Assembly: GCF_007990245.1 (NCBI RefSeq)
Contig: NZ_BJWG01000016.1
Coordinates: 1-64,000 of the forward strand
Direction of reading: 5' to 3'
Length of the DNA: 64,000 nt
Source: Cellulomonas composti
Lineage (GTDB): Bacteria > Actinomycetota > Actinomycetes > Actinomycetales > Cellulomonadaceae
The notes under the pieces were generated by a model. It ran no database searches. It had not been told where the DNA came from and saw only the letters and a program-made list of their open reading frames with translations. How positions within the stretch are numbered: the stretch's first letter is position 1; each line of letters opens with the position of its first letter. Made by a program: the position numbers and the translations under genes. This document shows positions 1 to 64,000 of this stretch, piece after piece.

Positions 1-142
1 CCGCGCCGTTGCACAGTCCAGCGACGCTCCGGCTGTCCGCAGACGCGCTCGCGGTCCGCAGATGCGGTCCGCGGACGTGCGCGGGGTGCGTGGGCGCGGG
101 GAGGTGGAGCGCGGGCGGTCGGCGGACCAGCGGTTCAGCGGG

Positions 143-640
143 TCAGCGGTAGTTGATGAACTGGAGGGCGGCGTCGACGTCGGCGCCCTTGAGCAGGGCG
201 ATCACGGCCTGCAGGTCGTCGCGGCTCTTGGCGGAGACGCGCAGCTCGTCGCCCTGGATCTGCGTCTTGACGGTCTTGGGACCCTCGTCGCGGACGATCT
301 TCGCGAGCTTCTTGGCGATCTCGGAGGACAGCCCCTCCTTGATGCCCGCCGCGAGGCGGTACTCCTTGCCCGACGGCTTGGGCTCCTTGTCGCCCAGGTC
401 GAGCGCCTTGAGGGAGATGCCGCGCTTGATGAGCTTGGACTCGAAGACGTCGAGGATCGCGAGCACGCGGTCGGGGGAGTTGGCGATCATGAGCACGGAC
501 TCGCCGCTCCAGGCGATCGACGCGCCCACACCCTTGAAGTCGTAGCGCTGCGCGATCTCCTTCGAAGCCTGGTTGAGCGCGTTGTCGACCTCCTGGCGGT
601 CGACCTTGCTGACGACGTCGAACGACGACTCGCTCGCCAT
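143..640 (-). CDS. YajQ-family nucleotide-binding protein (DUF520)
   Basis: A 165-residue protein opening [20 protein letters not shown], the length and N-terminus of the YajQ/UPF0234 family, whose members bind nucleotides and in some bacteria cyclic di-GMP. The family's two ferredoxin-like domains fit the sequence: an N-terminal half with the [14 protein letters not shown] segment and a C-terminal half with [20 protein letters not shown]. The ATG is chosen because GGAGGAC lies just upstream and the family begins here; in-frame upstream codons run into a tRNA. It is divergent from the tRNA-Tyr gene. Family membership is confident, the ligand is not visible from sequence. Confidence 0.93.
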
Positions 641-685
641 GATGTCCTCCGATGCGGGGGCGCCGGCTGCCGGGCGCCCGTTTTC

Positions 686-712
686 CTGACTGGCCGTGGG
701 TGTTGCTATCCT
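686..712 (+). promoter_or_regulatory. Possible promoter of tRNA-Tyr
   Basis: A TATCCT hexamer (707-712) resembling a sigma-70 -10 box lies 41 bases before the tRNA, with CTGACT (686-691) as a poor -35 at a short 15-base spacing. Position fits, spacing does not; tentative. Confidence 0.3.
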
Positions 713-753
713 TCCACGGCACGCCCGGCACGTACGCGCCGAGCCTGCACCCC

Positions 754-835
754 GGCGGGTTACCCGAGTGGCCAAAGGGGGCTGACTGTAAATCAGCTGG
801 CAACGCCTACGGGGGTTCGAATCCCTCACCCGCCA
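754..835 (+). tRNA. tRNA-Tyr (anticodon GTA)
   Basis: The 82-base sequence folds as a class II tRNA with a long variable arm. Acceptor strands GGCGGGT and ACCCGCC pair perfectly, the discriminator is A, and the anticodon stem GCTGA/TCAGC encloses a 7-base loop with GTA at 788-790. GGTTCGAAT forms the T-arm loop region. CCA is not encoded. A strong terminator follows within 10 bases. Confidence 0.95.
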
Positions 836-844
836 CCCTCGCGC

Positions 845-876
845 GAAGGGGGCGTCCTTCACGGGACGCCCCCTTC
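845..876 (+). terminator. Intrinsic terminator after tRNA-Tyr
   Basis: A perfect 13-bp stem (845-857 with 864-876) closes a 6-base loop immediately after the tRNA. The T-tract is short (CTTCGTCGT), common for GC-rich actinobacterial terminators. Confidence 0.8.
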
Positions 877-1025
877 GTCGTCCCCGGGCAACCCGGGACC
901 CAAGGCCCTCCCGTCCGGTCGCGGGCGGGCGTAGGCAGGAGGTGAGGGGCGCCCGAGCCGGTGCGCCACCCGCGCACCGACCGCCCCGTGACGCCCGACC
1001 GCACGTCGGGGGAGGGGAGCAGGCC

Positions 1026-1772
1026 ATGACATCGATCGAAGGTCGGCTCGAGGGCAAGGTCGCGATCGTCACCGGCGGTGCGCGGGGGATGGGCGAGGCC
1101 GACACCCGCCGGCTCGTCGCGGAGGGCGCGCGCGTGGTCGTCGGGGACGTGCTCGACGAGCCAGGTGCGGCGGTCGCCGCCGAGCTCGGCGACCACGCGG
1201 TCTACACGCACCTGGACGTGACCGACGAGGCGTCGTGGGCGGCGGCCGTCGACCTCGCGCACGAGCGGTTCGGGCCCGTCGACGTCCTCGTCAACAACGC
1301 CGGCATCCTGGCGCAGGGCCGGATCGACGAGACGGAGCCGGACACCTTCCGGCGCGTGCTCGACGTCAACCTCACGGGCGTCTACCTGGGGATCCGTGCG
1401 GTCACCGCCGACATGGCGGCGGCCGGCCACGGCGCGATCGTCAACATCTCGTCGGCCGCCGGCCTCGTCGGGATGCAGGGGCTGAGCGCGTACTCGGCGA
1501 GCAAGTGGGGTGTGCGCGGCCTGACGAAGTGCGCAGCGCTGGACCTCGGCCACCTCGGCATCCGCGTGAACTCGATCCACCCGGGCGCGATCCGCACGCC
1601 GATGGCCGCGGGCGTGACGGACGAGGCGATGGCCCACCAGGCGCTGCCGCGCGTCGGCGAGCCGTCGGAGATCGCGGCAGCCGTCGCGTTCCTCGTCAGC
1701 GACGACGCGTCGGACGTGACGGGCGCGGAGCTCGCCGTGGACGGCGGGATGGTGCTCGGCGTCGTCGCCTAG
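1026..1772 (+). CDS. SDR-family NAD(P)-dependent oxidoreductase
   Basis: A 248-residue classical short-chain dehydrogenase/reductase. It shows the Rossmann cofactor motif TGGARGMG (16-23), NNAG (90-93), catalytic Ser in NISSAAG (about 142) and the YSASK pair (Y156, K160), and ends with the VDGGMVLG strand typical of the family. The Asp in VVVGDV after the second beta strand suggests NAD(H) preference. It most resembles the 3-alpha/20-beta-hydroxysteroid or glucose-1-dehydrogenase branch, but the substrate cannot be read from sequence. The ATG follows a purine-rich GGGGGAGGGGAGCAGG ribosome site. It stands alone between tRNA genes. Confidence 0.93.
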
Positions 1773-1790
1773 CCGCGCGGCGGACGCGAT

Positions 1791-1820
1791 TTCGCGGGCG
1801 CGGGGCGGGCCGTGTAGCCT
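1791..1820 (+). promoter_or_regulatory. Possible promoter of tRNA-Thr
   Basis: TTCGCG and TAGCCT are separated by 18 bases and end 10 bases before the mature tRNA-Thr. The -35 is weak; the -10 and position are plausible for the tRNA-Thr/tRNA-Met/rpmG transcript. Confidence 0.4.
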
Positions 1821-1830
1821 GTTCCGCGCT

Positions 1831-1903
1831 GCCCCGATAGCTCAGTCGGCAGAGCGTCTCCATGGTAAGGAGAAGGTCAAGGGTTCGATTCCCTTTCGGG
1901 GCT
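1831..1903 (+). tRNA. tRNA-Thr (anticodon GGT)
   Basis: 73 bases with acceptor GCCCCGA/TCGGGGC, discriminator T, D-arm AGCTCAGTCGG, anticodon stem TCTCC/GGAGA with loop ATGGTAA, and GGTTCGATTCC in the T-arm. First of two clustered tRNAs before rpmG, the usual actinobacterial arrangement. Confidence 0.95.
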
Positions 1904-1954
1904 CTGTGGTGTGTCCAGGAGGACGACGTACGTCGTGCTGCTGCGGCCACCCGA

Positions 1955-2028
1955 GGCGGGGTAGCTCAGTTGGTGAGAGCGCACGACTCATAATCGTGAG
2001 GTCGCGGGTTCGAATCCCGCTCCCGCTA
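1955..2028 (+). tRNA. tRNA-Met (anticodon CAT, elongator type)
   Basis: 74 bases; acceptor GGCGGGG pairs with TCCCGCT through terminal G-T wobbles at both ends, discriminator A. Anticodon stem CACGA/TCGTG holds loop CTCATAA. It lacks the GGG/CCC anticodon stem and unpaired 1-72 of an initiator tRNA, so elongator Met is favoured; a lysidine-modified tRNA-Ile(CAT) is the alternative. Lies directly upstream of rpmG. Confidence 0.9.
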
Positions 2029-2112
2029 CCGCCTGTGGAATGAGCGCGTCGGCCGGCGCGCTACAAGAAGATCGATCGTATGCGCCGTGCCGGCGCGAGA
2101 GGTGGCACCACC

Positions 2113-2283
2113 ATGGCCAGCAAGAGCTCGGACGTCCGTCCGAAGATCACGCTCGCGTGCACGGAGTGCAAGGAGCGGAACTACATCACGAAGAAGAACC
2201 GTCGGAACGACCCCGACCGTCTCGAGATGAAGAAGTTCTGCCCGCGCGAGAACCGTCACACGCTGCACCGCGAGACCCGCTGA
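2113..2283 (+). CDS. rpmG: 50S ribosomal protein L33
   Basis: A 56-residue L33 ([20 protein letters not shown]). The first zinc knuckle pair C16/C19 is present, but the second is CPRE: C43 is kept and the fourth cysteine position is E46, so the zinc ribbon looks incomplete compared with the C+ form. Its position after tRNA-Met and before the two MaoC-type genes is conserved in Actinobacteria. The ATG fits the known L33 N-terminus and has a modest GAGAGGTGG site upstream. Confidence 0.96.
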
Positions 2284-2288
2284 CCGCA

Positions 2289-2738
2289 GTGCCGGTCGAC
2301 ACGGGGTACGCGGGACGCGAGTACCCGCCGAACGCGGTCTACGAGGTCGGTCGCGAGCACCTGCGGTCGTTCGCGGCCGCGGTGGGCGCGCAGCACCCGG
2401 CGCATCACGACGAGGCAGCGGCGCAGGCTCTCGGCCACCGCGACGTGGTGGCGACGCCGACGTTCGCCGTCGTCGTCGCGCAGCGCGCCGAGGCCCAGCT
2501 CTTCACGGACCCGGCCGCCGGAATCGACTTCAGCCGGGTCGTGCACGCCGACGAGCGTTTCACGCACCACCGGCCGATCCACGCGGGCGACCGGCTGGTC
2601 AGCGTCCTGCACGTCGACTCGATCGTCGAGCGTGCCGGGCTGGCCATGATCACGACCCGCGTCGAGATCGCGACCGAGGCCGGTGAGGCCGTCGCCACGG
2701 TCGTCTCGACGCTCGCCGTCCGGCCCGAGGAGTTCTGA
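2289..2738 (+). CDS. MaoC-like dehydratase subunit (FAS1-like, HadA-type)
   Basis: A 149-residue protein of the FAS1-like/MaoC N-terminal hot-dog family (YEVGREHLRSFAAAVG near the N-terminus, VVATPTFAVVV, and FTHHRPIHAGDRLV). Mycobacterial HadA, next to rpmG2, is the closest described parallel: a non-catalytic or partner subunit pairing with a hydratase subunit in (3R)-hydroxyacyl-ACP dehydration. The GTG start lies five bases after the rpmG stop; it overlaps the next gene's ATG. Mycolic acid synthesis is not implied; a general fatty-acid or acyl-thioester role is an inference. Confidence 0.85.
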   Translation: MPVDTGYAGREYPPNAVYEVGREHLRSFAAAVGAQHPAHHDEAAAQALGHRDVVATPTFAVVVAQRAEAQLFTDPAAGIDFSRVVHADERFTHHRPIHAGDRLVSVLHVDSIVERAGLAMITTRVEIATEAGEAVATVVSTLAVRPEEF

Positions 2739-3160
2739 TGACCCCCGCCCTCGCCGAGCTCACCGTCGGGCAGGAGGTTGCGCGCGCCGACGTTGTCGTC
2801 GACCGCGCCCGCCTCGTCCGCTACGCCGGCGCGTCGGGTGACTTCAACCCGATCCACTGGAACGAGCGGGTCGCGCTCGAGGTGGGTCTGTCGGGCGTGA
2901 TCGCGCACGGCATGTGGACCATGGGCGCCGCGGTCGGTCCGGTCGTCGAGTGGGCCGGCGACCCCGGTCGCGTCGTCGACTACCAGGTGCGCTTCACGCG
3001 CCCGGTCCCGGTGCCCGATCCCGGCGAGGCCGTCGCGCAGGTCGTCGCCGTCGTCGGCGCGCTCGACGAGACCGCGGGAACCGCCCGCATCGACCTCACC
3101 GTCCAGGTGGACGGTCAGCGCGTGCTCGGCAAGGCCCAGGCGGTCGTCCGCCTGTCCTGA
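2738..3160 (+). CDS. MaoC-family dehydratase (HadB-type)
   Basis: A 140-residue single hot-dog domain with the hydratase-2 motif GDFNPIHWNE (Asp and His catalytic) followed by GVIAHGMWTMG, so it is the likely catalytic partner of the preceding subunit. ATG overlaps the upstream TGA (TGATG), indicating translational coupling and a heterodimer. Family assignment is firm; the acyl substrate is not visible. Confidence 0.88.
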   Translation: MTPALAELTVGQEVARADVVVDRARLVRYAGASGDFNPIHWNERVALEVGLSGVIAHGMWTMGAAVGPVVEWAGDPGRVVDYQVRFTRPVPVPDPGEAVAQVVAVVGALDETAGTARIDLTVQVDGQRVLGKAQAVVRLS

Positions 3161-3180
3161 CCGCGGGGTCGATCCGCGGC

Positions 3181-4242
3181 TCAGACCGGGACCGGCCCGG
3201 TGGTCGTCCCGATGCGCAGCGCGACCGGCAGCACGACCCGTTCGGGCGTGCCGCCCGCCAGCAGCTCGGCGACCTGCGCGCCGACCGCGGCGCCCTTCTC
3301 GGCGAGCGGCTGTGCGACCGACGTGAGCACGTCCGGCGCGAGCCACGGCAGGTCGAGCCCGTCGAAGCCGGCGACGGACACGTCGCCCGGCACCGACAGC
3401 CCGAGCTCGCGGGCGGCGAGGACGACGCCCGAGGCGAGCAGGTCGGACTGCGCGACGATCGCGGTCGGCCGGTCGGGGCCGGACAGGATCGCGCGCCCGG
3501 CCGCGGCGCCGTGCTCGACGAGCGAGGCGGGCGTCTCGTAGACGACGGTCGGCACGACGCCGGCGTCGGTCACCCCGCCGAGCCGTCGGCGCGTCACCTC
3601 GTAGACGATGCCGTCGATACGCTCGTCGGTCGCGGGGCCCTCGCCGCGCGTGCGGTCGAAAGGCAGCGTGACCACCGCGATCCGGGTGTGCCCGAGCTCG
3701 AGCAGGTGGCGCACCGCGAGCGTGGTCCCGCTGCGGTCCTCGATGCCCACGGCGGCGACGCCGTCGAGCTGCTGGCCCTCGACGACGACGAGCGGCGTGT
3801 TCCGGCGCCGCAGCGCGTCGAGCACAGGGTCGTGCAACGTCCCGCCCCACATCAGCACCGCGACGTCCATCGCCGCCGACAGGACCAGCGGATCGACGGG
3901 CGGCTCGGAGGGATCGTTCGAGCCGGGGATCAGCAGCACGCCGAGACCGAGCTCCCCGAGCGCGCCGACCAACCCGTCGAGAACCTGGACCGAGACGGGG
4001 TCGCGGAACGAGCGGCGCAGCGCGTCCCCGACGACGACCCCGACGATCCCGGAGCGGCCCTGCCGGAGCTGACGCCCCAGCGGGTTGGGGCCGGAGTAGC
4101 CGAGCTCGGTGGCGGCGGCGAGCACGCGTTCCCGGGTCGTTCCGGCGATCGGTCCGGCGCCCGAGAACGCGAGCGACGCGGTGGACACCGAGACGCCGGC
4201 GGTCGCGGCGACGTCGGCCAGGGTCGGGCGCAGGCTCGACAG
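3181..4242 (-). CDS. LacI-family transcriptional regulator
   Basis: Predicted DNA-binding repressor: a LacI helix-turn-helix (TLADVAATAGVSVSTASLAFSG) is followed by a periplasmic-binding-protein-like sensor domain (GIVGVVVGDALRR, RPTAIVAQSDLLASGV, PGDVSVAGFDG). About 353 residues, normal for the family. No in-frame ATG, GTG or TTG lies near the HTH; a CTG (4240-4242) preceded by GGGAGG at good spacing is the best start, so the start is uncertain. It diverges from two MFS transporters across a palindrome-bearing region, suggesting it controls them. The effector, often a sugar, is unknown. Confidence 0.88.
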   Translation of the reverse strand: MSSLRPTLADVAATAGVSVSTASLAFSGAGPIAGTTRERVLAAATELGYSGPNPLGRQLRQGRSGIVGVVVGDALRRSFRDPVSVQVLDGLVGALGELGLGVLLIPGSNDPSEPPVDPLVLSAAMDVAVLMWGGTLHDPVLDALRRRNTPLVVVEGQQLDGVAAVGIEDRSGTTLAVRHLLELGHTRIAVVTLPFDRTRGEGPATDERIDGIVYEVTRRRLGGVTDAGVVPTVVYETPASLVEHGAAAGRAILSGPDRPTAIVAQSDLLASGVVLAARELGLSVPGDVSVAGFDGLDLPWLAPDVLTSVAQPLAEKGAAVGAQVAELLAGGTPERVVLPVALRIGTTTGPVPV

Positions 4243-4340
4243 CGGGCACCTCCCGGTGCGGGACGCGGCACGCGATGCTGCGTGGACGTCACCGGTTGAC
4301 GTCGCGGCCAGCGTACCCGCACAATGCTGCTTCCTCCTCA

Positions 4341-4384
4341 AATCGATTCGACAGGCTCGACGGGCACAGATCGAATCGATTCGA
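4341..4384. promoter_or_regulatory. Paired palindromic operator sites for the LacI-type regulator
   Basis: Two inverted repeats with the central CG typical of LacI-family operators sit between the divergent regulator and transporter: AATCGATT (4341-4348) and the 14-bp perfect palindrome TCGAATCGATTCGA (4371-4384). Their centres are 33 bp apart, close to three helical turns. The symmetry is seen; binding by the adjacent regulator is inferred. Confidence 0.65.
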
Positions 4385-4427
4385 GACGGGAGACCCGCCC
4401 ACCCTGCTCGACCCCACGGAGCCCGCT

Positions 4428-5861
4428 GTGCCCCTGCACGATCCCTCGACCGCCGCGACGGCGGCGACCGCTCCCGCACCTACGGGTCTCGATGCGACGC
4501 TCGCCCGTGCGCGGCTGCTGCTGCTCGGGCTGTTCGGACTGCTCGGCATCACGTTCTCGAGCTGGCTCGCGCGCATCCCCGCGATCCGCGACGCACTGGA
4601 CCTCTCGACCGCCGAGCTGGGCGCGATCCTGCTGGTCGGTTCGGTCGGCGCGCTGCTCACCGTCACGGTCGCGGGCATGGTCGTGCAGCGCTACGGCAGC
4701 CGGGTGGCACTGCTCGGCTCGACGATCCTGCTCGGCGGCGCCTACGTGCTGATGGGCGTCGGACCGGGCATCGGGTCGGTCGCGGTACTCGTCGTCGGCG
4801 TGTTCTTCAACGGCGTCGCGGTGGCGCTGGGCAACGTGCCGCTCAACGTCGAGTCCGCGCGCATCGAGCGTGCGATGGGGCGCACGGTCATCCCGCAGTT
4901 CCACGCCGCGTTCTCGATCGGTGCCGTGGTCGGCTCCGGCATCGGCGCGCTCGCGTCTCGGTTCGACGTGGCCGTCACGGCGCAGTTCGTCGTCGTCGCG
5001 GCGATCACGGTGGTGTGGCGGCTGGCCTCGCTGCGCGGCTTCGTGCTGTCGCCGACCGCGGCCGAGCGGCCTCGCGCGATCACGCCCGCACCGGCGGCCG
5101 TCGTCGCGCACCCCGCCGGGCGACGGCGCCGCATCAGCTCCGCGCTCGACGCCTGGCGCGAGCCGCGCACCCTGCTCGTCGGCGTCGTCATCATGGCCGC
5201 GGCGCTCTCCGAGGGATCCGCCAACGACTGGCTCTCGCTCGCGGTCGTCGACGGCTTCGACCGCACCGAGGCGGTGGGCGCCGCGGTGCTCGGCACGTTC
5301 GTCGCGTCGATGACGGTCGTGCGGCTCGCGGGCACGCGCCTCATCGACCGGTTCGGCCGCGTGCCGGTGCTGCGGACGTCGGGAGCGGTCGCGATGGCCG
5401 GGCTGCTGCTGTTCGGCTTCGCGCCGTCGCTGCAGCTCGCGTGGGTCGGCGTCGTCGCGTGGGGCCTCGGCGCCGCGCTCGCCTTCCCGATCGGCATCGC
5501 GGCGGCCTCCGACGACCCGCTGCGCGCACCCGGCCGCGTCGCCGTCGTCTCGTCGTTCGCCTCGGTCGCGTCGATCGCCGCCCCGCCGCTGCTCGGGATC
5601 GCCGCGCAGTCCACGGGCGCCCGCCACGCGCTCGTGCTCATCGTCGTCGCGATGGTCGTGAGCGTCGCCCTCGCCCGCGTGGTCGCCCCCGCTCCCAGGC
5701 CCGCCTCCGACGAGGCCGCCCGCACGACCCCCGTCGCCGACGGCACCTCCGACGAACTCACCGACGAGCTCACCGACGAACTCACCGACGAGCTCACCGA
5801 CGAGCTCACCGACGACCGCTCCGGCCGGACCGCGCAGACCGCACTGGCGGGCGTACGGTGA
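4428..5861 (+). CDS. MFS transporter
   Basis: A 477-residue major facilitator with about twelve hydrophobic segments beginning LLLLGLFGLLGITFSSWLARIP. The inter-half loop is followed by LIDRFGRVPVLR, a motif-A-like DRFGR. The start GTG has GGAG six bases upstream; more upstream codons overlap the operator. Its C-terminal tail carries five exact DELT repeats. It is paralogous to the next gene along its length (EGSANDWLSLAVVDGFD against EGSANDWVGLAVVDGFD), so the pair arose by tandem duplication. Resembles FucP/YbjJ-type sugar or drug permeases; substrate unknown. Likely repressed by the divergent LacI protein. Confidence 0.87.
   Translation: MPLHDPSTAATAATAPAPTGLDATLARARLLLLGLFGLLGITFSSWLARIPAIRDALDLSTAELGAILLVGSVGALLTVTVAGMVVQRYGSRVALLGSTILLGGAYVLMGVGPGIGSVAVLVVGVFFNGVAVALGNVPLNVESARIERAMGRTVIPQFHAAFSIGAVVGSGIGALASRFDVAVTAQFVVVAAITVVWRLASLRGFVLSPTAAERPRAITPAPAAVVAHPAGRRRRISSALDAWREPRTLLVGVVIMAAALSEGSANDWLSLAVVDGFDRTEAVGAAVLGTFVASMTVVRLAGTRLIDRFGRVPVLRTSGAVAMAGLLLFGFAPSLQLAWVGVVAWGLGAALAFPIGIAAASDDPLRAPGRVAVVSSFASVASIAAPPLLGIAAQSTGARHALVLIVVAMVVSVALARVVAPAPRPASDEAARTTPVADGTSDELTDELTDELTDELTDELTDDRSGRTAQTALAGVR
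5751..5810 (+). repeat. Five tandem 12-bp repeats (DELT)
   Basis: Unit GACGAGCTCACC, with GAA/GAG alternation, repeats five times and encodes DELT in the cytoplasmic tail of the first MFS transporter. Confidence 0.9.
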
Positions 5862-5890
5862 GCCTGCCCGACGTCGCGAACGGAGCACCC

Positions 5891-7150
5891 GTGCCCACGA
5901 CCCGCCGGACGCCTGTGCAGGCGGCCTCGCTCGCGGTGTTCGCCGTCTTCTTCCTCAGCGGGTTCAACTTCGCGAGCTGGGCGTCGCGGCTGCCGGCCGT
6001 GCGCGACGGGCTCAGCCTGTCGGCGGGCCAGATCGGCCTGCTGCTGCTGGTCGGCGCGGGCGGCTCGGTCGTCGCGCTGCCCCTGTCCGGGCTCGTGATC
6101 GAGCGGCTCGGCACGCGAGCGACGGTGCTGTGGTCCGCGGTGCTCAACGCCTCGGGGCTGACGGTCGCCGCGATCGGCGTCGGGCTTCAGCACGTGGTCG
6201 TCACCGCGGTGGGTCTGATCGCGTACGGGGTGGGCACGTCCGTGTGGGACGCCGCGATGAACGTCGAGGGCGCGGCGGTCGAGCAGCGCGTGGGCCGCAC
6301 CGTGATGCCGCGCTACCACGCGGGCTTCTCGTTCGGCACCGTCGCCGCCGCGGCGGTGGGGGCTGTCGCGGCTGCACTGCACGTGCCGGTCGTCGTGCAC
6401 CTGCCGGTGGTGCTCGCGGTCTCGATCGTGGCGGTGGTCGTCTCGGTCCGGTTCTTCCTGCCCGACGAGGCCGCGTCGCCGCACCCCCACGACGAGCACG
6501 TCCCGCGCGGCGGGCGCGGCCTGCTCGCCGCCTGGCTCGAGCCCCGCACGCTGCTGATCGGCCTGGTGGTGCTCGCGGCCGCGCTCACGGAGGGCTCCGC
6601 GAACGACTGGGTCGGGCTGGCCGTGGTCGACGGCTTCGACACGGGACACGCGCTCGCGGCGGTCACGCTCGGCGTGTTCCTGGCGTCGATGACGGCGATG
6701 CGCTGGTTCGGCACGCACCTGCTCGACCGGTTCGGCCGCGTCGTCGTGCTGCGCGTGTGCGCGGTGCTCGCGCTCGTCGGGCTGTCGGTCTTCGGGCTCG
6801 CCGACCAGCTGTGGCTCGCGGTCCTCGGCGTCGTCGCCTGGGGTGCGGGGGCCGCGCTGGGGTTCCCCGTCGGGATGAGCGCGGCGTCCGACGACCCGCT
6901 GCGGGCCGCTTCGCGCGTCGCGGTCGTCTCGACGATCGGCTACACGGCGTTCCTCGCCGGACCGCCGCTGCTCGGCCTGCTCGCGCAGCACGTCGGCTAC
7001 CGCAACGCGCTGCTGTGGATCCTCGTCCCGGTCGCGCTCGGCATGCTCGTCGCGGGTGCCGCGGCACCGCTGCCGGGCCGCCCGCGCGTCGACGCCGCCA
7101 CGGATGCCCCCGCCGAAGGCGCCCGCGTCGACGGCTCCGACGAGTCGTAG
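5891..7150 (+). CDS. MFS transporter (paralogue of preceding gene)
   Basis: A 419-residue major facilitator (FLSGFNFASWASRLPAVRDG at the first membrane segment; LLDRFGRVVVLR between halves). The chosen GTG has GGAG five bases upstream; an alternative GTG 33 bases earlier overlaps the upstream stop (GTGA). Either start implies co-transcription with its paralogue. Unlike that paralogue it lacks the DELT tail. Two related transporters in tandem may act separately on related solutes; a heteromer is not typical of MFS. Substrate unknown. Confidence 0.86.
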   Translation: MPTTRRTPVQAASLAVFAVFFLSGFNFASWASRLPAVRDGLSLSAGQIGLLLLVGAGGSVVALPLSGLVIERLGTRATVLWSAVLNASGLTVAAIGVGLQHVVVTAVGLIAYGVGTSVWDAAMNVEGAAVEQRVGRTVMPRYHAGFSFGTVAAAAVGAVAAALHVPVVVHLPVVLAVSIVAVVVSVRFFLPDEAASPHPHDEHVPRGGRGLLAAWLEPRTLLIGLVVLAAALTEGSANDWVGLAVVDGFDTGHALAAVTLGVFLASMTAMRWFGTHLLDRFGRVVVLRVCAVLALVGLSVFGLADQLWLAVLGVVAWGAGAALGFPVGMSAASDDPLRAASRVAVVSTIGYTAFLAGPPLLGLLAQHVGYRNALLWILVPVALGMLVAGAAAPLPGRPRVDAATDAPAEGARVDGSDES

Positions 7151-7160
7151 CCTGGTGCCC

Positions 7161-8264
7161 ATGTCGACCGACCTGGGCACCACGGCCACGCTCGCGGCGT
7201 TGACGACGCTCGGCGTCGGCGGCCCCGCCCGCTCGTTCGTCGAGACGTCCACCGAGGCCGAGCTGATCGACGCGGTGCGTGCGGCCGACGCCGACGGAAC
7301 GCCGCTGCTCGTCGTCGGCGGCGGGTCCAACCTGCTCGTCGGGGACGCGGGCTTCGACGGCCTCGTCGTACGCGACGTGCGCACGGGCGTCGAGGTCCCG
7401 GACCACTCGGCGTGCGCGGGAGTGACGTACACGGTGCCCGCGGGCACGCCGTGGGACGAGGTCGTGGACCTCGCGACGAGCACGCGGCTGTACGGGATCG
7501 AGGCGCTCTCGGGCATCCCCGGCTCGACGGGCGCGACGCCCGTGCAGAACGTCGGCGCGTACGGCCAGGAGGTCGCGCAGACCATCGCGACCGTGCGCGT
7601 GTGGGACCGCGGTCGCGGCAAGGTGCGCACGCTGCCCGTCGTCGACCTGCGGTTCGGCTACCGCACGAGCCTGCTCAAGCGCTCGACGCTCGCGCAGCCC
7701 GACCCGCGCGACCCCGCCGACGAGCTGGCCCCGTGGTTCCCGACCCCGCGCTACGTGGTGCTCGACGTGACGTTCCAGCTCCGTCAGGGCACGCTCTCGG
7801 CGCCGATCGCCTACGCCGAGCTCGCCCGCACGCTGGGCGTCGAGGTGGGGGAGCGTGCGCCCCTGCTCGAGGTGCGGGCCGCGGTCCTGGAGCTGCGCGG
7901 CCGCAAGGGCATGGTCCTGGACCCGTCCGACGCCGACACCCGCTCGGCCGGCTCGTTCTTCACCAACCCCGTCCTGACGCCCGACGAGGCCGCGTCGCTG
8001 CCCGCGGACGCCCCGCGCTACCCCGCACCGGACGGCGTCAAGACGAGCGCCGCGTGGCTGATCGAGCACGCCGGTTTCGCGAAGGGCCACGGCCTGCCCG
8101 GCCCCGCGGCGCTGTCCACCAAGCACACCCTGGCCCTCACCAACCGCGGCGGTGCCACCGCCGCCGACCTGCTCGCCCTCGCCCGCGAGATCCGCACCGG
8201 CGTCCACACCGCCTTCGGCGTCACCCTCGTCCCCGAACCGGTCCTGGTGAACGCCGCACTCTAG
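7161..8264 (+). CDS. murB: UDP-N-acetylenolpyruvoylglucosamine reductase
   Basis: Reduces UDP-GlcNAc-enolpyruvate to UDP-MurNAc with NADPH and FAD, the second committed step of peptidoglycan synthesis, in the cytoplasm. The 367 residues show the FAD-binding GGGSNLL (53-59), GIEALSGIPGSTGATPVQNVGAYG (112-134) and RSAGSFFTNP (261-270) with the proton-donating Ser265; the C-terminal VPEP carries the conserved Glu. ATG begins ten bases after the transporter stop. Linkage to rpmG and the dehydratase pair is usual in Actinobacteria, here interrupted by the LacI/MFS genes. Confidence 0.96.
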   Translation: MSTDLGTTATLAALTTLGVGGPARSFVETSTEAELIDAVRAADADGTPLLVVGGGSNLLVGDAGFDGLVVRDVRTGVEVPDHSACAGVTYTVPAGTPWDEVVDLATSTRLYGIEALSGIPGSTGATPVQNVGAYGQEVAQTIATVRVWDRGRGKVRTLPVVDLRFGYRTSLLKRSTLAQPDPRDPADELAPWFPTPRYVVLDVTFQLRQGTLSAPIAYAELARTLGVEVGERAPLLEVRAAVLELRGRKGMVLDPSDADTRSAGSFFTNPVLTPDEAASLPADAPRYPAPDGVKTSAAWLIEHAGFAKGHGLPGPAALSTKHTLALTNRGGATAADLLALAREIRTGVHTAFGVTLVPEPVLVNAAL

Positions 8265-8336
8265 GGCCGGACGCTGTTGCCGGCGCACCCGGCGAGCGGT
8301 CGTTCGAGTCAGTCGCGACGATCCGCGCCGAACGGC

Positions 8337-9365
8337 TCAGACCGGGCGCACGCCGGCGAGCCAGTCGTCGACCCCCGCCAGCAGACGGGCCCGGACGGTG
8401 TCGGCGGCGCGGGAGGCGCGGATGGAGGCGCGGGCCAGGTCGGCGAGCTCGTGGTCCGTGAAGTGGTGGACGGTGCGGGCGGTCTCGTACTGCGCCGTGA
8501 GGCGGGAGCGGAACAGCAGGGGGTCGTCGGCGCCGAGAGCGACCTGCGCGCCGGCGTCCACCAGGGCGCGCAGCGGCACGTCGGCGGCCGACGGGTAGAC
8601 GCCGAGCGACACGTTCGAGGCCGGGCACACCTCGAGCGCGATGCCCTCGTCGACCACGCGCTCGAGCAGGTGCGGGTCCTCGGCGCTGCGGACGCCGTGG
8701 CCCAGACGGTCGGGGTGCAGGTGCCCGACGACGTCCTCGACGTGTGCGGGGCCGAGCAGCTCGCCGCCGTGCGGCACCGAGGCGAGCCCGGCTCGTCGGG
8801 CGATCGCGAACGCGGGCGCGAAGGCGCCGGTCTCGCCGCGCCGCTCGTCGTTCGAGAGACCGAAGCCGACCACCTCGCCGGGACCGTCGCCCGCGTGCCG
8901 GGCGGCCAGCCGGGCGAGCGTGCGCGCCTCGAGCGGGTGACGCATCCGGGACGCGGCCACCACGATGCCCACGTCGACGCCCGAGCGGGCGCTCGCGGCG
9001 CGCGCCTCGTCGAGCACGATCTCGAGCGCGGGGGTGATGCCGCCGACGAACGGCGCGTAGGACGTGGGGTCGACCTGCAGCTCGAGGCGCCCGGAGCCCT
9101 CGGCGGCGTCGTCGGCGACCGCCTCCGCGACGATCCGGCGCATGTCCTGCTCGCCGCGCACGCACGCGCGCGCCGCGTCGTAGAGCCGCTGGAACCGGAA
9201 CCAGCCGCGCTCGTCGGCCGGGACGTGCAGCGGGTCGTCGTCGAGCAGCGCGGACGGCAGCCGGATCCCGTGCCGCTGCGCGAGGTCCGCGAGCGTCGAC
9301 ACCCGCATGGAGCCCGTGAAGTGCAGGTGCAGGTGCGCCTTCGGCAGCAGGTCGAGGTCGCGCAC
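8337..9365 (-). CDS. add: Adenosine deaminase
   Basis: Hydrolytically deaminates (deoxy)adenosine to (deoxy)inosine in purine salvage. The 342-residue TIM-barrel metal enzyme shows the zinc-ligand HxH in PKAHLHLHFTGS (H13, H15), PHGGELLGP, the LGHGVRS strand with catalytic His, and GADDPLLF with the final metal-binding Asp pair. It starts at GTG with only a weak ribosome site. It is convergent with murB and transcribed divergently from the next large gene. Confidence 0.92.
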   Translation of the reverse strand: MRDLDLLPKAHLHLHFTGSMRVSTLADLAQRHGIRLPSALLDDDPLHVPADERGWFRFQRLYDAARACVRGEQDMRRIVAEAVADDAAEGSGRLELQVDPTSYAPFVGGITPALEIVLDEARAASARSGVDVGIVVAASRMRHPLEARTLARLAARHAGDGPGEVVGFGLSNDERRGETGAFAPAFAIARRAGLASVPHGGELLGPAHVEDVVGHLHPDRLGHGVRSAEDPHLLERVVDEGIALEVCPASNVSLGVYPSAADVPLRALVDAGAQVALGADDPLLFRSRLTAQYETARTVHHFTDHELADLARASIRASRAADTVRARLLAGVDDWLAGVRPV

Positions 9366-9479
9366 GCGGTCAGTGTGCCAGTCGGGTGAATCAGGCCGCG
9401 GTCCCGGTCGAAGTACCTCGCGACTCTCCTACGATGTGCCAACCGTCCGGCGCCGCGTCGGACGCGGACAGGGGGCCTC

Positions 9480-11723
9480 GTGCACGACGACCAGCCGGCG
9501 GCGCTCGCCGCCGATCCGCTCACGGCTCCCGAGGTCCTCGCTCGCATCGCGAACGAGCGACCCGACCTGCGCCCGGTCGTCGCGCAGCACCCGCGGGCGT
9601 ATCCCGAGCTCCTGAGCTGGTTGCGTGATCTGGGCGACCCCGCGGTCCTCGCGGCGCTCGACGCTCGTGCCCAGACGTCGTGGGCGCCGACCCCGACGGT
9701 CCCGCTGCCGACCCCGCCGCGCCCGGTCGAGAGCCTCGAGGGTGCGTGGCGACCGGCCGGACCCGGTCAGCCCGAGGTTCGGGCGGTCGGGACGACCGCG
9801 ACGTCCGGCCCGAGCGCGAACGTCGTCGACGAGACGGTCCCCGTGATGCCGTACGGCGCGGGATCGCACCTCGACGCGGGCGCGTGGGATGGGACGCAGG
9901 GCACCTGGAGCGTCGGTGCGGACCCCGCCGAGCCGGGTCCGCGCCGGCGTCGCACGGGACTGTGGATCGGGTTGGGCGTCGCGGCTGTCGTGGTCATCGG
10001 CGGTGGCGCGTTCGCCGCGTGGTCGATGGTGCTCTCGAAGCTCGGCGGCGCGCCGACCCCCGAGGCCGCGGTCACGCAGCTCATCGAGGGCGCCGCGGCG
10101 AAGGACGGCATCGCGATGTACGGCGTGCTCGCACCGTCGGAGGTCGACGTCTTCCGGGACGCCGCCGGCTCGTTCGACGACCTCGGCGAGGACACGCCCT
10201 ACGAGGGGTACGGCGATCTGCTCGACACGCTCGACATCGACCTCGCCGGTCTCGAGGTCGCGTCGGTCGAGGTGGACGACGGGCTCGCGAAGGTGACGCT
10301 GACGAGCGGCACGCTCACGGTCGACGCGGACGCCGACGCGCTCGCCGACGCCGTCGTGAACCTGTACGAGGACTCGCTGGGCGGAGCGCTCGGGGGGAGC
10401 GACGGGCTCGGCGACCTCGAGAGCCAGCGGGCCGACATGGTCGAAGCGTTCGACGAGCAGCTGCCCTGGTCGGTGACCGCCCAGGAGCTGCACGTGACCG
10501 GCGAGGCCGGCGAGGAACCGATCTTCCTGATGGCCGTGCACGAGGACGGCGCGTGGTACGTCAGCCCGCTCATGACGGCGGGCGAGTACATCGACGTCTT
10601 CACCGGTACCGAGCGGGGTGCGATGCCGACCGGGCCGCGCGCCGCGGCGGCCACGCCGCAGGACGCCGGCTCGGCGTTCGTGACCGCGTTCGAGCAGGCC
10701 GTGCTCGGTGACCTGCGCCCGATGGCGGACGCGATGCCCCTGGCCGAGCGTCGTTTCATCCACGTCTACGCCCAGCCCTGGGTGTCCGCGGCGGTCGACG
10801 ACGACCTGGCGGACGACGTCGCTGTCGAGGTCGAGCAGGCGGACTTCACGTCGACGAGCCTCGGTTCGGGCCGGGCACGGCTCGCGGCCGCGGACGTCGT
10901 GATCTCGGCCGACGGCGAGCAGGCGACGATCTCGGGAACCTGCCTGACGGTCGCGGGCGGCGAGCCGGACTGCCTCGCCGACGTCCCGCTCGCCCGGGAG
11001 CTCGGGCTCGACCAGCTCGGCCTCGTGACGACGCGCGAGGACGGCGCATGGCGGGTGTCGATGCTCGCGACGATCGCCGACATGAGTGCCGTCGTCGGCG
11101 AGAACGTCCAGCGGCTGAGGGAGGAGGGGAAGCTCGACGACGAGGCGTGGCAGCAGGAGATGTTCGGCGACGACAGCTCCGGTCTCGGCATGCTCGGCTG
11201 GCTGCTGGGCGGCGGCTACCCCGAGATCGGCGAGGAACTGCTCGGCGAGCCGCTGCCTGACGACGAGTGGTCCGACGACGGCGCCACGGACGGTCCGGGT
11301 GACAGCAGCTCGGGTGACAGCAGCTCGGGTGACAGCAGCTCGGGTGACAACAGCGCGGGCGACGACGAGACGACCGGGACGAGCTACACCCGTGCCGACC
11401 TGATGGCCGAGGCCGCGCGGCTCGGCCTGCTGGTCGCGACCTACGACGTGGACCACGTGCCGAGCGACTACGGCTACCTGCTCGTCATGGACGGCCGGTA
11501 CTCGCTGGTCGACGACGCGGGGTCCACCGACCTCGGCGCGGCCTCTGGGTTCGTGGGCTTCGCGATGCTCTACCGGTCGAACCCGTCGTGGTGCGCCGAG
11601 GTGTGGACGGTGCAGGGCGACATCGCGTCGTACAGCAGCGAGACGGGCGTCGCGGAGGCCGCCTGCACGACGGGCGGCGGGACGGGCGACCTCCAGACAG
11701 GAGCCGGAGGGACGGACGGCTGA
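9480..11723 (+). CDS. Membrane-anchored protein of unknown function, LRV-like N-terminus
   Basis: A 747-residue protein I cannot assign. Residues about 8-60 (LTAPEVLARIANERPDLRPVVAQHPRAY) look like a leucine-rich-repeat-variant helical domain, common at the N-terminus of actinobacterial membrane proteins. A proline-rich stretch leads to one transmembrane helix (about 161-183, after RRRRTG), placing the remaining 560 residues outside. The outer part starts with a segment (TPEAAVTQLIEGAAAKDG) like lumazine-binding/NTF2-type modules, continues with two similar acidic alpha/beta blocks and a GDSSS repeat, then a Cys-containing C-terminal module. GTG start follows a GGGGG run. Surface or stress role is only a guess. 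Confidence 0.75.
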   Translation: MHDDQPAALAADPLTAPEVLARIANERPDLRPVVAQHPRAYPELLSWLRDLGDPAVLAALDARAQTSWAPTPTVPLPTPPRPVESLEGAWRPAGPGQPEVRAVGTTATSGPSANVVDETVPVMPYGAGSHLDAGAWDGTQGTWSVGADPAEPGPRRRRTGLWIGLGVAAVVVIGGGAFAAWSMVLSKLGGAPTPEAAVTQLIEGAAAKDGIAMYGVLAPSEVDVFRDAAGSFDDLGEDTPYEGYGDLLDTLDIDLAGLEVASVEVDDGLAKVTLTSGTLTVDADADALADAVVNLYEDSLGGALGGSDGLGDLESQRADMVEAFDEQLPWSVTAQELHVTGEAGEEPIFLMAVHEDGAWYVSPLMTAGEYIDVFTGTERGAMPTGPRAAAATPQDAGSAFVTAFEQAVLGDLRPMADAMPLAERRFIHVYAQPWVSAAVDDDLADDVAVEVEQADFTSTSLGSGRARLAAADVVISADGEQATISGTCLTVAGGEPDCLADVPLARELGLDQLGLVTTREDGAWRVSMLATIADMSAVVGENVQRLREEGKLDDEAWQQEMFGDDSSGLGMLGWLLGGGYPEIGEELLGEPLPDDEWSDDGATDGPGDSSSGDSSSGDSSSGDNSAGDDETTGTSYTRADLMAEAARLGLLVATYDVDHVPSDYGYLLVMDGRYSLVDDAGSTDLGAASGFVGFAMLYRSNPSWCAEVWTVQGDIASYSSETGVAEAACTTGGGTGDLQTGAGGTDG
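11301..11360 (+). repeat. 15-bp tandem repeats (GDSSS)
   Basis: Three identical copies of GACAGCAGCTCGGGT and one diverged copy encode a GDSSS linker in the outer part of the preceding membrane protein. Confidence 0.85.
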
Positions 11724-11729
11724 CCTGGC

Positions 11730-12371
11730 TCAGCCCGGTGGCAGGATGCCCCGGCCGATGGCGACCGTCACCGCTCGCGTGCGGTCGTCGACGCCCAGCT
11801 TGGCGAAGACGCGCAGCAGGTGCGTCTTGACGGTCGCCTCGGCGATGAACAGCTCGGCGCCGATCGCGGCGTTCGACAGGCCACGCGCGACGCCCGCGAG
11901 CACCTGGGTCTCGCGCGCCGTGAGGCGCTCGTCGGCCCCGCGGACCTGCTGCACCAGCCGCCGTGCGACCGACGGGGAGAGCGCGGCCTCACCGCGTGCA
12001 GCCGCCCGCACGCCCGCGACGAGCTCGGCGCGCGGGGTGTCCTTGAGCAGGTAACCGGTCGCGCCCGCCTCGACGGCGCGCAGGATGTCGGTGTCGGTCT
12101 CGTACGTCGTGAGCACCAGGACCCGGGTCCCGGGCACCTCGGTCACGATCCGCGCGGTGGCGGCGGCGCCGTCCAGGCGCGGCATCCGCAGGTCCATGAG
12201 CACGACGTCCGGGTGCAGCGCGTGCGCGAGCGCGACCGCCTGCTCGCCGTCGGCCGCCTCGCCGACGACCTCGAGGTCCGGCTCGACCGCGAGCAGCCCC
12301 CCGAGCCCGGAGCGGACGACGGGATGGTCGTCGGCCAGCAGCACCCGGATGGTGCGCTGCGGTGCGCTCAT
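11730..12371 (-). CDS. NarL/LuxR-type response regulator
   Basis: A 213-residue two-component regulator. The receiver has the acidic pair in LLADDHP, phospho-acceptor D60 in VVLMDLRMP, the Thr switch in VLTTY and Lys in GYLLKDTP. A LuxR helix-turn-helix follows (LTARETQVLAGVARGLSNAAIGAELFIAEATVKTHL). The start ATG overlaps the end of the upstream histidine kinase by 4 bp, so both are one operon, downstream of an ABC-2 exporter it probably regulates. Confidence 0.94.
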   Translation of the reverse strand: MSAPQRTIRVLLADDHPVVRSGLGGLLAVEPDLEVVGEAADGEQAVALAHALHPDVVLMDLRMPRLDGAAATARIVTEVPGTRVLVLTTYETDTDILRAVEAGATGYLLKDTPRAELVAGVRAAARGEAALSPSVARRLVQQVRGADERLTARETQVLAGVARGLSNAAIGAELFIAEATVKTHLLRVFAKLGVDDRTRAVTVAIGRGILPPG

Positions 12372-13594
12372 CGCTCGGCCCCGATCGTCGCGTCCTCGTC
12401 GTCGTGCGGGTCATCGCCCGCGCCGGTCGGCAGCCGCAGCCGCACGCTCGTCCCGGCGCCCACCGAGCCGCGCAGCTCGAGCTCGCCACCGCCCGCGCGC
12501 GCCCGCTCGCGCATGCCGCGCACACCGTTGCCCTCGACGTCCTGCTCGCGCAGCCCGCGGCCGTCGTCGGTGACCTCGAGCTGGACCTGTCCGCCCGTGG
12601 TCGTGAGCGACACCCGCACGTGCGTCGCCGCGGCGTGCCGCCGGACGTTGGCGAGCGACTCCTGCGCGGCCCGCAGCAGCGCGACCGCGACGTCCTGCGG
12701 CACCGGGCCGGCCTCGGCGGTCTCGACGACGACGGCCGTGCCGGTCTCCGCCTCGAACCGCGCGCCGAGGCGCGCCAGCGCGGCCGCGAGGTCGCCGTCC
12801 GCGAGCGCCGGGGGAGCGAACGCCGCGACGAGCGCGCGGGCCTCCGCGAGGTTGTCGCGCGCGACGGCCTCGATCTGGCCGACCCGTTCCGCGGCCCGCT
12901 CGGGACGGCCGAGGTCGAGCTCGGCCGACGTCGTCTGCGCGAGCATGACGATGCTCGTGAAGCCCTGCGCGAGCGTGTCGTGGATCTCCTGCGCGAGCCG
13001 CGCGCGCTCCGCGAAGACACCCTCGGCGTGGTGGCTGGCGGCGAGCTGGGCCTGCGTGGCGCGCAGGTCGTCGAGGAGCACGGCGCGTTCCTCGCTCTGC
13101 TCGGCCACGTACGTGACCCACAGCCCGAGCCCGATCGAGAACACCATGCCGAGTGTCGCCTGCCCGACGATCGAGGGGACGTCGGAGGGCTGGGCCTCCA
13201 CCCGCGCTGCGGTCGCGGCGACGATGCCGACCGTGAGGACGATCGTCCACACGATCCCGTTCACCCGGCTGGTCGCGAAGAACCAGATCTGGGAGTACGC
13301 GACGAACAGCAGCACGATCCCGAGCTCGACCACCCACGCCTCGTACGTCGTGACCAGCACCAGCACGACGAGGTAGGCCCGCGTGAGTCGCGTGTCCCCG
13401 CGCTGCGCGCCGGGCCGGCCGAGCAGGACGTAGGCGACCCCCAGCACCATGAAGCCGAGCAGCGACCAGACCGCGAGCCGTGCCGAGCCCGCGGTCGGCA
13501 CGGAGAAGACAGCCGTGATCGTCACCATGAGCCAGAACGCGATGTCCCACGCGCGCAGCGACCTGCGCCAGAACTCCTCGCGCCCGTCGGTCAT
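12368..13594 (-). CDS. Sensor histidine kinase (HisKA_3 type)
   Basis: About 408 residues: roughly six membrane segments in the first 160 residues (IAFWLMVTITAVFSV onward), then a HisKA_3 dimerisation helix with RLAQEIHDTLAQGF, whose His is the phosphorylation site, and a HATPase domain (TDDGRGLREQD, GNGVRGMRERA). Typical NarX/DesK-like partner of a LuxR-type regulator. Three in-frame starts (13594, 13612, 13636) are possible; MTDGREEF is chosen because the membrane domain follows directly. It has little extracytoplasmic domain, so the signal may be within the membrane, as in drug or lipid-stress sensors next to ABC-2 exporters. Confidence 0.92.
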   Translation of the reverse strand: MTDGREEFWRRSLRAWDIAFWLMVTITAVFSVPTAGSARLAVWSLLGFMVLGVAYVLLGRPGAQRGDTRLTRAYLVVLVLVTTYEAWVVELGIVLLFVAYSQIWFFATSRVNGIVWTIVLTVGIVAATAARVEAQPSDVPSIVGQATLGMVFSIGLGLWVTYVAEQSEERAVLLDDLRATQAQLAASHHAEGVFAERARLAQEIHDTLAQGFTSIVMLAQTTSAELDLGRPERAAERVGQIEAVARDNLAEARALVAAFAPPALADGDLAAALARLGARFEAETGTAVVVETAEAGPVPQDVAVALLRAAQESLANVRRHAAATHVRVSLTTTGGQVQLEVTDDGRGLREQDVEGNGVRGMRERARAGGGELELRGSVGAGTSVRLRLPTGAGDDPHDDEDATIGAER

Positions 13595-13637
13595 GGTGGG
13601 CAAGCCTGCCATCCCCGGTGCCGACCGTCGGTGCACG

Positions 13638-14483
13638 TCAGCCGTCGTCCCGTCGGCGCCACCGGAACGTCCGCACGCCGACGACGAGCCCGACGACGAG
13701 CCATGCGATCAGCACTGCTGCCGTCGCGGCGTGCTGCCAGGACCCGCCGGTCTCGAGCGCCTCCGCCTCGGACGGCAGGAAGACCGAACGCATGCCCTGC
13801 GCCATCCACTTGAGCGGGAAGACCGACGCGATCTGCTGCATCCACGACGGCAGCTGGTCGAACTGGAAGAAGACGCCGGAGATGAACTGCAGCACCAGCA
13901 CGATCGGCGTGATGACCGCGCTCGCCGACCGCCCGCTGCGCGGCAGCGACGAGAACCCGACGCCGCACACCGCACCGGTCGCGGTGCCGAGCAGGAACAC
14001 CCACGTGAGCGTGAGCCACGACTGCGCGTCCGAGGGCATCGGGACGTCGAACGCGAGAGCCGCGACGGCGAGCAGGAGCGCGGTCTGCACGAGGGACGTG
14101 ACCAGCACCTGCCCGACCTTCCCGACGAAGTACGACGCGGGCGGCAGCGGCGTCGCGCGCAGCCGCTTGAGCCCGCCCTCGTCGCGTTCCACGGCGATCG
14201 AGATCGCGAGGTTCTGGAAGCTGGACAGCATCACGCCGGTCGCGACCATGCCGGGCAGGAAGTACTGCGCGAACGGGATGGTCGTGTCGCCGATCTCGAT
14301 CGCGGCGTCGTCCTGGCCGAAGACGGTCGCGAAGATCGCCAGCATGATGATCGGGTAGGCGAAGATGAAGATCACGGCGTCGCGCTCGCGGAAGAACAGG
14401 CGCGCCTCGTAGCGCGTCCGCTCGTAGCCGAGCCGGAGGGTGCTGGGCAGCGCGGGCGGCCGTGCCTCGGTCGTGGCGGTCAT
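13638..14483 (-). CDS. ABC-2 type transporter permease
   Basis: A 281-residue integral membrane protein of the ABC2_membrane family: a cytoplasmic RYEARLFFRERDAVIFIFAYPI entrance, about six hydrophobic segments, the coupling-helix region RDEGGLKRLRATPLPP and the family segment VLVLQFISGVFFQFDQLPSWMQ. Its ATG overlaps the ATPase stop (4 bp). With that ATPase it forms an exporter of the drug/lipid/daunorubicin class. The co-oriented HK and RR downstream suggest regulated export. The exported compound cannot be predicted. Confidence 0.92.
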   Translation of the reverse strand: MTATTEARPPALPSTLRLGYERTRYEARLFFRERDAVIFIFAYPIIMLAIFATVFGQDDAAIEIGDTTIPFAQYFLPGMVATGVMLSSFQNLAISIAVERDEGGLKRLRATPLPPASYFVGKVGQVLVTSLVQTALLLAVAALAFDVPMPSDAQSWLTLTWVFLLGTATGAVCGVGFSSLPRSGRSASAVITPIVLVLQFISGVFFQFDQLPSWMQQIASVFPLKWMAQGMRSVFLPSEAEALETGGSWQHAATAAVLIAWLVVGLVVGVRTFRWRRRDDG

Positions 14484-15397
14484 CGTCCGGCTCCCGTCGG
14501 GGTCGTCGTCGGCTCGTTGTCGTGCTCGTCGGACGTGGTCGGGACCGCGGGCTTCTCGTCGGCGCCGATGAGGCTGAGGTAGACGTCCTCGAGGGTCGGG
14601 CGCAGCACCTGCAGCCCGGGGACCTCGCCGTACCGGGCGCCCAGCTCGCCGACCACCTCGGTGGGCGTGTCGGTGCGCTGCTCGTGCTCGCCGTGCTCGT
14701 CGTGCCAGCGCACGACCGCCTGGCGCGCGGTCCGGCCGCCGAGCGTCGCGGGCGGCCCCTCCGCGACCACCTGGCCGTCGCGCACGACCACCACGCGGTC
14801 GGCCAGGTGCTCGGCCTCCTCGAGGTAGTGCGTGGTCAGCAGGACGGTCGCGCCGTCCTCGCGCAGGTTCGTGACGAGGTCCCAGAACGAGCGCCGCGCC
14901 TGCGGGTCGAAGCCGGTCGTCGGCTCGTCGAGGAACACGAGCTCGGGCCGTCCGACGATGCCGAGCGCGACGTCGAGCCGCCGGCGCTGACCCCCGGAGA
15001 GCTGGCGAGCCCGGGTGCGGACCTTCTCGCGCAGCCCGACGAGGTCGATGACCTCGTCCGCGTCACGTGCACCGGGGTAGTAGGTGGCGAAGTGGTGGAC
15101 CAGCTCGCCGACCGTCGCCTCCGCGAGGTCGTTCGTCCCCTGCAGCACCACGCCGATGCGCGAGCGCCACGCGCGCCCGGCGCGTGCGGGGTCCTCGCCC
15201 AGCACCCGCACGTCGCCGCCGTCGCGCGAGCGGAACCCCTCGAGGATCTCGACGGTGGTCGTCTTGCCCGCTCCGTTGGGGCCGAGCACCGCGACGATCT
15301 CGCCGCGCCCGACCACGAGATCGAGGCCGTCGACCGCCTGCTTCTCTCCGTAGGCCTTGCGCAACGCGCTGACCTCGACCGCTGGTTCCTGTGTCAT
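14480..15397 (-). CDS. ABC transporter ATP-binding protein
   Basis: A 305-residue nucleotide-binding domain that powers the adjacent permease. Visible motifs: Walker A GPNGAGKTT (39-47), signature LSGGQRRRLDVALG (133-146), Walker B LVFLDEPTTGFD (153-164) and the switch His in LLTTHYLEEAE. The C-terminal 80 residues form the DrrA/CcmA-like accessory domain. ATG (MTQEPAVEVSAL) is chosen over an upstream in-frame ATG that would lie inside a 26-bp palindrome. First gene of a four-gene ATPase-permease-HK-RR unit. Confidence 0.94.
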   Translation of the reverse strand: MTQEPAVEVSALRKAYGEKQAVDGLDLVVGRGEIVAVLGPNGAGKTTTVEILEGFRSRDGGDVRVLGEDPARAGRAWRSRIGVVLQGTNDLAEATVGELVHHFATYYPGARDADEVIDLVGLREKVRTRARQLSGGQRRRLDVALGIVGRPELVFLDEPTTGFDPQARRSFWDLVTNLREDGATVLLTTHYLEEAEHLADRVVVVRDGQVVAEGPPATLGGRTARQAVVRWHDEHGEHEQRTDTPTEVVGELGARYGEVPGLQVLRPTLEDVYLSLIGADEKPAVPTTSDEHDNEPTTTPTGAGR

Positions 15398-15450
15398 ACG
15401 GCCAGCCTGCCGTGGTGGCGACGGGTACGCGAGGGTCCGACGACGGGACC

Positions 15451-15476
15451 TCGGGTCCACCGATCGGTGGACCCGA
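15451..15476. repeat. 26-bp perfect palindrome upstream of ABC exporter operon
   Basis: A perfectly self-complementary 26-bp sequence centred between 15463 and 15464, with core GGTCCACCGATCGGTGGACC (15454-15473). It lies 15 bases after the aminotransferase stop and 54 bases before the ABC ATPase start. It could be an operator for the exporter operon or a terminator hairpin of the aminotransferase; no T-tract follows on the minus strand. Confidence 0.85.
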
Positions 15477-15490
15477 ACGTCAGCGGCTCG

Positions 15491-16714
15491 TCAGCGGGGC
15501 TGGGCCTCGCCCAGCAGGTTCTGCACGCGCGAGACACCTTCGACGAGATCGTCGTCGGCCAGGGCGTAGGAGAACCGCAGGAAGCCGCTCGGGCCGAACG
15601 CCTCGCCCGGGACGACCGCCACCTCGACCTCGTCGAGGATGAGCGCCGCGAGCTCGGCCGACGTCGTCGGCGTGACGCCGCGGATCTCACGGCCGAGCAC
15701 GCCCTCGACGCTCGGGTACGCGTAGAACGCGCCCTGCGGCACCGGGATCTGCACGCCGTCGATCGCGCCCAGCATCTCGACGATCGTGCGACGCCTGCGG
15801 TCGAACGCGAGCTTCATCTCCTCGACCGCCGTCAGGTCGCCGCTCACGGCGGCGAGCGCGGCGCGCTGCGAGACGTTCGCGACGTTGCTCGTCAGGTGGC
15901 TCTGCAGGTTCGTCGCGGCCTTGATGACGTCGGCCGGCCCGATCATCCAGCCCACGCGCCAGCCGGTCATGGCATAGGTCTTGGCGACGCCGTTGAGCAC
16001 GATCGACGTGTCGACGAGCTCGGGCACGACGCGCTGGATCGGCGTGAACACCGCGTGGTCGTAGGTGAGGTGCTCGTAGATCTCGTCGGTGATGACCCAG
16101 ATCCCGTGCTCGAGCGCCCAGCGGCCGATCTCGGCGGTCTGCTCGGGCGAGTACACCGCACCCGTCGGGTTGGACGGCGAGCAGAACAGCAGGGCCTTGG
16201 TGCGCGGCGTGCGGGCCGCCTCGAGCTGCTCGACCGTGACGAGGTAGCCCTGGTCGGCGCCCGCGAACACCTCGACGGGCACGCCCTCCGCGAGGCGGAT
16301 CGCCTCGGGGTAGGTGGTCCAGTACGGCGCGGGCAGCAGCACCTCGTCGCCCGGGTCGACGATCGCCGCGAACGCCTGGAACACGGCCTGCTTGCCGCCG
16401 TTCGTGACGAGCACGTCCTGCGGACGGACCGCGTAGCCCGAGTCGCGCAACGTCTTGGCCGCGATCGCCTCGCGCAGCGCGGGCAGACCGGCGGCCGGCG
16501 TGTACCGGTGGTTGGCCGGATCCTGCGCCGCCGCGACGGCGGCCTCGACGATCGCCGCGGGTGTCGGGAAGTCGGGCTCGCCGGCGCCGAACCCGATCAC
16601 GGGACGGCCGGCGGCCTTGAGGGCCTTGGCCTTCGCGTCGACCGCGAGCGTCGCGGACTCGGCGATCGCGGCGAGACGGGCGGAGACACGGGGGCGGGAG
16701 GTCGGCTGGCTCAC
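15491..16714 (-). CDS. Class I/II PLP-dependent aminotransferase (aspartate aminotransferase-like)
   Basis: A 407-residue fold-type I aminotransferase that likely interconverts aspartate/glutamate and their 2-oxo acids. Motifs: [13 protein letters not shown] near the N-terminus, [37 protein letters not shown] with the PLP-binding Asp and Tyr, and the Schiff-base Lys in [16 protein letters not shown], which matches the AspB subgroup. The C-terminal LRFSYA holds the carboxylate-binding Arg. GTG is the best start; longer readings run into the tRNA-Trp region. Position next to tRNA-Trp/secE is seen in many Actinobacteria. Confidence 0.92.
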
Positions 16715-16799
16715 GGGGTCATAGTGGCAGAGGTCACGCACCGCTCGCCCGTGACTTTCGGTGGGTGGGCTGTGGGGTGGACGGCGGGCGCCGGGCGGG

Positions 16800-16829
16800 T
16801 TCGACCCACGGCCGTCCGTCCCGTACAGT
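16800..16829 (+). promoter_or_regulatory. Probable promoter of tRNA-Trp-secE-nusG
   Basis: TTCGAC (16800-16805) and TACAGT (16824-16829) with an 18-base spacer, 84 bases before tRNA-Trp. Good -10, fair -35. Confidence 0.5.
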
Positions 16830-16912
16830 GGTCCACCGGCGGTTGACGATCGCGATGATGCTCTGCGCCCATGCACGGGTGCCGGGGCGGGTTCGCGAGG
16901 CTTGGCCGTCGT

Positions 16913-16985
16913 AGGGCAGTGGCGCAATTGGTAGCGCAGCGGTCTCCAAAACCGCAGGTTGCAGGTTCGAGTCCTGTCTGCCCTG
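16913..16985 (+). tRNA. tRNA-Trp (anticodon CCA)
   Basis: 73 bases; acceptor AGGGCAG/CTGCCCT, discriminator G, anticodon stem GCGGT/ACCGC with loop CTCCAAA, GGTTCGAGTCC in the T-arm. Its place before secE-nusG is the standard bacterial linkage. Confidence 0.96.
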
Positions 16986-17027
16986 CGCAGGTCCCATCCA
17001 CCGACGAAGACGGCAGGCACACCGAAC

Positions 17028-17318
17028 GTGAGCGAGACAGCAGCCTCCGCGGCGTCCGACGCCGAAGGCTCGGCGGCGCCCGCGTCCGAGCGCAAGAGCG
17101 GCGGCAAGAAGACGCAGGAGCGTCCCGGTCTGTTCGCGCGCATCGCGCTGTTCGTCCGGCAGGTCATCGGCGAGCTGAAGAAGGTCGTCCGGCCGACGCG
17201 TTCGGACCTGATCACCTACACGAGCGTCGTGCTCGTCTTCGTCGCCGTGGTGATGGCCTTCGTCACCGTGGTCGACCTCGGGATCGGCAAGCTCACCTTC
17301 TGGGTGTTCGGAGGCTGA
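17028..17318 (+). CDS. secE: Preprotein translocase subunit SecE
   Basis: A 96-residue actinobacterial SecE: an Ala/Ser-rich, charged cytoplasmic N-terminus, the amphipathic helix [20 protein letters not shown] that is diagnostic of SecE, and one transmembrane helix ([20 protein letters not shown]). It clamps the SecY channel. The GTG start gives [11 protein letters not shown]; no better start exists between it and the tRNA. Co-transcribed with nusG. Confidence 0.95.
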
Positions 17319-17392
17319 GCCCGTGGCCGTATCGGCCACCGCACGCGGTCCCTTCGCGGATCGCTCCACCGTCGTAGAAAGCAGGTCCGCAC

Positions 17393-18208
17393 GTGTCGAA
17401 CGAGTCGTCTGAGCCCACGCCGGCCGACGTCGAGCTCGAGGAGACCCTCGAGTCCGTCGAGTCCGTCGAGGCGTCCACCGACGAGCCGGCCGCTGACGAG
17501 TCGGCTGTCGACGAGCCTGCCGGAGACGAGCCTGCCGGAGACGACGCGGACGCTGTCGAGTCCACGCCCGACGAGTCCACGCCCGACGAGGACGAGGACG
17601 ACCTGGACGAGGACCCGGTCGTGGCGTACAAGTCGAAGCTGCGTAGCCTCCCGGGCGAGTGGTACGTCATCCACTCGTACGCCGGCTACGAGAACCGCGT
17701 GAAGGCGAACCTCGAGAACCGCACGCAGAGCCTCAACATGGAGGACTTCATCTACCAGGTGGAGGTCCCCATGGAGGAGGTCGTCGAGATCAAGAACGCG
17801 CAGCGCAAGGTCGTCAAGCGCGTGCGCATCCCCGGCTACGTCCTGGTCCGCATGGACCTGACCGACGAGTCGTGGGGCGCGGTCCGGCACACGCCGGGCG
17901 TCACCGGCTTCGTCGGGCACACGCACCAGCCCGTGCCGCTGACGCTCGACGAGGTGTTCTCGATGCTGGCCCCGACGTTCGAGGTCAAGTCCGCCTCGGC
18001 CCCGGCCGCCTCGGCCCGCGCCGCGAACAAGATCGAGGTCGACTTCACGGTCGGCGAGTCGGTCACCGTCACCGACGGGCCGTTCGACACGCTGCCCGCG
18101 ACGATCTCCGAGATCAACGCCGAGAACCAGAAGCTCAAGGTTCTCGTCTCCATCTTCGGCCGGGAGACCCCGGTCGAGCTCTCGTTCAGCCAGGTCGCCA
18201 AGATCTGA
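17393..18208 (+). CDS. nusG: Transcription termination/antitermination factor NusG
   Basis: A 271-residue NusG. The NGN domain ([20 protein letters not shown] ... [11 protein letters not shown]) starts near residue 85, and the KOW domain ([44 protein letters not shown]) ends the protein. The first 80 residues are an acidic, low-complexity extension with near-repeats [11 protein letters not shown] and [11 protein letters not shown], usual for actinobacterial NusG though variable in length. Binds RNA polymerase and couples transcription to Rho or ribosomes. GTG start after a weak AAGCAGG site. Confidence 0.96.
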
Positions 18209-18299
18209 CCGGACGGGGACGGTCCCGCTGCGGCGGGGCGTCCGTGCAACCGGGTCATCGCCCACGGCGTAGGCCCACGAACAGGAAAGGGAAGGCGTC

Positions 18300-18731
18300 A
18301 TGCCCCCCAAGAAGAAGGTCACCGGCCTGATCAAGCTCCAGATCAAGGCCGGCGCGGCTACCCCCGCCCCGCCGATCGGCCCCGCGCTCGGTCAGCACGG
18401 CGTCAACATCATGGAGTTCTGCAAGGCGTACAACGCGGCCACCGAGGCGCAGCGTGGCGACGTCATCCCCGTCGAGATCACGGTGTACGAGGACCGCTCG
18501 TTCACCTTCATCACGAAGACGCCGCCGGCCGCCGAGCTCATCAAGAAGGCTGCGGGCGTGGCCAAGGGTTCGCCCACGCCGCACACGGTGAAGGTCGCGA
18601 CGCTGACCCGCGAGCAGGTGCGCGACATCGCGGCCACCAAGCTCGTGGACCTCAACGCGAACGACCTCGAGGCCGCCGAGAAGATCATCGCCGGCACCGC
18701 CCGGTCGATGGGCATCAAGGTCGCCGACTGA
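18300..18731 (+). CDS. rplK: 50S ribosomal protein L11
   Basis: A 143-residue L11 opening [37 protein letters not shown], the conserved N-terminal domain that binds release factors and stringent factor; the C-terminal domain binds 23S rRNA at the GTPase centre. Preceded by AGGAAAGGGAAGG. Thiostrepton-contact prolines are present. Operon with rplA. Confidence 0.98.
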
Positions 18732-18837
18732 CCTGTCGGTCGGACGCACCACCACGCATCACCCTCACGCAACACCCAGTGGCAGGGCCCGTGTGCGGCC
18801 CGTGAAGACCACGACTGCTCACAAGGAGAACAGGCAG

Positions 18838-19554
18838 ATGGCGAAGCACAGCAAGGCGTACCGCGCTGCGGTCGAGAAGATCGAGGCCGGCAAGGTCTAC
18901 AGCCCGCTCGAGGCCGTGCGCCTCGCGCAGGCGACGTCCACGACGAAGTACGACGCGACCGTCGAGGTGGCGTTCCGCCTCGGCGTCGACCCGCGCAAGG
19001 CCGACCAGATGGTCCGTGGCACGGTCAACCTGCCGAACGGCACCGGCAAGACCGCGCGCGTCATCGTCTTCGCGACCGGTGAGCGTGCCGAGCAGGCCCG
19101 CGCCGCCGGCGCCGACGAGGTCGGTGGCGACGAGCTGATCGAGAAGGTGGCCGCCGGCTACACCGACTTCGACTCGGCCGTCGCGACCCCGGACCTCATG
19201 GGCAAGGTCGGTCGACTCGGCAAGGTCCTGGGCCCGCGCGGCCTCATGCCGAACCCGAAGACCGGCACCGTGACGATGGACGTGGCCAAGGCCGTGTCCG
19301 ACATCAAGGGCGGCAAGATCGAGTTCCGGGTCGACCGCCACGCGAACCTGCACTTCATCATCGGCAAGACCTCGTTCACCGAGGTCCAGCTGGTGGAGAA
19401 CTACGCCGCCGCGCTCGACGAGATCCTGCGTCTGAAGCCGTCCGCCTCGAAGGGCCGCTACATCACGAAGGCGACCGTCTCGACGACGAACGGCCCCGGC
19501 ATCCTGCTCGACCAGAACAAGACCCGGAACCTGACCTCCGACGACGACGCCTGA
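18838..19554 (+). CDS. rplA: 50S ribosomal protein L1
   Basis: A 238-residue L1 with the two-domain signature [25 protein letters not shown], core of the L1 stalk that moves E-site tRNA. L1 commonly represses its own operon by binding the mRNA leader. Start ATG has AAGGAG 8 bases upstream. A 16-bp hairpin terminator follows. Confidence 0.98.
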
Positions 19555-19574
19555 GCGTCGCCCGCCGCGAGCTG

Positions 19575-19610
19575 ACGAAGGCCCGAACCCCCGAGGGTTC
19601 GGGCCTTCGT
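19575..19610. terminator. Bidirectional terminator between rplA and the protease gene
   Basis: A perfect 16-bp stem (19575-19590 with 19595-19610) with loop CCGA sits between convergent genes and can end both transcripts. Confidence 0.85.
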
Positions 19611-19643
19611 CGTACCCGGCCGGTGCCGGGCCACGGGTTCGGG

Positions 19644-21386
19644 TCAGTCGTCGCCCGACGCCGTGCCCGGGGTTCCCTGCGCCCGGGCGGCCGACCGGTA
19701 CGCGTCTCGGTATGCGTCGCGGTAGGCCGCGGCGTAGGCCGCACGGAACCCCGCGAGCTGCCCGGCGCGGTAGGCCGCGGCGTAGGCCGCACGCGCCCGG
19801 TACTGCGCCTGCGCCTGGGCGCGAGCGCGCGCCGCGCGCGCCTGGACCTGGGCGCGCGCCTGCGTCTGCGCGCGGGCGGCGGCCTGGCTGTACGCCCGGT
19901 AGGCGGCCTCGGTGAACGGCTCGGTGAAGGGCTCCGTGAACGGCTCGGTGAACGGCTCCGTGAACGGGTCGGACGTCACCGCCTCCGTGAAGGGCTCCGT
20001 GAACGGCTCGGTGAAGGGTTCCGTGAACGGCTCCGTGAAGGGCTCGGTGAACGGGTTCGTCGCGAGCGCCTCGGTGAACGGCTCGGTGAACGGTTCGGTG
20101 AACGGCTCGGTGAACGGTTCCGTGAACGGCTCGGTGAAGGGTTCCGTGAACGGCTGGGCGGACGACTGGGGCGTGGACGGGTCGGACACGAGGGCCTCCG
20201 AGGTCGGTGTCAGGCGGTTGACGGGAGAAGCGGCCGTCGCCCCGGGCCGGTCCGACGTCGAGCGGGGCGCCCCCTGCGCGTCCCGCTCGATCGAGGACCG
20301 GCCCGACGGGGCCGAGGTACCGCGCGCGCTCGGGTGAGCGCGGTCCTGGGGAGCCGGGATCACCGACACGCCGAGCGTGTCGAGGACCACGGCGATGGGG
20401 TTGGCGACGGAGAAGCTTCCGTCGTCCTCGCCGGCCCACAGCAGGCCGACGACGTGCCCGGCGTCGTCGACGATCGCGGAACCGGAGTCACCGCCCGACG
20501 AGAACCGTTCGTGGTCCGGGGCGGGTTCGACACGGACCTGGTCACGCAGCGTGCGCCAGCCGACGCCGGGACCGAAGTCGACCGACGTCGTGTAGTCGGT
20601 GGACACGACCGTGCCGACGGTGACGCCCGTCGTGCGACCGGACTTGCGCACGGTCGCGCCGACCTGCGCGGGCCGGGCGCCGGCGATCGGCCCGATGCCG
20701 ACGACCCACGGGAGCCACGGCGTGCCCGGGGCGAGCTCGACCACCGCGGCGTCGATCCGGTCCGTGAGCGTGCCCCGCACGAGCGCGGCGACACGGTCGC
20801 GGCGCGGCTCGCCGTCGTCGGCGAGGCCCGGCTGGATCCAGGTGCTGCCGGGGTCCTCGAGACCGTCGCCGGCAGCGACGTGCCAGTTGGTGAGCCCGAG
20901 CACGAGCCCGGTGTGCCGCTCGCTGACGAGCACGCCGAGCGTGCCGTTGACGGCGCGCAGCTGGGCCTGACCCCCCACCGGCACGGTGACCGGGCTCGCA
21001 GGCCCGAGGCTGAGCCCGCCCGCGAGCGGTCGGACCCGCGAGCGCAGCAGGGCGACGGCAGGTGCGTCCGACTGCTCGCCGGGCTGCTCGCCCCAGTGAC
21101 CGGGGGCGGACTGCGTGAGTGAGAGCGGGGAGACACGGTGCTCGACGACGTCGGTGGGGACGCCGTCGATCTCGGCCGGGATGCGCTCGTCGTCGGACAC
21201 CTCGTCGGACGCACGCTTGCGCTCGACGTGGACGACGATCGCCTGCCGCCCGGTGGGGGACCCGTCCGACCACTTCTCTGCGATGTCGATCCCGATCACG
21301 CCCGTGCGGGCGAGGAGCGCGTCCTCGACGCGACGCTTGGTGGGGCGGATCAGGTCGCGGTCGGTCGCGTCGTCCTGCGCGGTCAT
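19644..21386 (-). CDS. Trypsin-like serine protease with PFTE repeats and Ala/Arg/Tyr-rich tail
   Basis: A 580-residue protein with no signal peptide or membrane helix, so probably cytoplasmic. Residues about 110-340 form a chymotrypsin-fold domain with a complete triad: H169 in LTNWHVAAG, D212 in RIDAAVVEL, S301 in SSGGDSGSAIVD. Residues 1-100 are a small domain (VHVERKRASDEV) seen with such proteases. After a disordered link come 18 PFTE units in blocks of 7, 6 and 5 split by ALATN and AVTSD (about 411-493), then an 80-residue helical Ala/Arg/Tyr/Gln tail (RAYSQAAARAQTQARAQ). ATG has GAGGAG upstream. It is divergent from a sigma factor/CHAT operon. Substrate unknown; the repeat could be a scaffold or autoprocessing site. 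Confidence 0.85.
   Translation of the reverse strand: MTAQDDATDRDLIRPTKRRVEDALLARTGVIGIDIAEKWSDGSPTGRQAIVVHVERKRASDEVSDDERIPAEIDGVPTDVVEHRVSPLSLTQSAPGHWGEQPGEQSDAPAVALLRSRVRPLAGGLSLGPASPVTVPVGGQAQLRAVNGTLGVLVSERHTGLVLGLTNWHVAAGDGLEDPGSTWIQPGLADDGEPRRDRVAALVRGTLTDRIDAAVVELAPGTPWLPWVVGIGPIAGARPAQVGATVRKSGRTTGVTVGTVVSTDYTTSVDFGPGVGWRTLRDQVRVEPAPDHERFSSGGDSGSAIVDDAGHVVGLLWAGEDDGSFSVANPIAVVLDTLGVSVIPAPQDRAHPSARGTSAPSGRSSIERDAQGAPRSTSDRPGATAASPVNRLTPTSEALVSDPSTPQSSAQPFTEPFTEPFTEPFTEPFTEPFTEPFTEALATNPFTEPFTEPFTEPFTEPFTEPFTEAVTSDPFTEPFTEPFTEPFTEPFTEAAYRAYSQAAARAQTQARAQVQARAARARAQAQAQYRARAAYAAAYRAGQLAGFRAAYAAAYRDAYRDAYRSAARAQGTPGTASGDD
19909..20154 (-). repeat. 18-copy 12-bp coding repeat (PFTE) in three blocks
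   Basis: Blocks of 5, 6 and 7 units (low to high coordinate) are separated by two 15-base spacers. Unit on the coding strand is CCG TTC ACC GAG; the units differ only at third codon positions (CCG/CCC, ACC/ACG, GAG/GAA), so the peptide is invariant. Confidence 0.95.
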
Positions 21387-21561
21387 GTCGCGTGACTCCT
21401 CTCGGCTGGGCGCTGGTCAGGAGCGGCACGCCCCGGACCAGATACATCGCGGACGAAATCGCCCGCACGGGTGAATCATGGCGCTCGTCGTCGGACCGAG
21501 GTATCAGGCGCCCCCGGCCGCGCTCCTGACGCACGAACCCCGCGGGGAGGCGCGCGTCTCC

Positions 21562-21591
21562 TTGTCCGGGAAGTCCGGGCCGTCCTAGTGT
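21562..21591 (+). promoter_or_regulatory. Probable promoter of the sigma factor-CHAT operon
   Basis: TTGTCC (21562-21567) and TAGTGT (21586-21591) are 18 bases apart, 48 bases before the sigma start codon. The 253-base divergent region to the protease gene shows no other strong element on the plus strand. Confidence 0.5.
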
Positions 21592-21639
21592 GTCGAGGCA
21601 CGGTCGCCCGCCGAGGCCAGTCGAGTGAGGGGCCAGATG

Positions 21640-22269
21640 ATGAGTGACGACCTGGTGGAGCCGGCTGAGGCCGCGCTCCGCGACCAGGGGGAGGGGCTCG
21701 CCGACCAGGCGGCCCGAGCTGTCGTCGCCTACCGGGCGGGCGACCGCGAGCCGATGGCGGCGCTCGTGCAGGTCATGACGCCGCTGCTGTGGCACACCGT
21801 GCGCGCCCAGGGCGCGGACTCCGAGCTCGCGCAGGACATCGTGCAGAATGTCTGGCTGACCCTCGTGCGGGACATCGAGACGATCCGCGACCCGCACGCG
21901 ACTCTCCAGTGGGCGCTCGTCACCGCGAAGCGCGCGGCGTGGCGGGCCGTGCGACGCTCACGAGAGGAGGCCGCCCGCAGCGACTCCGACGAGAACGCGA
22001 CGCAATGGCTCACCACCTCGGCCGACGAGCTGCCGGATGCGGTGGCCGTCCGCGACGAGCGCGACCAGGCGCTGTGGCGGCACGTCGCCGCTCTGCCCGA
22101 CCGCTGCCGCCGGTTGCTGGGGCTCGTCGCCCTGGTCGACCGGCCCGACTACTCGATCGTCTCCCAGGCGCTCGGCATGCCCGTCGGGAGCATCGGCCCG
22201 ACACGCGGCCGCTGCCTCGCGAAGCTGCGGCTCGCGCTCACCTCGGACCCCACCTGGAGCCTGTCATGA
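21640..22269 (+). CDS. ECF-like RNA polymerase sigma factor
   Basis: A 209-residue sigma-70-family protein. Region 2 is recognisable (LLWHTVRAQGADSELAQDIVQNVWLTLVRDIETI ... LQWALVTAKRAAWRAVRRSRE), and region 4 as a C-terminal helix-turn-helix (LPDRCRRLLGLVALVDRPDYSIVSQALGMPVGSIGPTRGRCLAKLR). GAGGGG is 7 bases before the chosen ATG; ATG 21637 and GTG 21625 are alternatives. Its stop overlaps the next ATG. This class is commonly found with TPR-CHAT proteins in Actinobacteria. Target promoters unknown; likely the cassette itself. Confidence 0.88.
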   Translation: MSDDLVEPAEAALRDQGEGLADQAARAVVAYRAGDREPMAALVQVMTPLLWHTVRAQGADSELAQDIVQNVWLTLVRDIETIRDPHATLQWALVTAKRAAWRAVRRSREEAARSDSDENATQWLTTSADELPDAVAVRDERDQALWRHVAALPDRCRRLLGLVALVDRPDYSIVSQALGMPVGSIGPTRGRCLAKLRLALTSDPTWSLS

Positions 22270-22769
22270 CCCCCGACGACACGACCCTCACGCTCGTCGC
22301 CAACGGCGCGGTCGACCAGCTGGACTTCGGCATCCTCGATCGGCTCGCGGCTCTCGTCGACGTGCACGACCCGGTCCCGGCCGGACTGGTCGACCGCATC
22401 GGCATGGCGCTGACGATCGAGGCGATGCACGCCGAGGTCGCCGAGCTGCACCTCGTCGGGGAGTCCGCGCTCGCGGTACGCAAGGACGAGGCGAGCATCG
22501 AGGCGGGAACGATCACGTTCACGACCGATGTGCTCACCGTGATGATCTCCGTGCACCCGGAGGGCGGCCGGGTCCGCGTCGACGGCTGGGCGGCGCCGGC
22601 CGGCGTGCTGCAGGTCGAGCTGCACCAGGACGCCGACGTGTCGGTCACGACGTCCGACGAGGACGGCCGGTTCTCGTTCGCCGACGTCGAGAGGGGGCCC
22701 GCGCGGCTGGTGCTGCGCCGGCCGAGCGACCCGACGGTGCCGGTGGTGACCCCGCAGGTCGAGCTCTAG
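22266..22769 (+). CDS. Small protein between sigma factor and CHAT gene; carboxypeptidase-regulatory-like
   Basis: A 167-residue protein with no clear family. The first 75 residues are helical and include LAALVDVHDPVPAGLVDRIGMAL, a pattern seen in proteins partnering such sigma factors; residues 85-167 are predicted beta (TDVLTVMISVHPEGGRVRVDGWAAPAGVLQVEL, then SDEDGRFSFADVERGPARLVLRR), resembling a carboxypeptidase-regulatory-like Ig sandwich. ATG overlaps the sigma stop (ATGA), so expression is coupled. A regulator of the sigma factor, or an adaptor to the CHAT protein, are the two options; neither is shown by motif. Confidence 0.75.
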   Translation: MTPDDTTLTLVANGAVDQLDFGILDRLAALVDVHDPVPAGLVDRIGMALTIEAMHAEVAELHLVGESALAVRKDEASIEAGTITFTTDVLTVMISVHPEGGRVRVDGWAAPAGVLQVELHQDADVSVTTSDEDGRFSFADVERGPARLVLRRPSDPTVPVVTPQVEL

Positions 22770-22775
22770 CACTCG

Positions 22776-25403
22776 ATGCGGTCCGACGAGGAGGCCGGCG
22801 CGCGCTTCGACAAGCGGGTGGACGACGTGGGCGCGAAGGTCGCGACCGCCGAGTCGGACAACGCCGAGGGACACCCGGGTCTGGCGCGACGGCGCCTCGT
22901 CGCAGCGATCGCGGAGCTCGACGCGCTCGCGCGCAACGGCCCGGCCGAACCTCGTCTGACGAAGATCCGTGCGCGCGCGCTCATGGAGCTCGCGAAGAGC
23001 GAGTTCGAGACGCGGGCCGGGCCCGAGCCCGCGCTCGCGCGGCTGGACGAGATGGTCGAGGCCGGTGCGGCGCGCGACTGGCGAGGGCTCGTACCCGCTC
23101 TCGCCGGGGTGCGCGGCCTGCTCGCGCTGCGGGCCGGTCGCCACGACGAGGCGCTCGAGCACCTCGACGCCGCTGTCGCGGCGATCGACCTGGCCGACCC
23201 GGTCGACGGCTGCCGGGCGCTGCTCAACCGCGGCACGCTGCACAGCGAGCGCAGGGCGGTCGGCCCCGCGCGCGCCGACTACGAGGAGTGCGCGCGCCGC
23301 GCACGTGAGCAGGGTTTCGACCTGCTGGTGTTCAAGGCCGAGCACAACCTCGGCTACGTCCTGTTCCGCGCCGGGCAGCTGCCCCGCGCGCTCGAGAGCA
23401 TGGCAACGGCGGCCCGCAGCCTGCCGGGCCCGCCGCGGCCCACCGCGCTACGTGACCGCAGCGAGGTGCTGCTCGAGGCGGGGCTGGTGGGCGTCGCCGA
23501 CGAGACGCTCGCCGAGGCCGCGCGGATCTTCGCGGCCGAGCACCTGCCGCGCGACGTCGCCGAGTGCGAGCTGGTGCGTGCGGAGTGCGCGCTGCTGCGC
23601 GGCGACCCGCAGGCCGGACGTGACCTGGCCGAGGCGGCCCGGCGCAGGTTCCGGCGCCGCGGCGACGAGTCCTGGGTGGTGCGGGCGGCCCTGCTCGCGC
23701 TCCAGGCCGACGGGGCGATCCTCGCGGCCGCCGAACCCTCCGAGCAGGCCGACGCCGCCTGGGCGGCGCTCGCCCGGCGGGCCGCCGAGGTCGAAGGGCT
23801 GTGCCGGCGGACGGGCCGGCCGACGTGGCAGCTCACGGCGCGGTACCTGGGCATCGAGGCAGATCTCGCGCGCGGCGCCACGGCCGACCCGGCGGCCGTG
23901 CTCGACGCGCTCGGCCCGGTCGCCGGCGACGACCCGCTCTCGGTGCGGCTCTACGGCAGTCGCATCCGGGCGCTGCTCGCGATGGCCGCCGGGGAACCGG
24001 CACGTGCGGCGTTCCACGTGCGCGCCGGCCAGCACGACCTGGGGCTGCACCGGGCGCGGTTCGGCTCGCTCGACCTGCGCACCGCCGGCGCGGTGCACGG
24101 GACGGCCCTGGCAGCCCTCGACCTCGAGCTCTCGCTCGCCGAGCACGACCCCGGTGCGGCGCTCGAGGGCTTCGAGCGGGCGCGCGCGGTCGTCGGCGGC
24201 AACCCCCGGGTGACGCCTCCGAGCGACCCGCACACCGCCGACCTGCTCGCGCAGCTGCGCCGACTCACCGAGGGCAGCCGCTCGATCACGGCGAGGCCCG
24301 CCGCGGACCCCGAGCGCGTCCGGCTGTTCGCCGAGGCGGCGCGGCTCAAGCAGGAGATCCTCGCGCAGTCGTGGCACGAGTCGGGCCGGGGTGGCGGCCC
24401 GGGCACCGAGCGCACGGAGTCCGCGGCCGAGGTGGTCGAGCGCCTCGCCGGGAGGTCGGGTGCCGTGCTGCTCGACGTGCTCGAGTACCGCGGCGAGCTG
24501 GTCGCCGTGCGGGTGGACGGCGACGGCGCGCGCCTGGTGCGCCTGGGGGAGTCGGCAACGGTCTCCGAGCAGGTCCGCCGCGTGCACGCCGACCTCGAGG
24601 TGCTCGCCAACCCGCTCGTGCCCGACGAGCTCCACACGGTTGCGCAGCGCTCGCTCGACGCGACGCTCGCGCGCCTGGACGCGCGGTTCGTCGACGTGCT
24701 CGACGACCCGGGCGAGCTCGTCGTCGTCGCGGGCCGGTGGCTGGGCGTGCTGCCGTGGGCGCTGCTCGCCTCGCGGACCGGCCGCGCGACGCTCGTCGCG
24801 CCGTCGGTGCACCACTGGATGCGGTACGCGGGTACGGCGGTGACGTCGGGCCGGGTGACCGCGGCGGCGGGACCGGGTCTGCGCCACGCCGACGAGGAGG
24901 CCGTCGAGGTGGCCGCGAGGTGGCCGGGCGCGAAGCCGCTGCTGGGTCCGGACGCCTCGGTCGCGGCCCTGGTCGACGCGTTCCGCCGGCCCGGCGTGGT
25001 GCACCTCGCGGCGCACGGCCGCCACGAGCCCGACAACCCGCTGTTCTCGTCGGTCCGGCTGGCCGACGGTCCGCTGTTCGCGCACGAGCTCGACGCGGGA
25101 ACGGGGGACCCGCCCGAGCTCGTCCTGCTGTCCTCCTGCGAGGTGGGGCGGTCCTCGATACGCGCGGGCGGCGAGGCGTTGGGGCTGGCCAGCGTGCTGC
25201 TGCGCACGGGGGTCGCGTGCGTGGTGGCCGCGCTCGCACCCTTGTCCGACGAGACCGCGCTGCGCGTGATGTCGGCGGTCCACACCGACCTGCGGCAGGG
25301 CGTACCGGTCGCGCAGGCGGTCGCTGCGGCGTGCGCGCGCGTGGGTGCCGAGACGGGGACCGCGGTCCCGCTGGTGTGCCTGGGTGCGCCGGTGGGGGTG
25401 TGA
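22776..25403 (+). CDS. TPR-repeat CHAT-domain (caspase-like) protein
   Basis: An 875-residue protein. Residues about 20-480 are helical TPR-like repeats (HDEALEHLDAAVAAIDLADPVDGCRALLNRG, GYVLFRAGQLPRALESMATAARSL). Residues about 590-875 are a CHAT cysteine-peptidase domain with the dyad His747 in VHLAAHGRHE and Cys788 in LLSSCEVG, and the family segment GEALGLASVLLRTGVACVVAALAPLSDETA. Caspase-HetF-family peptidases of this kind act as proteolytic effectors in several bacterial systems. No signal peptide. ATG lies six bases after the previous stop in the same operon. A role in cleaving the protease product or another target is a hypothesis. Confidence 0.88.
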   Translation: MRSDEEAGARFDKRVDDVGAKVATAESDNAEGHPGLARRRLVAAIAELDALARNGPAEPRLTKIRARALMELAKSEFETRAGPEPALARLDEMVEAGAARDWRGLVPALAGVRGLLALRAGRHDEALEHLDAAVAAIDLADPVDGCRALLNRGTLHSERRAVGPARADYEECARRAREQGFDLLVFKAEHNLGYVLFRAGQLPRALESMATAARSLPGPPRPTALRDRSEVLLEAGLVGVADETLAEAARIFAAEHLPRDVAECELVRAECALLRGDPQAGRDLAEAARRRFRRRGDESWVVRAALLALQADGAILAAAEPSEQADAAWAALARRAAEVEGLCRRTGRPTWQLTARYLGIEADLARGATADPAAVLDALGPVAGDDPLSVRLYGSRIRALLAMAAGEPARAAFHVRAGQHDLGLHRARFGSLDLRTAGAVHGTALAALDLELSLAEHDPGAALEGFERARAVVGGNPRVTPPSDPHTADLLAQLRRLTEGSRSITARPAADPERVRLFAEAARLKQEILAQSWHESGRGGGPGTERTESAAEVVERLAGRSGAVLLDVLEYRGELVAVRVDGDGARLVRLGESATVSEQVRRVHADLEVLANPLVPDELHTVAQRSLDATLARLDARFVDVLDDPGELVVVAGRWLGVLPWALLASRTGRATLVAPSVHHWMRYAGTAVTSGRVTAAAGPGLRHADEEAVEVAARWPGAKPLLGPDASVAALVDAFRRPGVVHLAAHGRHEPDNPLFSSVRLADGPLFAHELDAGTGDPPELVLLSSCEVGRSSIRAGGEALGLASVLLRTGVACVVAALAPLSDETALRVMSAVHTDLRQGVPVAQAVAAACARVGAETGTAVPLVCLGAPVGV

Positions 25404-25429
25404 ACGCGGGCGACCGGGCCGGAGGTGAT

Positions 25430-25458
25430 TTGGCCGTGCGCGGGTGCTCGTCTAGTCT
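25430..25458 (+). promoter_or_regulatory. Promoter of rplJL
   Basis: TTGGCC (25430-25435), 17-base spacer, TAGTCT (25453-25458). Good match and spacing, 200 bases before rplJ, leaving a long leader. Confidence 0.7.
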
Positions 25459-25465
25459 GTACCCG

Positions 25466-25659
25466 CCCAAGACCGCCGGTCGTCGGTCCGCTCGTCGGAC
25501 CAACCGAAGTCCCGCAGCAACGCGGAGGCCAGCGCAGGTGAAGAGTTCAGCATGAGGTCCGGCTGGTCCGGTCCGCCTGTCGAGCCCCGCGCCTGCGCGG
25601 GGCTCTTGTCGTTCCTGGGGGCGTCGGACGCGACCGGCACCACCACCGGAAGGATTGCC
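25466..25659 (+). promoter_or_regulatory. rplJ (L10) mRNA leader
   Basis: The roughly 190-base untranslated leader fits the L10 leader by position and structure: several short pairing elements (GGTCCGCTCGTCGGACC-like) and a GC-rich hairpin near the end. In other bacteria L10-L12 binds such a leader and represses rplJL. No covariance search was possible, so the boundaries are approximate. Confidence 0.6.
25582..25605 (+). terminator. Attenuator-like hairpin in rplJ leader
   Basis: A 10-bp stem (25582-25591 with 25596-25605), 4-base loop, followed by TTGTCGTT. It could attenuate read-through into rplJ. Confidence 0.55.
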
Positions 25660-26190
25660 ATGGCGAGGCCGGACAAGGCAGCCGCCGTCGCGGAGCTCAC
25701 GGACCTGTTCCGTGAGTCGAACGCGGCCGTGCTGACCGAGTACCGCGGGCTCACCGTCGCCCAGCTCAAGAAGCTGCGCGTGGCGCTGCGCGGTAACGCT
25801 ACCTACGCCGTGGTGAAGAACACGCTGACCGCGATCGCGGCCAAGGAAGCCGGCCTGACGGGCCTCGACGACGAGCTTGCGGGCCCGTCGGCGATCGCCT
25901 TCGTCACCGGCGACCCGGTCGAGGCCGCAAAGGGTCTGCGTGACTTCGCCAAGGCGAACCCCGCACTGGTCATCAAGGGTGGTGTCCTCGACGGACGCGC
26001 CCTGACCGCCGCGGATGTCAACAAGCTCGCGGACCTCGAGTCCCGTGAGGTCCTGCTGGCCAAGGCGGCCGGCGCGATGAAGGCCAAGCTCTACCAGGCT
26101 GCGTACGTCTTCACCGCGAACACCGCCCAGGCCGCTCGTGTCATCGATGCCCTGCGTCAGAAGCAGGAGTCGGAAGGTGCGGCTGCCTGA
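25660..26190 (+). CDS. rplJ: 50S ribosomal protein L10
   Basis: A 176-residue L10: [21 protein letters not shown]-terminal RNA-binding domain, [19 protein letters not shown], and the C-terminal helix ([22 protein letters not shown]) that binds L7/L12 dimers to form the ribosomal stalk. ATG follows CCGGAAGG. Begins a two-gene operon, separated from rplA by the protease/CHAT cassette. Confidence 0.98.
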
Positions 26191-26286
26191 CCCTGGCCCC
26201 GGTCAGGTTCGGCGCACCGCGCACACCCCCACATCCCGCTTCCGGCGCAGCACGCGTCGCGGAGCACCGTAGAAAGGAACGCCATC

Positions 26287-26676
26287 ATGGCGAAGCTCAG
26301 CACCGAGGAGCTCATCGAGCAGTTCAAGGGTCTGACCCTCATCGAGCTGTCCGAGTTCGTGAAGGCCTTCGAGGAGGTCTTCGAGGTCACCGCCGCCGCG
26401 CCCGTCGCGGTCGCCGCCCCCGCCGCCGGTGGCGGCGCCGCCGAGGCCGTCGTCGAGGACGAGAAGGACTCGTTCGACGTCGTCCTCGAGGCCGCCGGTG
26501 ACAAGAAGATCCAGGTCATCAAGGAGGTCCGCGCGCTCACGAGCCTCGGCCTCAAGGAGGCCAAGGACCTCGTCGACGAGGCCCCCAAGGCCGTCATCGA
26601 GGGTGCGAACAAGGAGACCGCCGAGAAGGCCAAGGCTCAGCTCGAGGCCGCCGGCGCCACCGTCACGCTCAAGTGA
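26287..26676 (+). CDS. rplL: 50S ribosomal protein L7/L12
   Basis: A 129-residue L7/L12: N-terminal dimer helix ([27 protein letters not shown]), Ala/Gly-rich hinge ([11 protein letters not shown]), C-terminal factor-binding domain ([29 protein letters not shown]). Recruits translation GTPases. AGAAAGGA upstream of ATG; strong terminator follows. Confidence 0.98.
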
Positions 26677-26713
26677 TCCCACGTCCGGCCTGACGGCCGG
26701 ACGGGCGCTTCGC

Positions 26714-26750
26714 ACGAAGCCCGCTCCCCACTTCGGGGGGCGGGCTTCGT
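26714..26750 (+). terminator. Terminator after rplL
   Basis: A 16-bp stem including one G-T pair (26714-26729 with 26735-26750), 5-base loop, follows rplL and precedes the rpoB promoter. Confidence 0.8.
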
Positions 26751-26785
26751 CGTGCGCGGGCACCTCGGGCGGCGCGGATGCCGGG

Positions 26786-26815
26786 TTGGACTTCCATCAG
26801 GTGGCGGACTATGCT
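26786..26815 (+). promoter_or_regulatory. Promoter of rpoBC
   Basis: TTGGAC (26786-26791), 18-base spacer, TATGCT (26810-26815): close to the sigma-A consensus. Leaves a leader of about 140 bases before rpoB. Confidence 0.75.
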
Positions 26816-26961
26816 GTCGCTTTGCGCTGGCCTGTGCCCGCAACCTCAGATAACCCGAGCCGACCTTGGCGCTACGTGCGCGCCGAGAGTACGGCTTCGA
26901 GGCAGGGGGTCGCGACTCGCCGGGCTGCGCAGGTGATTTCGACCGCAGGGAAGGACCCCTC

Positions 26962-30471
<3,510 letters not shown>

Positions 30472-30584
30472 CGCCGAGCGTCCGGTGCGCCTTCCGTGAG
30501 GCGCACCGGACCGCCCGCACCCCCTTGCACCATTCCGTCCGCCGGCGCCACCACGGGCCCGGCATGCGAAGGAAGTAGGACCCC

Positions 30585-34451
<3,867 letters not shown>

Positions 34452-34484
34452 TCGACCTGCACGACCTGCACGACCTGCTCGACG

Positions 34485-34520
34485 CCGAGGGGCCCGCCGC
34501 AACCGCGGTGGGCCCCTCGG
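34485..34520 (+). terminator. Terminator after rpoC
   Basis: A perfect 11-bp stem (34485-34495 with 34510-34520) with an inner CCGC/GCGG pairing in the loop, 33 bases after rpoC. No clear T-tract. Confidence 0.75.
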
Positions 34521-34558
34521 TCCGTCCCAGCCCTTCACCGTCCCTCCACGCTCCTGCT

Positions 34559-34587
34559 TTGACCGTGCGGGAGGCGGCGGGTAACGT
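34559..34587 (+). promoter_or_regulatory. Promoter of the str operon (rpsL-rpsG-fusA-tuf)
   Basis: TTGACC (34559-34564), 17-base spacer, TAACGT (34582-34587). It leaves an almost 300-base leader before rpsL, which carries the conserved hairpin element described next. Confidence 0.7.
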
Positions 34588-34742
34588 TGGACACCGTGCC
34601 CGCGCCGTCGGGCCCTTGCGCGTGCACTCGCGCCGAGTCCTCGCTCGCGGGGACCGGAACGGTGCGCCGGGTGGATCGAACCCACCGTGCCGAACAGGAT
34701 CCGCTGAAACAGCGGTGGTCGTCGCGCGGAGGAGACCGGTCC

Positions 34743-34767
34743 GACACGCCCGAGCGCGGGGGTCGGT
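34743..34767 (+). promoter_or_regulatory. Conserved leader hairpin element, copy 1 (rpsL)
   Basis: A 25-base sequence containing CACGCCCGAGCGCGGGGG is identical to one in the rpsJ leader. It can fold as CGAC/GTCG plus CCCG/CGGG with an AGCG loop. Exact identity in two ribosomal leaders suggests an RNA signal rather than coding use. Confidence 0.6.
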
Positions 34768-34882
34768 GTGGGACTCAAGGAACCTGGGGGTAGCCGCGCG
34801 ACGGGCGGCGATCCCGCAACATGCCGGCCGTCCAGGGTGACGGGTCCGGTCGACCAGAGCTCATCTACCAGACGGAGACGTA

Positions 34883-35251
34883 GTGCCTACGATCCAGCAG
34901 CTGGTCCGCAAGGGCCGGCAGGCGAAGACGAACAAGTCGAAGACGCCTGCCCTCAAGGGCAGCCCGCAGCGCCGTGGTGTGTGCACGCGCGTGTACACCA
35001 CCACCCCCAAGAAGCCGAACTCCGCCCTGCGCAAGGTCGCCCGTGTGCGCCTGTCGTCGGGTGTCGAGGTCACGGCGTACATCCCGGGCGTCGGCCACAA
35101 CCTCCAGGAGCACTCGATCGTGCTCGTGCGTGGCGGTCGTGTGAAGGACCTTCCCGGTGTCCGCTACAAGATCGTCCGTGGCGCGCTCGACACGCAGGGC
35201 GTGAAGAACCGCAAGCAGGCGCGCAGCCGCTACGGCGCGAAGAAGGGCTGA
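34883..35251 (+). CDS. rpsL: 30S ribosomal protein S12
   Basis: A 122-residue S12 ([19 protein letters not shown]). Decoding-site loops carry wild-type Lys in [13 protein letters not shown] and [12 protein letters not shown], the streptomycin-resistance positions. GTG start after GACGGAGACG. First gene of the str operon. Confidence 0.98.
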
Positions 35252-35255
35252 ACCG

Positions 35256-35726
35256 ATGCCTCGTAAGGGTCCCGCCCCGAAGCGGCCGCTGATCATCGAC
35301 CCGGTCTACGGGTCGCCCGTGGTCACCCAGCTCATCAACAAGGTCCTCCTCGACGGCAAGAAGTCCGTCGCGGAGTCGATCGTCTACGGCGCGCTCGAGG
35401 GCGTCCGCGAGAAGACGCAGTCGGACCCGGTCGTCGTGCTCAAGCGCGCGCTGGAGAACGTCCGCCCGTCGCTCGAGGTCCGCTCGCGTCGCGTCGGTGG
35501 CGCGACCTACCAGGTCCCGGTCGAGGTGCGCCCCGTGCGTTCCACGACGCTGGCCCTGCGCTGGCTCACCGACTACTCGCGTGCTCGTCGTGAGAAGACC
35601 ATGACCGAGCGCCTGATGAACGAGATCCTCGACGCCTCCAACGGCCTGGGTGCCGCCGTGAAGCGTCGCGAGGACATGCACAAGATGGCCGAGTCGAACC
35701 GGGCCTTCGCGCACTACCGCTGGTAA
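35256..35726 (+). CDS. rpsG: 30S ribosomal protein S7
   Basis: A 156-residue S7 ([20 protein letters not shown]), assembly initiator of the 30S head and, in other bacteria, the str operon autoregulator. Ends [18 protein letters not shown]. Four bases after rpsL, tightly coupled. Confidence 0.98.
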
Positions 35727-35822
35727 TCCCGGCCGCCGGCCCGTCGGGCCCGCGGTCGCAGACCCGGGCCCGACGCCGGCACACAAGCCAACTGCCTTCC
35801 ATCAGATCAAGGGGCAACTCAC

Positions 35823-37925
<2,103 letters not shown>

Positions 37926-38049
37926 TCCCACAGGTCGATACCTGTAGTTCCATCACACAATCCGACCCGTAGGACGCACGCCGAGCGGTCTACCCTTCCC
38001 GGGTAGTCGCAGACGGGCAATCTCTACCAAGTCCTGAGGAGGACACCCA

Positions 38050-39243
<1,194 letters not shown>

Positions 39244-39270
39244 TCTGATCCCCGCAAGGGGAGCAGTCCT

Positions 39271-39312
39271 CGGCGAAGGGCCCGGGAGCTTCGGCTCCCG
39301 GGCCCTTCGCCG
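39271..39312 (+). terminator. Strong terminator after tuf
   Basis: A perfect 19-bp stem (39271-39289 with 39294-39312) capped by a TTCG tetraloop. One of the most stable hairpins in the window; ends the str operon. Confidence 0.9.
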
Positions 39313-39334
39313 TCCCCCCTCGCTTCGACCCCGT

Positions 39335-39394
39335 CCGGCACCCACGCCGGCACCCACCCCGGCACCCACCGCGGCATCCGCCCCGGCGTCCGCC
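39335..39394. repeat. Degenerate 12-bp tandem repeats between tuf and rpsJ
   Basis: Five units based on CCGGCACCCACC follow the tuf terminator; the last two are diverged. No gene is read here; no function is evident. Confidence 0.7.
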
Positions 39395-39412
39395 CGCCCG
39401 TCACCCACATCG

Positions 39413-39463
39413 CGATCGTGCGAGGAATGGGCCAGGATTCCTGGCCATCTCTTCGCACGATCG
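39413..39463. repeat. Long inverted repeat upstream of the S10 operon
   Basis: Outer arms CGATCGTGCGA and TCGCACGATCG (39413-39423, 39453-39463) pair exactly, and an inner CCAGG/CCTGG helix with one bulged G continues the stem around an ATT loop. No T-tract follows. May be a second terminator, an operator, or a mobile palindromic unit. Confidence 0.75.
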
Positions 39464-39538
39464 GGGTGCTGGATGCGTCGCCGGCCGAGGAGCCGGGGCT
39501 GCGAGGGTCGTGTGACGTGCGCGTCACAGTCGGGCGGG

Positions 39539-39568
39539 TTGGAGTTCGGCGGCCAGGTCTGGCACACT
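39539..39568 (+). promoter_or_regulatory. Possible S10 operon promoter
   Basis: TTGGAG (39539-39544) is followed after 18 bases by CACACT (39563-39568). The -10 is weak; position suits an rpsJ transcript carrying the shared leader element. Confidence 0.35.
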
Positions 39569-39734
39569 GTTCAGGTTGCCCGCTGCGGGTGTGCCCTCGT
39601 GCGCGCCAGGCGGCTGGGCCGACAGACGTGGCGAGTCGCCTTTGCCCCGGGGTCAACCCGGTGGTGGCGGCTCGACGACAACCACCGACTCTGTACCGGG
39701 AACGGTACGCAGCGCCCTGGTGTGTCGCGAGAAG

Positions 39735-39759
39735 CGACACGCCCGAGCGCGGGGGTCGG
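39735..39759 (+). promoter_or_regulatory. Conserved leader hairpin element, copy 2 (rpsJ)
   Basis: Identical over 25 bases to the rpsL leader copy, here 37 bases before rpsJ, and preceded by TCGCGAGAAGCGA, which may form a further hairpin. Confidence 0.6.
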
Positions 39760-39796
39760 ACGGACCGGTTCGAAAGAGAAGGAAGTAGACGACGCC

Positions 39797-40105
39797 ATGG
39801 CGGGACAGAAGATCCGCATCCGGCTCAAGTCCTACGACCACGAGGTCATCGACAGCTCGGCGCGCAAGATCGTCGACACGGTGACTCGCGCTGGTGCGTC
39901 GGTCGTGGGTCCGGTGCCGCTGCCGACGGAGAAGAACGTCTTCTGCGTCATCCGGTCGCCCCACAAGTACAAGGACAGCCGCGAGCACTTCGAGATGCGT
40001 ACGCACAAGCGGCTCATCGACATCATCGATCCCACGCCGAAGGCCGTCGACTCGCTCATGCGTCTCGACCTGCCCGCGGACGTGAACATCGAGATCAAGC
40101 TCTGA
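39797..40105 (+). CDS. rpsJ: 30S ribosomal protein S10
   Basis: A 102-residue S10 ([19 protein letters not shown]), head protein of the 30S subunit and NusE partner in antitermination. AGAAGGAAG lies before the ATG. Heads the S10 operon. Confidence 0.98.
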
Positions 40106-40128
40106 TCGCTGGGAAGGAACTGATCTTC

Positions 40129-40788
40129 ATGGTTACCCAGCAGAACGCGCGCCCCGTCACGGCGCTGCTCGGCCGCAAGCTCGGCATGACCCAGCTGTGG
40201 GACGAGGCCGGTCGCCTCGTGCCCGTCACGGTCGTCGAGGTCGGTACGAACGTCGTGACGCAGGTCCGCTCCGCTGAGGCTGACGGCTACGCCGCCGTCC
40301 AGCTGGCCTTCGGCCAGGTGGACCCGCGCAAGGTCACCAAGCCGCTGAAGGGCCACTTCGAGAAGGCCGGGGTCACCCCCCGCCGGCACGTGGCCGAGAT
40401 CCGCACGACGAACGCCGCCGAGTTCACGCTCGGCCAGGAGATCGACGCGTCGGTCTTCGAGGCAGGCGCCCTCGTCGACGTCATCGGTACGACCAAGGGC
40501 AAGGGCACCGCAGGTGTCATGAAGCGTCACGGCTTCAAGGGCGTCAGCGCCTCCCACGGTTCGCACCGCAACCACCGCAAGCCCGGCTCGATCGGTGGGG
40601 CATCGACCCCGTCGCGCGTGTTCAAGGGCGTGCGCATGGCCGGTCGCATGGGTGTCGACCGCCAGACCACTCAGAACCTGACCGTGCACGCGGTCGACGC
40701 CGAGCGGGGCTTGCTCCTCGTCAAGGGTGCCGTTCCCGGCCCCAAGGGCGGCGTCGTCGTCGTGCGATCCGCTGTGAAGGGTGCGTGA
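40129..40788 (+). CDS. rplC: 50S ribosomal protein L3
   Basis: A 219-residue L3 ([23 protein letters not shown] ... [32 protein letters not shown]), which reaches the peptidyl-transferase centre. GGGAAGGA precedes ATG. Its stop overlaps an upstream GTG of the next gene. Confidence 0.98.
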
Positions 40789-40793
40789 CCTCG

Positions 40794-41480
40794 ATGAGCG
40801 ACACGCTGACCGTCGACGTCCTCGACGCGCAGGGCAACAAGGCCGGCTCCGCCGACCTGCCCGGTGACGTCTTCGACGCGCAGACGAACATCCCCCTGAT
40901 CCACCAGGTCGTCGTCGCGCAGCTCGCTGCGGCCCGTCAGGGCACCCACGACACGAAGTCCCGTGGTGAGGTCCGGGGTGGCGGCCGCAAGCCGTACAAG
41001 CAGAAGGGCACCGGCCGCGCCCGTCAGGGCTCGACCCGTGCGCCGCAGTTCGCCGGTGGTGGCGTCGTCCACGGCCCCACGCCGCGTGACTACAGCCAGC
41101 GCACCCCCAAGAAGATGAAGGCCGCGGCGCTCCGCGGTGCTCTCTCGGATCGCGCTCGCGCCGGTCGCGTCCACGTCGTCTCGGGCTTCGCGCCGGGTCA
41201 GGCTCCGTCGACGAAGGCCGCACTCGCGGTGCTCGACAACCTGTCCGTGCGTCGCCACGTGCTCGTGGTCGTGGAGCGGCAGGACGAGATCACGTGGAAG
41301 TCGCTGCGCAACGTCGAGCGGGTCCACCTGCTCGTCTCGGACCAGCTGAACACCTACGACGTCCTCGTCTCGGACGACGTGGTCTTCACGCAGGGCGCGC
41401 TCGACGCGTTCCTCGCGGGCCCCGCCAAGGGCGCGAAGGCGACGGCGACCTCGACCGAGGCCGAGGAGGAGTCCAAGTGA
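40794..41480 (+). CDS. rplD: 50S ribosomal protein L4
   Basis: A 228-residue L4 with the exit-tunnel loop [27 protein letters not shown] (in segments) and a Glu/Ala-rich C-terminus. ATG (MSDTL) is chosen; GTG nine bases earlier overlaps the rplC stop and is possible. In gamma-proteobacteria L4 autoregulates this operon. Confidence 0.97.
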
Positions 41481-41779
41481 CCAACATCGGCAAGGACCCG
41501 CGCGACATCCTGATCGCGCCGGTCGTCTCCGAGAAGAGCTACAGCCTGCTCGACGAGGGCAAGTACACGTTCCTCGTCGACCCGCGGGCCAACAAGACCG
41601 AGATCAAGATCGCCGTCGAGCAGGTTTTCGACGTGAAGGTCGAGTCGGTCAACACCGCCAACCGTCAGGGCAAGGCGCGCCGGACCAAGTTCGGCGTCGG
41701 CCGTCGTAAGGACACGAAGCGTGCGATCGTCACCCTCCGCGAGGGAACGATCGACATCTTCGGTGGTCCGGTCGGCTGA
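41477..41779 (+). CDS. rplW: 50S ribosomal protein L23
   Basis: A 100-residue L23 ([26 protein letters not shown]), the exit-tunnel docking site for trigger factor and SRP. GTG start overlaps the rplD stop by 4 bp. Confidence 0.97.
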
Positions 41780-41795
41780 GAAGGACTGAGGACTC

Positions 41796-42632
<837 letters not shown>

Positions 42633-42647
42633 TAGGAGCCCGAGAGA

Positions 42648-42929
42648 ATGCCTCGCAGCCTCAAGAAGGGCCCGTTCGTCGACGGCCACCTGCAGAAGAA
42701 GGTCGACGTCCAGAACGAGGCCGGCACGAAGAACGTCATCAAGACGTGGTCGCGTCGTTCGGTCATCACGCCGGACTTCCTCGGCCACACCTTCGCGGTG
42801 CACGACGGCCGCAAGCACACCCCGGTGTTCGTGACGGAGTCGATGGTCGGGCACAAGCTCGGCGAGTTCGCCCCGACGCGGACGTTCCGCGGCCACGAGA
42901 AGGACGACCGGAAGGGCCGTCGCCGCTGA
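42648..42929 (+). CDS. rpsS: 30S ribosomal protein S19
   Basis: A 93-residue S19 ([20 protein letters not shown]) ending with the KKGRRR-like basic tail; forms the A-site finger bridge of the head with S13. GGAG eight bases upstream. Confidence 0.98.
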
Positions 42930-42979
42930 CCCCCGGGTCAGCTGGTGACGCCCTGACGGCAGAGACAGGAGCAGACACG

Positions 42980-43345
42980 ATGGAAGCCAAGGCGAAGGCG
43001 CGGTTCGTCCGCGTCACGCCCCAGAAGGCCCGACGCGTCGTCGACCTCATCCGTGGCAAGCAGGCCGGGGAGGCCGTCGCGGTGCTGAAGTTCGCGCCGC
43101 AGGCGGCCGCGGAGCCCGTCCTCAAGACGGTGCAGTCGGCGATCGCGAACGCGGTCGAGGGCGCCAAGCGCAACAGCCAGCGTCTCGACGAGTCGAACCT
43201 CTACATCTCGGAGGTCTTCGTCGACGAGGGCCCGACGCTCAAGCGGTTCCGGCCGCGGGCGCAGGGTCGCGCTAGCCAGATCCTCAAGCGCACGAGCCAC
43301 ATCACCGTGGTCGTCGCCGAGCGTGAGACGAAGGGACGGTCCTGA
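42980..43345 (+). CDS. rplV: 50S ribosomal protein L22
   Basis: A 121-residue L22 ([22 protein letters not shown]) with the tunnel-lining hairpin [19 protein letters not shown]. Internal ATG chosen after ACAGGAGCAG; the upstream frame is an rpsS shadow. Confidence 0.98.
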
Positions 43346-43346
43346 C

Positions 43347-44186
43347 GTGGGTCAGAAGGTCAACCCGCTCGGGTACCGCCTGGGCATCACTACCGATCAC
43401 CGCTCGCGGTGGTTCGCGGACTCGACGAAGCCGGGTCAGCGGTACCGCGACTACGTCCGTGAGGACGTGCAGATCCGCAAGCTCATGAGCACGGGTCTGG
43501 AGCGCGCGGGTATCGCGAAGGTCGAGATCGAGCGCACGCGTGACCGCGTTCGCGTCGACATCCACACCGCCCGCCCGGGCATCGTCATCGGGCGTCGTGG
43601 CGCGGAGGCCGACCGCATCCGCGGCGAGCTCGAGAAGCTCACGGGCAAGCAGGTCCAGCTGAACATCCTCGAGGTGAAGAACGCCGAGATCGAGGCGCAG
43701 CTGGTGGCCCAGGGCATCGCCGAGCAGCTCGCGAGCCGCGTCTCGTTCCGCCGTGCGATGCGCAAGGGCATCCAGTCCGCGCAGCGCGCCGGCGCCAAGG
43801 GCATCCGTGTGCAGGTCTCCGGTCGCCTCGGCGGCGCGGAGATGAGCCGCACGGAGTTCTACCGCGAGGGTCGGGTGCCGCTGCACACGCTCCGCGCGAA
43901 CATCGACTACGGGTTCTTCGAGGCTCGCACCACCTTCGGGCGCATCGGCGTCAAGGTGTGGGTCTACAAGGGCGACATGACCGAGAAGGAGTTCGCTCGC
44001 GAGCAGGCGACGCAGGCCCCGCGCCCGCAGCGCGGCCCGCGTGGTGAGCGCAGCGAGCGTGGCGACCGCGGCGGCGACCGTGGCCCGCGCGCCGGTGGCG
44101 CTCGTCGGGACCGCGACGCGGCGCCCAGCAGCGACGCGGTCGAGGTCAACCCCGAGGCGACCCCCGAGACCGGAACGGAGGCCTGA
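43347..44186 (+). CDS. rpsC: 30S ribosomal protein S3
   Basis: A 279-residue S3 ([21 protein letters not shown]) with the KH domain [14 protein letters not shown] and mRNA-entry basic residues. The last 50 residues are an Arg/Gly-rich disordered tail ([15 protein letters not shown]), longer than the E. coli protein and usual in Actinobacteria. GTG start one base after the rplV stop. Confidence 0.97.
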
Positions 44187-44189
44187 GCC

Positions 44190-44606
44190 GTGCTGATCCC
44201 CCGCCGACTCAAGCACCGCAAGCAGCACCACCCGGGGCGCTCCGGCGCCGCGACCGGTGGCACGACGATCTCGTTCGGTGAGTACGGCATCCAGGCTCTC
44301 GAGCCCGCCTACGTCACGAACCGTCAGATCGAGGCTGCTCGTATCGCGATGACCCGCCACATCAAGCGTGGCGGCAAGGTCTGGATCAACATCTACCCGG
44401 ACCGTCCGCTCACGAAGAAGCCTGCCGAGACCCGCATGGGTTCCGGCAAGGGTTCGCCGGAGTGGTGGATCGCCAACGTCAAGCCGGGTCGAGTGATGTT
44501 CGAGCTCGCCGGTGTCCCGGAGCCGCTCGCGCGTGAGGCCATGCGCCGCGCGCAGCACAAGCTCCCGATGAAGACCCGTTTCGTGGTTCGCGAGGGTGGT
44601 AACTGA
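44190..44606 (+). CDS. rplP: 50S ribosomal protein L16
   Basis: A 138-residue L16 ([19 protein letters not shown]), near the A-site tRNA elbow, with conserved [21 protein letters not shown] start; stop overlaps rpmC. Confidence 0.98.
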
Positions 44607-44845
44607 TGGCAATCGGAACCAAGGACCTGGCTCCCACCGAGCTGGACGCCTTCGACGACGAGAAGCTTGTCGCCGAGCTGAAGAAGGCCAAGGAGGAGCT
44701 GTTCAACCTCCGCTTCCAGTCGGCGACGGGGCAGCTCGAGAGCCACGGGCGTCTGCAGGCCGTTCGCCGCGACATCGCCCGGATCTACACGATCCTGCGC
44801 GAGCGTGAGCTCGGCATCCGGACCGCTCCGAGCGCGAGCGAGTGA
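44606..44845 (+). CDS. rpmC: 50S ribosomal protein L29
   Basis: A 79-residue L29, two antiparallel helices ([38 protein letters not shown]); the region [23 protein letters not shown] is diagnostic. ATG overlaps the rplP stop (TGATG). Slightly longer N-terminus than E. coli L29. Confidence 0.97.
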
Positions 44846-44852
44846 GGCTGAC

Positions 44853-45137
44853 ATGACTGAGAAGCACACCACCGCCACGGCCGAGCACCGCGCGTACCGC
44901 AAGACGCGCCGGGGCTACGTCGTGAGCGACAAGATGGACAAGACCGTCGTGGTCGAGGTCGAGGACCGGGTCAAGCACCCGCTCTACGGCAAGGTCATGC
45001 GTCGCACCTCCAAGGTGAAGGCGCACGACGAGCAGAACTCCGCCGGTATCGGCGATCTGGTTCTGATCATGGAGACCCGCCCGCTCAGCGCGACCAAGCG
45101 CTGGCGTCTGGTGGAGATCCTCGAGAAGGCCAAGTAA
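44853..45137 (+). CDS. rpsQ: 30S ribosomal protein S17
   Basis: A 94-residue S17 ([33 protein letters not shown]), an OB-fold primary binder of 16S rRNA. ATG chosen at MTEKHTT after GAGTGAGG. Last gene of the S10 part; a 160-base gap follows. Confidence 0.97.
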
Positions 45138-45163
45138 GCAGCAGGACCCCCAGTTGCCCACGG

Positions 45164-45199
45164 GCGGTGGGGGCAGGTCCCCGGACAGGCCCCCACCGC
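45164..45199 (+). terminator. Hairpin at the S10/spc boundary
   Basis: An 11-bp outer stem GCGGTGGGGGC/GCCCCCACCGC with an inner GTCC/GGAC pairing lies between rpsQ and rplN. No T-tract. It may be an attenuator, processing site or partial terminator separating the S10 and spc units. Confidence 0.5.
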
Positions 45200-45296
45200 G
45201 ACGTGTGCATCACGGCAACTATCCGTTCGGCCAGGCTCGGGCTCGACGAGCAGATCGACGAGTACCGAGAACCCGCCAGACGACAGGAGTAGGTAG

Positions 45297-45665
45297 ATGA
45301 TCCAGCAGGAGACGCGGCTCCGCGTCGCCGACAACACGGGTGCCAAGGAGATTCTCTGCATCCGCGTTCTCGGTGGCTCCGGTCGCCGTTACGCCGGGAT
45401 CGGCGACGTCATCGTCGCCACCGTCAAGGACGCCATCCCCGGTGGCAACGTCAAGAAGGGCGACGTCGTCAAGGCCGTCATCGTGCGCACCGTCAAGGAG
45501 CGCCGCCGGCCCGACGGCTCGTACATCAAGTTCGACGAGAACGCGGCCGTGATCCTCAAGAACGACGGCGAGCCCCGTGGCACGCGCATCTTCGGCCCCG
45601 TGGGGCGCGAGCTGCGCGACAAGAAGTTCATGAAGATCATCTCGCTGGCTCCGGAGGTGATCTGA
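45297..45665 (+). CDS. rplN: 50S ribosomal protein L14
   Basis: A 122-residue L14 ([28 protein letters not shown]), on the subunit interface near L19. First gene of the spc cluster; AGGAGTAGGT precedes the ATG. Confidence 0.98.
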
Positions 45666-45667
45666 TC

Positions 45668-46009
45668 ATGGCGAAGATCAAGAAGGGCGACCTCGTCGTC
45701 GTCATCTCGGGTCGTGACAAGGGCCGCCAGGGCCGCGTGCTCGAGGTTCTCACCGAGTCGCAGCGTGTGGTCGTCGAGGGCGTGCAGCGCGTGACGAAGC
45801 ACGTCAAGGCCGGCCAGACGTCGCGCGGCACCCGTACCGGTGGCATCGAGACCGTCGAGGCGCCGATCCACATCAGCAACGTCATGCTGGTGGACCCGGA
45901 GACCAAGAAGGGCACCCGCGTCGGGTACCGCACGGAGCAGGTCGAGCGTGACGGCCGCCTGCGTAACGTGCGCGTCCGCGTGGCCAAGCGTTCCGGGAAG
46001 GACGTCTGA
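45668..46009 (+). CDS. rplX: 50S ribosomal protein L24
   Basis: A 113-residue L24 with the KOW motif [21 protein letters not shown], an assembly initiator of the large subunit. Stop overlaps the rplE ATG. Confidence 0.98.
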
Positions 46010-46593
46010 TGACCGTGAACACTGACGTCGAGGCTGTGGCGGCCCCGGCGCTGCCGCGCCTCAAGACCAAGTACAACGACGAGATCAAGCCCGAGCTGTT
46101 CAAGCAGTTCGAGCACGAGAACATCAACCAGGTCGCGCGCCTGGTGAAGGTCGTCGTGAACATGGGTGTGGGCGAGGCCGCCAAGGACTCGAAGCTCATC
46201 GAGGGCGCGATCCGCGACCTCACCCAGATCACCGGCCAGAAGCCCCAGGTGACCAAGGCCCGCAAGTCCATCGCGCAGTTCAAGCTGCGCGAGGGCATGC
46301 CGATCGGCGCCCACGTGACGCTGCGCGGCGACCGGGCGTGGGAATTCCTGGACCGGCTGCTGTCGACCGCGCTGCCCCGCATCCGCGACTTCCGCGGGCT
46401 GTCGCCCAAGCAGTTCGACGGTCACGGCAACTACACCTTCGGCCTCGTGGAGCAGTCCGTGTTCCACGAGATCGACCAGGACAAGATCGACCGCGTCCGC
46501 GGTATGGACATCACGGTCGTCACCACGGCAGACACCGACGACGAGGGTCGCGCCTTCCTCAAGCTCCTCGGCTTCCCGTTCAAGGAGGACTGA
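46009..46593 (+). CDS. rplE: 50S ribosomal protein L5
   Basis: A 194-residue L5 ([19 protein letters not shown] ... [33 protein letters not shown]), binding 5S rRNA in the central protuberance. ATG overlaps the rplX stop, showing coupling. Confidence 0.98.
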
Positions 46594-46596
46594 CAC

Positions 46597-46782
46597 ATGG
46601 CCAAGACCGCTCTCGTCAACAAGGCGAACGCCAAGCCGAAGTTCGCGGTGCGTGGCTACACGCGCTGCCAGCGCTGCGGCCGGCCGCACTCGGTGTACCG
46701 CAAGTTCGGCCTGTGCCGGATCTGCGTCCGGGAGATGGCCCACCGCGGCGAGCTCCCCGGCGTCACCAAGAGCAGCTGGTAA
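46597..46782 (+). CDS. rpsZ: 30S ribosomal protein S14 type Z
   Basis: A 61-residue zinc-binding S14 with the four-cysteine ribbon CQRC (positions 24-27) and CRIC, unlike the long zinc-free paralogue found elsewhere in many Actinobacteria. Ends PGVTKSSW. Three bases after rplE, in the rpsN position of the cluster (also named rpsN). Confidence 0.97.
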
Positions 46783-46868
46783 TCCCTGTAGGAACCGATC
46801 GTCGGTAGGTCCCGGGCGGGTCTCGTACCCGCCCGGGATACCCCGACGAGAAAGGGCCAAGGCCCCCC

Positions 46869-47267
46869 ATGACCATGACTGACCCGATCGCAGACTTCCT
46901 GACGCGTCTGCGGAACGCGAACTCGGCGCACCACGACACGGTGTCGATCCCGTTCTCGAAGCTCAAGTCCCACATCGCCGAGATCCTGCAGGCGGAGGGC
47001 TACATCGTCGGCTGGAAGGTCGAGGACGCCGTCGTCGGCAAGAACCTCATCGTCGAGCTGAAGTACGGCCCGAACCGTGAGCGTGCGCTCGCCGGCATCA
47101 AGCGCGTGTCCAAGCCGGGCCTGCGTGTGTACGCGAAGTCGACCAACCTGCCCAAGGTCCTCGGCGGCCTCGGCGTGGCGATCCTGTCCACGTCCTCCGG
47201 TCTGCTGACCGACAAGCAGGCGGCCAAGAAGGGCGTGGGTGGGGAAGTCCTCGCCTACGTCTGGTGA
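46869..47267 (+). CDS. rpsH: 30S ribosomal protein S8
   Basis: A 132-residue S8 ([21 protein letters not shown] ... [28 protein letters not shown]). In E. coli S8 represses the spc operon. An ATG six bases downstream matches the family N-terminus equally well. Confidence 0.97.
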
Positions 47268-47294
47268 TCTGAGACCAGGAAAGGAGCTCAAGCC

Positions 47295-47831
47295 ATGTCT
47301 CGTATCGGCAAGATTCCCGTCCCGGTCCCGGCCGGGGTGGACGTCAACATCGATGGCGCCGTCGTCACCGTGAAGGGCCCCAAGGGCACCCTCACGCACA
47401 CGGTCGCCTCTCCCATCGAGGTCGCGCAGCAGGACGGCACGCTCGTCGTGACCCGTCCGAACGACGAGCGCGTCTCGCGTTCGCTGCACGGCCTGACCCG
47501 CACGCTGCTGGCCAACCTGGTCACAGGCGTGACGGAGGGCTACATCAAGAAGCTCGAGATCGTCGGCACCGGTTACCGCGTGACGGCCAAGGGCACGGAC
47601 CTCGAGTTCGCCCTCGGCTTCAGCCACCCGGTCCTCGTGACGCCGCCCGAGGGCATCACGTTCGTGGTCGAGGCCCCGACCCGCTTCTCGGTGCAGGGCA
47701 TCGACAAGCAGCAGGTCGGCGAGGTCGCCGCGAACATCCGCAAGATCCGCAAGCCTGAGCCGTACAAGGGCAAGGGCGTGCGGTACGCGGGCGAGAACGT
47801 GCGTCGCAAGGTCGGAAAGGCTGGGAAGTAA
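47295..47831 (+). CDS. rplF: 50S ribosomal protein L6
   Basis: A 178-residue L6 ([21 protein letters not shown] ... [24 protein letters not shown]), duplicated-domain protein near the sarcin-ricin loop. AGGAAAGGAG precedes the ATG. Confidence 0.98.
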
Positions 47832-47834
47832 GCC

Positions 47835-48206
47835 ATGGCGATCATCATCAAGGGCAAGGGCAAGGCGATCTCGCGCAAGCGTCGTCACCTTCGTCTGCGC
47901 AAGAAGGTCGTCGGCTCCGCGGTTCGTCCGCGCCTGGTCGTGACCCGCTCCGCGCGGCACATCACCGCTCAGGTCGTGGACGACACGATCGGTCAGACCG
48001 TGGTCTCGGCCTCGACGCTCGAGGTCGACCTGCGTTCGGGCGACGGCGACAAGACGGCCAAGGCCAAGAAGGTCGGCGAGCTCGTCGCCGAGCGCGCCAA
48101 GGCCAAGGGCATCGACGCGGTCGTCTTCGACCGTGGCGGCAACAAGTACCACGGCCGCGTGGCCGCGGTCGCCGACGGCGCCCGTGAGGGCGGTCTGGCC
48201 CTGTGA
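47835..48206 (+). CDS. rplR: 50S ribosomal protein L18
   Basis: A 123-residue L18 ([36 protein letters not shown]), 5S rRNA binder with L5; ends with [13 protein letters not shown]. Three bases after rplF. Confidence 0.97.
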
Positions 48207-48237
48207 CCACGACGATCCGGAAGAAGAGGACTCACTG

Positions 48238-48885
48238 ATGGCTGCTCCTGCACGCAGCAACACCGGTGCCCAGGGCACCGGCGGCGAGCGCCGCGACGGC
48301 GGTCGTCGTGACGGTGGTGGCGGTCGCCGCGGCGACGCCCCCGAGAAGAGCGCGTTCGTCGAGCGCGTCGTGACCATCAACCGCGTCGCCAAGGTCGTCA
48401 AGGGCGGCCGCCGGTTCAGCTTCACCGCGCTCGTCGTGGTGGGCGACGGTGACGGCACCGTGGGCGTCGGCTACGGCAAGGCCAAGGAGGTGCCCGCGGC
48501 GATCGCCAAGGGTGTCGAGGAGGCGAAGAAGAACTTCTTCCGCGTCCCCCGCATCCAGGGCACCATCCCGCACCCCATCCAGGGTGAGGCTGCCGCCGGC
48601 GTCGTCTTCCTGCGTCCCGCGTCGCCGGGTACCGGTGTGATCGCCGGTGGTCCGGTGCGCGCCGTCCTCGAGTGCGCGGGGATCCACGACGTGCTGAGCA
48701 AGTCGCTCGGTTCGTCGAACGCGATCAACATCGTTCACGCGACGGTCGCCGCCCTGCGCGGGCTCGAGCAGCCGGAGGCCGTGGCCGCGCGCCGTGGCCT
48801 GCCGCTCGAGCACGTCGTCCCGGCCGCGCTGCTGCGCGCCCAGGCCGAGGGTCGGGCGAAGGCCGCCGAGAAGGTGGGTGCGTGA
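48238..48885 (+). CDS. rpsE: 30S ribosomal protein S5
   Basis: A 215-residue S5 with a Gly/Arg-rich N-terminal extension ([17 protein letters not shown]) before the dsRNA-binding core [21 protein letters not shown]; accuracy-related residues conserved. ATG chosen after GAAGAAGAGGA; longer frames are rplR shadows. Confidence 0.97.
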
Positions 48886-49067
48886 TGGCCCGACTCAAGG
48901 TGACGCAGAAGCGTTCCGGCATCGGTGGCAAGCAGAACCAGCGCGACACGCTCCGCACGCTTGGTCTCAAGCGCATCGGTGACGTCGTCGTCAAGGAGGA
49001 CCGCCCCGAGATCCGCGGCATGGTGAAGACCGTGCAGCATCTCGTCGTGGTCGAGGAGGTCGAGTGA
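48885..49067 (+). CDS. rpmD: 50S ribosomal protein L30
   Basis: A 60-residue L30 ([31 protein letters not shown]). ATG overlaps the rpsE stop (TGATG). Confidence 0.98.
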
Positions 49068-49069
49068 CC

Positions 49070-49819
49070 ATGGCCGACGACAAGAAGGCCGACGAGAAGG
49101 TCGAGGCCCCCAAGGCCGCGGCCAAGAAGGCTCCTGCCAAGAAGGCCGCCGCGCCCGCCGCGGAGAAGGCCGAGAAGGCGACCACCACGAAGTCGACGAA
49201 GGCCGCTGCCGCGAAGGCGGACGCTGCCGAGTCGGCGACCGAGGCTGCCAAGCCCGCCGCCAAGAAGGCTCCGGCCAAGGCGGCGGCCAAGGCTGCCCCG
49301 AAGGCTGCGGCGCCCAAGGCTGAGAAGTCCGAGGCTGCCAAGAAGGCGGCTGAAGAGGCGGCGAAGCCTGGCAACGGCGGCACCCTCAAGGTGCACCACC
49401 TGCGTCCGGCCCCCGGTGCCAAGACCGCGAAGACCCGTGTCGGTCGCGGTGAGGCGTCCAAGGGCAAGACCGCGGGCCGTGGCACCAAGGGCACCAAGGC
49501 CCGCTACCAGGTGCCGCAGCGTTTCGAGGGTGGTCAGATGCCGCTGCACATGCGTCTGCCCAAGCTCCGTGGCTTCAAGAACCCGTTCCGTGTCGAGTAC
49601 CAGGTCGTCAACCTGGACAAGCTCTCGGCGCTGTACCCGAACGGTGGCGACGTGACGGTCGCCGACCTGGTCGCCAAGGGCGCGGTCCGCAAGGGCCAGC
49701 CCGTCAAGGTGCTCGGCACCGGCGAGCTGACGGTCAAGGTCTCCGTCGACGTGGACGCGTACTCCGCGTCCGCGAAGGAGAAGATCGTCGCCGCGGGTGG
49801 CAGCGTCACGCAGGACTGA
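49070..49819 (+). CDS. rplO: 50S ribosomal protein L15 with histone-H1-like N-terminal extension
   Basis: Residues about 106-249 are a complete L15 ([36 protein letters not shown], in segments), normal length 144. The first 105 residues are an added Lys/Ala/Pro-rich domain ([33 protein letters not shown]) like the C-terminal tail of histone H1. ATG has GAGGAGG ten bases before it; a GTG two codons upstream overlaps the rpmD stop. No internal start with a ribosome site precedes the L15 core. The basic tail may bind rRNA or nucleic acid outside the ribosome. Last gene before a T-tract terminator. Confidence 0.95.
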
Positions 49820-49856
49820 CGTAGAACGCGCGTCCCGTCAAGGGGCGAGATTCCAG

Positions 49857-49895
49857 AAGGACGGTCCGGGCCGGTTGGCCCGGACCGTCCTTTTT
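49857..49895 (+). terminator. Intrinsic terminator after rplO
   Basis: A 16-bp stem (49857-49872 with 49877-49892), GGTT loop, ending in a TTTTT run (49891-49895). The clearest Rho-independent terminator here; it separates the spc cluster from the surface-protein cassette. Confidence 0.95.
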
Positions 49896-50046
49896 GTGCG
49901 CTGACCTGCGCATTCACTGTGTGGGTGGGAACACCCAGACACGCGTCCAGTTCACCCGTTCGGAGGTCAAGTCCCGGCGTCCTTCACCCGATCCGACCTG
50001 TAGGACCCGGTCCGCCCGATGACCGCCCGGAGGGAAGTGTCGGCGC

Positions 50047-52227
50047 ATGCGCATGCGATGGCTGTGGACGACGATGGCGGTGTTCGGCCTCGTTGCCGCC
50101 AGTGTCGTCGCGCTGCCGTCCGCGCCCGCCGAGTCGGCGATCGGTGACTTCGGCACCAGCACGGGCTCCGGTTCAGCGGTCGTGGCGAACGCAGGCGACG
50201 GCCGGTACAAGGACCGGATCGTCTGGACGAACTGGGGCACCGCGGGCTCGAGCCTGACCGGGAAGTCGGTGACGACGTGGCAGCAGGTCGGTGCGACGAC
50301 CCGTGTCGAGGTCACCTGCACACTGAGCAACATCTCCGGCGGGACACTGAACGTCTACCGGCCGGGGACCTGGGCTCCTGACGGCTTCACCCGCCTCTAC
50401 CGAACGAGCGACGCGACGAACAACCTCGTGTCGGGCATCGGGATCACCGACAACGGCGACGTCGTCTCCTTCCGGGTCGTGTGCGGCACGGCGAACCTCG
50501 TCACCTATACCGACACCACGTTCACCACGGCGGCGAGCACCGACGCGATCAGCCTCGCGGGCATCGTCATCGCCGACGCCGAGGCCACCAACGGGAGCGA
50601 GTACGTCTACGCGACGCCCACGACGACCGGCGCGACCTGGCGGGTGATCGACGCCTACGCGGGCACGTGCAGCTCGACGTACCAGGGCCGGGTCGTGGCC
50701 GCGAGCAACCAGCTCCAGCTCACCTCGTCCGGCGAGTGCTCGTCGCCCGGCTACTCGGCGACCGCGGTGCTGGTGGCCGACGGCAGCACGGGGGCGAACT
50801 TCACGGTGTACGGCTCGGGCCTCGCGGCGGTGTCGGTCGGGTACGTGCTCGGTGTGGACTACGGCGACGCACCGGCGAGCTACGGCGTCGCCGGTGGTGT
50901 CGTGCAGCCCACCTGGAACGGCGGCACGCTCAGCACGACCAACCAGTCCATCGTGACGGGCGGCGCCGTGGTGAGCGCCCGGATCGGCACCATGACGGCA
51001 CCCGACAAGGTCCGGCTCGGCGCCAACGCCTTCCCGAACGCGACCCCGCCGTCCTCCGCGAACGCCGCGGGCGACACGGGGTGGGCGGTTCCACCTGCGA
51101 CCGCCCTGACCGCGGACGAGGATGCGACGACGTCGCCGACGATCACCGTTCAGCGTGGCGCCTTCACGAGCTACTCCCACACGGCGGTCGCCTGTGTCAC
51201 GGGGACCTTCGTGCGCGGGTGGATCGACTGGGACCGCAACGGCATGTTCGACTCCGACGAGGCCTCGGGCACGGTCACGTGTGCGGCGAGCGCCGCCACG
51301 CTCGTGTTCACCATCCCGGGCGACGTCCCCGACGGCGTCGCGAGCGGCGGCGACACGACGTTCCTGCGGTTGCAGGCCGCGATCACCTCCGCCCAGCTCG
51401 GCCCGACGAAGGTCGTCGCGGCCGGTGAGGTCGAGGACTGGCCGGTCACGCTGCGGGTGCCGCGCCTGACGGTGACGAAGACGACGCCGTCGACGCAGAT
51501 CCCCGCATCCGGTTCGACCGTCGTCTACACGCTGACGGTGAAGAACGCGGGAAACGGTGACTTCACGACGACCTACCCCGCCTACGTGTACGACAACTAC
51601 GCGGGCGCCACCGCGGTGGCCGCGTACACGACGTCGACGACGCCTGGATCCTGGACCGCCACCGCCCCGCAGACGGGCATGCGGCGCTGGACCGGGGCGC
51701 TGACAGCGGGCAGCACGGTCACGATCACCGTGACCATGACGGTCAACGCGTCGCTGCCGGCGCTGCCCGTGATGACCAACGTCGTGCGCGTCTCGTCGTC
51801 GGCCTACACCGACCTGACCGCGGCGGGCACGTGCACCGTCGGCAGTGCCGACGAGCTCGCACAGGCCTGTGCGGTGCACGCGTTGTACCGCGCCGGGCTG
51901 ACGCTCACCAAGCAGGCCTACTACGCGAGCGGGAGCCAGGCGGGCACCTTGATCCCCACCGGCACCGCGCTCCCGCCGGGCACGCAGGTGACGTGGAACT
52001 ACACGATCACGAACACGGGCTCGGGCCCGCTCACGAACGTCGTGCTCACCGACGACGCGACCGACACCAAGACCTCGGCCAGCGGGACGACCGTCACGAC
52101 CGGCAAGCCGACCATCACGTGCTCGGGCGCCCCCGCGGTGACGCCCGGGACCACCGTCACCATCCCCACGATCGCAGCCGGTGCGAACCGGGTGTGCACA
52201 GCCACCGGGACCATCGGCAGCCCCTGA
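50047..52227 (+). CDS. Large secreted surface protein (CshA-like, GEVED and DUF11 modules)
   Basis: A 726-residue exported protein. Signal peptide at residues 1-32 (WLWTTMAVFGLVAASVVALPSAPAESA). Residues about 35-200 resemble the CshA-type fibrillar adhesin NR2 domain (YKDRIVWTNWG ... TRVEVTCTLSNISGG). A GEVED domain follows (GWIDWDRNGMFDSDEASG ... AGEVEDWPVTL), then two DUF11-like repeats (LTVTKTTPSTQIPASGSTVVYTLTVKNAGNG and LTLTKQAYYASGSQ). No sorting signal or C-terminal membrane helix. It precedes the SipW gene set and may be its fibre or adhesin partner. Family names are from memory and need a domain search. Confidence 0.8.
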   Translation: MRMRWLWTTMAVFGLVAASVVALPSAPAESAIGDFGTSTGSGSAVVANAGDGRYKDRIVWTNWGTAGSSLTGKSVTTWQQVGATTRVEVTCTLSNISGGTLNVYRPGTWAPDGFTRLYRTSDATNNLVSGIGITDNGDVVSFRVVCGTANLVTYTDTTFTTAASTDAISLAGIVIADAEATNGSEYVYATPTTTGATWRVIDAYAGTCSSTYQGRVVAASNQLQLTSSGECSSPGYSATAVLVADGSTGANFTVYGSGLAAVSVGYVLGVDYGDAPASYGVAGGVVQPTWNGGTLSTTNQSIVTGGAVVSARIGTMTAPDKVRLGANAFPNATPPSSANAAGDTGWAVPPATALTADEDATTSPTITVQRGAFTSYSHTAVACVTGTFVRGWIDWDRNGMFDSDEASGTVTCAASAATLVFTIPGDVPDGVASGGDTTFLRLQAAITSAQLGPTKVVAAGEVEDWPVTLRVPRLTVTKTTPSTQIPASGSTVVYTLTVKNAGNGDFTTTYPAYVYDNYAGATAVAAYTTSTTPGSWTATAPQTGMRRWTGALTAGSTVTITVTMTVNASLPALPVMTNVVRVSSSAYTDLTAAGTCTVGSADELAQACAVHALYRAGLTLTKQAYYASGSQAGTLIPTGTALPPGTQVTWNYTITNTGSGPLTNVVLTDDATDTKTSASGTTVTTGKPTITCSGAPAVTPGTTVTIPTIAAGANRVCTATGTIGSP

Positions 52228-52315
52228 GCCGAACCCGAAGTCAGCAGGACGCCCAGCCCGGACGTGCTGCAGCCCGTCCGGGCAACCACCGCAAGAAACA
52301 CTGAGAGGCACCAAC

Positions 52316-53002
52316 ATGAAGAACAGGACGAAGGGCGTCATCGCCGGCCTCGCCGGCCTCGCGCTCCTGTCCGGCGGGGCGACCTTCGCCCTCTGGACCG
52401 ACTCGGCGACCCTGACGGGTGGCACGATCACGAACGGCAACCTCGACGTCGCCGCGGCCGGCACGGTGAGCTGGTACGACGTCTCGGCCGACCGGACCGA
52501 CAGGAACACCACCAACCCGGTCACTGGTACCTCGGCGCACACGATCGCGAGCATCGCGACGTGGCGGATGGTGCCGGGCGACGTGATCCAGGGCAACCAG
52601 GGACTCGCCGTCGCGCTGGAAGGTGACAACCTCGTCGCCAACCTGGCCGTCACGGTGCCTGCCGCGTCGCCGATTCCCAGCTCGATGAGCCTCACGTACC
52701 AGGTGTTCTACGGCACCGACGAGGTCACATCCGGTCCGGTCGCGGTCGGCACGCCCACGTCGCTCCGCCTGATGGCGGGGCGCACGAACCAGGACAACGG
52801 CAACCCGTCGGTGACTGGCGCGACGGTCGTCAACGAGACGAGCATCGCGGCGACCCCCGTCGCGAACTTCACGGTCGTCATCACGGCGACGTTCGATTCG
52901 ACCACCACGAACCGCGTCGACGCCCAGGCCACGACCGTGCTGAGCAACGTCGCGGTCACGCTGACCCAGGACCGGACCGCGAGCAGCGGCAACGGGTTCT
53001 GA
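52316..53002 (+). CDS. SipW-dependent-type exported protein (TasA/camelysin-like)
   Basis: A 228-residue protein whose N-terminus MKNRTKGVIAGLAGLALLSGGATFALWTDSA fits the alternate signal peptide cut by SipW-type peptidases; TFALWTDSATLTGGTITNGNLDV resembles the start of mature TasA/CalY. The rest is beta-rich (WRMVPGDVIQGNQGLAVALEGDNLVANLAV). ATG preceded by GAGAGG. Directly upstream of the peptidase, separated by a 14-bp hairpin. Likely the main fibre subunit; this is inference. Confidence 0.85.
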   Translation: MKNRTKGVIAGLAGLALLSGGATFALWTDSATLTGGTITNGNLDVAAAGTVSWYDVSADRTDRNTTNPVTGTSAHTIASIATWRMVPGDVIQGNQGLAVALEGDNLVANLAVTVPAASPIPSSMSLTYQVFYGTDEVTSGPVAVGTPTSLRLMAGRTNQDNGNPSVTGATVVNETSIAATPVANFTVVITATFDSTTTNRVDAQATTVLSNVAVTLTQDRTASSGNGF

Positions 53003-53008
53003 TCCCTA

Positions 53009-53040
53009 CGTCGGGTGGGAGCGTGGGCTCCCACCCGACG
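53009..53040 (+). terminator. 14-bp perfect hairpin between SipW substrate and peptidase genes
   Basis: Stem 53009-53022 pairs exactly with 53027-53040 around a GTGG loop, beginning six bases after the upstream stop. No T-tract. Partial terminator or mRNA stabiliser, allowing more substrate than peptidase. Confidence 0.65.
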
Positions 53041-53089
53041 ACCGGGCGCGATACGTGCGCCTCGATTCCCTTCACGGAGGTAGACGGCC

Positions 53090-53689
53090 ATGGCCAAGCG
53101 CGATTCCGCACTCTCGGGCGTCGTCTCGGTGCTCACCTGGGTGCTGCTCCTGGTTGTGGTCGCCGCGGTCGCGGTGCTCGTCGTCGTCCCGAAGGCGATG
53201 GGCGGCACCACGCTCACGGTCCTGACGGGGTCCATGGAGCCGACGATCTCGCCCGGCGACGTGGTCGCCGTGAAGATGGTGACCGACCCCGACCAGCAGG
53301 TGCAGCTCGGTGACGTCATCACGTTCCAGCCCGTCAGTGACGACCCGACCCTCGTCACGCACCGGGTGATCGCCAAGACGTACACGTCCGAGGGCGTGCA
53401 GTTCGTCACGCAGGGCGACGCCAACGGCGCCGCCGACGAGCCGATCGTCGCCGGACAGGTCAAGGCGAAGGTCGTGTACTCCGTGCCGTGGGTGGGCCAT
53501 GTCCAGCTGTGGCTGGGCGAGCGCAAGGGTCTCGCGGTCGCGCTGGTCGCCGGCGCTCTGCTGGTCTACGCCGCCGTGATGATCCTGCGGCCCGAGCGTC
53601 GTGGTCGCGACAAGGCCGATGACCCGGCGCAGCCGGCCTCGGAGACACCGGTGCCCGCGGGCGCCCCGACGGACGGGGTCACCGGATGA
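53090..53689 (+). CDS. SipW-type signal peptidase I
   Basis: A 199-residue membrane peptidase of the ER/SipW branch: N-terminal helix (LTWVLLLVVVAAVAVLVVV), catalytic Ser48 in LTGSMEPTI, His91 in LVTHRVI in place of the usual bacterial Lys, Asp110 in VTQGDANGAAD, and a C-terminal helix (LAVALVAGALLVYAAVMIL) with a charged tail. Cuts alternate signal peptides such as its neighbours'. Stop overlaps the next ATG (ATGA). ATG preceded by GGAGG. Confidence 0.93.
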   Translation: MAKRDSALSGVVSVLTWVLLLVVVAAVAVLVVVPKAMGGTTLTVLTGSMEPTISPGDVVAVKMVTDPDQQVQLGDVITFQPVSDDPTLVTHRVIAKTYTSEGVQFVTQGDANGAADEPIVAGQVKAKVVYSVPWVGHVQLWLGERKGLAVALVAGALLVYAAVMILRPERRGRDKADDPAQPASETPVPAGAPTDGVTG

Positions 53690-54324
53690 GGTGGCGCAAG
53701 GTCCTGGTGATCGGCGCCGCCGCGACCGTGCTCGCGGGCGCTGCCGCGGGGCTGACGTACGCGTTCTGGGGTGACGGCGCGACAGCGGTCGCGGGTGTCG
53801 TGCGCACGGGTGATCTCGACCTCGAGCTCGTCGGTACCCCGACGTGGACCGAGACGAGCCCGGACGTGAGCCCGGCGCACGTGTTCGGGATGCAGACGGA
53901 CGGGATCACCGCGAACCACCTCGCGACGTCCGGTGACCGCTTCACCGTGGCGCAGCAGTTCCGCACGACGCTCGACGGCGACAACCTCGCCGCGCGGCTG
54001 ACGGTCGGCTGGGACAGCGCGCCCGCGTTGCTGCCCACGGGCCAGGTCGCCGCGACCTACATCGTGACCCGTCCGGACGGCGTCGCCTCGGCCGCGACCG
54101 CGGTCGGCACCGCGATCACGCTGCCCGGCGGCTCGGCGAACCTCACGACCGCCCAGGTGGCGTCGTGGGGGAGCACGCCCTGGACGCTGACCGTCACGCT
54201 CACCTACTCCGGCGCCGACGTCATGGTCACGCCGACGACGATCTCGTCCGCGCCGATCACGTCGCTCGGCACCGTGCGCATCTCGCTGGACCAGGTCCGT
54301 GACGGGACGGGGTTCACGCCGTGA
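53686..54324 (+). CDS. SipW-dependent-type exported protein, second
   Basis: A 212-residue protein opening MRWRKVLVIGAAATVLAGAAAGLTYAFWGDGA, again a short basic start, one hydrophobic helix and YAFWGDGAT at the probable cut site. The rest is a beta-rich domain with FRTTLDGDNLAARLTVGWDS, similar to the first substrate's EGDNLVANLAV region, so the two are homologous. ATG overlaps the peptidase stop. Likely minor subunit or anchor of a fibre. Confidence 0.85.
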   Translation: MRWRKVLVIGAAATVLAGAAAGLTYAFWGDGATAVAGVVRTGDLDLELVGTPTWTETSPDVSPAHVFGMQTDGITANHLATSGDRFTVAQQFRTTLDGDNLAARLTVGWDSAPALLPTGQVAATYIVTRPDGVASAATAVGTAITLPGGSANLTTAQVASWGSTPWTLTVTLTYSGADVMVTPTTISSAPITSLGTVRISLDQVRDGTGFTP

Positions 54325-55193
54325 TCCTGCCCCGTCTCCTGCGCGCTCTCGTCGCCGTCCTCGCCGTCGGTGTGATCGCCGCCGCCGTGGGACGGCGCGC
54401 GCGCGCAGGCGCGGTGACGGCGCCGCGCGCCGAAGCGGTTGCGGCCGACGACGAGCCGGCGCCGGGCCGTGCGCGACGCGTCCGCGGCCCGCACGTGCTC
54501 GTGGCTGCGGTGCTCGCCGTCGCCGTCGTCCTCGGTGTCGGCGCAGGCGGGACGTTCGCGCTGTGGCGGGACGCGGTCACCGGCACGGTACGCATGCCCG
54601 TGGGCGTCACGATCTTCGGTGCCGGCACCGTGGGCTCGCCGACCTACGCGACGACGAACGCGGTGCTGGACGCGAACCGCAACCGCGGATCGGTGACGTA
54701 CTCGTTCGGCCCCGCGCAGGCCACGGCGTTGTACAACTCCAACAGCTCGGCCGGCGGTTCGGTCGCCATCCCGATGCAGGTCACGTCGCTGCAGCAGGGC
54801 CACCGCGGCCTGGCCTACACGGTGGCGCCCTCGATCTCCGGCGGCGTCTTCGGGTCGTCGACGGTGACGCTCTACAAGGTCACCAGCGCGGCCGCCTGCA
54901 CGACGAGCACGACGAGCACCGCGGCGTCCTCCTCGACACCGTGGTCGAGCGCATACACCGCGAGCACGACGCCGTCGACCGAGTACTGGTGCCTCGTGGC
55001 GAAGTACGTCCCGACGAAGTGGTCGCACACCGACACGGCATCGGTCACGGCGACCGGGCCTGGCACCTCGGGGTCGCTCTCGGCGAGCAGCACGTGGACC
55101 GCGACCTCCGCGATCACGTTCGACCCGGCGCTCGAGCCGACCCACACCGTCACGTTCACGTTCACCACGTTCCGGCCCGGGACGACGCCGTGA
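54321..55193 (+). CDS. SipW-dependent-like membrane/surface protein, third
   Basis: A 290-residue protein with two hydrophobic segments: 5-24 (LLRALVAVLAVGVIAAAVG) and about 59-79 (VLVAAVLAVAVVLGVGAGG), the second followed by TFALWRDAV, the SipW-type cut pattern. The body is Thr/Ser-rich, beta-strand predicted (TALYNSNSSAGGSVAIP). GTG start overlaps the upstream stop (GTGA). A first helix ahead of the alternate signal peptide is unusual and might keep it in the membrane. Function unknown. Confidence 0.75.
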   Translation: MILPRLLRALVAVLAVGVIAAAVGRRARAGAVTAPRAEAVAADDEPAPGRARRVRGPHVLVAAVLAVAVVLGVGAGGTFALWRDAVTGTVRMPVGVTIFGAGTVGSPTYATTNAVLDANRNRGSVTYSFGPAQATALYNSNSSAGGSVAIPMQVTSLQQGHRGLAYTVAPSISGGVFGSSTVTLYKVTSAAACTTSTTSTAASSSTPWSSAYTASTTPSTEYWCLVAKYVPTKWSHTDTASVTATGPGTSGSLSASSTWTATSAITFDPALEPTHTVTFTFTTFRPGTTP

Positions 55194-55999
55194 TCCGGGC
55201 AGGTCGCGTGCTCGCGTCCGCCGCGGTGGCCGGCGCGCTCGTCGTGCTGCCGGCCGCGGGTCCCGCGCTGGCCGACGACGAGCTGCACACGCACTGGGAC
55301 GGCCGCACGGTCGTGCTGGCGTGGGACGGTACGGAGTACACGACGCTGACGACGAGCTTCGTCGGCGTGCCGGTGACGGTGCCGGGCGACCGTGTGCACC
55401 GCACGCTCGTCGCCCGCAACGACGGACCGACGACGGCGGTGCTGACCGGCTGGGTCGTCGACGTCGACCTCGAGCAGCCGGCCGGCTCCTCGACGACGTT
55501 CTTCGACGACGTGCACGTCACCTGGGACACGGCCTCGGGCGAGGCGGACGCGTCCCTGCGCACGCTGTCCGGCGTCGACCGGACCCGCATCGCACAGGTC
55601 GAGCTTGATCCGGGGGAGAGCACGGCGCTCGTCGTGGGCTATGCGTTCGACATCGAGGCCACGTCCGGCAACCGGTCGCAGGACGGAGAGCTGCAGGCGT
55701 CGTTCGACGTGCAGCTGCGGCTGAGCGAGGGCGAGCTGACGCCACCCACGCCCACGCCGACGCCCACCGACCCCACGCCGACGCCCACCGACCCCACGCC
55801 GACCCCGTCGCCGACGGATCCCGGGCCTCCGGTGCCCAGCCCGACCGACGGCGGCACGGATGGCGACGACGGTGACGGCGGCGATCTGGCGCACACCGGT
55901 GCGGAGGTCCTGCAGGCGGGCGGGCTCGCCGCGGGGACGCTCGCAGGAGGCATACTGCTGCTGCTCGCCGCTCGACGGCGTCGGCGGGCCCACCGGTAG
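55190..55999 (+). CDS. Wall-anchored surface protein with LAHTG sorting signal
   Basis: A 269-residue protein: classical signal peptide ending AGPALA before DDELHTHWDG, a 150-residue beta domain (WTVVLAW-like, TVPGDRVHRTLVARNDGP), a Pro/Thr spacer built of TPTPTDP units, an acidic Gly/Asp segment, then LAHTG (233-237), hydrophobic helix and RRRRR tail. LAxTG is the signal preferred by class E sortases. GTG overlaps the previous stop, making it the end of the SipW operon. Likely an anchor or adaptor for the surface fibre; inferred. Confidence 0.82.
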   Translation: MIRAGRVLASAAVAGALVVLPAAGPALADDELHTHWDGRTVVLAWDGTEYTTLTTSFVGVPVTVPGDRVHRTLVARNDGPTTAVLTGWVVDVDLEQPAGSSTTFFDDVHVTWDTASGEADASLRTLSGVDRTRIAQVELDPGESTALVVGYAFDIEATSGNRSQDGELQASFDVQLRLSEGELTPPTPTPTPTDPTPTPTDPTPTPSPTDPGPPVPSPTDGGTDGDDGDGGDLAHTGAEVLQAGGLAAGTLAGGILLLLAARRRRRAHR

Positions 56000-56022
56000 G
56001 CAAGGCCGCCAACCGGACGAAA

Positions 56023-56051
56023 TCGGACCCTGGCCGGTCAGCAGGTAGTCT
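56023..56051 (+). promoter_or_regulatory. Probable promoter of secY-adk-map
   Basis: TCGGAC (56023-56028), 17-base spacer, TAGTCT (56046-56051), 62 bases before secY. An own promoter is needed because the surface cassette separates secY from rplO. Confidence 0.55.
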
Positions 56052-56113
56052 TGCCTGCGGTCAGCCGGGTCCGGCTGTCGAATTGCCGCACGCGCGGCGA
56101 CCCAGGAGGACAG

Positions 56114-57412
56114 GTGCTAGGCGCATTCGTGCGGGCGTTCAGGACGCCCGACCTGCGGCGGAAGCTGCTCTTCACGATCAGCATCATGGTCGTGTTCCGC
56201 ATCGGCTCCTTCCTGCCGACGCCCGGGGTGTCCTACCCCAACGTCCAGCAGTGCATCGACGAGATCGATGCCGGCAACGACCTGCTCGGCCTGGTGAACC
56301 TGTTCAGCGGCGGCGCGCTCCTGCAGCTGTCGGTGTTCGCGCTCGGGATCATGCCGTACATCACGGCGAGCATCATCGTCCAGCTGCTGCGCGTGGTGAT
56401 CCCCAAGTTCGAGGAGCTCCACAAGGAGGGCCAGTCCGGCACCGCGAAGCTCACGCAGTACACGCGGTACCTGACGATCGGTCTGGCGATCCTGCAGTCG
56501 ACGACGGTCATCACGATCGCGCGCTCGGGTCGCCTCTTCACCGGTTGCACGGTCGACGTGATCCCCGACGACTCGTGGTCGACGCTGCTCATCATGGTGC
56601 TCACGATGACCGCCGGCACCGGCCTCATCATGTGGCTCGGTGAGCTCATCACGGAGCGCGGCGTCGGCAACGGCATGTCGCTGCTGATCTTCACCTCGAT
56701 CGCCGCAAGCTTCCCGACCGCGATGTGGTCGATCGCGGGTGGCAACAACGGCGCCACCAAGTTCACGGTCGTGCTACTGATCATCGTGCTCGTGATCGGC
56801 CTCGTGGTCTTCGTCGAGCAGAGCCAGCGCCGCATCCCCGTGCAGTACGCCAAGCGCATGGTCGGCCGGCGCATGTACGGCGGGTCGAGCACCTACATCC
56901 CGATCAAGATCAACATGGCCGGCGTCATCCCGATCATCTTCGCGTCCTCGCTGCTCGCGATCCCCGGTCTCGTCGCGCAGTTCGGTGACCAGAGCGCGGA
57001 GTGGGTGCGGTGGGTGAGCACGAACCTCGCCCAGTACGACGCGCCGCTGCACCTGCTGCTGTACGTGATCCTGATCATCTTCTTCTGCTACTTCTACACG
57101 GCGATCACGTTCAACCCGGACGAGGTCGCGGACAACATGAAGAAGTACGGCGGCTTCATCCCGGGCATCCGGGCGGGTCGGCCGACGGCGGACTACCTGA
57201 GCTTCGTGATCTCGCGCATCACCGCACCCGGGTCGCTGTACCTGGCGGTCGTCGCGCTGATCCCGACGGTCGCGTTCGCGATGATGGGCGTGGGCCAGAG
57301 CATCCCGTTCGGCGGCTCGTCGATCCTCATCGTCGTCGGCGTCGGCCTCGAGACGGTCAAGCAGATCGAGTCGCAGCTGCAGCAGCGGCACTACGAGGGG
57401 TTCCTGCGGTGA
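56114..57412 (+). CDS. secY: Preprotein translocase subunit SecY
   Basis: A 432-residue channel protein with ten membrane helices; plug and lateral-gate landmarks include LFTISIMVVFRIGSFLPTPGV, the pore-ring IMPYITASIIVQLL and GFIPGIRAGRPTADYLSFV near the C-terminus. GTG start with AGGAGGA at ideal spacing (LGAFVRAFRTPDLRRKLLFT). Secretes both classical and SipW-type precursors. Confidence 0.97.
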   Translation: MLGAFVRAFRTPDLRRKLLFTISIMVVFRIGSFLPTPGVSYPNVQQCIDEIDAGNDLLGLVNLFSGGALLQLSVFALGIMPYITASIIVQLLRVVIPKFEELHKEGQSGTAKLTQYTRYLTIGLAILQSTTVITIARSGRLFTGCTVDVIPDDSWSTLLIMVLTMTAGTGLIMWLGELITERGVGNGMSLLIFTSIAASFPTAMWSIAGGNNGATKFTVVLLIIVLVIGLVVFVEQSQRRIPVQYAKRMVGRRMYGGSSTYIPIKINMAGVIPIIFASSLLAIPGLVAQFGDQSAEWVRWVSTNLAQYDAPLHLLLYVILIIFFCYFYTAITFNPDEVADNMKKYGGFIPGIRAGRPTADYLSFVISRITAPGSLYLAVVALIPTVAFAMMGVGQSIPFGGSSILIVVGVGLETVKQIESQLQQRHYEGFLR

Positions 57413-57987
57413 CGGCGCGCCTGGTCCTGCTCGGGCCCCCCGGTGCCGGCAAGGGCACGCAGGCCGCTCGGCTGGCGGACCGTCTGGCGATCCCGGCGAT
57501 CTCGACGGGGGACATCTTCCGCGCCAACATCAAGGGCGGCACCGAGCTCGGTCGGCGCGCGCAGGAGTTCTCCTCGCGCGGCGCGCTGGTGCCCGACGAG
57601 ATCACCAACGCCATGGTCCGGGACCGGCTCGCGGCCGACGACACCGCGAACGGATTCCTGCTCGACGGCTACCCCCGCAACGTCGCCCAGGTCGCCGAGC
57701 TCGAGGCGATCCTCGCGGACGCCGGCAAGTCGCTGGACCTCGCCGTCGAGATCACCGCCGACCCGCACGTGGTCACCGAGCGGCTGCTAAAGCGCGCGCA
57801 GATCGAAGGCCGCGAGGACGACACCGAGGACGTCATCCGGCACCGCCTCGACGTCTACGCCGAGCAGACGGCCCCGATCTCCAAGGTCTACGCCGACCGT
57901 GGTCTGCTCGCGCAGGTCGACGGCCTCGGCGAGGTCGACGAGGTGACCGAGCGGCTGCTCGCGGCCATCGGCCCCGCCACACGCTGA
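57409..57987 (+). CDS. adk: Adenylate kinase
   Basis: A 192-residue adenylate kinase (2 ADP to ATP plus AMP). P-loop GPPGAGKGTQA at the N-terminus, AMP-binding ISTGDIFRANI and LLDGYPRN; the LID segment (EGREDDTEDVIRHRLDVYAEQTAP) is the short type without zinc cysteines, typical of Actinobacteria. GTG overlaps the secY stop. Confidence 0.97.
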   Translation: MTARLVLLGPPGAGKGTQAARLADRLAIPAISTGDIFRANIKGGTELGRRAQEFSSRGALVPDEITNAMVRDRLAADDTANGFLLDGYPRNVAQVAELEAILADAGKSLDLAVEITADPHVVTERLLKRAQIEGREDDTEDVIRHRLDVYAEQTAPISKVYADRGLLAQVDGLGEVDEVTERLLAAIGPATR

Positions 57988-57989
57988 TC

Positions 57990-58838
57990 GTGTTCGGCCG
58001 GGAGCGGATCGAGTACAAGACCCACGAGCAGATGCTGCTCATGCGGCGTGCTGGTCTGGTCGTCGCCGACGCGCTCGAAGCCGCCCGCACCGCGGCGGTC
58101 CCCGGCGCGCGCACGCGCGACGTGGACGCCGCCGCAGCCGCCGTGATCGCCGCGGCGGGTGCGACGCCGTCCTTCCTGGGCTACCACGGCTATCCGGCGA
58201 CGGTGTGCGTCTCGGTCAACGACGAGGTCGTCCACGGCATCCCGGGTGACCGCGTGCTCGAGCCCGGTGACGTCGTCTCCGTGGACTGCGGCGCGATCGT
58301 CGAGGGCTGGCACGGCGACAGCGCTGTGACGTTCGTGCTCGACGGCGGCGACCCGGCGGACGTCGACCTCGTCACGACGACCGAGGCGGCCCTGTGGGCC
58401 GGCATCGCGGCCCTGGCCGGCGGCGAGCGGCTCGGCGCGGTCGGCGAGGCCGTCGAGGACGTCGTCGATGCCGCAGCGGCCGCCGGCCGCAACCACGGCG
58501 TCCGGTACGGCATCGTCGAGGAGTACGTCGGGCACGGCATCGGCTCGGCCATGCACCAGCCGCCGGACGTGCTCAACTACCGCGTGCGTGACAAGGGTCC
58601 CCGCCTGCGGCCCGGCCTGTGCCTCGCGGTCGAGCCGATGATCGCCCGCGGCGACCGGGAGACCGAGGTGCTCGCGGACGACTGGACGGTGGTGACCGCC
58701 GACGGCTCGCGCGCGGCGCACTGGGAGCACACGGTCGCGATCCACGCCGGCGGGATCTGGGTGCTCACGGCAGCGGACGGTGGCCTGGCGGCGCTCGCCG
58801 CGCGCGGTGTCGCGGTCGCGCCGCTAGCCTGGGCGTAG
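57990..58838 (+). CDS. map: Methionine aminopeptidase, type I
   Basis: A 282-residue pita-bread metallopeptidase that removes initiator Met. Metal ligands are visible in VSVDCGAIVEGWHGDSAVTF (two Asp), GHGIGSAMHQPP (His), VEPMI (Glu) and HWEHTVAIH (Glu). GTG start two bases after adk. The extra C-terminal 30 residues (GIWVLTAADGGLAALAARG) are a modest extension. The usual next gene infA is absent here. Confidence 0.96.
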   Translation: MFGRERIEYKTHEQMLLMRRAGLVVADALEAARTAAVPGARTRDVDAAAAAVIAAAGATPSFLGYHGYPATVCVSVNDEVVHGIPGDRVLEPGDVVSVDCGAIVEGWHGDSAVTFVLDGGDPADVDLVTTTEAALWAGIAALAGGERLGAVGEAVEDVVDAAAAAGRNHGVRYGIVEEYVGHGIGSAMHQPPDVLNYRVRDKGPRLRPGLCLAVEPMIARGDRETEVLADDWTVVTADGSRAAHWEHTVAIHAGGIWVLTAADGGLAALAARGVAVAPLAWA

Positions 58839-58871
58839 TTCGCACGATCCGCGTCACCTGGAGGTACCGCG

Positions 58872-61154
58872 GTGATCCGTCCGACCCGTGCGCTCCTGGC
58901 CGTCGCCACCGTGGTGGCGAGCACCGCGGCGCTGTCGTTGACGTCGCTCGCAGGCCCGGGGGCCACGCCGGCCCTCGCGGCCGACCGCTGCGACTACGTC
59001 GCTCCCACGCGCGGCTTCACCATCCTCGTGCGTGACGACGCGTCGGTGGCCGGTGCGGAGGTGGAGGGGACGGTCGCCGTCGGAGGCGCACTGACGTGGG
59101 GCTCGACCTTCGACGTGCGGCACTCGACGGGGCTGACGCCGCAGGACTACGACCTGCCGACCCTGACGGTCGGCCCCGACGCGCTCCCGGTGCGCCTGTC
59201 GGCCGGGTCGTTCGACTTCGCGGGGTCCTCGGGCAACCTGCAGGTGGGCAGCTCGGCCGACGACGCCGCGGCGCCCAGGGGCTACATGCTCACGGGCGCC
59301 GAGACCTGGACGAACGAGCGGCTCTCGGGCGACGAGGTGTTCGTCGACGCCGGCGGGCCGGCGGCGCGGGTGCTGCCGCCCGAGTCGCCCGCCTCCGACG
59401 CGGAGCTCGACGCGTGGATCGCCGCCCGGCTGGGCCCGCTCGACGTGAGCCCGCTGACGAGCGGCTTCCCGCAGCTCGAGGAGAGCGCGCAGGCGCTCGA
59501 GGACCTGACGGGCGAGTCCGACGGCGTCTCGGAGGTGGCGCTGCAGGGCACCGCACCCGAGAAGCGGCTCGAGCTCGTGCCGGGCGAGGTGAACCTGCTG
59601 TCGGTCACGCCGGAGGCGTTCGCCGGCGTCACGGCGGTCTCGTTCTCGGGAGCCAGGCCGAGCGAGGACACGTTGCTCGTCGTGCGGCTGCGCGGCGGCA
59701 ACGGGACCACGTTCACGATCCCGCGCCTGAACGGCGCGAACGACGCCGGCAACGACAACCTCTTCTCGCCGTGGGTCGTGTGGGCCTACGCCGACGACGG
59801 TCCGCTCGTGCTGAACGGGACGGACCGGCTCACGGGCACGCTGCTCGTGCCCGCGGCCGACCTGACGCTGAACAACCCCAGCAGCGTCGAGGGTCAGGTC
59901 ATCGCGCGCACGCTCGTCAAGCCGAACGGGACCGGCGAGATCCACCACTACCCGTTCCTGGGCTGCTCGCCGGTCGAGCCGCCGATCCCGCTCTCGCAGG
60001 TCGCGGGCCGCAAGGCCGTGCTCGACGTCGAGGGCGAGTTCGACGAGCTCCCGACGGAGTTCGCGGTGGCCTACTGGCTCGACGGGGTCCGCCAGGCGCC
60101 TGACCTCTACCTGGCCGCCGACGGCACGCTGCTCGGTCCGGTGACGGTTCCGGCCGGCATGACGATCGAGCTCCGGGAGATCCTGCCGTCCGTCGACGGC
60201 GGCGACTGGGCCGAGCCGCAGTGGAGCGTCTCGGGCGCCGAGGAGATCCCGCCGACGCAGGGCGGTGACATCGCCTTCGTCGTCGGGACGGGTGCGGACA
60301 TCGAGGTGCACGCGTCCAACACGCTCGTGGGTCAGGGCCGGTTCAGCATCGCGAAGACCGTGACCGACGAGGACGGCGTCGGGTCCGTGCCCGACGAGTT
60401 CGCGTTCGAGCTCTGGGTCGATGGCGAACGCCGTGACGACCTCGTGGTGCCGTCGGACGGAACGGTCGTCGGCCCCGTCGACGTCGGCCCGCACGCGACC
60501 GTCGAGCTCGTCGAGATCGCGCCCGGCGACCCGCCCGGAGCGTCGTGGCAGGAGCCGACCTGGACGGTCGAGGACGCGCAGGAGGTGCCAGCCGATCACG
60601 GCGGGACCGCGTTCGTCGTCGGGCAGGGCAGCGCCGTGAGCTCGGTCGAGGTCACCAACGTGCTCGAGGCGGACCCGCCCGCGCCGCCCCTGCCGGGTGG
60701 CTTCACGATCACCAAGGTCGTCGCCGGGGTCGTGGCGCCCGGCGCGGCGTTCACGGGCGGCTGGACCTGTGACGCGGCGGGCGCCGAGGGCAGCTCGGGC
60801 GAGTGGGGCCTCGCGCCCGACGAGACCGTCACGATCAGCGGCTTCCCGGCCGGCACCACGTGCACCGTGAGCGAGGACCCCGTCGACGGTTACGACGCCG
60901 CGATCACGCCGGCGGACGGCACGTTCGTCGTCGCCGCCGGACAGGTGACGTCCGTCGTCGTGACGAACACGGCGACCGACTCCGGCGGCGGTGACGACGG
61001 GGACGGGGACGACGGGGACAGTGACGACGGCGGCACCTTGCCCGTGACCGGTGCGGACGGGACCGGCGCACTCGCGGCGTTCGGTGCGGGCGCGCTGCTG
61101 CTGGGGGCTGTGCTCGTCGCGGCGCGGCGGCGGGGCCACTCGCGCCGGGTCTGA
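58872..61154 (+). CDS. Choice-of-anchor A family surface protein, LPVTG-anchored
   Basis: A 760-residue secreted protein: signal peptide ending TPALAA; residues about 40-370 are a choice-of-anchor-A domain (GFTILVRDDASVAGAEVEGTVAVGGALT ... LLVPAADLTLNNPSSVEGQVIARTL), found in collagen-binding-like surface proteins. Two Cna-B/DUF5979-like modules follow (FSIAKTVTDEDGVGSV; GGFTITKVVAGVVAPGAAF with a Cys pair around GWTCDA and TTCTVSED), then a Gly/Asp linker, LPVTG (723-727), membrane helix and RRRGHSRRV. GTG start with GGAGG seven bases upstream. Likely wall-anchored by a housekeeping sortase; ligand unknown. Confidence 0.88.
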   Translation: MIRPTRALLAVATVVASTAALSLTSLAGPGATPALAADRCDYVAPTRGFTILVRDDASVAGAEVEGTVAVGGALTWGSTFDVRHSTGLTPQDYDLPTLTVGPDALPVRLSAGSFDFAGSSGNLQVGSSADDAAAPRGYMLTGAETWTNERLSGDEVFVDAGGPAARVLPPESPASDAELDAWIAARLGPLDVSPLTSGFPQLEESAQALEDLTGESDGVSEVALQGTAPEKRLELVPGEVNLLSVTPEAFAGVTAVSFSGARPSEDTLLVVRLRGGNGTTFTIPRLNGANDAGNDNLFSPWVVWAYADDGPLVLNGTDRLTGTLLVPAADLTLNNPSSVEGQVIARTLVKPNGTGEIHHYPFLGCSPVEPPIPLSQVAGRKAVLDVEGEFDELPTEFAVAYWLDGVRQAPDLYLAADGTLLGPVTVPAGMTIELREILPSVDGGDWAEPQWSVSGAEEIPPTQGGDIAFVVGTGADIEVHASNTLVGQGRFSIAKTVTDEDGVGSVPDEFAFELWVDGERRDDLVVPSDGTVVGPVDVGPHATVELVEIAPGDPPGASWQEPTWTVEDAQEVPADHGGTAFVVGQGSAVSSVEVTNVLEADPPAPPLPGGFTITKVVAGVVAPGAAFTGGWTCDAAGAEGSSGEWGLAPDETVTISGFPAGTTCTVSEDPVDGYDAAITPADGTFVVAAGQVTSVVVTNTATDSGGGDDGDGDDGDSDDGGTLPVTGADGTGALAAFGAGALLLGAVLVAARRRGHSRRV

Positions 61155-61175
61155 CCGAACCGGCCCGGTCCGCCG

Positions 61176-63686
61176 TCAGGGACCGACCGTGAATCGGACC
61201 TTGACCAGCACGCCGTAGCGGGTGTCGGCACCGGAGGGCGTCGTCTGGGTCGTCTCGACGTAGCGCAGGCCGAACTCGTACGCGCCGGCTCCGAGCGTGC
61301 CGAGCGAACGGGTCAGGGGGTTCGCCTCGAGCTCGTGCGCGCTGCGCCGGTGCTCAGGGTTCGACGGGTCGAGCGGGACCGCACCGAAGTAGGCGCGTAC
61401 CCACTGACCCGCGTCGCCGGTGAACTGCACCGAGACCGCGCCGGGCGTGACGGTCGTGGTCCCGTCCGGCGACAGGAGCCGGGGGACAAGGAAGTCGTAG
61501 GCGGGCGTGCGGTCCGACGAGAGCGAGGTCGCTCCCGTACCGAGCCGCTGCGTCGCGGTGTAGGACACGTCGTGCGTGCGCCCGCCGTCGCCGGCCGTCA
61601 GTGACCACGTGCCGTCCGGGGCGACGGTCGCGGTGCCGGCGGGGGAGCCCTCGTCGTCGCTCAAGGAGACGACGGCACCGGGTTCGCCCGTCCCGGAGAG
61701 CTGCGGCAGGTAGCGGTTCGTACCGCCGGGGTCGGCCGTGACGAGCACCGGCGCGTCGGGTGCGCGCAGCGCCACGTCGCTGATGCGCTCCGGTCCTTGT
61801 CGTCCGCCGGCGGCGTCGACGTAGGCGACGGTGATCGTGTGGGTGCCGAGGGACAGGCCCGGGACGCGCACCGAACCGGACACGCTCGTCGTGCGCGACC
61901 CGGGCCGCACCTCGGCGCGGACCGAACCCGGTGCGACCTGCCCGACGGTCGCACCGTCGACGCGGACTCGGACCGGGTAGGGCTGATCGCCGGCGACGGT
62001 CACCGCGAGCTCGCCGCCGTCGACGACGACCGAGCCGGCAACCGGGTCGGCCACTGTCGGCAGCACGTAGTGGAACGGGCCGACCGTGACGGGGGACGAG
62101 TCGGCGTGGTCGGCGAGACGCTGGACGATGGTGAGCTCGACGGGGTCGGTCGCCGGCTCGCCGGCGCACGTCCGCGTCGGCGTGATCGACCACGTGCCGT
62201 CGGCACCGACCACCGTGGAGCCCGCAGTGGTTCCGTCGGTGCAGGAGACGACGATGGTCCCGCCTGGCTCCCCGGTGCCGGCGAGCTGCGGGACGATCGC
62301 GAACGTCCCCCCGACGACAGGTCCGTCACTCACCACCGGCGCGGGGGCCTCGGGGGTCGGCTCGCTCGTCGGCTCGCTGGTGGGTTCGCTGGTGGGTTCG
62401 TTGGTGGGTTCGTTGGTGGGTTCGCTGGTGGGCTCGCCGGTCGGTTCGCTGGTGGGCTCGGCGGTGGGCCCACCGGTCGGTTCGCTGGTGGGTTCGGCGG
62501 TCGGCTCGCTCGTCGGCCCGCTCGGGCCGGACGACGGTGCTGGTCTCGTGGGCTGACCTGGCCCGGGGGCGGCGGGTTCGAGGTCCGTCTCGTCGGCGGC
62601 TGTCGGCGGTGGCGCGTCGGTCTCGAGATCGGCGTCGTCGGACTCGTCTGAGGCGACCGGCCCGGGGGCCGAGGTGGCGACCGCGGCCGGAGGCTCGACG
62701 GTCTCGCCACCCGAGAACCAGCCGCTCGCGGCGACGGCGAGCGCGCCGACGACCACCACGACCGAGGCGAGCACGGCCGCGACGACGACACCCGGTCCGC
62801 CGCCCGCGGACCCGCCGGAGGACCCGCCCGAGCTCGCCGTCGTGCGTGCGGCGGGCGCGGGGGCTCCGCCGGGCAGCATCGTCGGGATGACGGGTGCCGG
62901 GATCGCCGAGGCCCCGGCGGTGGGCAGCACCAGGATCCCGGCGCCGAGCAGGGCCGGCAGGAGGATCACGCGCAGGGCGCCGGCGACCTCGTCGACCTCC
63001 TCGAGCAGGATCGCGCAGCGCAGGCAGGTGGTGACGTGAGCGTCGACGCGGTCGCGCTGGCGCGCAGTGAGACCGCCGCGCTGGTAGGCACCGAGGCGCT
63101 CGACCACCCAGTCGCACTCGGGCGAGCCGCCGCCGCGGCTGACGTGCGCCTGCAGCCAGGCCCGGCGGAGCCCCTCACGGGCGCGGTACGCGAGGGCCGC
63201 GGCGGCCGCAGGGGTCAGGCCGAGGAACCGCGCTGCCTCGGCGGTGCCGATCCCTTCGACCTCGGTGTACCAGAGGATCGCGCGCCAGTCGTCGGGCAAC
63301 GACCGGAAGGCGCTTGCGGTGATCGACCGGTCCAGGCTCGTGTCGGAGAAGTCCGCGACGGGGTCGATCGACTGGGCGACCTCGTCGTTCAGCTCGAGCG
63401 GGCGCTCGGTGCCGGACCACGCGATCGACACCGAGCGCAGCGTCGCATAGAGGTACGGCCTGAAGGCATCGGTGGGGCCCTTGCCGGAGCGGATCGCCGA
63501 GAGTGTGCGGACGAACGACTCCTGGACCAGGTCGTCGGGGTCGTGCTTGTGCGTGATCCGCACGGCTGCCGCGCGCGCCGCGTGGTAGTGCCGCTGCCAC
63601 AGGACGCCGAACGCATCGGTGTCGCCCGCCCGCACGGCGTCGACCAGCGCGAGGTCTGACGGTTCGACCGCCGTGCCCTGCTCCAT
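61176..63686 (-). CDS. Membrane-anchored sigma factor fused to zinc anti-sigma and Ig-like domains
   Basis: An 836-residue fusion. Region 2 (about 20-90; HDPDDLVQESFVRTLSAI) and region 4 (about 125-180; LPDDWRAILWYTEVEGIGTAEAARFLGL) form an ECF-type sigma factor. It is followed by a zinc-binding anti-sigma domain (C191 and HVTTCLRC with H217, C221, C224), a hydrophobic stretch (239-258) and a clear transmembrane helix (299-321), a PTSEPT/EPTN spacer (391-444) and Ig-like modules (about 450-836; two LAGTGEPGG/LSGTGEPGA repeats) presumably outside. ATG after AGAGGTGG. The covalent sigma/anti-sigma/sensor layout suggests signal-dependent release by proteolysis; this is inference. Convergent with the LPVTG gene. 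Confidence 0.88.
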   Translation of the reverse strand: MEQGTAVEPSDLALVDAVRAGDTDAFGVLWQRHYHAARAAAVRITHKHDPDDLVQESFVRTLSAIRSGKGPTDAFRPYLYATLRSVSIAWSGTERPLELNDEVAQSIDPVADFSDTSLDRSITASAFRSLPDDWRAILWYTEVEGIGTAEAARFLGLTPAAAAALAYRAREGLRRAWLQAHVSRGGGSPECDWVVERLGAYQRGGLTARQRDRVDAHVTTCLRCAILLEEVDEVAGALRVILLPALLGAGILVLPTAGASAIPAPVIPTMLPGGAPAPAARTTASSGGSSGGSAGGGPGVVVAAVLASVVVVVGALAVAASGWFSGGETVEPPAAVATSAPGPVASDESDDADLETDAPPPTAADETDLEPAAPGPGQPTRPAPSSGPSGPTSEPTAEPTSEPTGGPTAEPTSEPTGEPTSEPTNEPTNEPTSEPTSEPTSEPTPEAPAPVVSDGPVVGGTFAIVPQLAGTGEPGGTIVVSCTDGTTAGSTVVGADGTWSITPTRTCAGEPATDPVELTIVQRLADHADSSPVTVGPFHYVLPTVADPVAGSVVVDGGELAVTVAGDQPYPVRVRVDGATVGQVAPGSVRAEVRPGSRTTSVSGSVRVPGLSLGTHTITVAYVDAAGGRQGPERISDVALRAPDAPVLVTADPGGTNRYLPQLSGTGEPGAVVSLSDDEGSPAGTATVAPDGTWSLTAGDGGRTHDVSYTATQRLGTGATSLSSDRTPAYDFLVPRLLSPDGTTTVTPGAVSVQFTGDAGQWVRAYFGAVPLDPSNPEHRRSAHELEANPLTRSLGTLGAGAYEFGLRYVETTQTTPSGADTRYGVLVKVRFTVGP
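62355..62516 (-). repeat. PTSEPT coding repeat in the sigma-fusion spacer
   Basis: About 13 units of 12 bases encode xEPT or NEPT (positions 391-444 of the protein). Low-complexity wall-spanning linker, not a CRISPR array. Confidence 0.85.
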
Positions 63687-63888
63687 CGTGCCGCCCACCT
63701 CTCTTCCTCGATTCTCCTTGCAGGACATGTGCGGCCGGCGCCGATGACGCAGCGTGAGCGGGTGAAAACAGCTCCCGCGCGGGACGGGTGACGCACCTCA
63801 CATCGGAATGCTCGGCTTTGCCGTCATCAACGAACTGGGCAGGCCTCTACCAGGGAGTTCGAGAGCAGCCCACGTTCCAGGAGCACCA

Positions 63889-64000
63889 GTGAACTCGTCC
63901 CGCACGTCGCACTCCGCTCATTCCCGACCTCCCTTGGCCGCCCGATGGCGGCGCTTGGTGGCGGGAGTCGCGGCACTCTCCGTCGTAGGGGCGGGCGTGG
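63889..64000 (+). CDS. N-terminus of a secreted protein (truncated by window end)
   Basis: A GTG with AGGAG five bases upstream opens a 37-codon frame to the window end: a basic segment (RPPLAARWRRLVAG) followed by a hydrophobic run (VAALSVVGAGV), the n- and h-regions of a signal peptide. It is divergent from the sigma-fusion gene across a 202-base region, so a possible target of that sigma factor. No domain is yet visible. Confidence 0.6.
   Translation, partial: MNSSRTSHSAHSRPPLAARWRRLVAGVAALSVVGAGV

What the first reader, a model, noticed from the sequence alone, without database searches (positions are those of the whole stretch)
19644..25403. Protease/sigma/TPR-CHAT cassette lodged between rplA and rplJ
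The normally adjacent rplKA and rplJL units are split by a divergent set: a cytoplasmic trypsin-like protease with intact H169/D212/S301, and an operon of an ECF-like sigma factor, a small beta-rich protein and a TPR-CHAT caspase-like protein with His747/Cys788. Overlapping stops show the last three are one unit. Two independent peptidases and a dedicated sigma factor, with no housekeeping role visible, suggest a regulated proteolytic conflict or stress system. CHAT and trypsin-like proteases are known partners in described NTP-dependent and caspase-based conflict systems; this exact combination is not one I recognise.
Basis: partly seen in the sequence, partly recalled or inferred. Interest (0 to 1): 0.7.

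Follow-up and report, generated by a model that had tools for sequence, protein, structure and literature searches.

The report
Protease-gated sigma switch with repeat-tagged protease
Four neighbouring genes in a soil bacterium look like a protein-cutting switch for gene expression, in which a protease carries a strictly preserved string of short repeats that differs from lineage to lineage, and what the repeats do is not known.

Summary
The four genes are real and lie between rplA and rplJ of a genome taken to be Cellulomonas. They are not a one-off. Sigma, small protein and TPR-CHAT form a conserved actinobacterial module. By gene context it resembles ECF54, a sigma-factor group reported next to carboxypeptidase, subtilase and CHAT genes.

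Three things go beyond the papers I could read. (1) At the Cellulomonas locus a divergent trypsin-like protease stands where relatives have a subtilase; the CHAT tree fits one switch. (2) Both proteases carry tandem peptide arrays: PFTE in the window's trypsin; HPYTQP, GYGEGV, NPFIET and others in 53 of 85 subtilases. Within arrays synonymous sites are saturated (mean pS 0.45) while amino acids hardly change (mean pN about 0.01). In a subtilase model the array lies between prodomain and catalytic domain. (3) Two inverted copies of AGGAGC-N16-GATAC lie between trypsin and sigma, and the motif recurs at module loci of other lineages: a candidate sigma target.

My reading, partly inferred: the CHAT protease recognises the array and the small protein restrains sigma, giving a feed-forward proteolytic switch. 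Phage defence was not shown. A few other lineages have lanthionine-synthetase-like genes beside the module.

The parts
18838..19554 (+). rplA, upstream flank
   Evidence: translation and relatives
19644..21386 (-). trypsin-like (NAL1-like) serine protease, 580 aa, no cysteine; catalytic codons H169 20880-20882, D212 20751-20753, S301 20484-20486
   Evidence: Trypsin_2 E 3.9e-7; triad in 23 of 23, 0 Cys in the window copy
19905..20159 (-). C-terminal (PFTE)n tandem array of the protease, three blocks
   Evidence: longest run of 7 PFTE units, 4 distinct DNA versions, pS 0.50, pN 0
19644..19904 (-). R/A/Y/Q-rich C-terminal tail; many relatives end in an (A)FWAGY-like motif, the window copy in AAYRAG-like stretches
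21419..21445 (+). promoter-like motif AGGAGC-N16-GATAC pointing to the sigma operon
21501..21527 (-). promoter-like motif AGGAGC-N16-GATAC pointing to the protease gene
21562..21591 (+). housekeeping-like promoter candidate TTGTCC-N18-TAGTGT before sigma
   Evidence: lies in a conserved block of the 21-sequence alignment; reading as sigmaA type is inference
21640..22269 (+). ECF-type sigma factor, 209 aa (ATG at 21637 also possible)
22266..22769 (+). small two-domain protein, 167 aa: three helices, low-confidence 59-80, beta sandwich; candidate sigma-restraining protein
22776..25403 (+). TPR-CHAT caspase-like protein, 875 aa; His747 codon 25014-25016, Cys788 codon 25137-25139
25660..26190 (+). 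rplJ, downstream flank

Best explanation
A soluble, protease-gated sigma-factor switch of the ECF54 type, kept at the rplA-rplJ site in this family. Shown by sequence: a sigma factor, a small two-domain protein, an intact TPR-CHAT protease and an intact serine protease form one conserved module. The serine protease is a subtilase in the sister lineages and a trypsin in Cellulomonas. In 53 of 85 subtilases and in 20 of 21 window-type trypsins (the other is cut by a contig end) it carries a tandem peptide array whose unit is under strong purifying selection within each protein. One promoter-like motif faces both the sigma operon and the protease gene. Inferred: the array unit is a sequence-specific recognition or cleavage site for the neighbouring TPR-CHAT protease, so that a signal sensed by CHAT activates or releases the serine protease. 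The small protein holds the sigma factor until it is proteolysed. Freed sigma then transcribes the AGGAGC-N16-GATAC promoters of its own operon and of the protease, giving a feed-forward burst.
For: Co-occurrence of small protein and CHAT in 347 order genomes: 64 both, 5 small protein only, 11 CHAT only, 267 neither; with the five weakest places (one genus, partial matches) left out, 61 of 65 small-protein places have CHAT within 6 kb, median gap 140 bases. Active-site residues kept: trypsin 23 of 23, CHAT 41 of 41, subtilase D262/H326/S542 of L060 in 42 of 42. Arrays: 57 subtilase arrays mean pS 0.412, pN 0.008 (46 with pN 0); 24 trypsin arrays mean pS 0.547, pN 0.016 (20 with pN 0); pS at saturation, observed 0.452 against expected 0.438. 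In the subtilase model the array (167-224, pLDDT 30-38) lies between a domain aligned with pro-subtilisin prodomains and model residue 232, which aligns with mature subtilisin residue 1. Motif score >= 13 in 21 Cellulomonas zones (where the matrix was trained): 20 towards sigma, 21 towards trypsin; in 17 other subtilase-first zones 15 towards, 14 away; in 69 other sigma-first zones 1 towards, 33 away; background 26 hits in 3.4 million strand-bases. Analogue: in type III-E CRISPR a TPR-CHAT protease cleaves a sigma inhibitor (PMC10028731, passages).
Against: No step of the mechanism was measured. Nothing shows that CHAT binds or cuts the array. In the trypsin the array lies behind the catalytic domain, where an activation-linker role does not transfer directly. 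32 of 85 distinct module-type subtilases have no array by the strict test (four of these are cut or frame-split pieces), and those modules persist. The unit is not mimicked in the small protein, sigma or CHAT. The arrays counted are not independent (close relatives are among them), and trimming each run to units near its consensus pushes pN down. The small protein has no match to a known anti-sigma family among its Pfam hits, and its N-terminal helices were not tested against folds. The motif faces the sigma operon in only 1 of 69 sigma-first loci outside Cellulomonas, so autoregulation is not general; a +5 bp spacing control still gave 5 towards and 1 away of 17, 0 and 7 of 69, 4 and 7 of 21. 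Relatives of the trypsin domain were found in only 10 of 396 phylum genomes, and seven of these are 32-39% identical.
Confidence: 0.5

Rival explanations
1. A phage-defence or abortive conflict system: CHAT senses invasion, the serine protease kills or arrests the cell, sigma amplifies the response.
For: Two intact proteases and a dedicated sigma; the nearest functional analogue is the CRISPR-linked Csx29-Csx30-CASP-sigma relay. A second, distinct CHAT-sigma-subtilase cassette sits beside the module in one relative (L048 and L185). Only 18 of 60 same-genus genomes keep the close orthologue, so it is accessory.
Against: No PADLOC match for the four proteins at E <= 1. One site between ribosomal genes in the family loci. 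Accessory distribution alone does not separate defence from stress roles.
Confidence: 0.2
2. The array is a multi-copy peptide product: the protease or CHAT releases short repeat peptides that act as signals or are further modified, as in ribosomally made peptides.
For: Six-residue units in 50 of 57 subtilase arrays. A few other lineages have HopA1 (PF17914), LANC_like (PF05147) and APH (PF01636) genes beside the module, and two trypsins there end in T/S-x-C repeats.
Against: The array is inside an enzyme with no leader recognised by eye; most units have no cysteine; the window's own genome has no HopA1 match. Export genes were not searched for.
Confidence: 0.15
3. The array is a multivalent sticker or spacer that clusters the protease, not a sequence-specific site.
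For: Units are mostly uncharged, rich in P, G, N and H with usually one aromatic or bulky residue (by eye); disordered in the subtilase model.
Against: Spacer residues should drift, yet the unit is preserved between copies while synonymous sites are saturated.
Confidence: 0.15
4. The trypsin is an unrelated neighbour and only sigma, small protein and CHAT work together.
For: Trypsin is on the other strand. Of the 10 phylum genomes with a trypsin-domain relative, only the window's genome and G759 were seen to have it beside the module; in G558 it lies on another contig than the small protein.
Against: Trypsin present in 21 of 22 Cellulomonas-type CHAT loci on the first pieces and in the 22nd on a longer piece; one switch on the CHAT tree, support 100; the same motif points to it; trypsin also stands beside the subtilase-type module in L146 and L149.
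Confidence: 0.07

Closest known systems
ECF54 sigma-factor group (context stated in PMC8999054, passages seen; the primary papers of 2015 and 2021 are not held)
   Same: ECF sigma next to carboxypeptidase, subtilase and CHAT genes; control by proteolysis without an anti-sigma factor proposed there
   Different: The window has a trypsin instead of a subtilase; the passages seen mention no tandem array, promoter motif or lanthionine-type genes
Type III-E CRISPR protease relay Csx29 (TPR-CHAT), Csx30, CASP-sigma (PMC10028731, passages seen)
   Same: TPR-CHAT protease, a middle protein and an ECF sigma in one locus; proteolysis of a sigma inhibitor
   Different: No CRISPR effector between rplA and rplJ; the profile of the window's CHAT family reaches solved TPR-CHAT chains (8d9f and others, recalled as Csx29) only at E 0.42 over the catalytic part; best solved-structure match of the small-protein profile is E 0.99
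Subtilisin zymogens and PCSK9
   Different: A 58-residue disordered repeat array fills the prodomain-catalytic junction
Class V lanthipeptide enzymes (APH-type kinase, HopA1-type lyase, LanC-type cyclase; recalled, no paper read)
   Same: APH, HopA1 and LANC_like genes stand next to the module in a few other lineages
   Different: None in the window; no lanthipeptide precursor identified; a possible target is the T/S-x-C tail of a protease

Membership tests
ECF54 module | ECF-type sigma factor | tested here: met
   TIGR02937 48.0 bits, cut-off 42.9; Sigma70_r2 32.8 bits, cut-off 24
ECF54 module | CHAT protein in the gene context | tested here: met
   PF12770 94.8 bits, cut-off 24
ECF54 module | carboxypeptidase-type domain in the gene context | tested here: inconclusive
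   CarboxypepD_reg 20.8 bits, below cut-off 32.3; 39 of 41 relatives match at E <= 0.5, best 1.4e-5
ECF54 module | subtilase in the gene context | tested here: not met
   The window has a trypsin; the best subtilase-profile match in its genome lies on another contig, E 6.6e-13, partial. Met in 19 of 41 family loci
ECF54 module | score against the published ECF54 model | not testable with these tools
   model and reference sequences not held
Type III-E CRISPR (Craspase) | TPR-CHAT protease with catalytic His and Cys | tested here: inconclusive
   domain and residues present; similarity to solved TPR-CHAT chains only E 0.42
Type III-E CRISPR (Craspase) | Cas7-11 effector in the locus | tested here: not met
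   no further convincing gene between rplA and rplJ; the rest of the genome was not searched for it
Known defence systems of PADLOC-DB 2.0 | match of a component model | tested here: not met
   0 families for each of 4 proteins at E <= 1
NAL1-type trypsin | Pfam NAL1_N and Nal1_C above gathering score | tested here: inconclusive
   Nal1_C 21.3 bits against 26.1, NAL1_N 15 against 27
Subtilisin zymogen (sister-lineage partner) | prodomain plus S8 triad | tested here: met

The most novel reading that the evidence does not exclude
The tandem array is a lineage-specific address tag: an exact short peptide in three or more copies that couples a replaceable serine protease (subtilase or trypsin) to one caspase-like TPR-CHAT protease and its sigma factor. 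The tag is rewritten between lineages but kept nearly letter-perfect within each protein. In some lineages the protease tail itself is a substrate of lanthionine-forming enzymes made from the same sigma-type promoter, so that a protease is held or armed by thioether cross-links.
Probability: 0.25. Interest if true: 0.9.

Novelty: new variant of a known kind. Interest (0 to 1): 0.7.

Why it matters
In the one review passage I could read, ECF54 sigma factors are known from gene context only. Array, partner proteases and candidate promoter make their mechanism directly testable with four proteins and short peptides. If the array is the CHAT substrate, the natural repeats give ready-made specificity reagents for many caspase-like bacterial proteases, and they would show how a TPR-CHAT/sigma relay works outside CRISPR. 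Within-array selection (saturated synonymous change, almost no amino-acid change) in two unrelated protease folds is unusual evidence that a short linear motif is functional.

Tried and rejected
Looked for and not found: a match of the four proteins to PADLOC models at E <= 1; a solved-structure match of CHAT by single sequence at E <= 1 or of the small-protein profile below E 0.99; an Rfam element other than a tRNA between 16500 and 28000; the array unit or a look-alike in the small protein, sigma or CHAT of the same locus (76 loci, own against shuffled units, mean difference -0.5, +0.2, +0.1); a second strong copy of the array in the own genome (best other match E 0.001); HopA1 in the own genome. 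No anti-sigma family was among the Pfam hits of the small protein. The second look at folds spanned only its residues 77-167, so its helical part is untested. Loci L269-L272 were fetched around other trypsin relatives and not analysed further.

Considered and rejected: recent slippage as the cause of the array identity (synonymous sites saturated). Five low-complexity 'arrays' (DDDA, GRVA, RRRA, DPGDL, QRRAA) were dropped before the counts; with them one search had 60 subtilase arrays (58 with pN < pS) and 26 trypsin arrays (26). The CHAT tree needs one change between subtilase and trypsin, but the ancestor may have had both proteases, as L146 and L149 do, so the direction of the change is open. 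The regulon search in the own genome gave 4 exact motif places, 2 of them here; of the two others, one lies about 225 bases before a ClpC-like gene and was not pursued. Literature: 10 searches listed no paper that describes the arrays; the search for ECF54 listed three papers, one of them relevant. A claim of absence rests on this library and these words alone. Passages of five papers were seen; none was read whole.

Full report
Observation. The window holds, between rplA and rplJ, a leftward 580-residue trypsin-like protease and a rightward operon of sigma factor, 167-residue small protein and 875-residue TPR-CHAT protein. Pfam and NCBIfam support trypsin, ECF sigma and CHAT; the small protein has only a sub-threshold CarboxypepD_reg match. 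Sigma and small protein overlap by ATGA; small protein and CHAT are separated by six bases. The closest named relatives found by the CHAT profile are Cellulomonas records at 52-69% identity, so the genome is taken to be Cellulomonas.

Conservation. CHAT matched 140 of 200 family genomes. Of the 60 same-genus genomes there, 18 had the close orthologue (E <= 1e-270), 25 only a weaker match and 17 none. I fetched 40 loci, chosen from the matches with flanks available; with the window that makes 41. Sigma, small protein and CHAT were found together in 41 of 41. rplJ was visible in 41 and rplA in 35, and in these 35 the module lay between them. The protease differs: trypsin, divergent, in 21 loci; a subtilase between small protein and CHAT in 19; in L048 neither stands directly at the module, because a second CHAT-sigma-subtilase cassette is inserted, and a longer piece of a same-length contig (L185) shows the trypsin beyond it. 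A CHAT tree of 52 rows needs one change between subtilase and trypsin; the trypsin group has SH-aLRT support 100 (quick method). Outside the family the module occurs elsewhere in the genome, often as subtilase-sigma-small protein-CHAT, and two MAGs named as other lineages (L198, L221) also have it between rplA and rplJ. In 347 order genomes small protein and CHAT co-occur (64 both, 5 and 11 alone, 267 neither); the five small-protein-only genomes are one genus with weak partial matches. In 396 phylum genomes 29 had the small protein at E <= 0.001, some of them weak. Several fetched phylum-level loci (for example L153, L157, L158, L160, L161) have sigma and small protein with no CHAT in the piece, so the pair can stand alone. 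The trypsin domain had relatives in 10 of 396 phylum genomes at E <= 1e-20: the query's own genome, two at 46-50% identity (one of them the window's) and seven at 32-39%; the C-terminal ends of the more distant ones that I looked at are different or missing.

Arrays. The window's trypsin has PFTE arrays near its C-terminus; so do 19 of the 20 other window-type trypsins, the last being cut by a contig end. The subtilases carry arrays of other units at one place: HPYTQP, HPYTES, HPFTQS, PFTSH, PYSTPL, GYGEGV, GGYWGGV, PYWDPV, NPHGRT, NPFIET, NPAYQG, HPMYDG and more. By a strict test 53 of 85 distinct subtilases have one; of the 32 without, about half are Promicromonospora-like, four are cut or frame-split pieces, and several have only two or imperfect copies. 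Units of one array differ at synonymous sites as much as random codons would, but seldom in amino acids: 57 subtilase arrays pS 0.412 and pN 0.008, 24 trypsin arrays pS 0.547 and pN 0.016. Limits: expected pS was computed with the window's codon usage for all; arrays were de-duplicated only when identical in DNA, so relatives are counted apart; and runs were trimmed to units near their consensus. With those limits this still points to purifying selection on the exact unit. Subtilases of related lineages share the P[FY]T[EQ]P core with the Cellulomonas trypsin (L055, L056, L196), so the motif outlived the change of protease, by transfer or by convergence.

Promoter. Between trypsin and sigma, aligned intergenic regions of 21 loci share two facing blocks. 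With a relaxed pattern 34 sites were found in 19 of 21 loci, both orientations in 15. A matrix from these 34 sites scores >= 13 in many module-upstream zones of other lineages: 15 of 17 towards and 14 of 17 away where the subtilase comes first, 1 of 69 towards and 33 of 69 away where sigma comes first. Zones include relatives of each other, and the +5 bp spacing control is not empty (5 and 1 of 17; 0 and 7 of 69). In the own genome the exact motif, spacing 15-17, occurs four times, two of them here 82 bases apart; the control pattern occurs once.

Divergent genes elsewhere. The gene facing away from the module is trypsin in L146 and L149; HopA1-type in L130, L200 and L221 by Pfam and in L132, L201 and L206 by similarity; an APH-type phosphotransferase in L151; and DUF4383 in L199. 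HopA1 also stands behind the trypsin in L146, APH behind it in L149, and LANC_like genes in L132 and L149. The trypsin tails of L146 and L149 hold 7 and 9 cysteines, with 6 and 9 T or S residues standing one to six residues before a cysteine. APH, HopA1 and LanC types are, from memory, the enzymes of class V lanthipeptides. This is suggestive only, from few lineages, and none of it is in the window.

Mechanism and known systems. The nearest tested analogue is the CRISPR-linked TPR-CHAT relay in which Csx29 cleaves the sigma inhibitor Csx30 (PMC10028731, passages). The nearest described gene context is ECF54 (PMC8999054, passages). PMC8195603, PMC7159879 and PMC10907252 (passages) describe other peptidase conflict systems, some with sigma factors; the passages seen do not describe this one. 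I therefore read the locus as an ECF54-type proteolytic switch with a repeat-tagged serine protease client. Module identity, conservation, selection on the array and motif enrichment are shown by computation; CHAT-array recognition, sigma restraint by the small protein, and promoter use are inferred.

Noticed in passing
L146:10532-11848 and L149:10471-11949, with APH L149:11949-13148, LANC_like L149:14116-15471, HopA1 L146:12744-13625: Trypsins beside the subtilase-type module end in T/S-x-C repeats and neighbour lanthionine-synthetase-like genes; a protease tail may be a thioether-cross-linked substrate.
   Followed up: partly
L048 and L185 (1867-6534): A second, distinct CHAT-sigma-subtilase cassette, subtilase without array, is inserted between trypsin and sigma of the first module; weaker CHAT matches occur in 25 of 60 same-genus genomes.
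   Followed up: partly
L068, L070, L224, L225, L228, L230, L232, L233, L241-L243, L245, L246: Promicromonospora-like loci carry two CHAT genes and array-less subtilases; array loss and CHAT duplication go together there, but the loci are related.
   Followed up: no
L198, L204, L221: MAGs named as other actinobacterial lineages also have the module, or its CHAT, beside rplJ, so the ribosomal site may be old or repeatedly used.
   Followed up: no
L153, L157, L158, L160, L161: Sigma and small protein without CHAT or subtilase match in the fetched piece; the pair may have another partner.
   Followed up: partly
L159, L163, L164: CHAT beside sigma and small protein, subtilase on the opposite strand, carrying NPAYQG, NPAYQA or NPGYQG arrays.
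   Followed up: no
own genome C2:62533-62559 (L249): An exact AGGAGC-N16-GATAC lies about 225 bases before a gene that looks like ClpC by eye.
   Followed up: no
L197, L199, L202, L212, L215, L226: The motif (score >= 13) points away from the module, where a DUF4383-type membrane protein gene stands (Pfam for L199 only, others by similarity or by eye); L216 and L239 have the gene but score below 13.
   Followed up: no
window 754-837, 1831-1904, 1955-2030, 16913-16986: Four tRNA genes (Tyr, Thr, Met, Trp) in the window.
   Followed up: no
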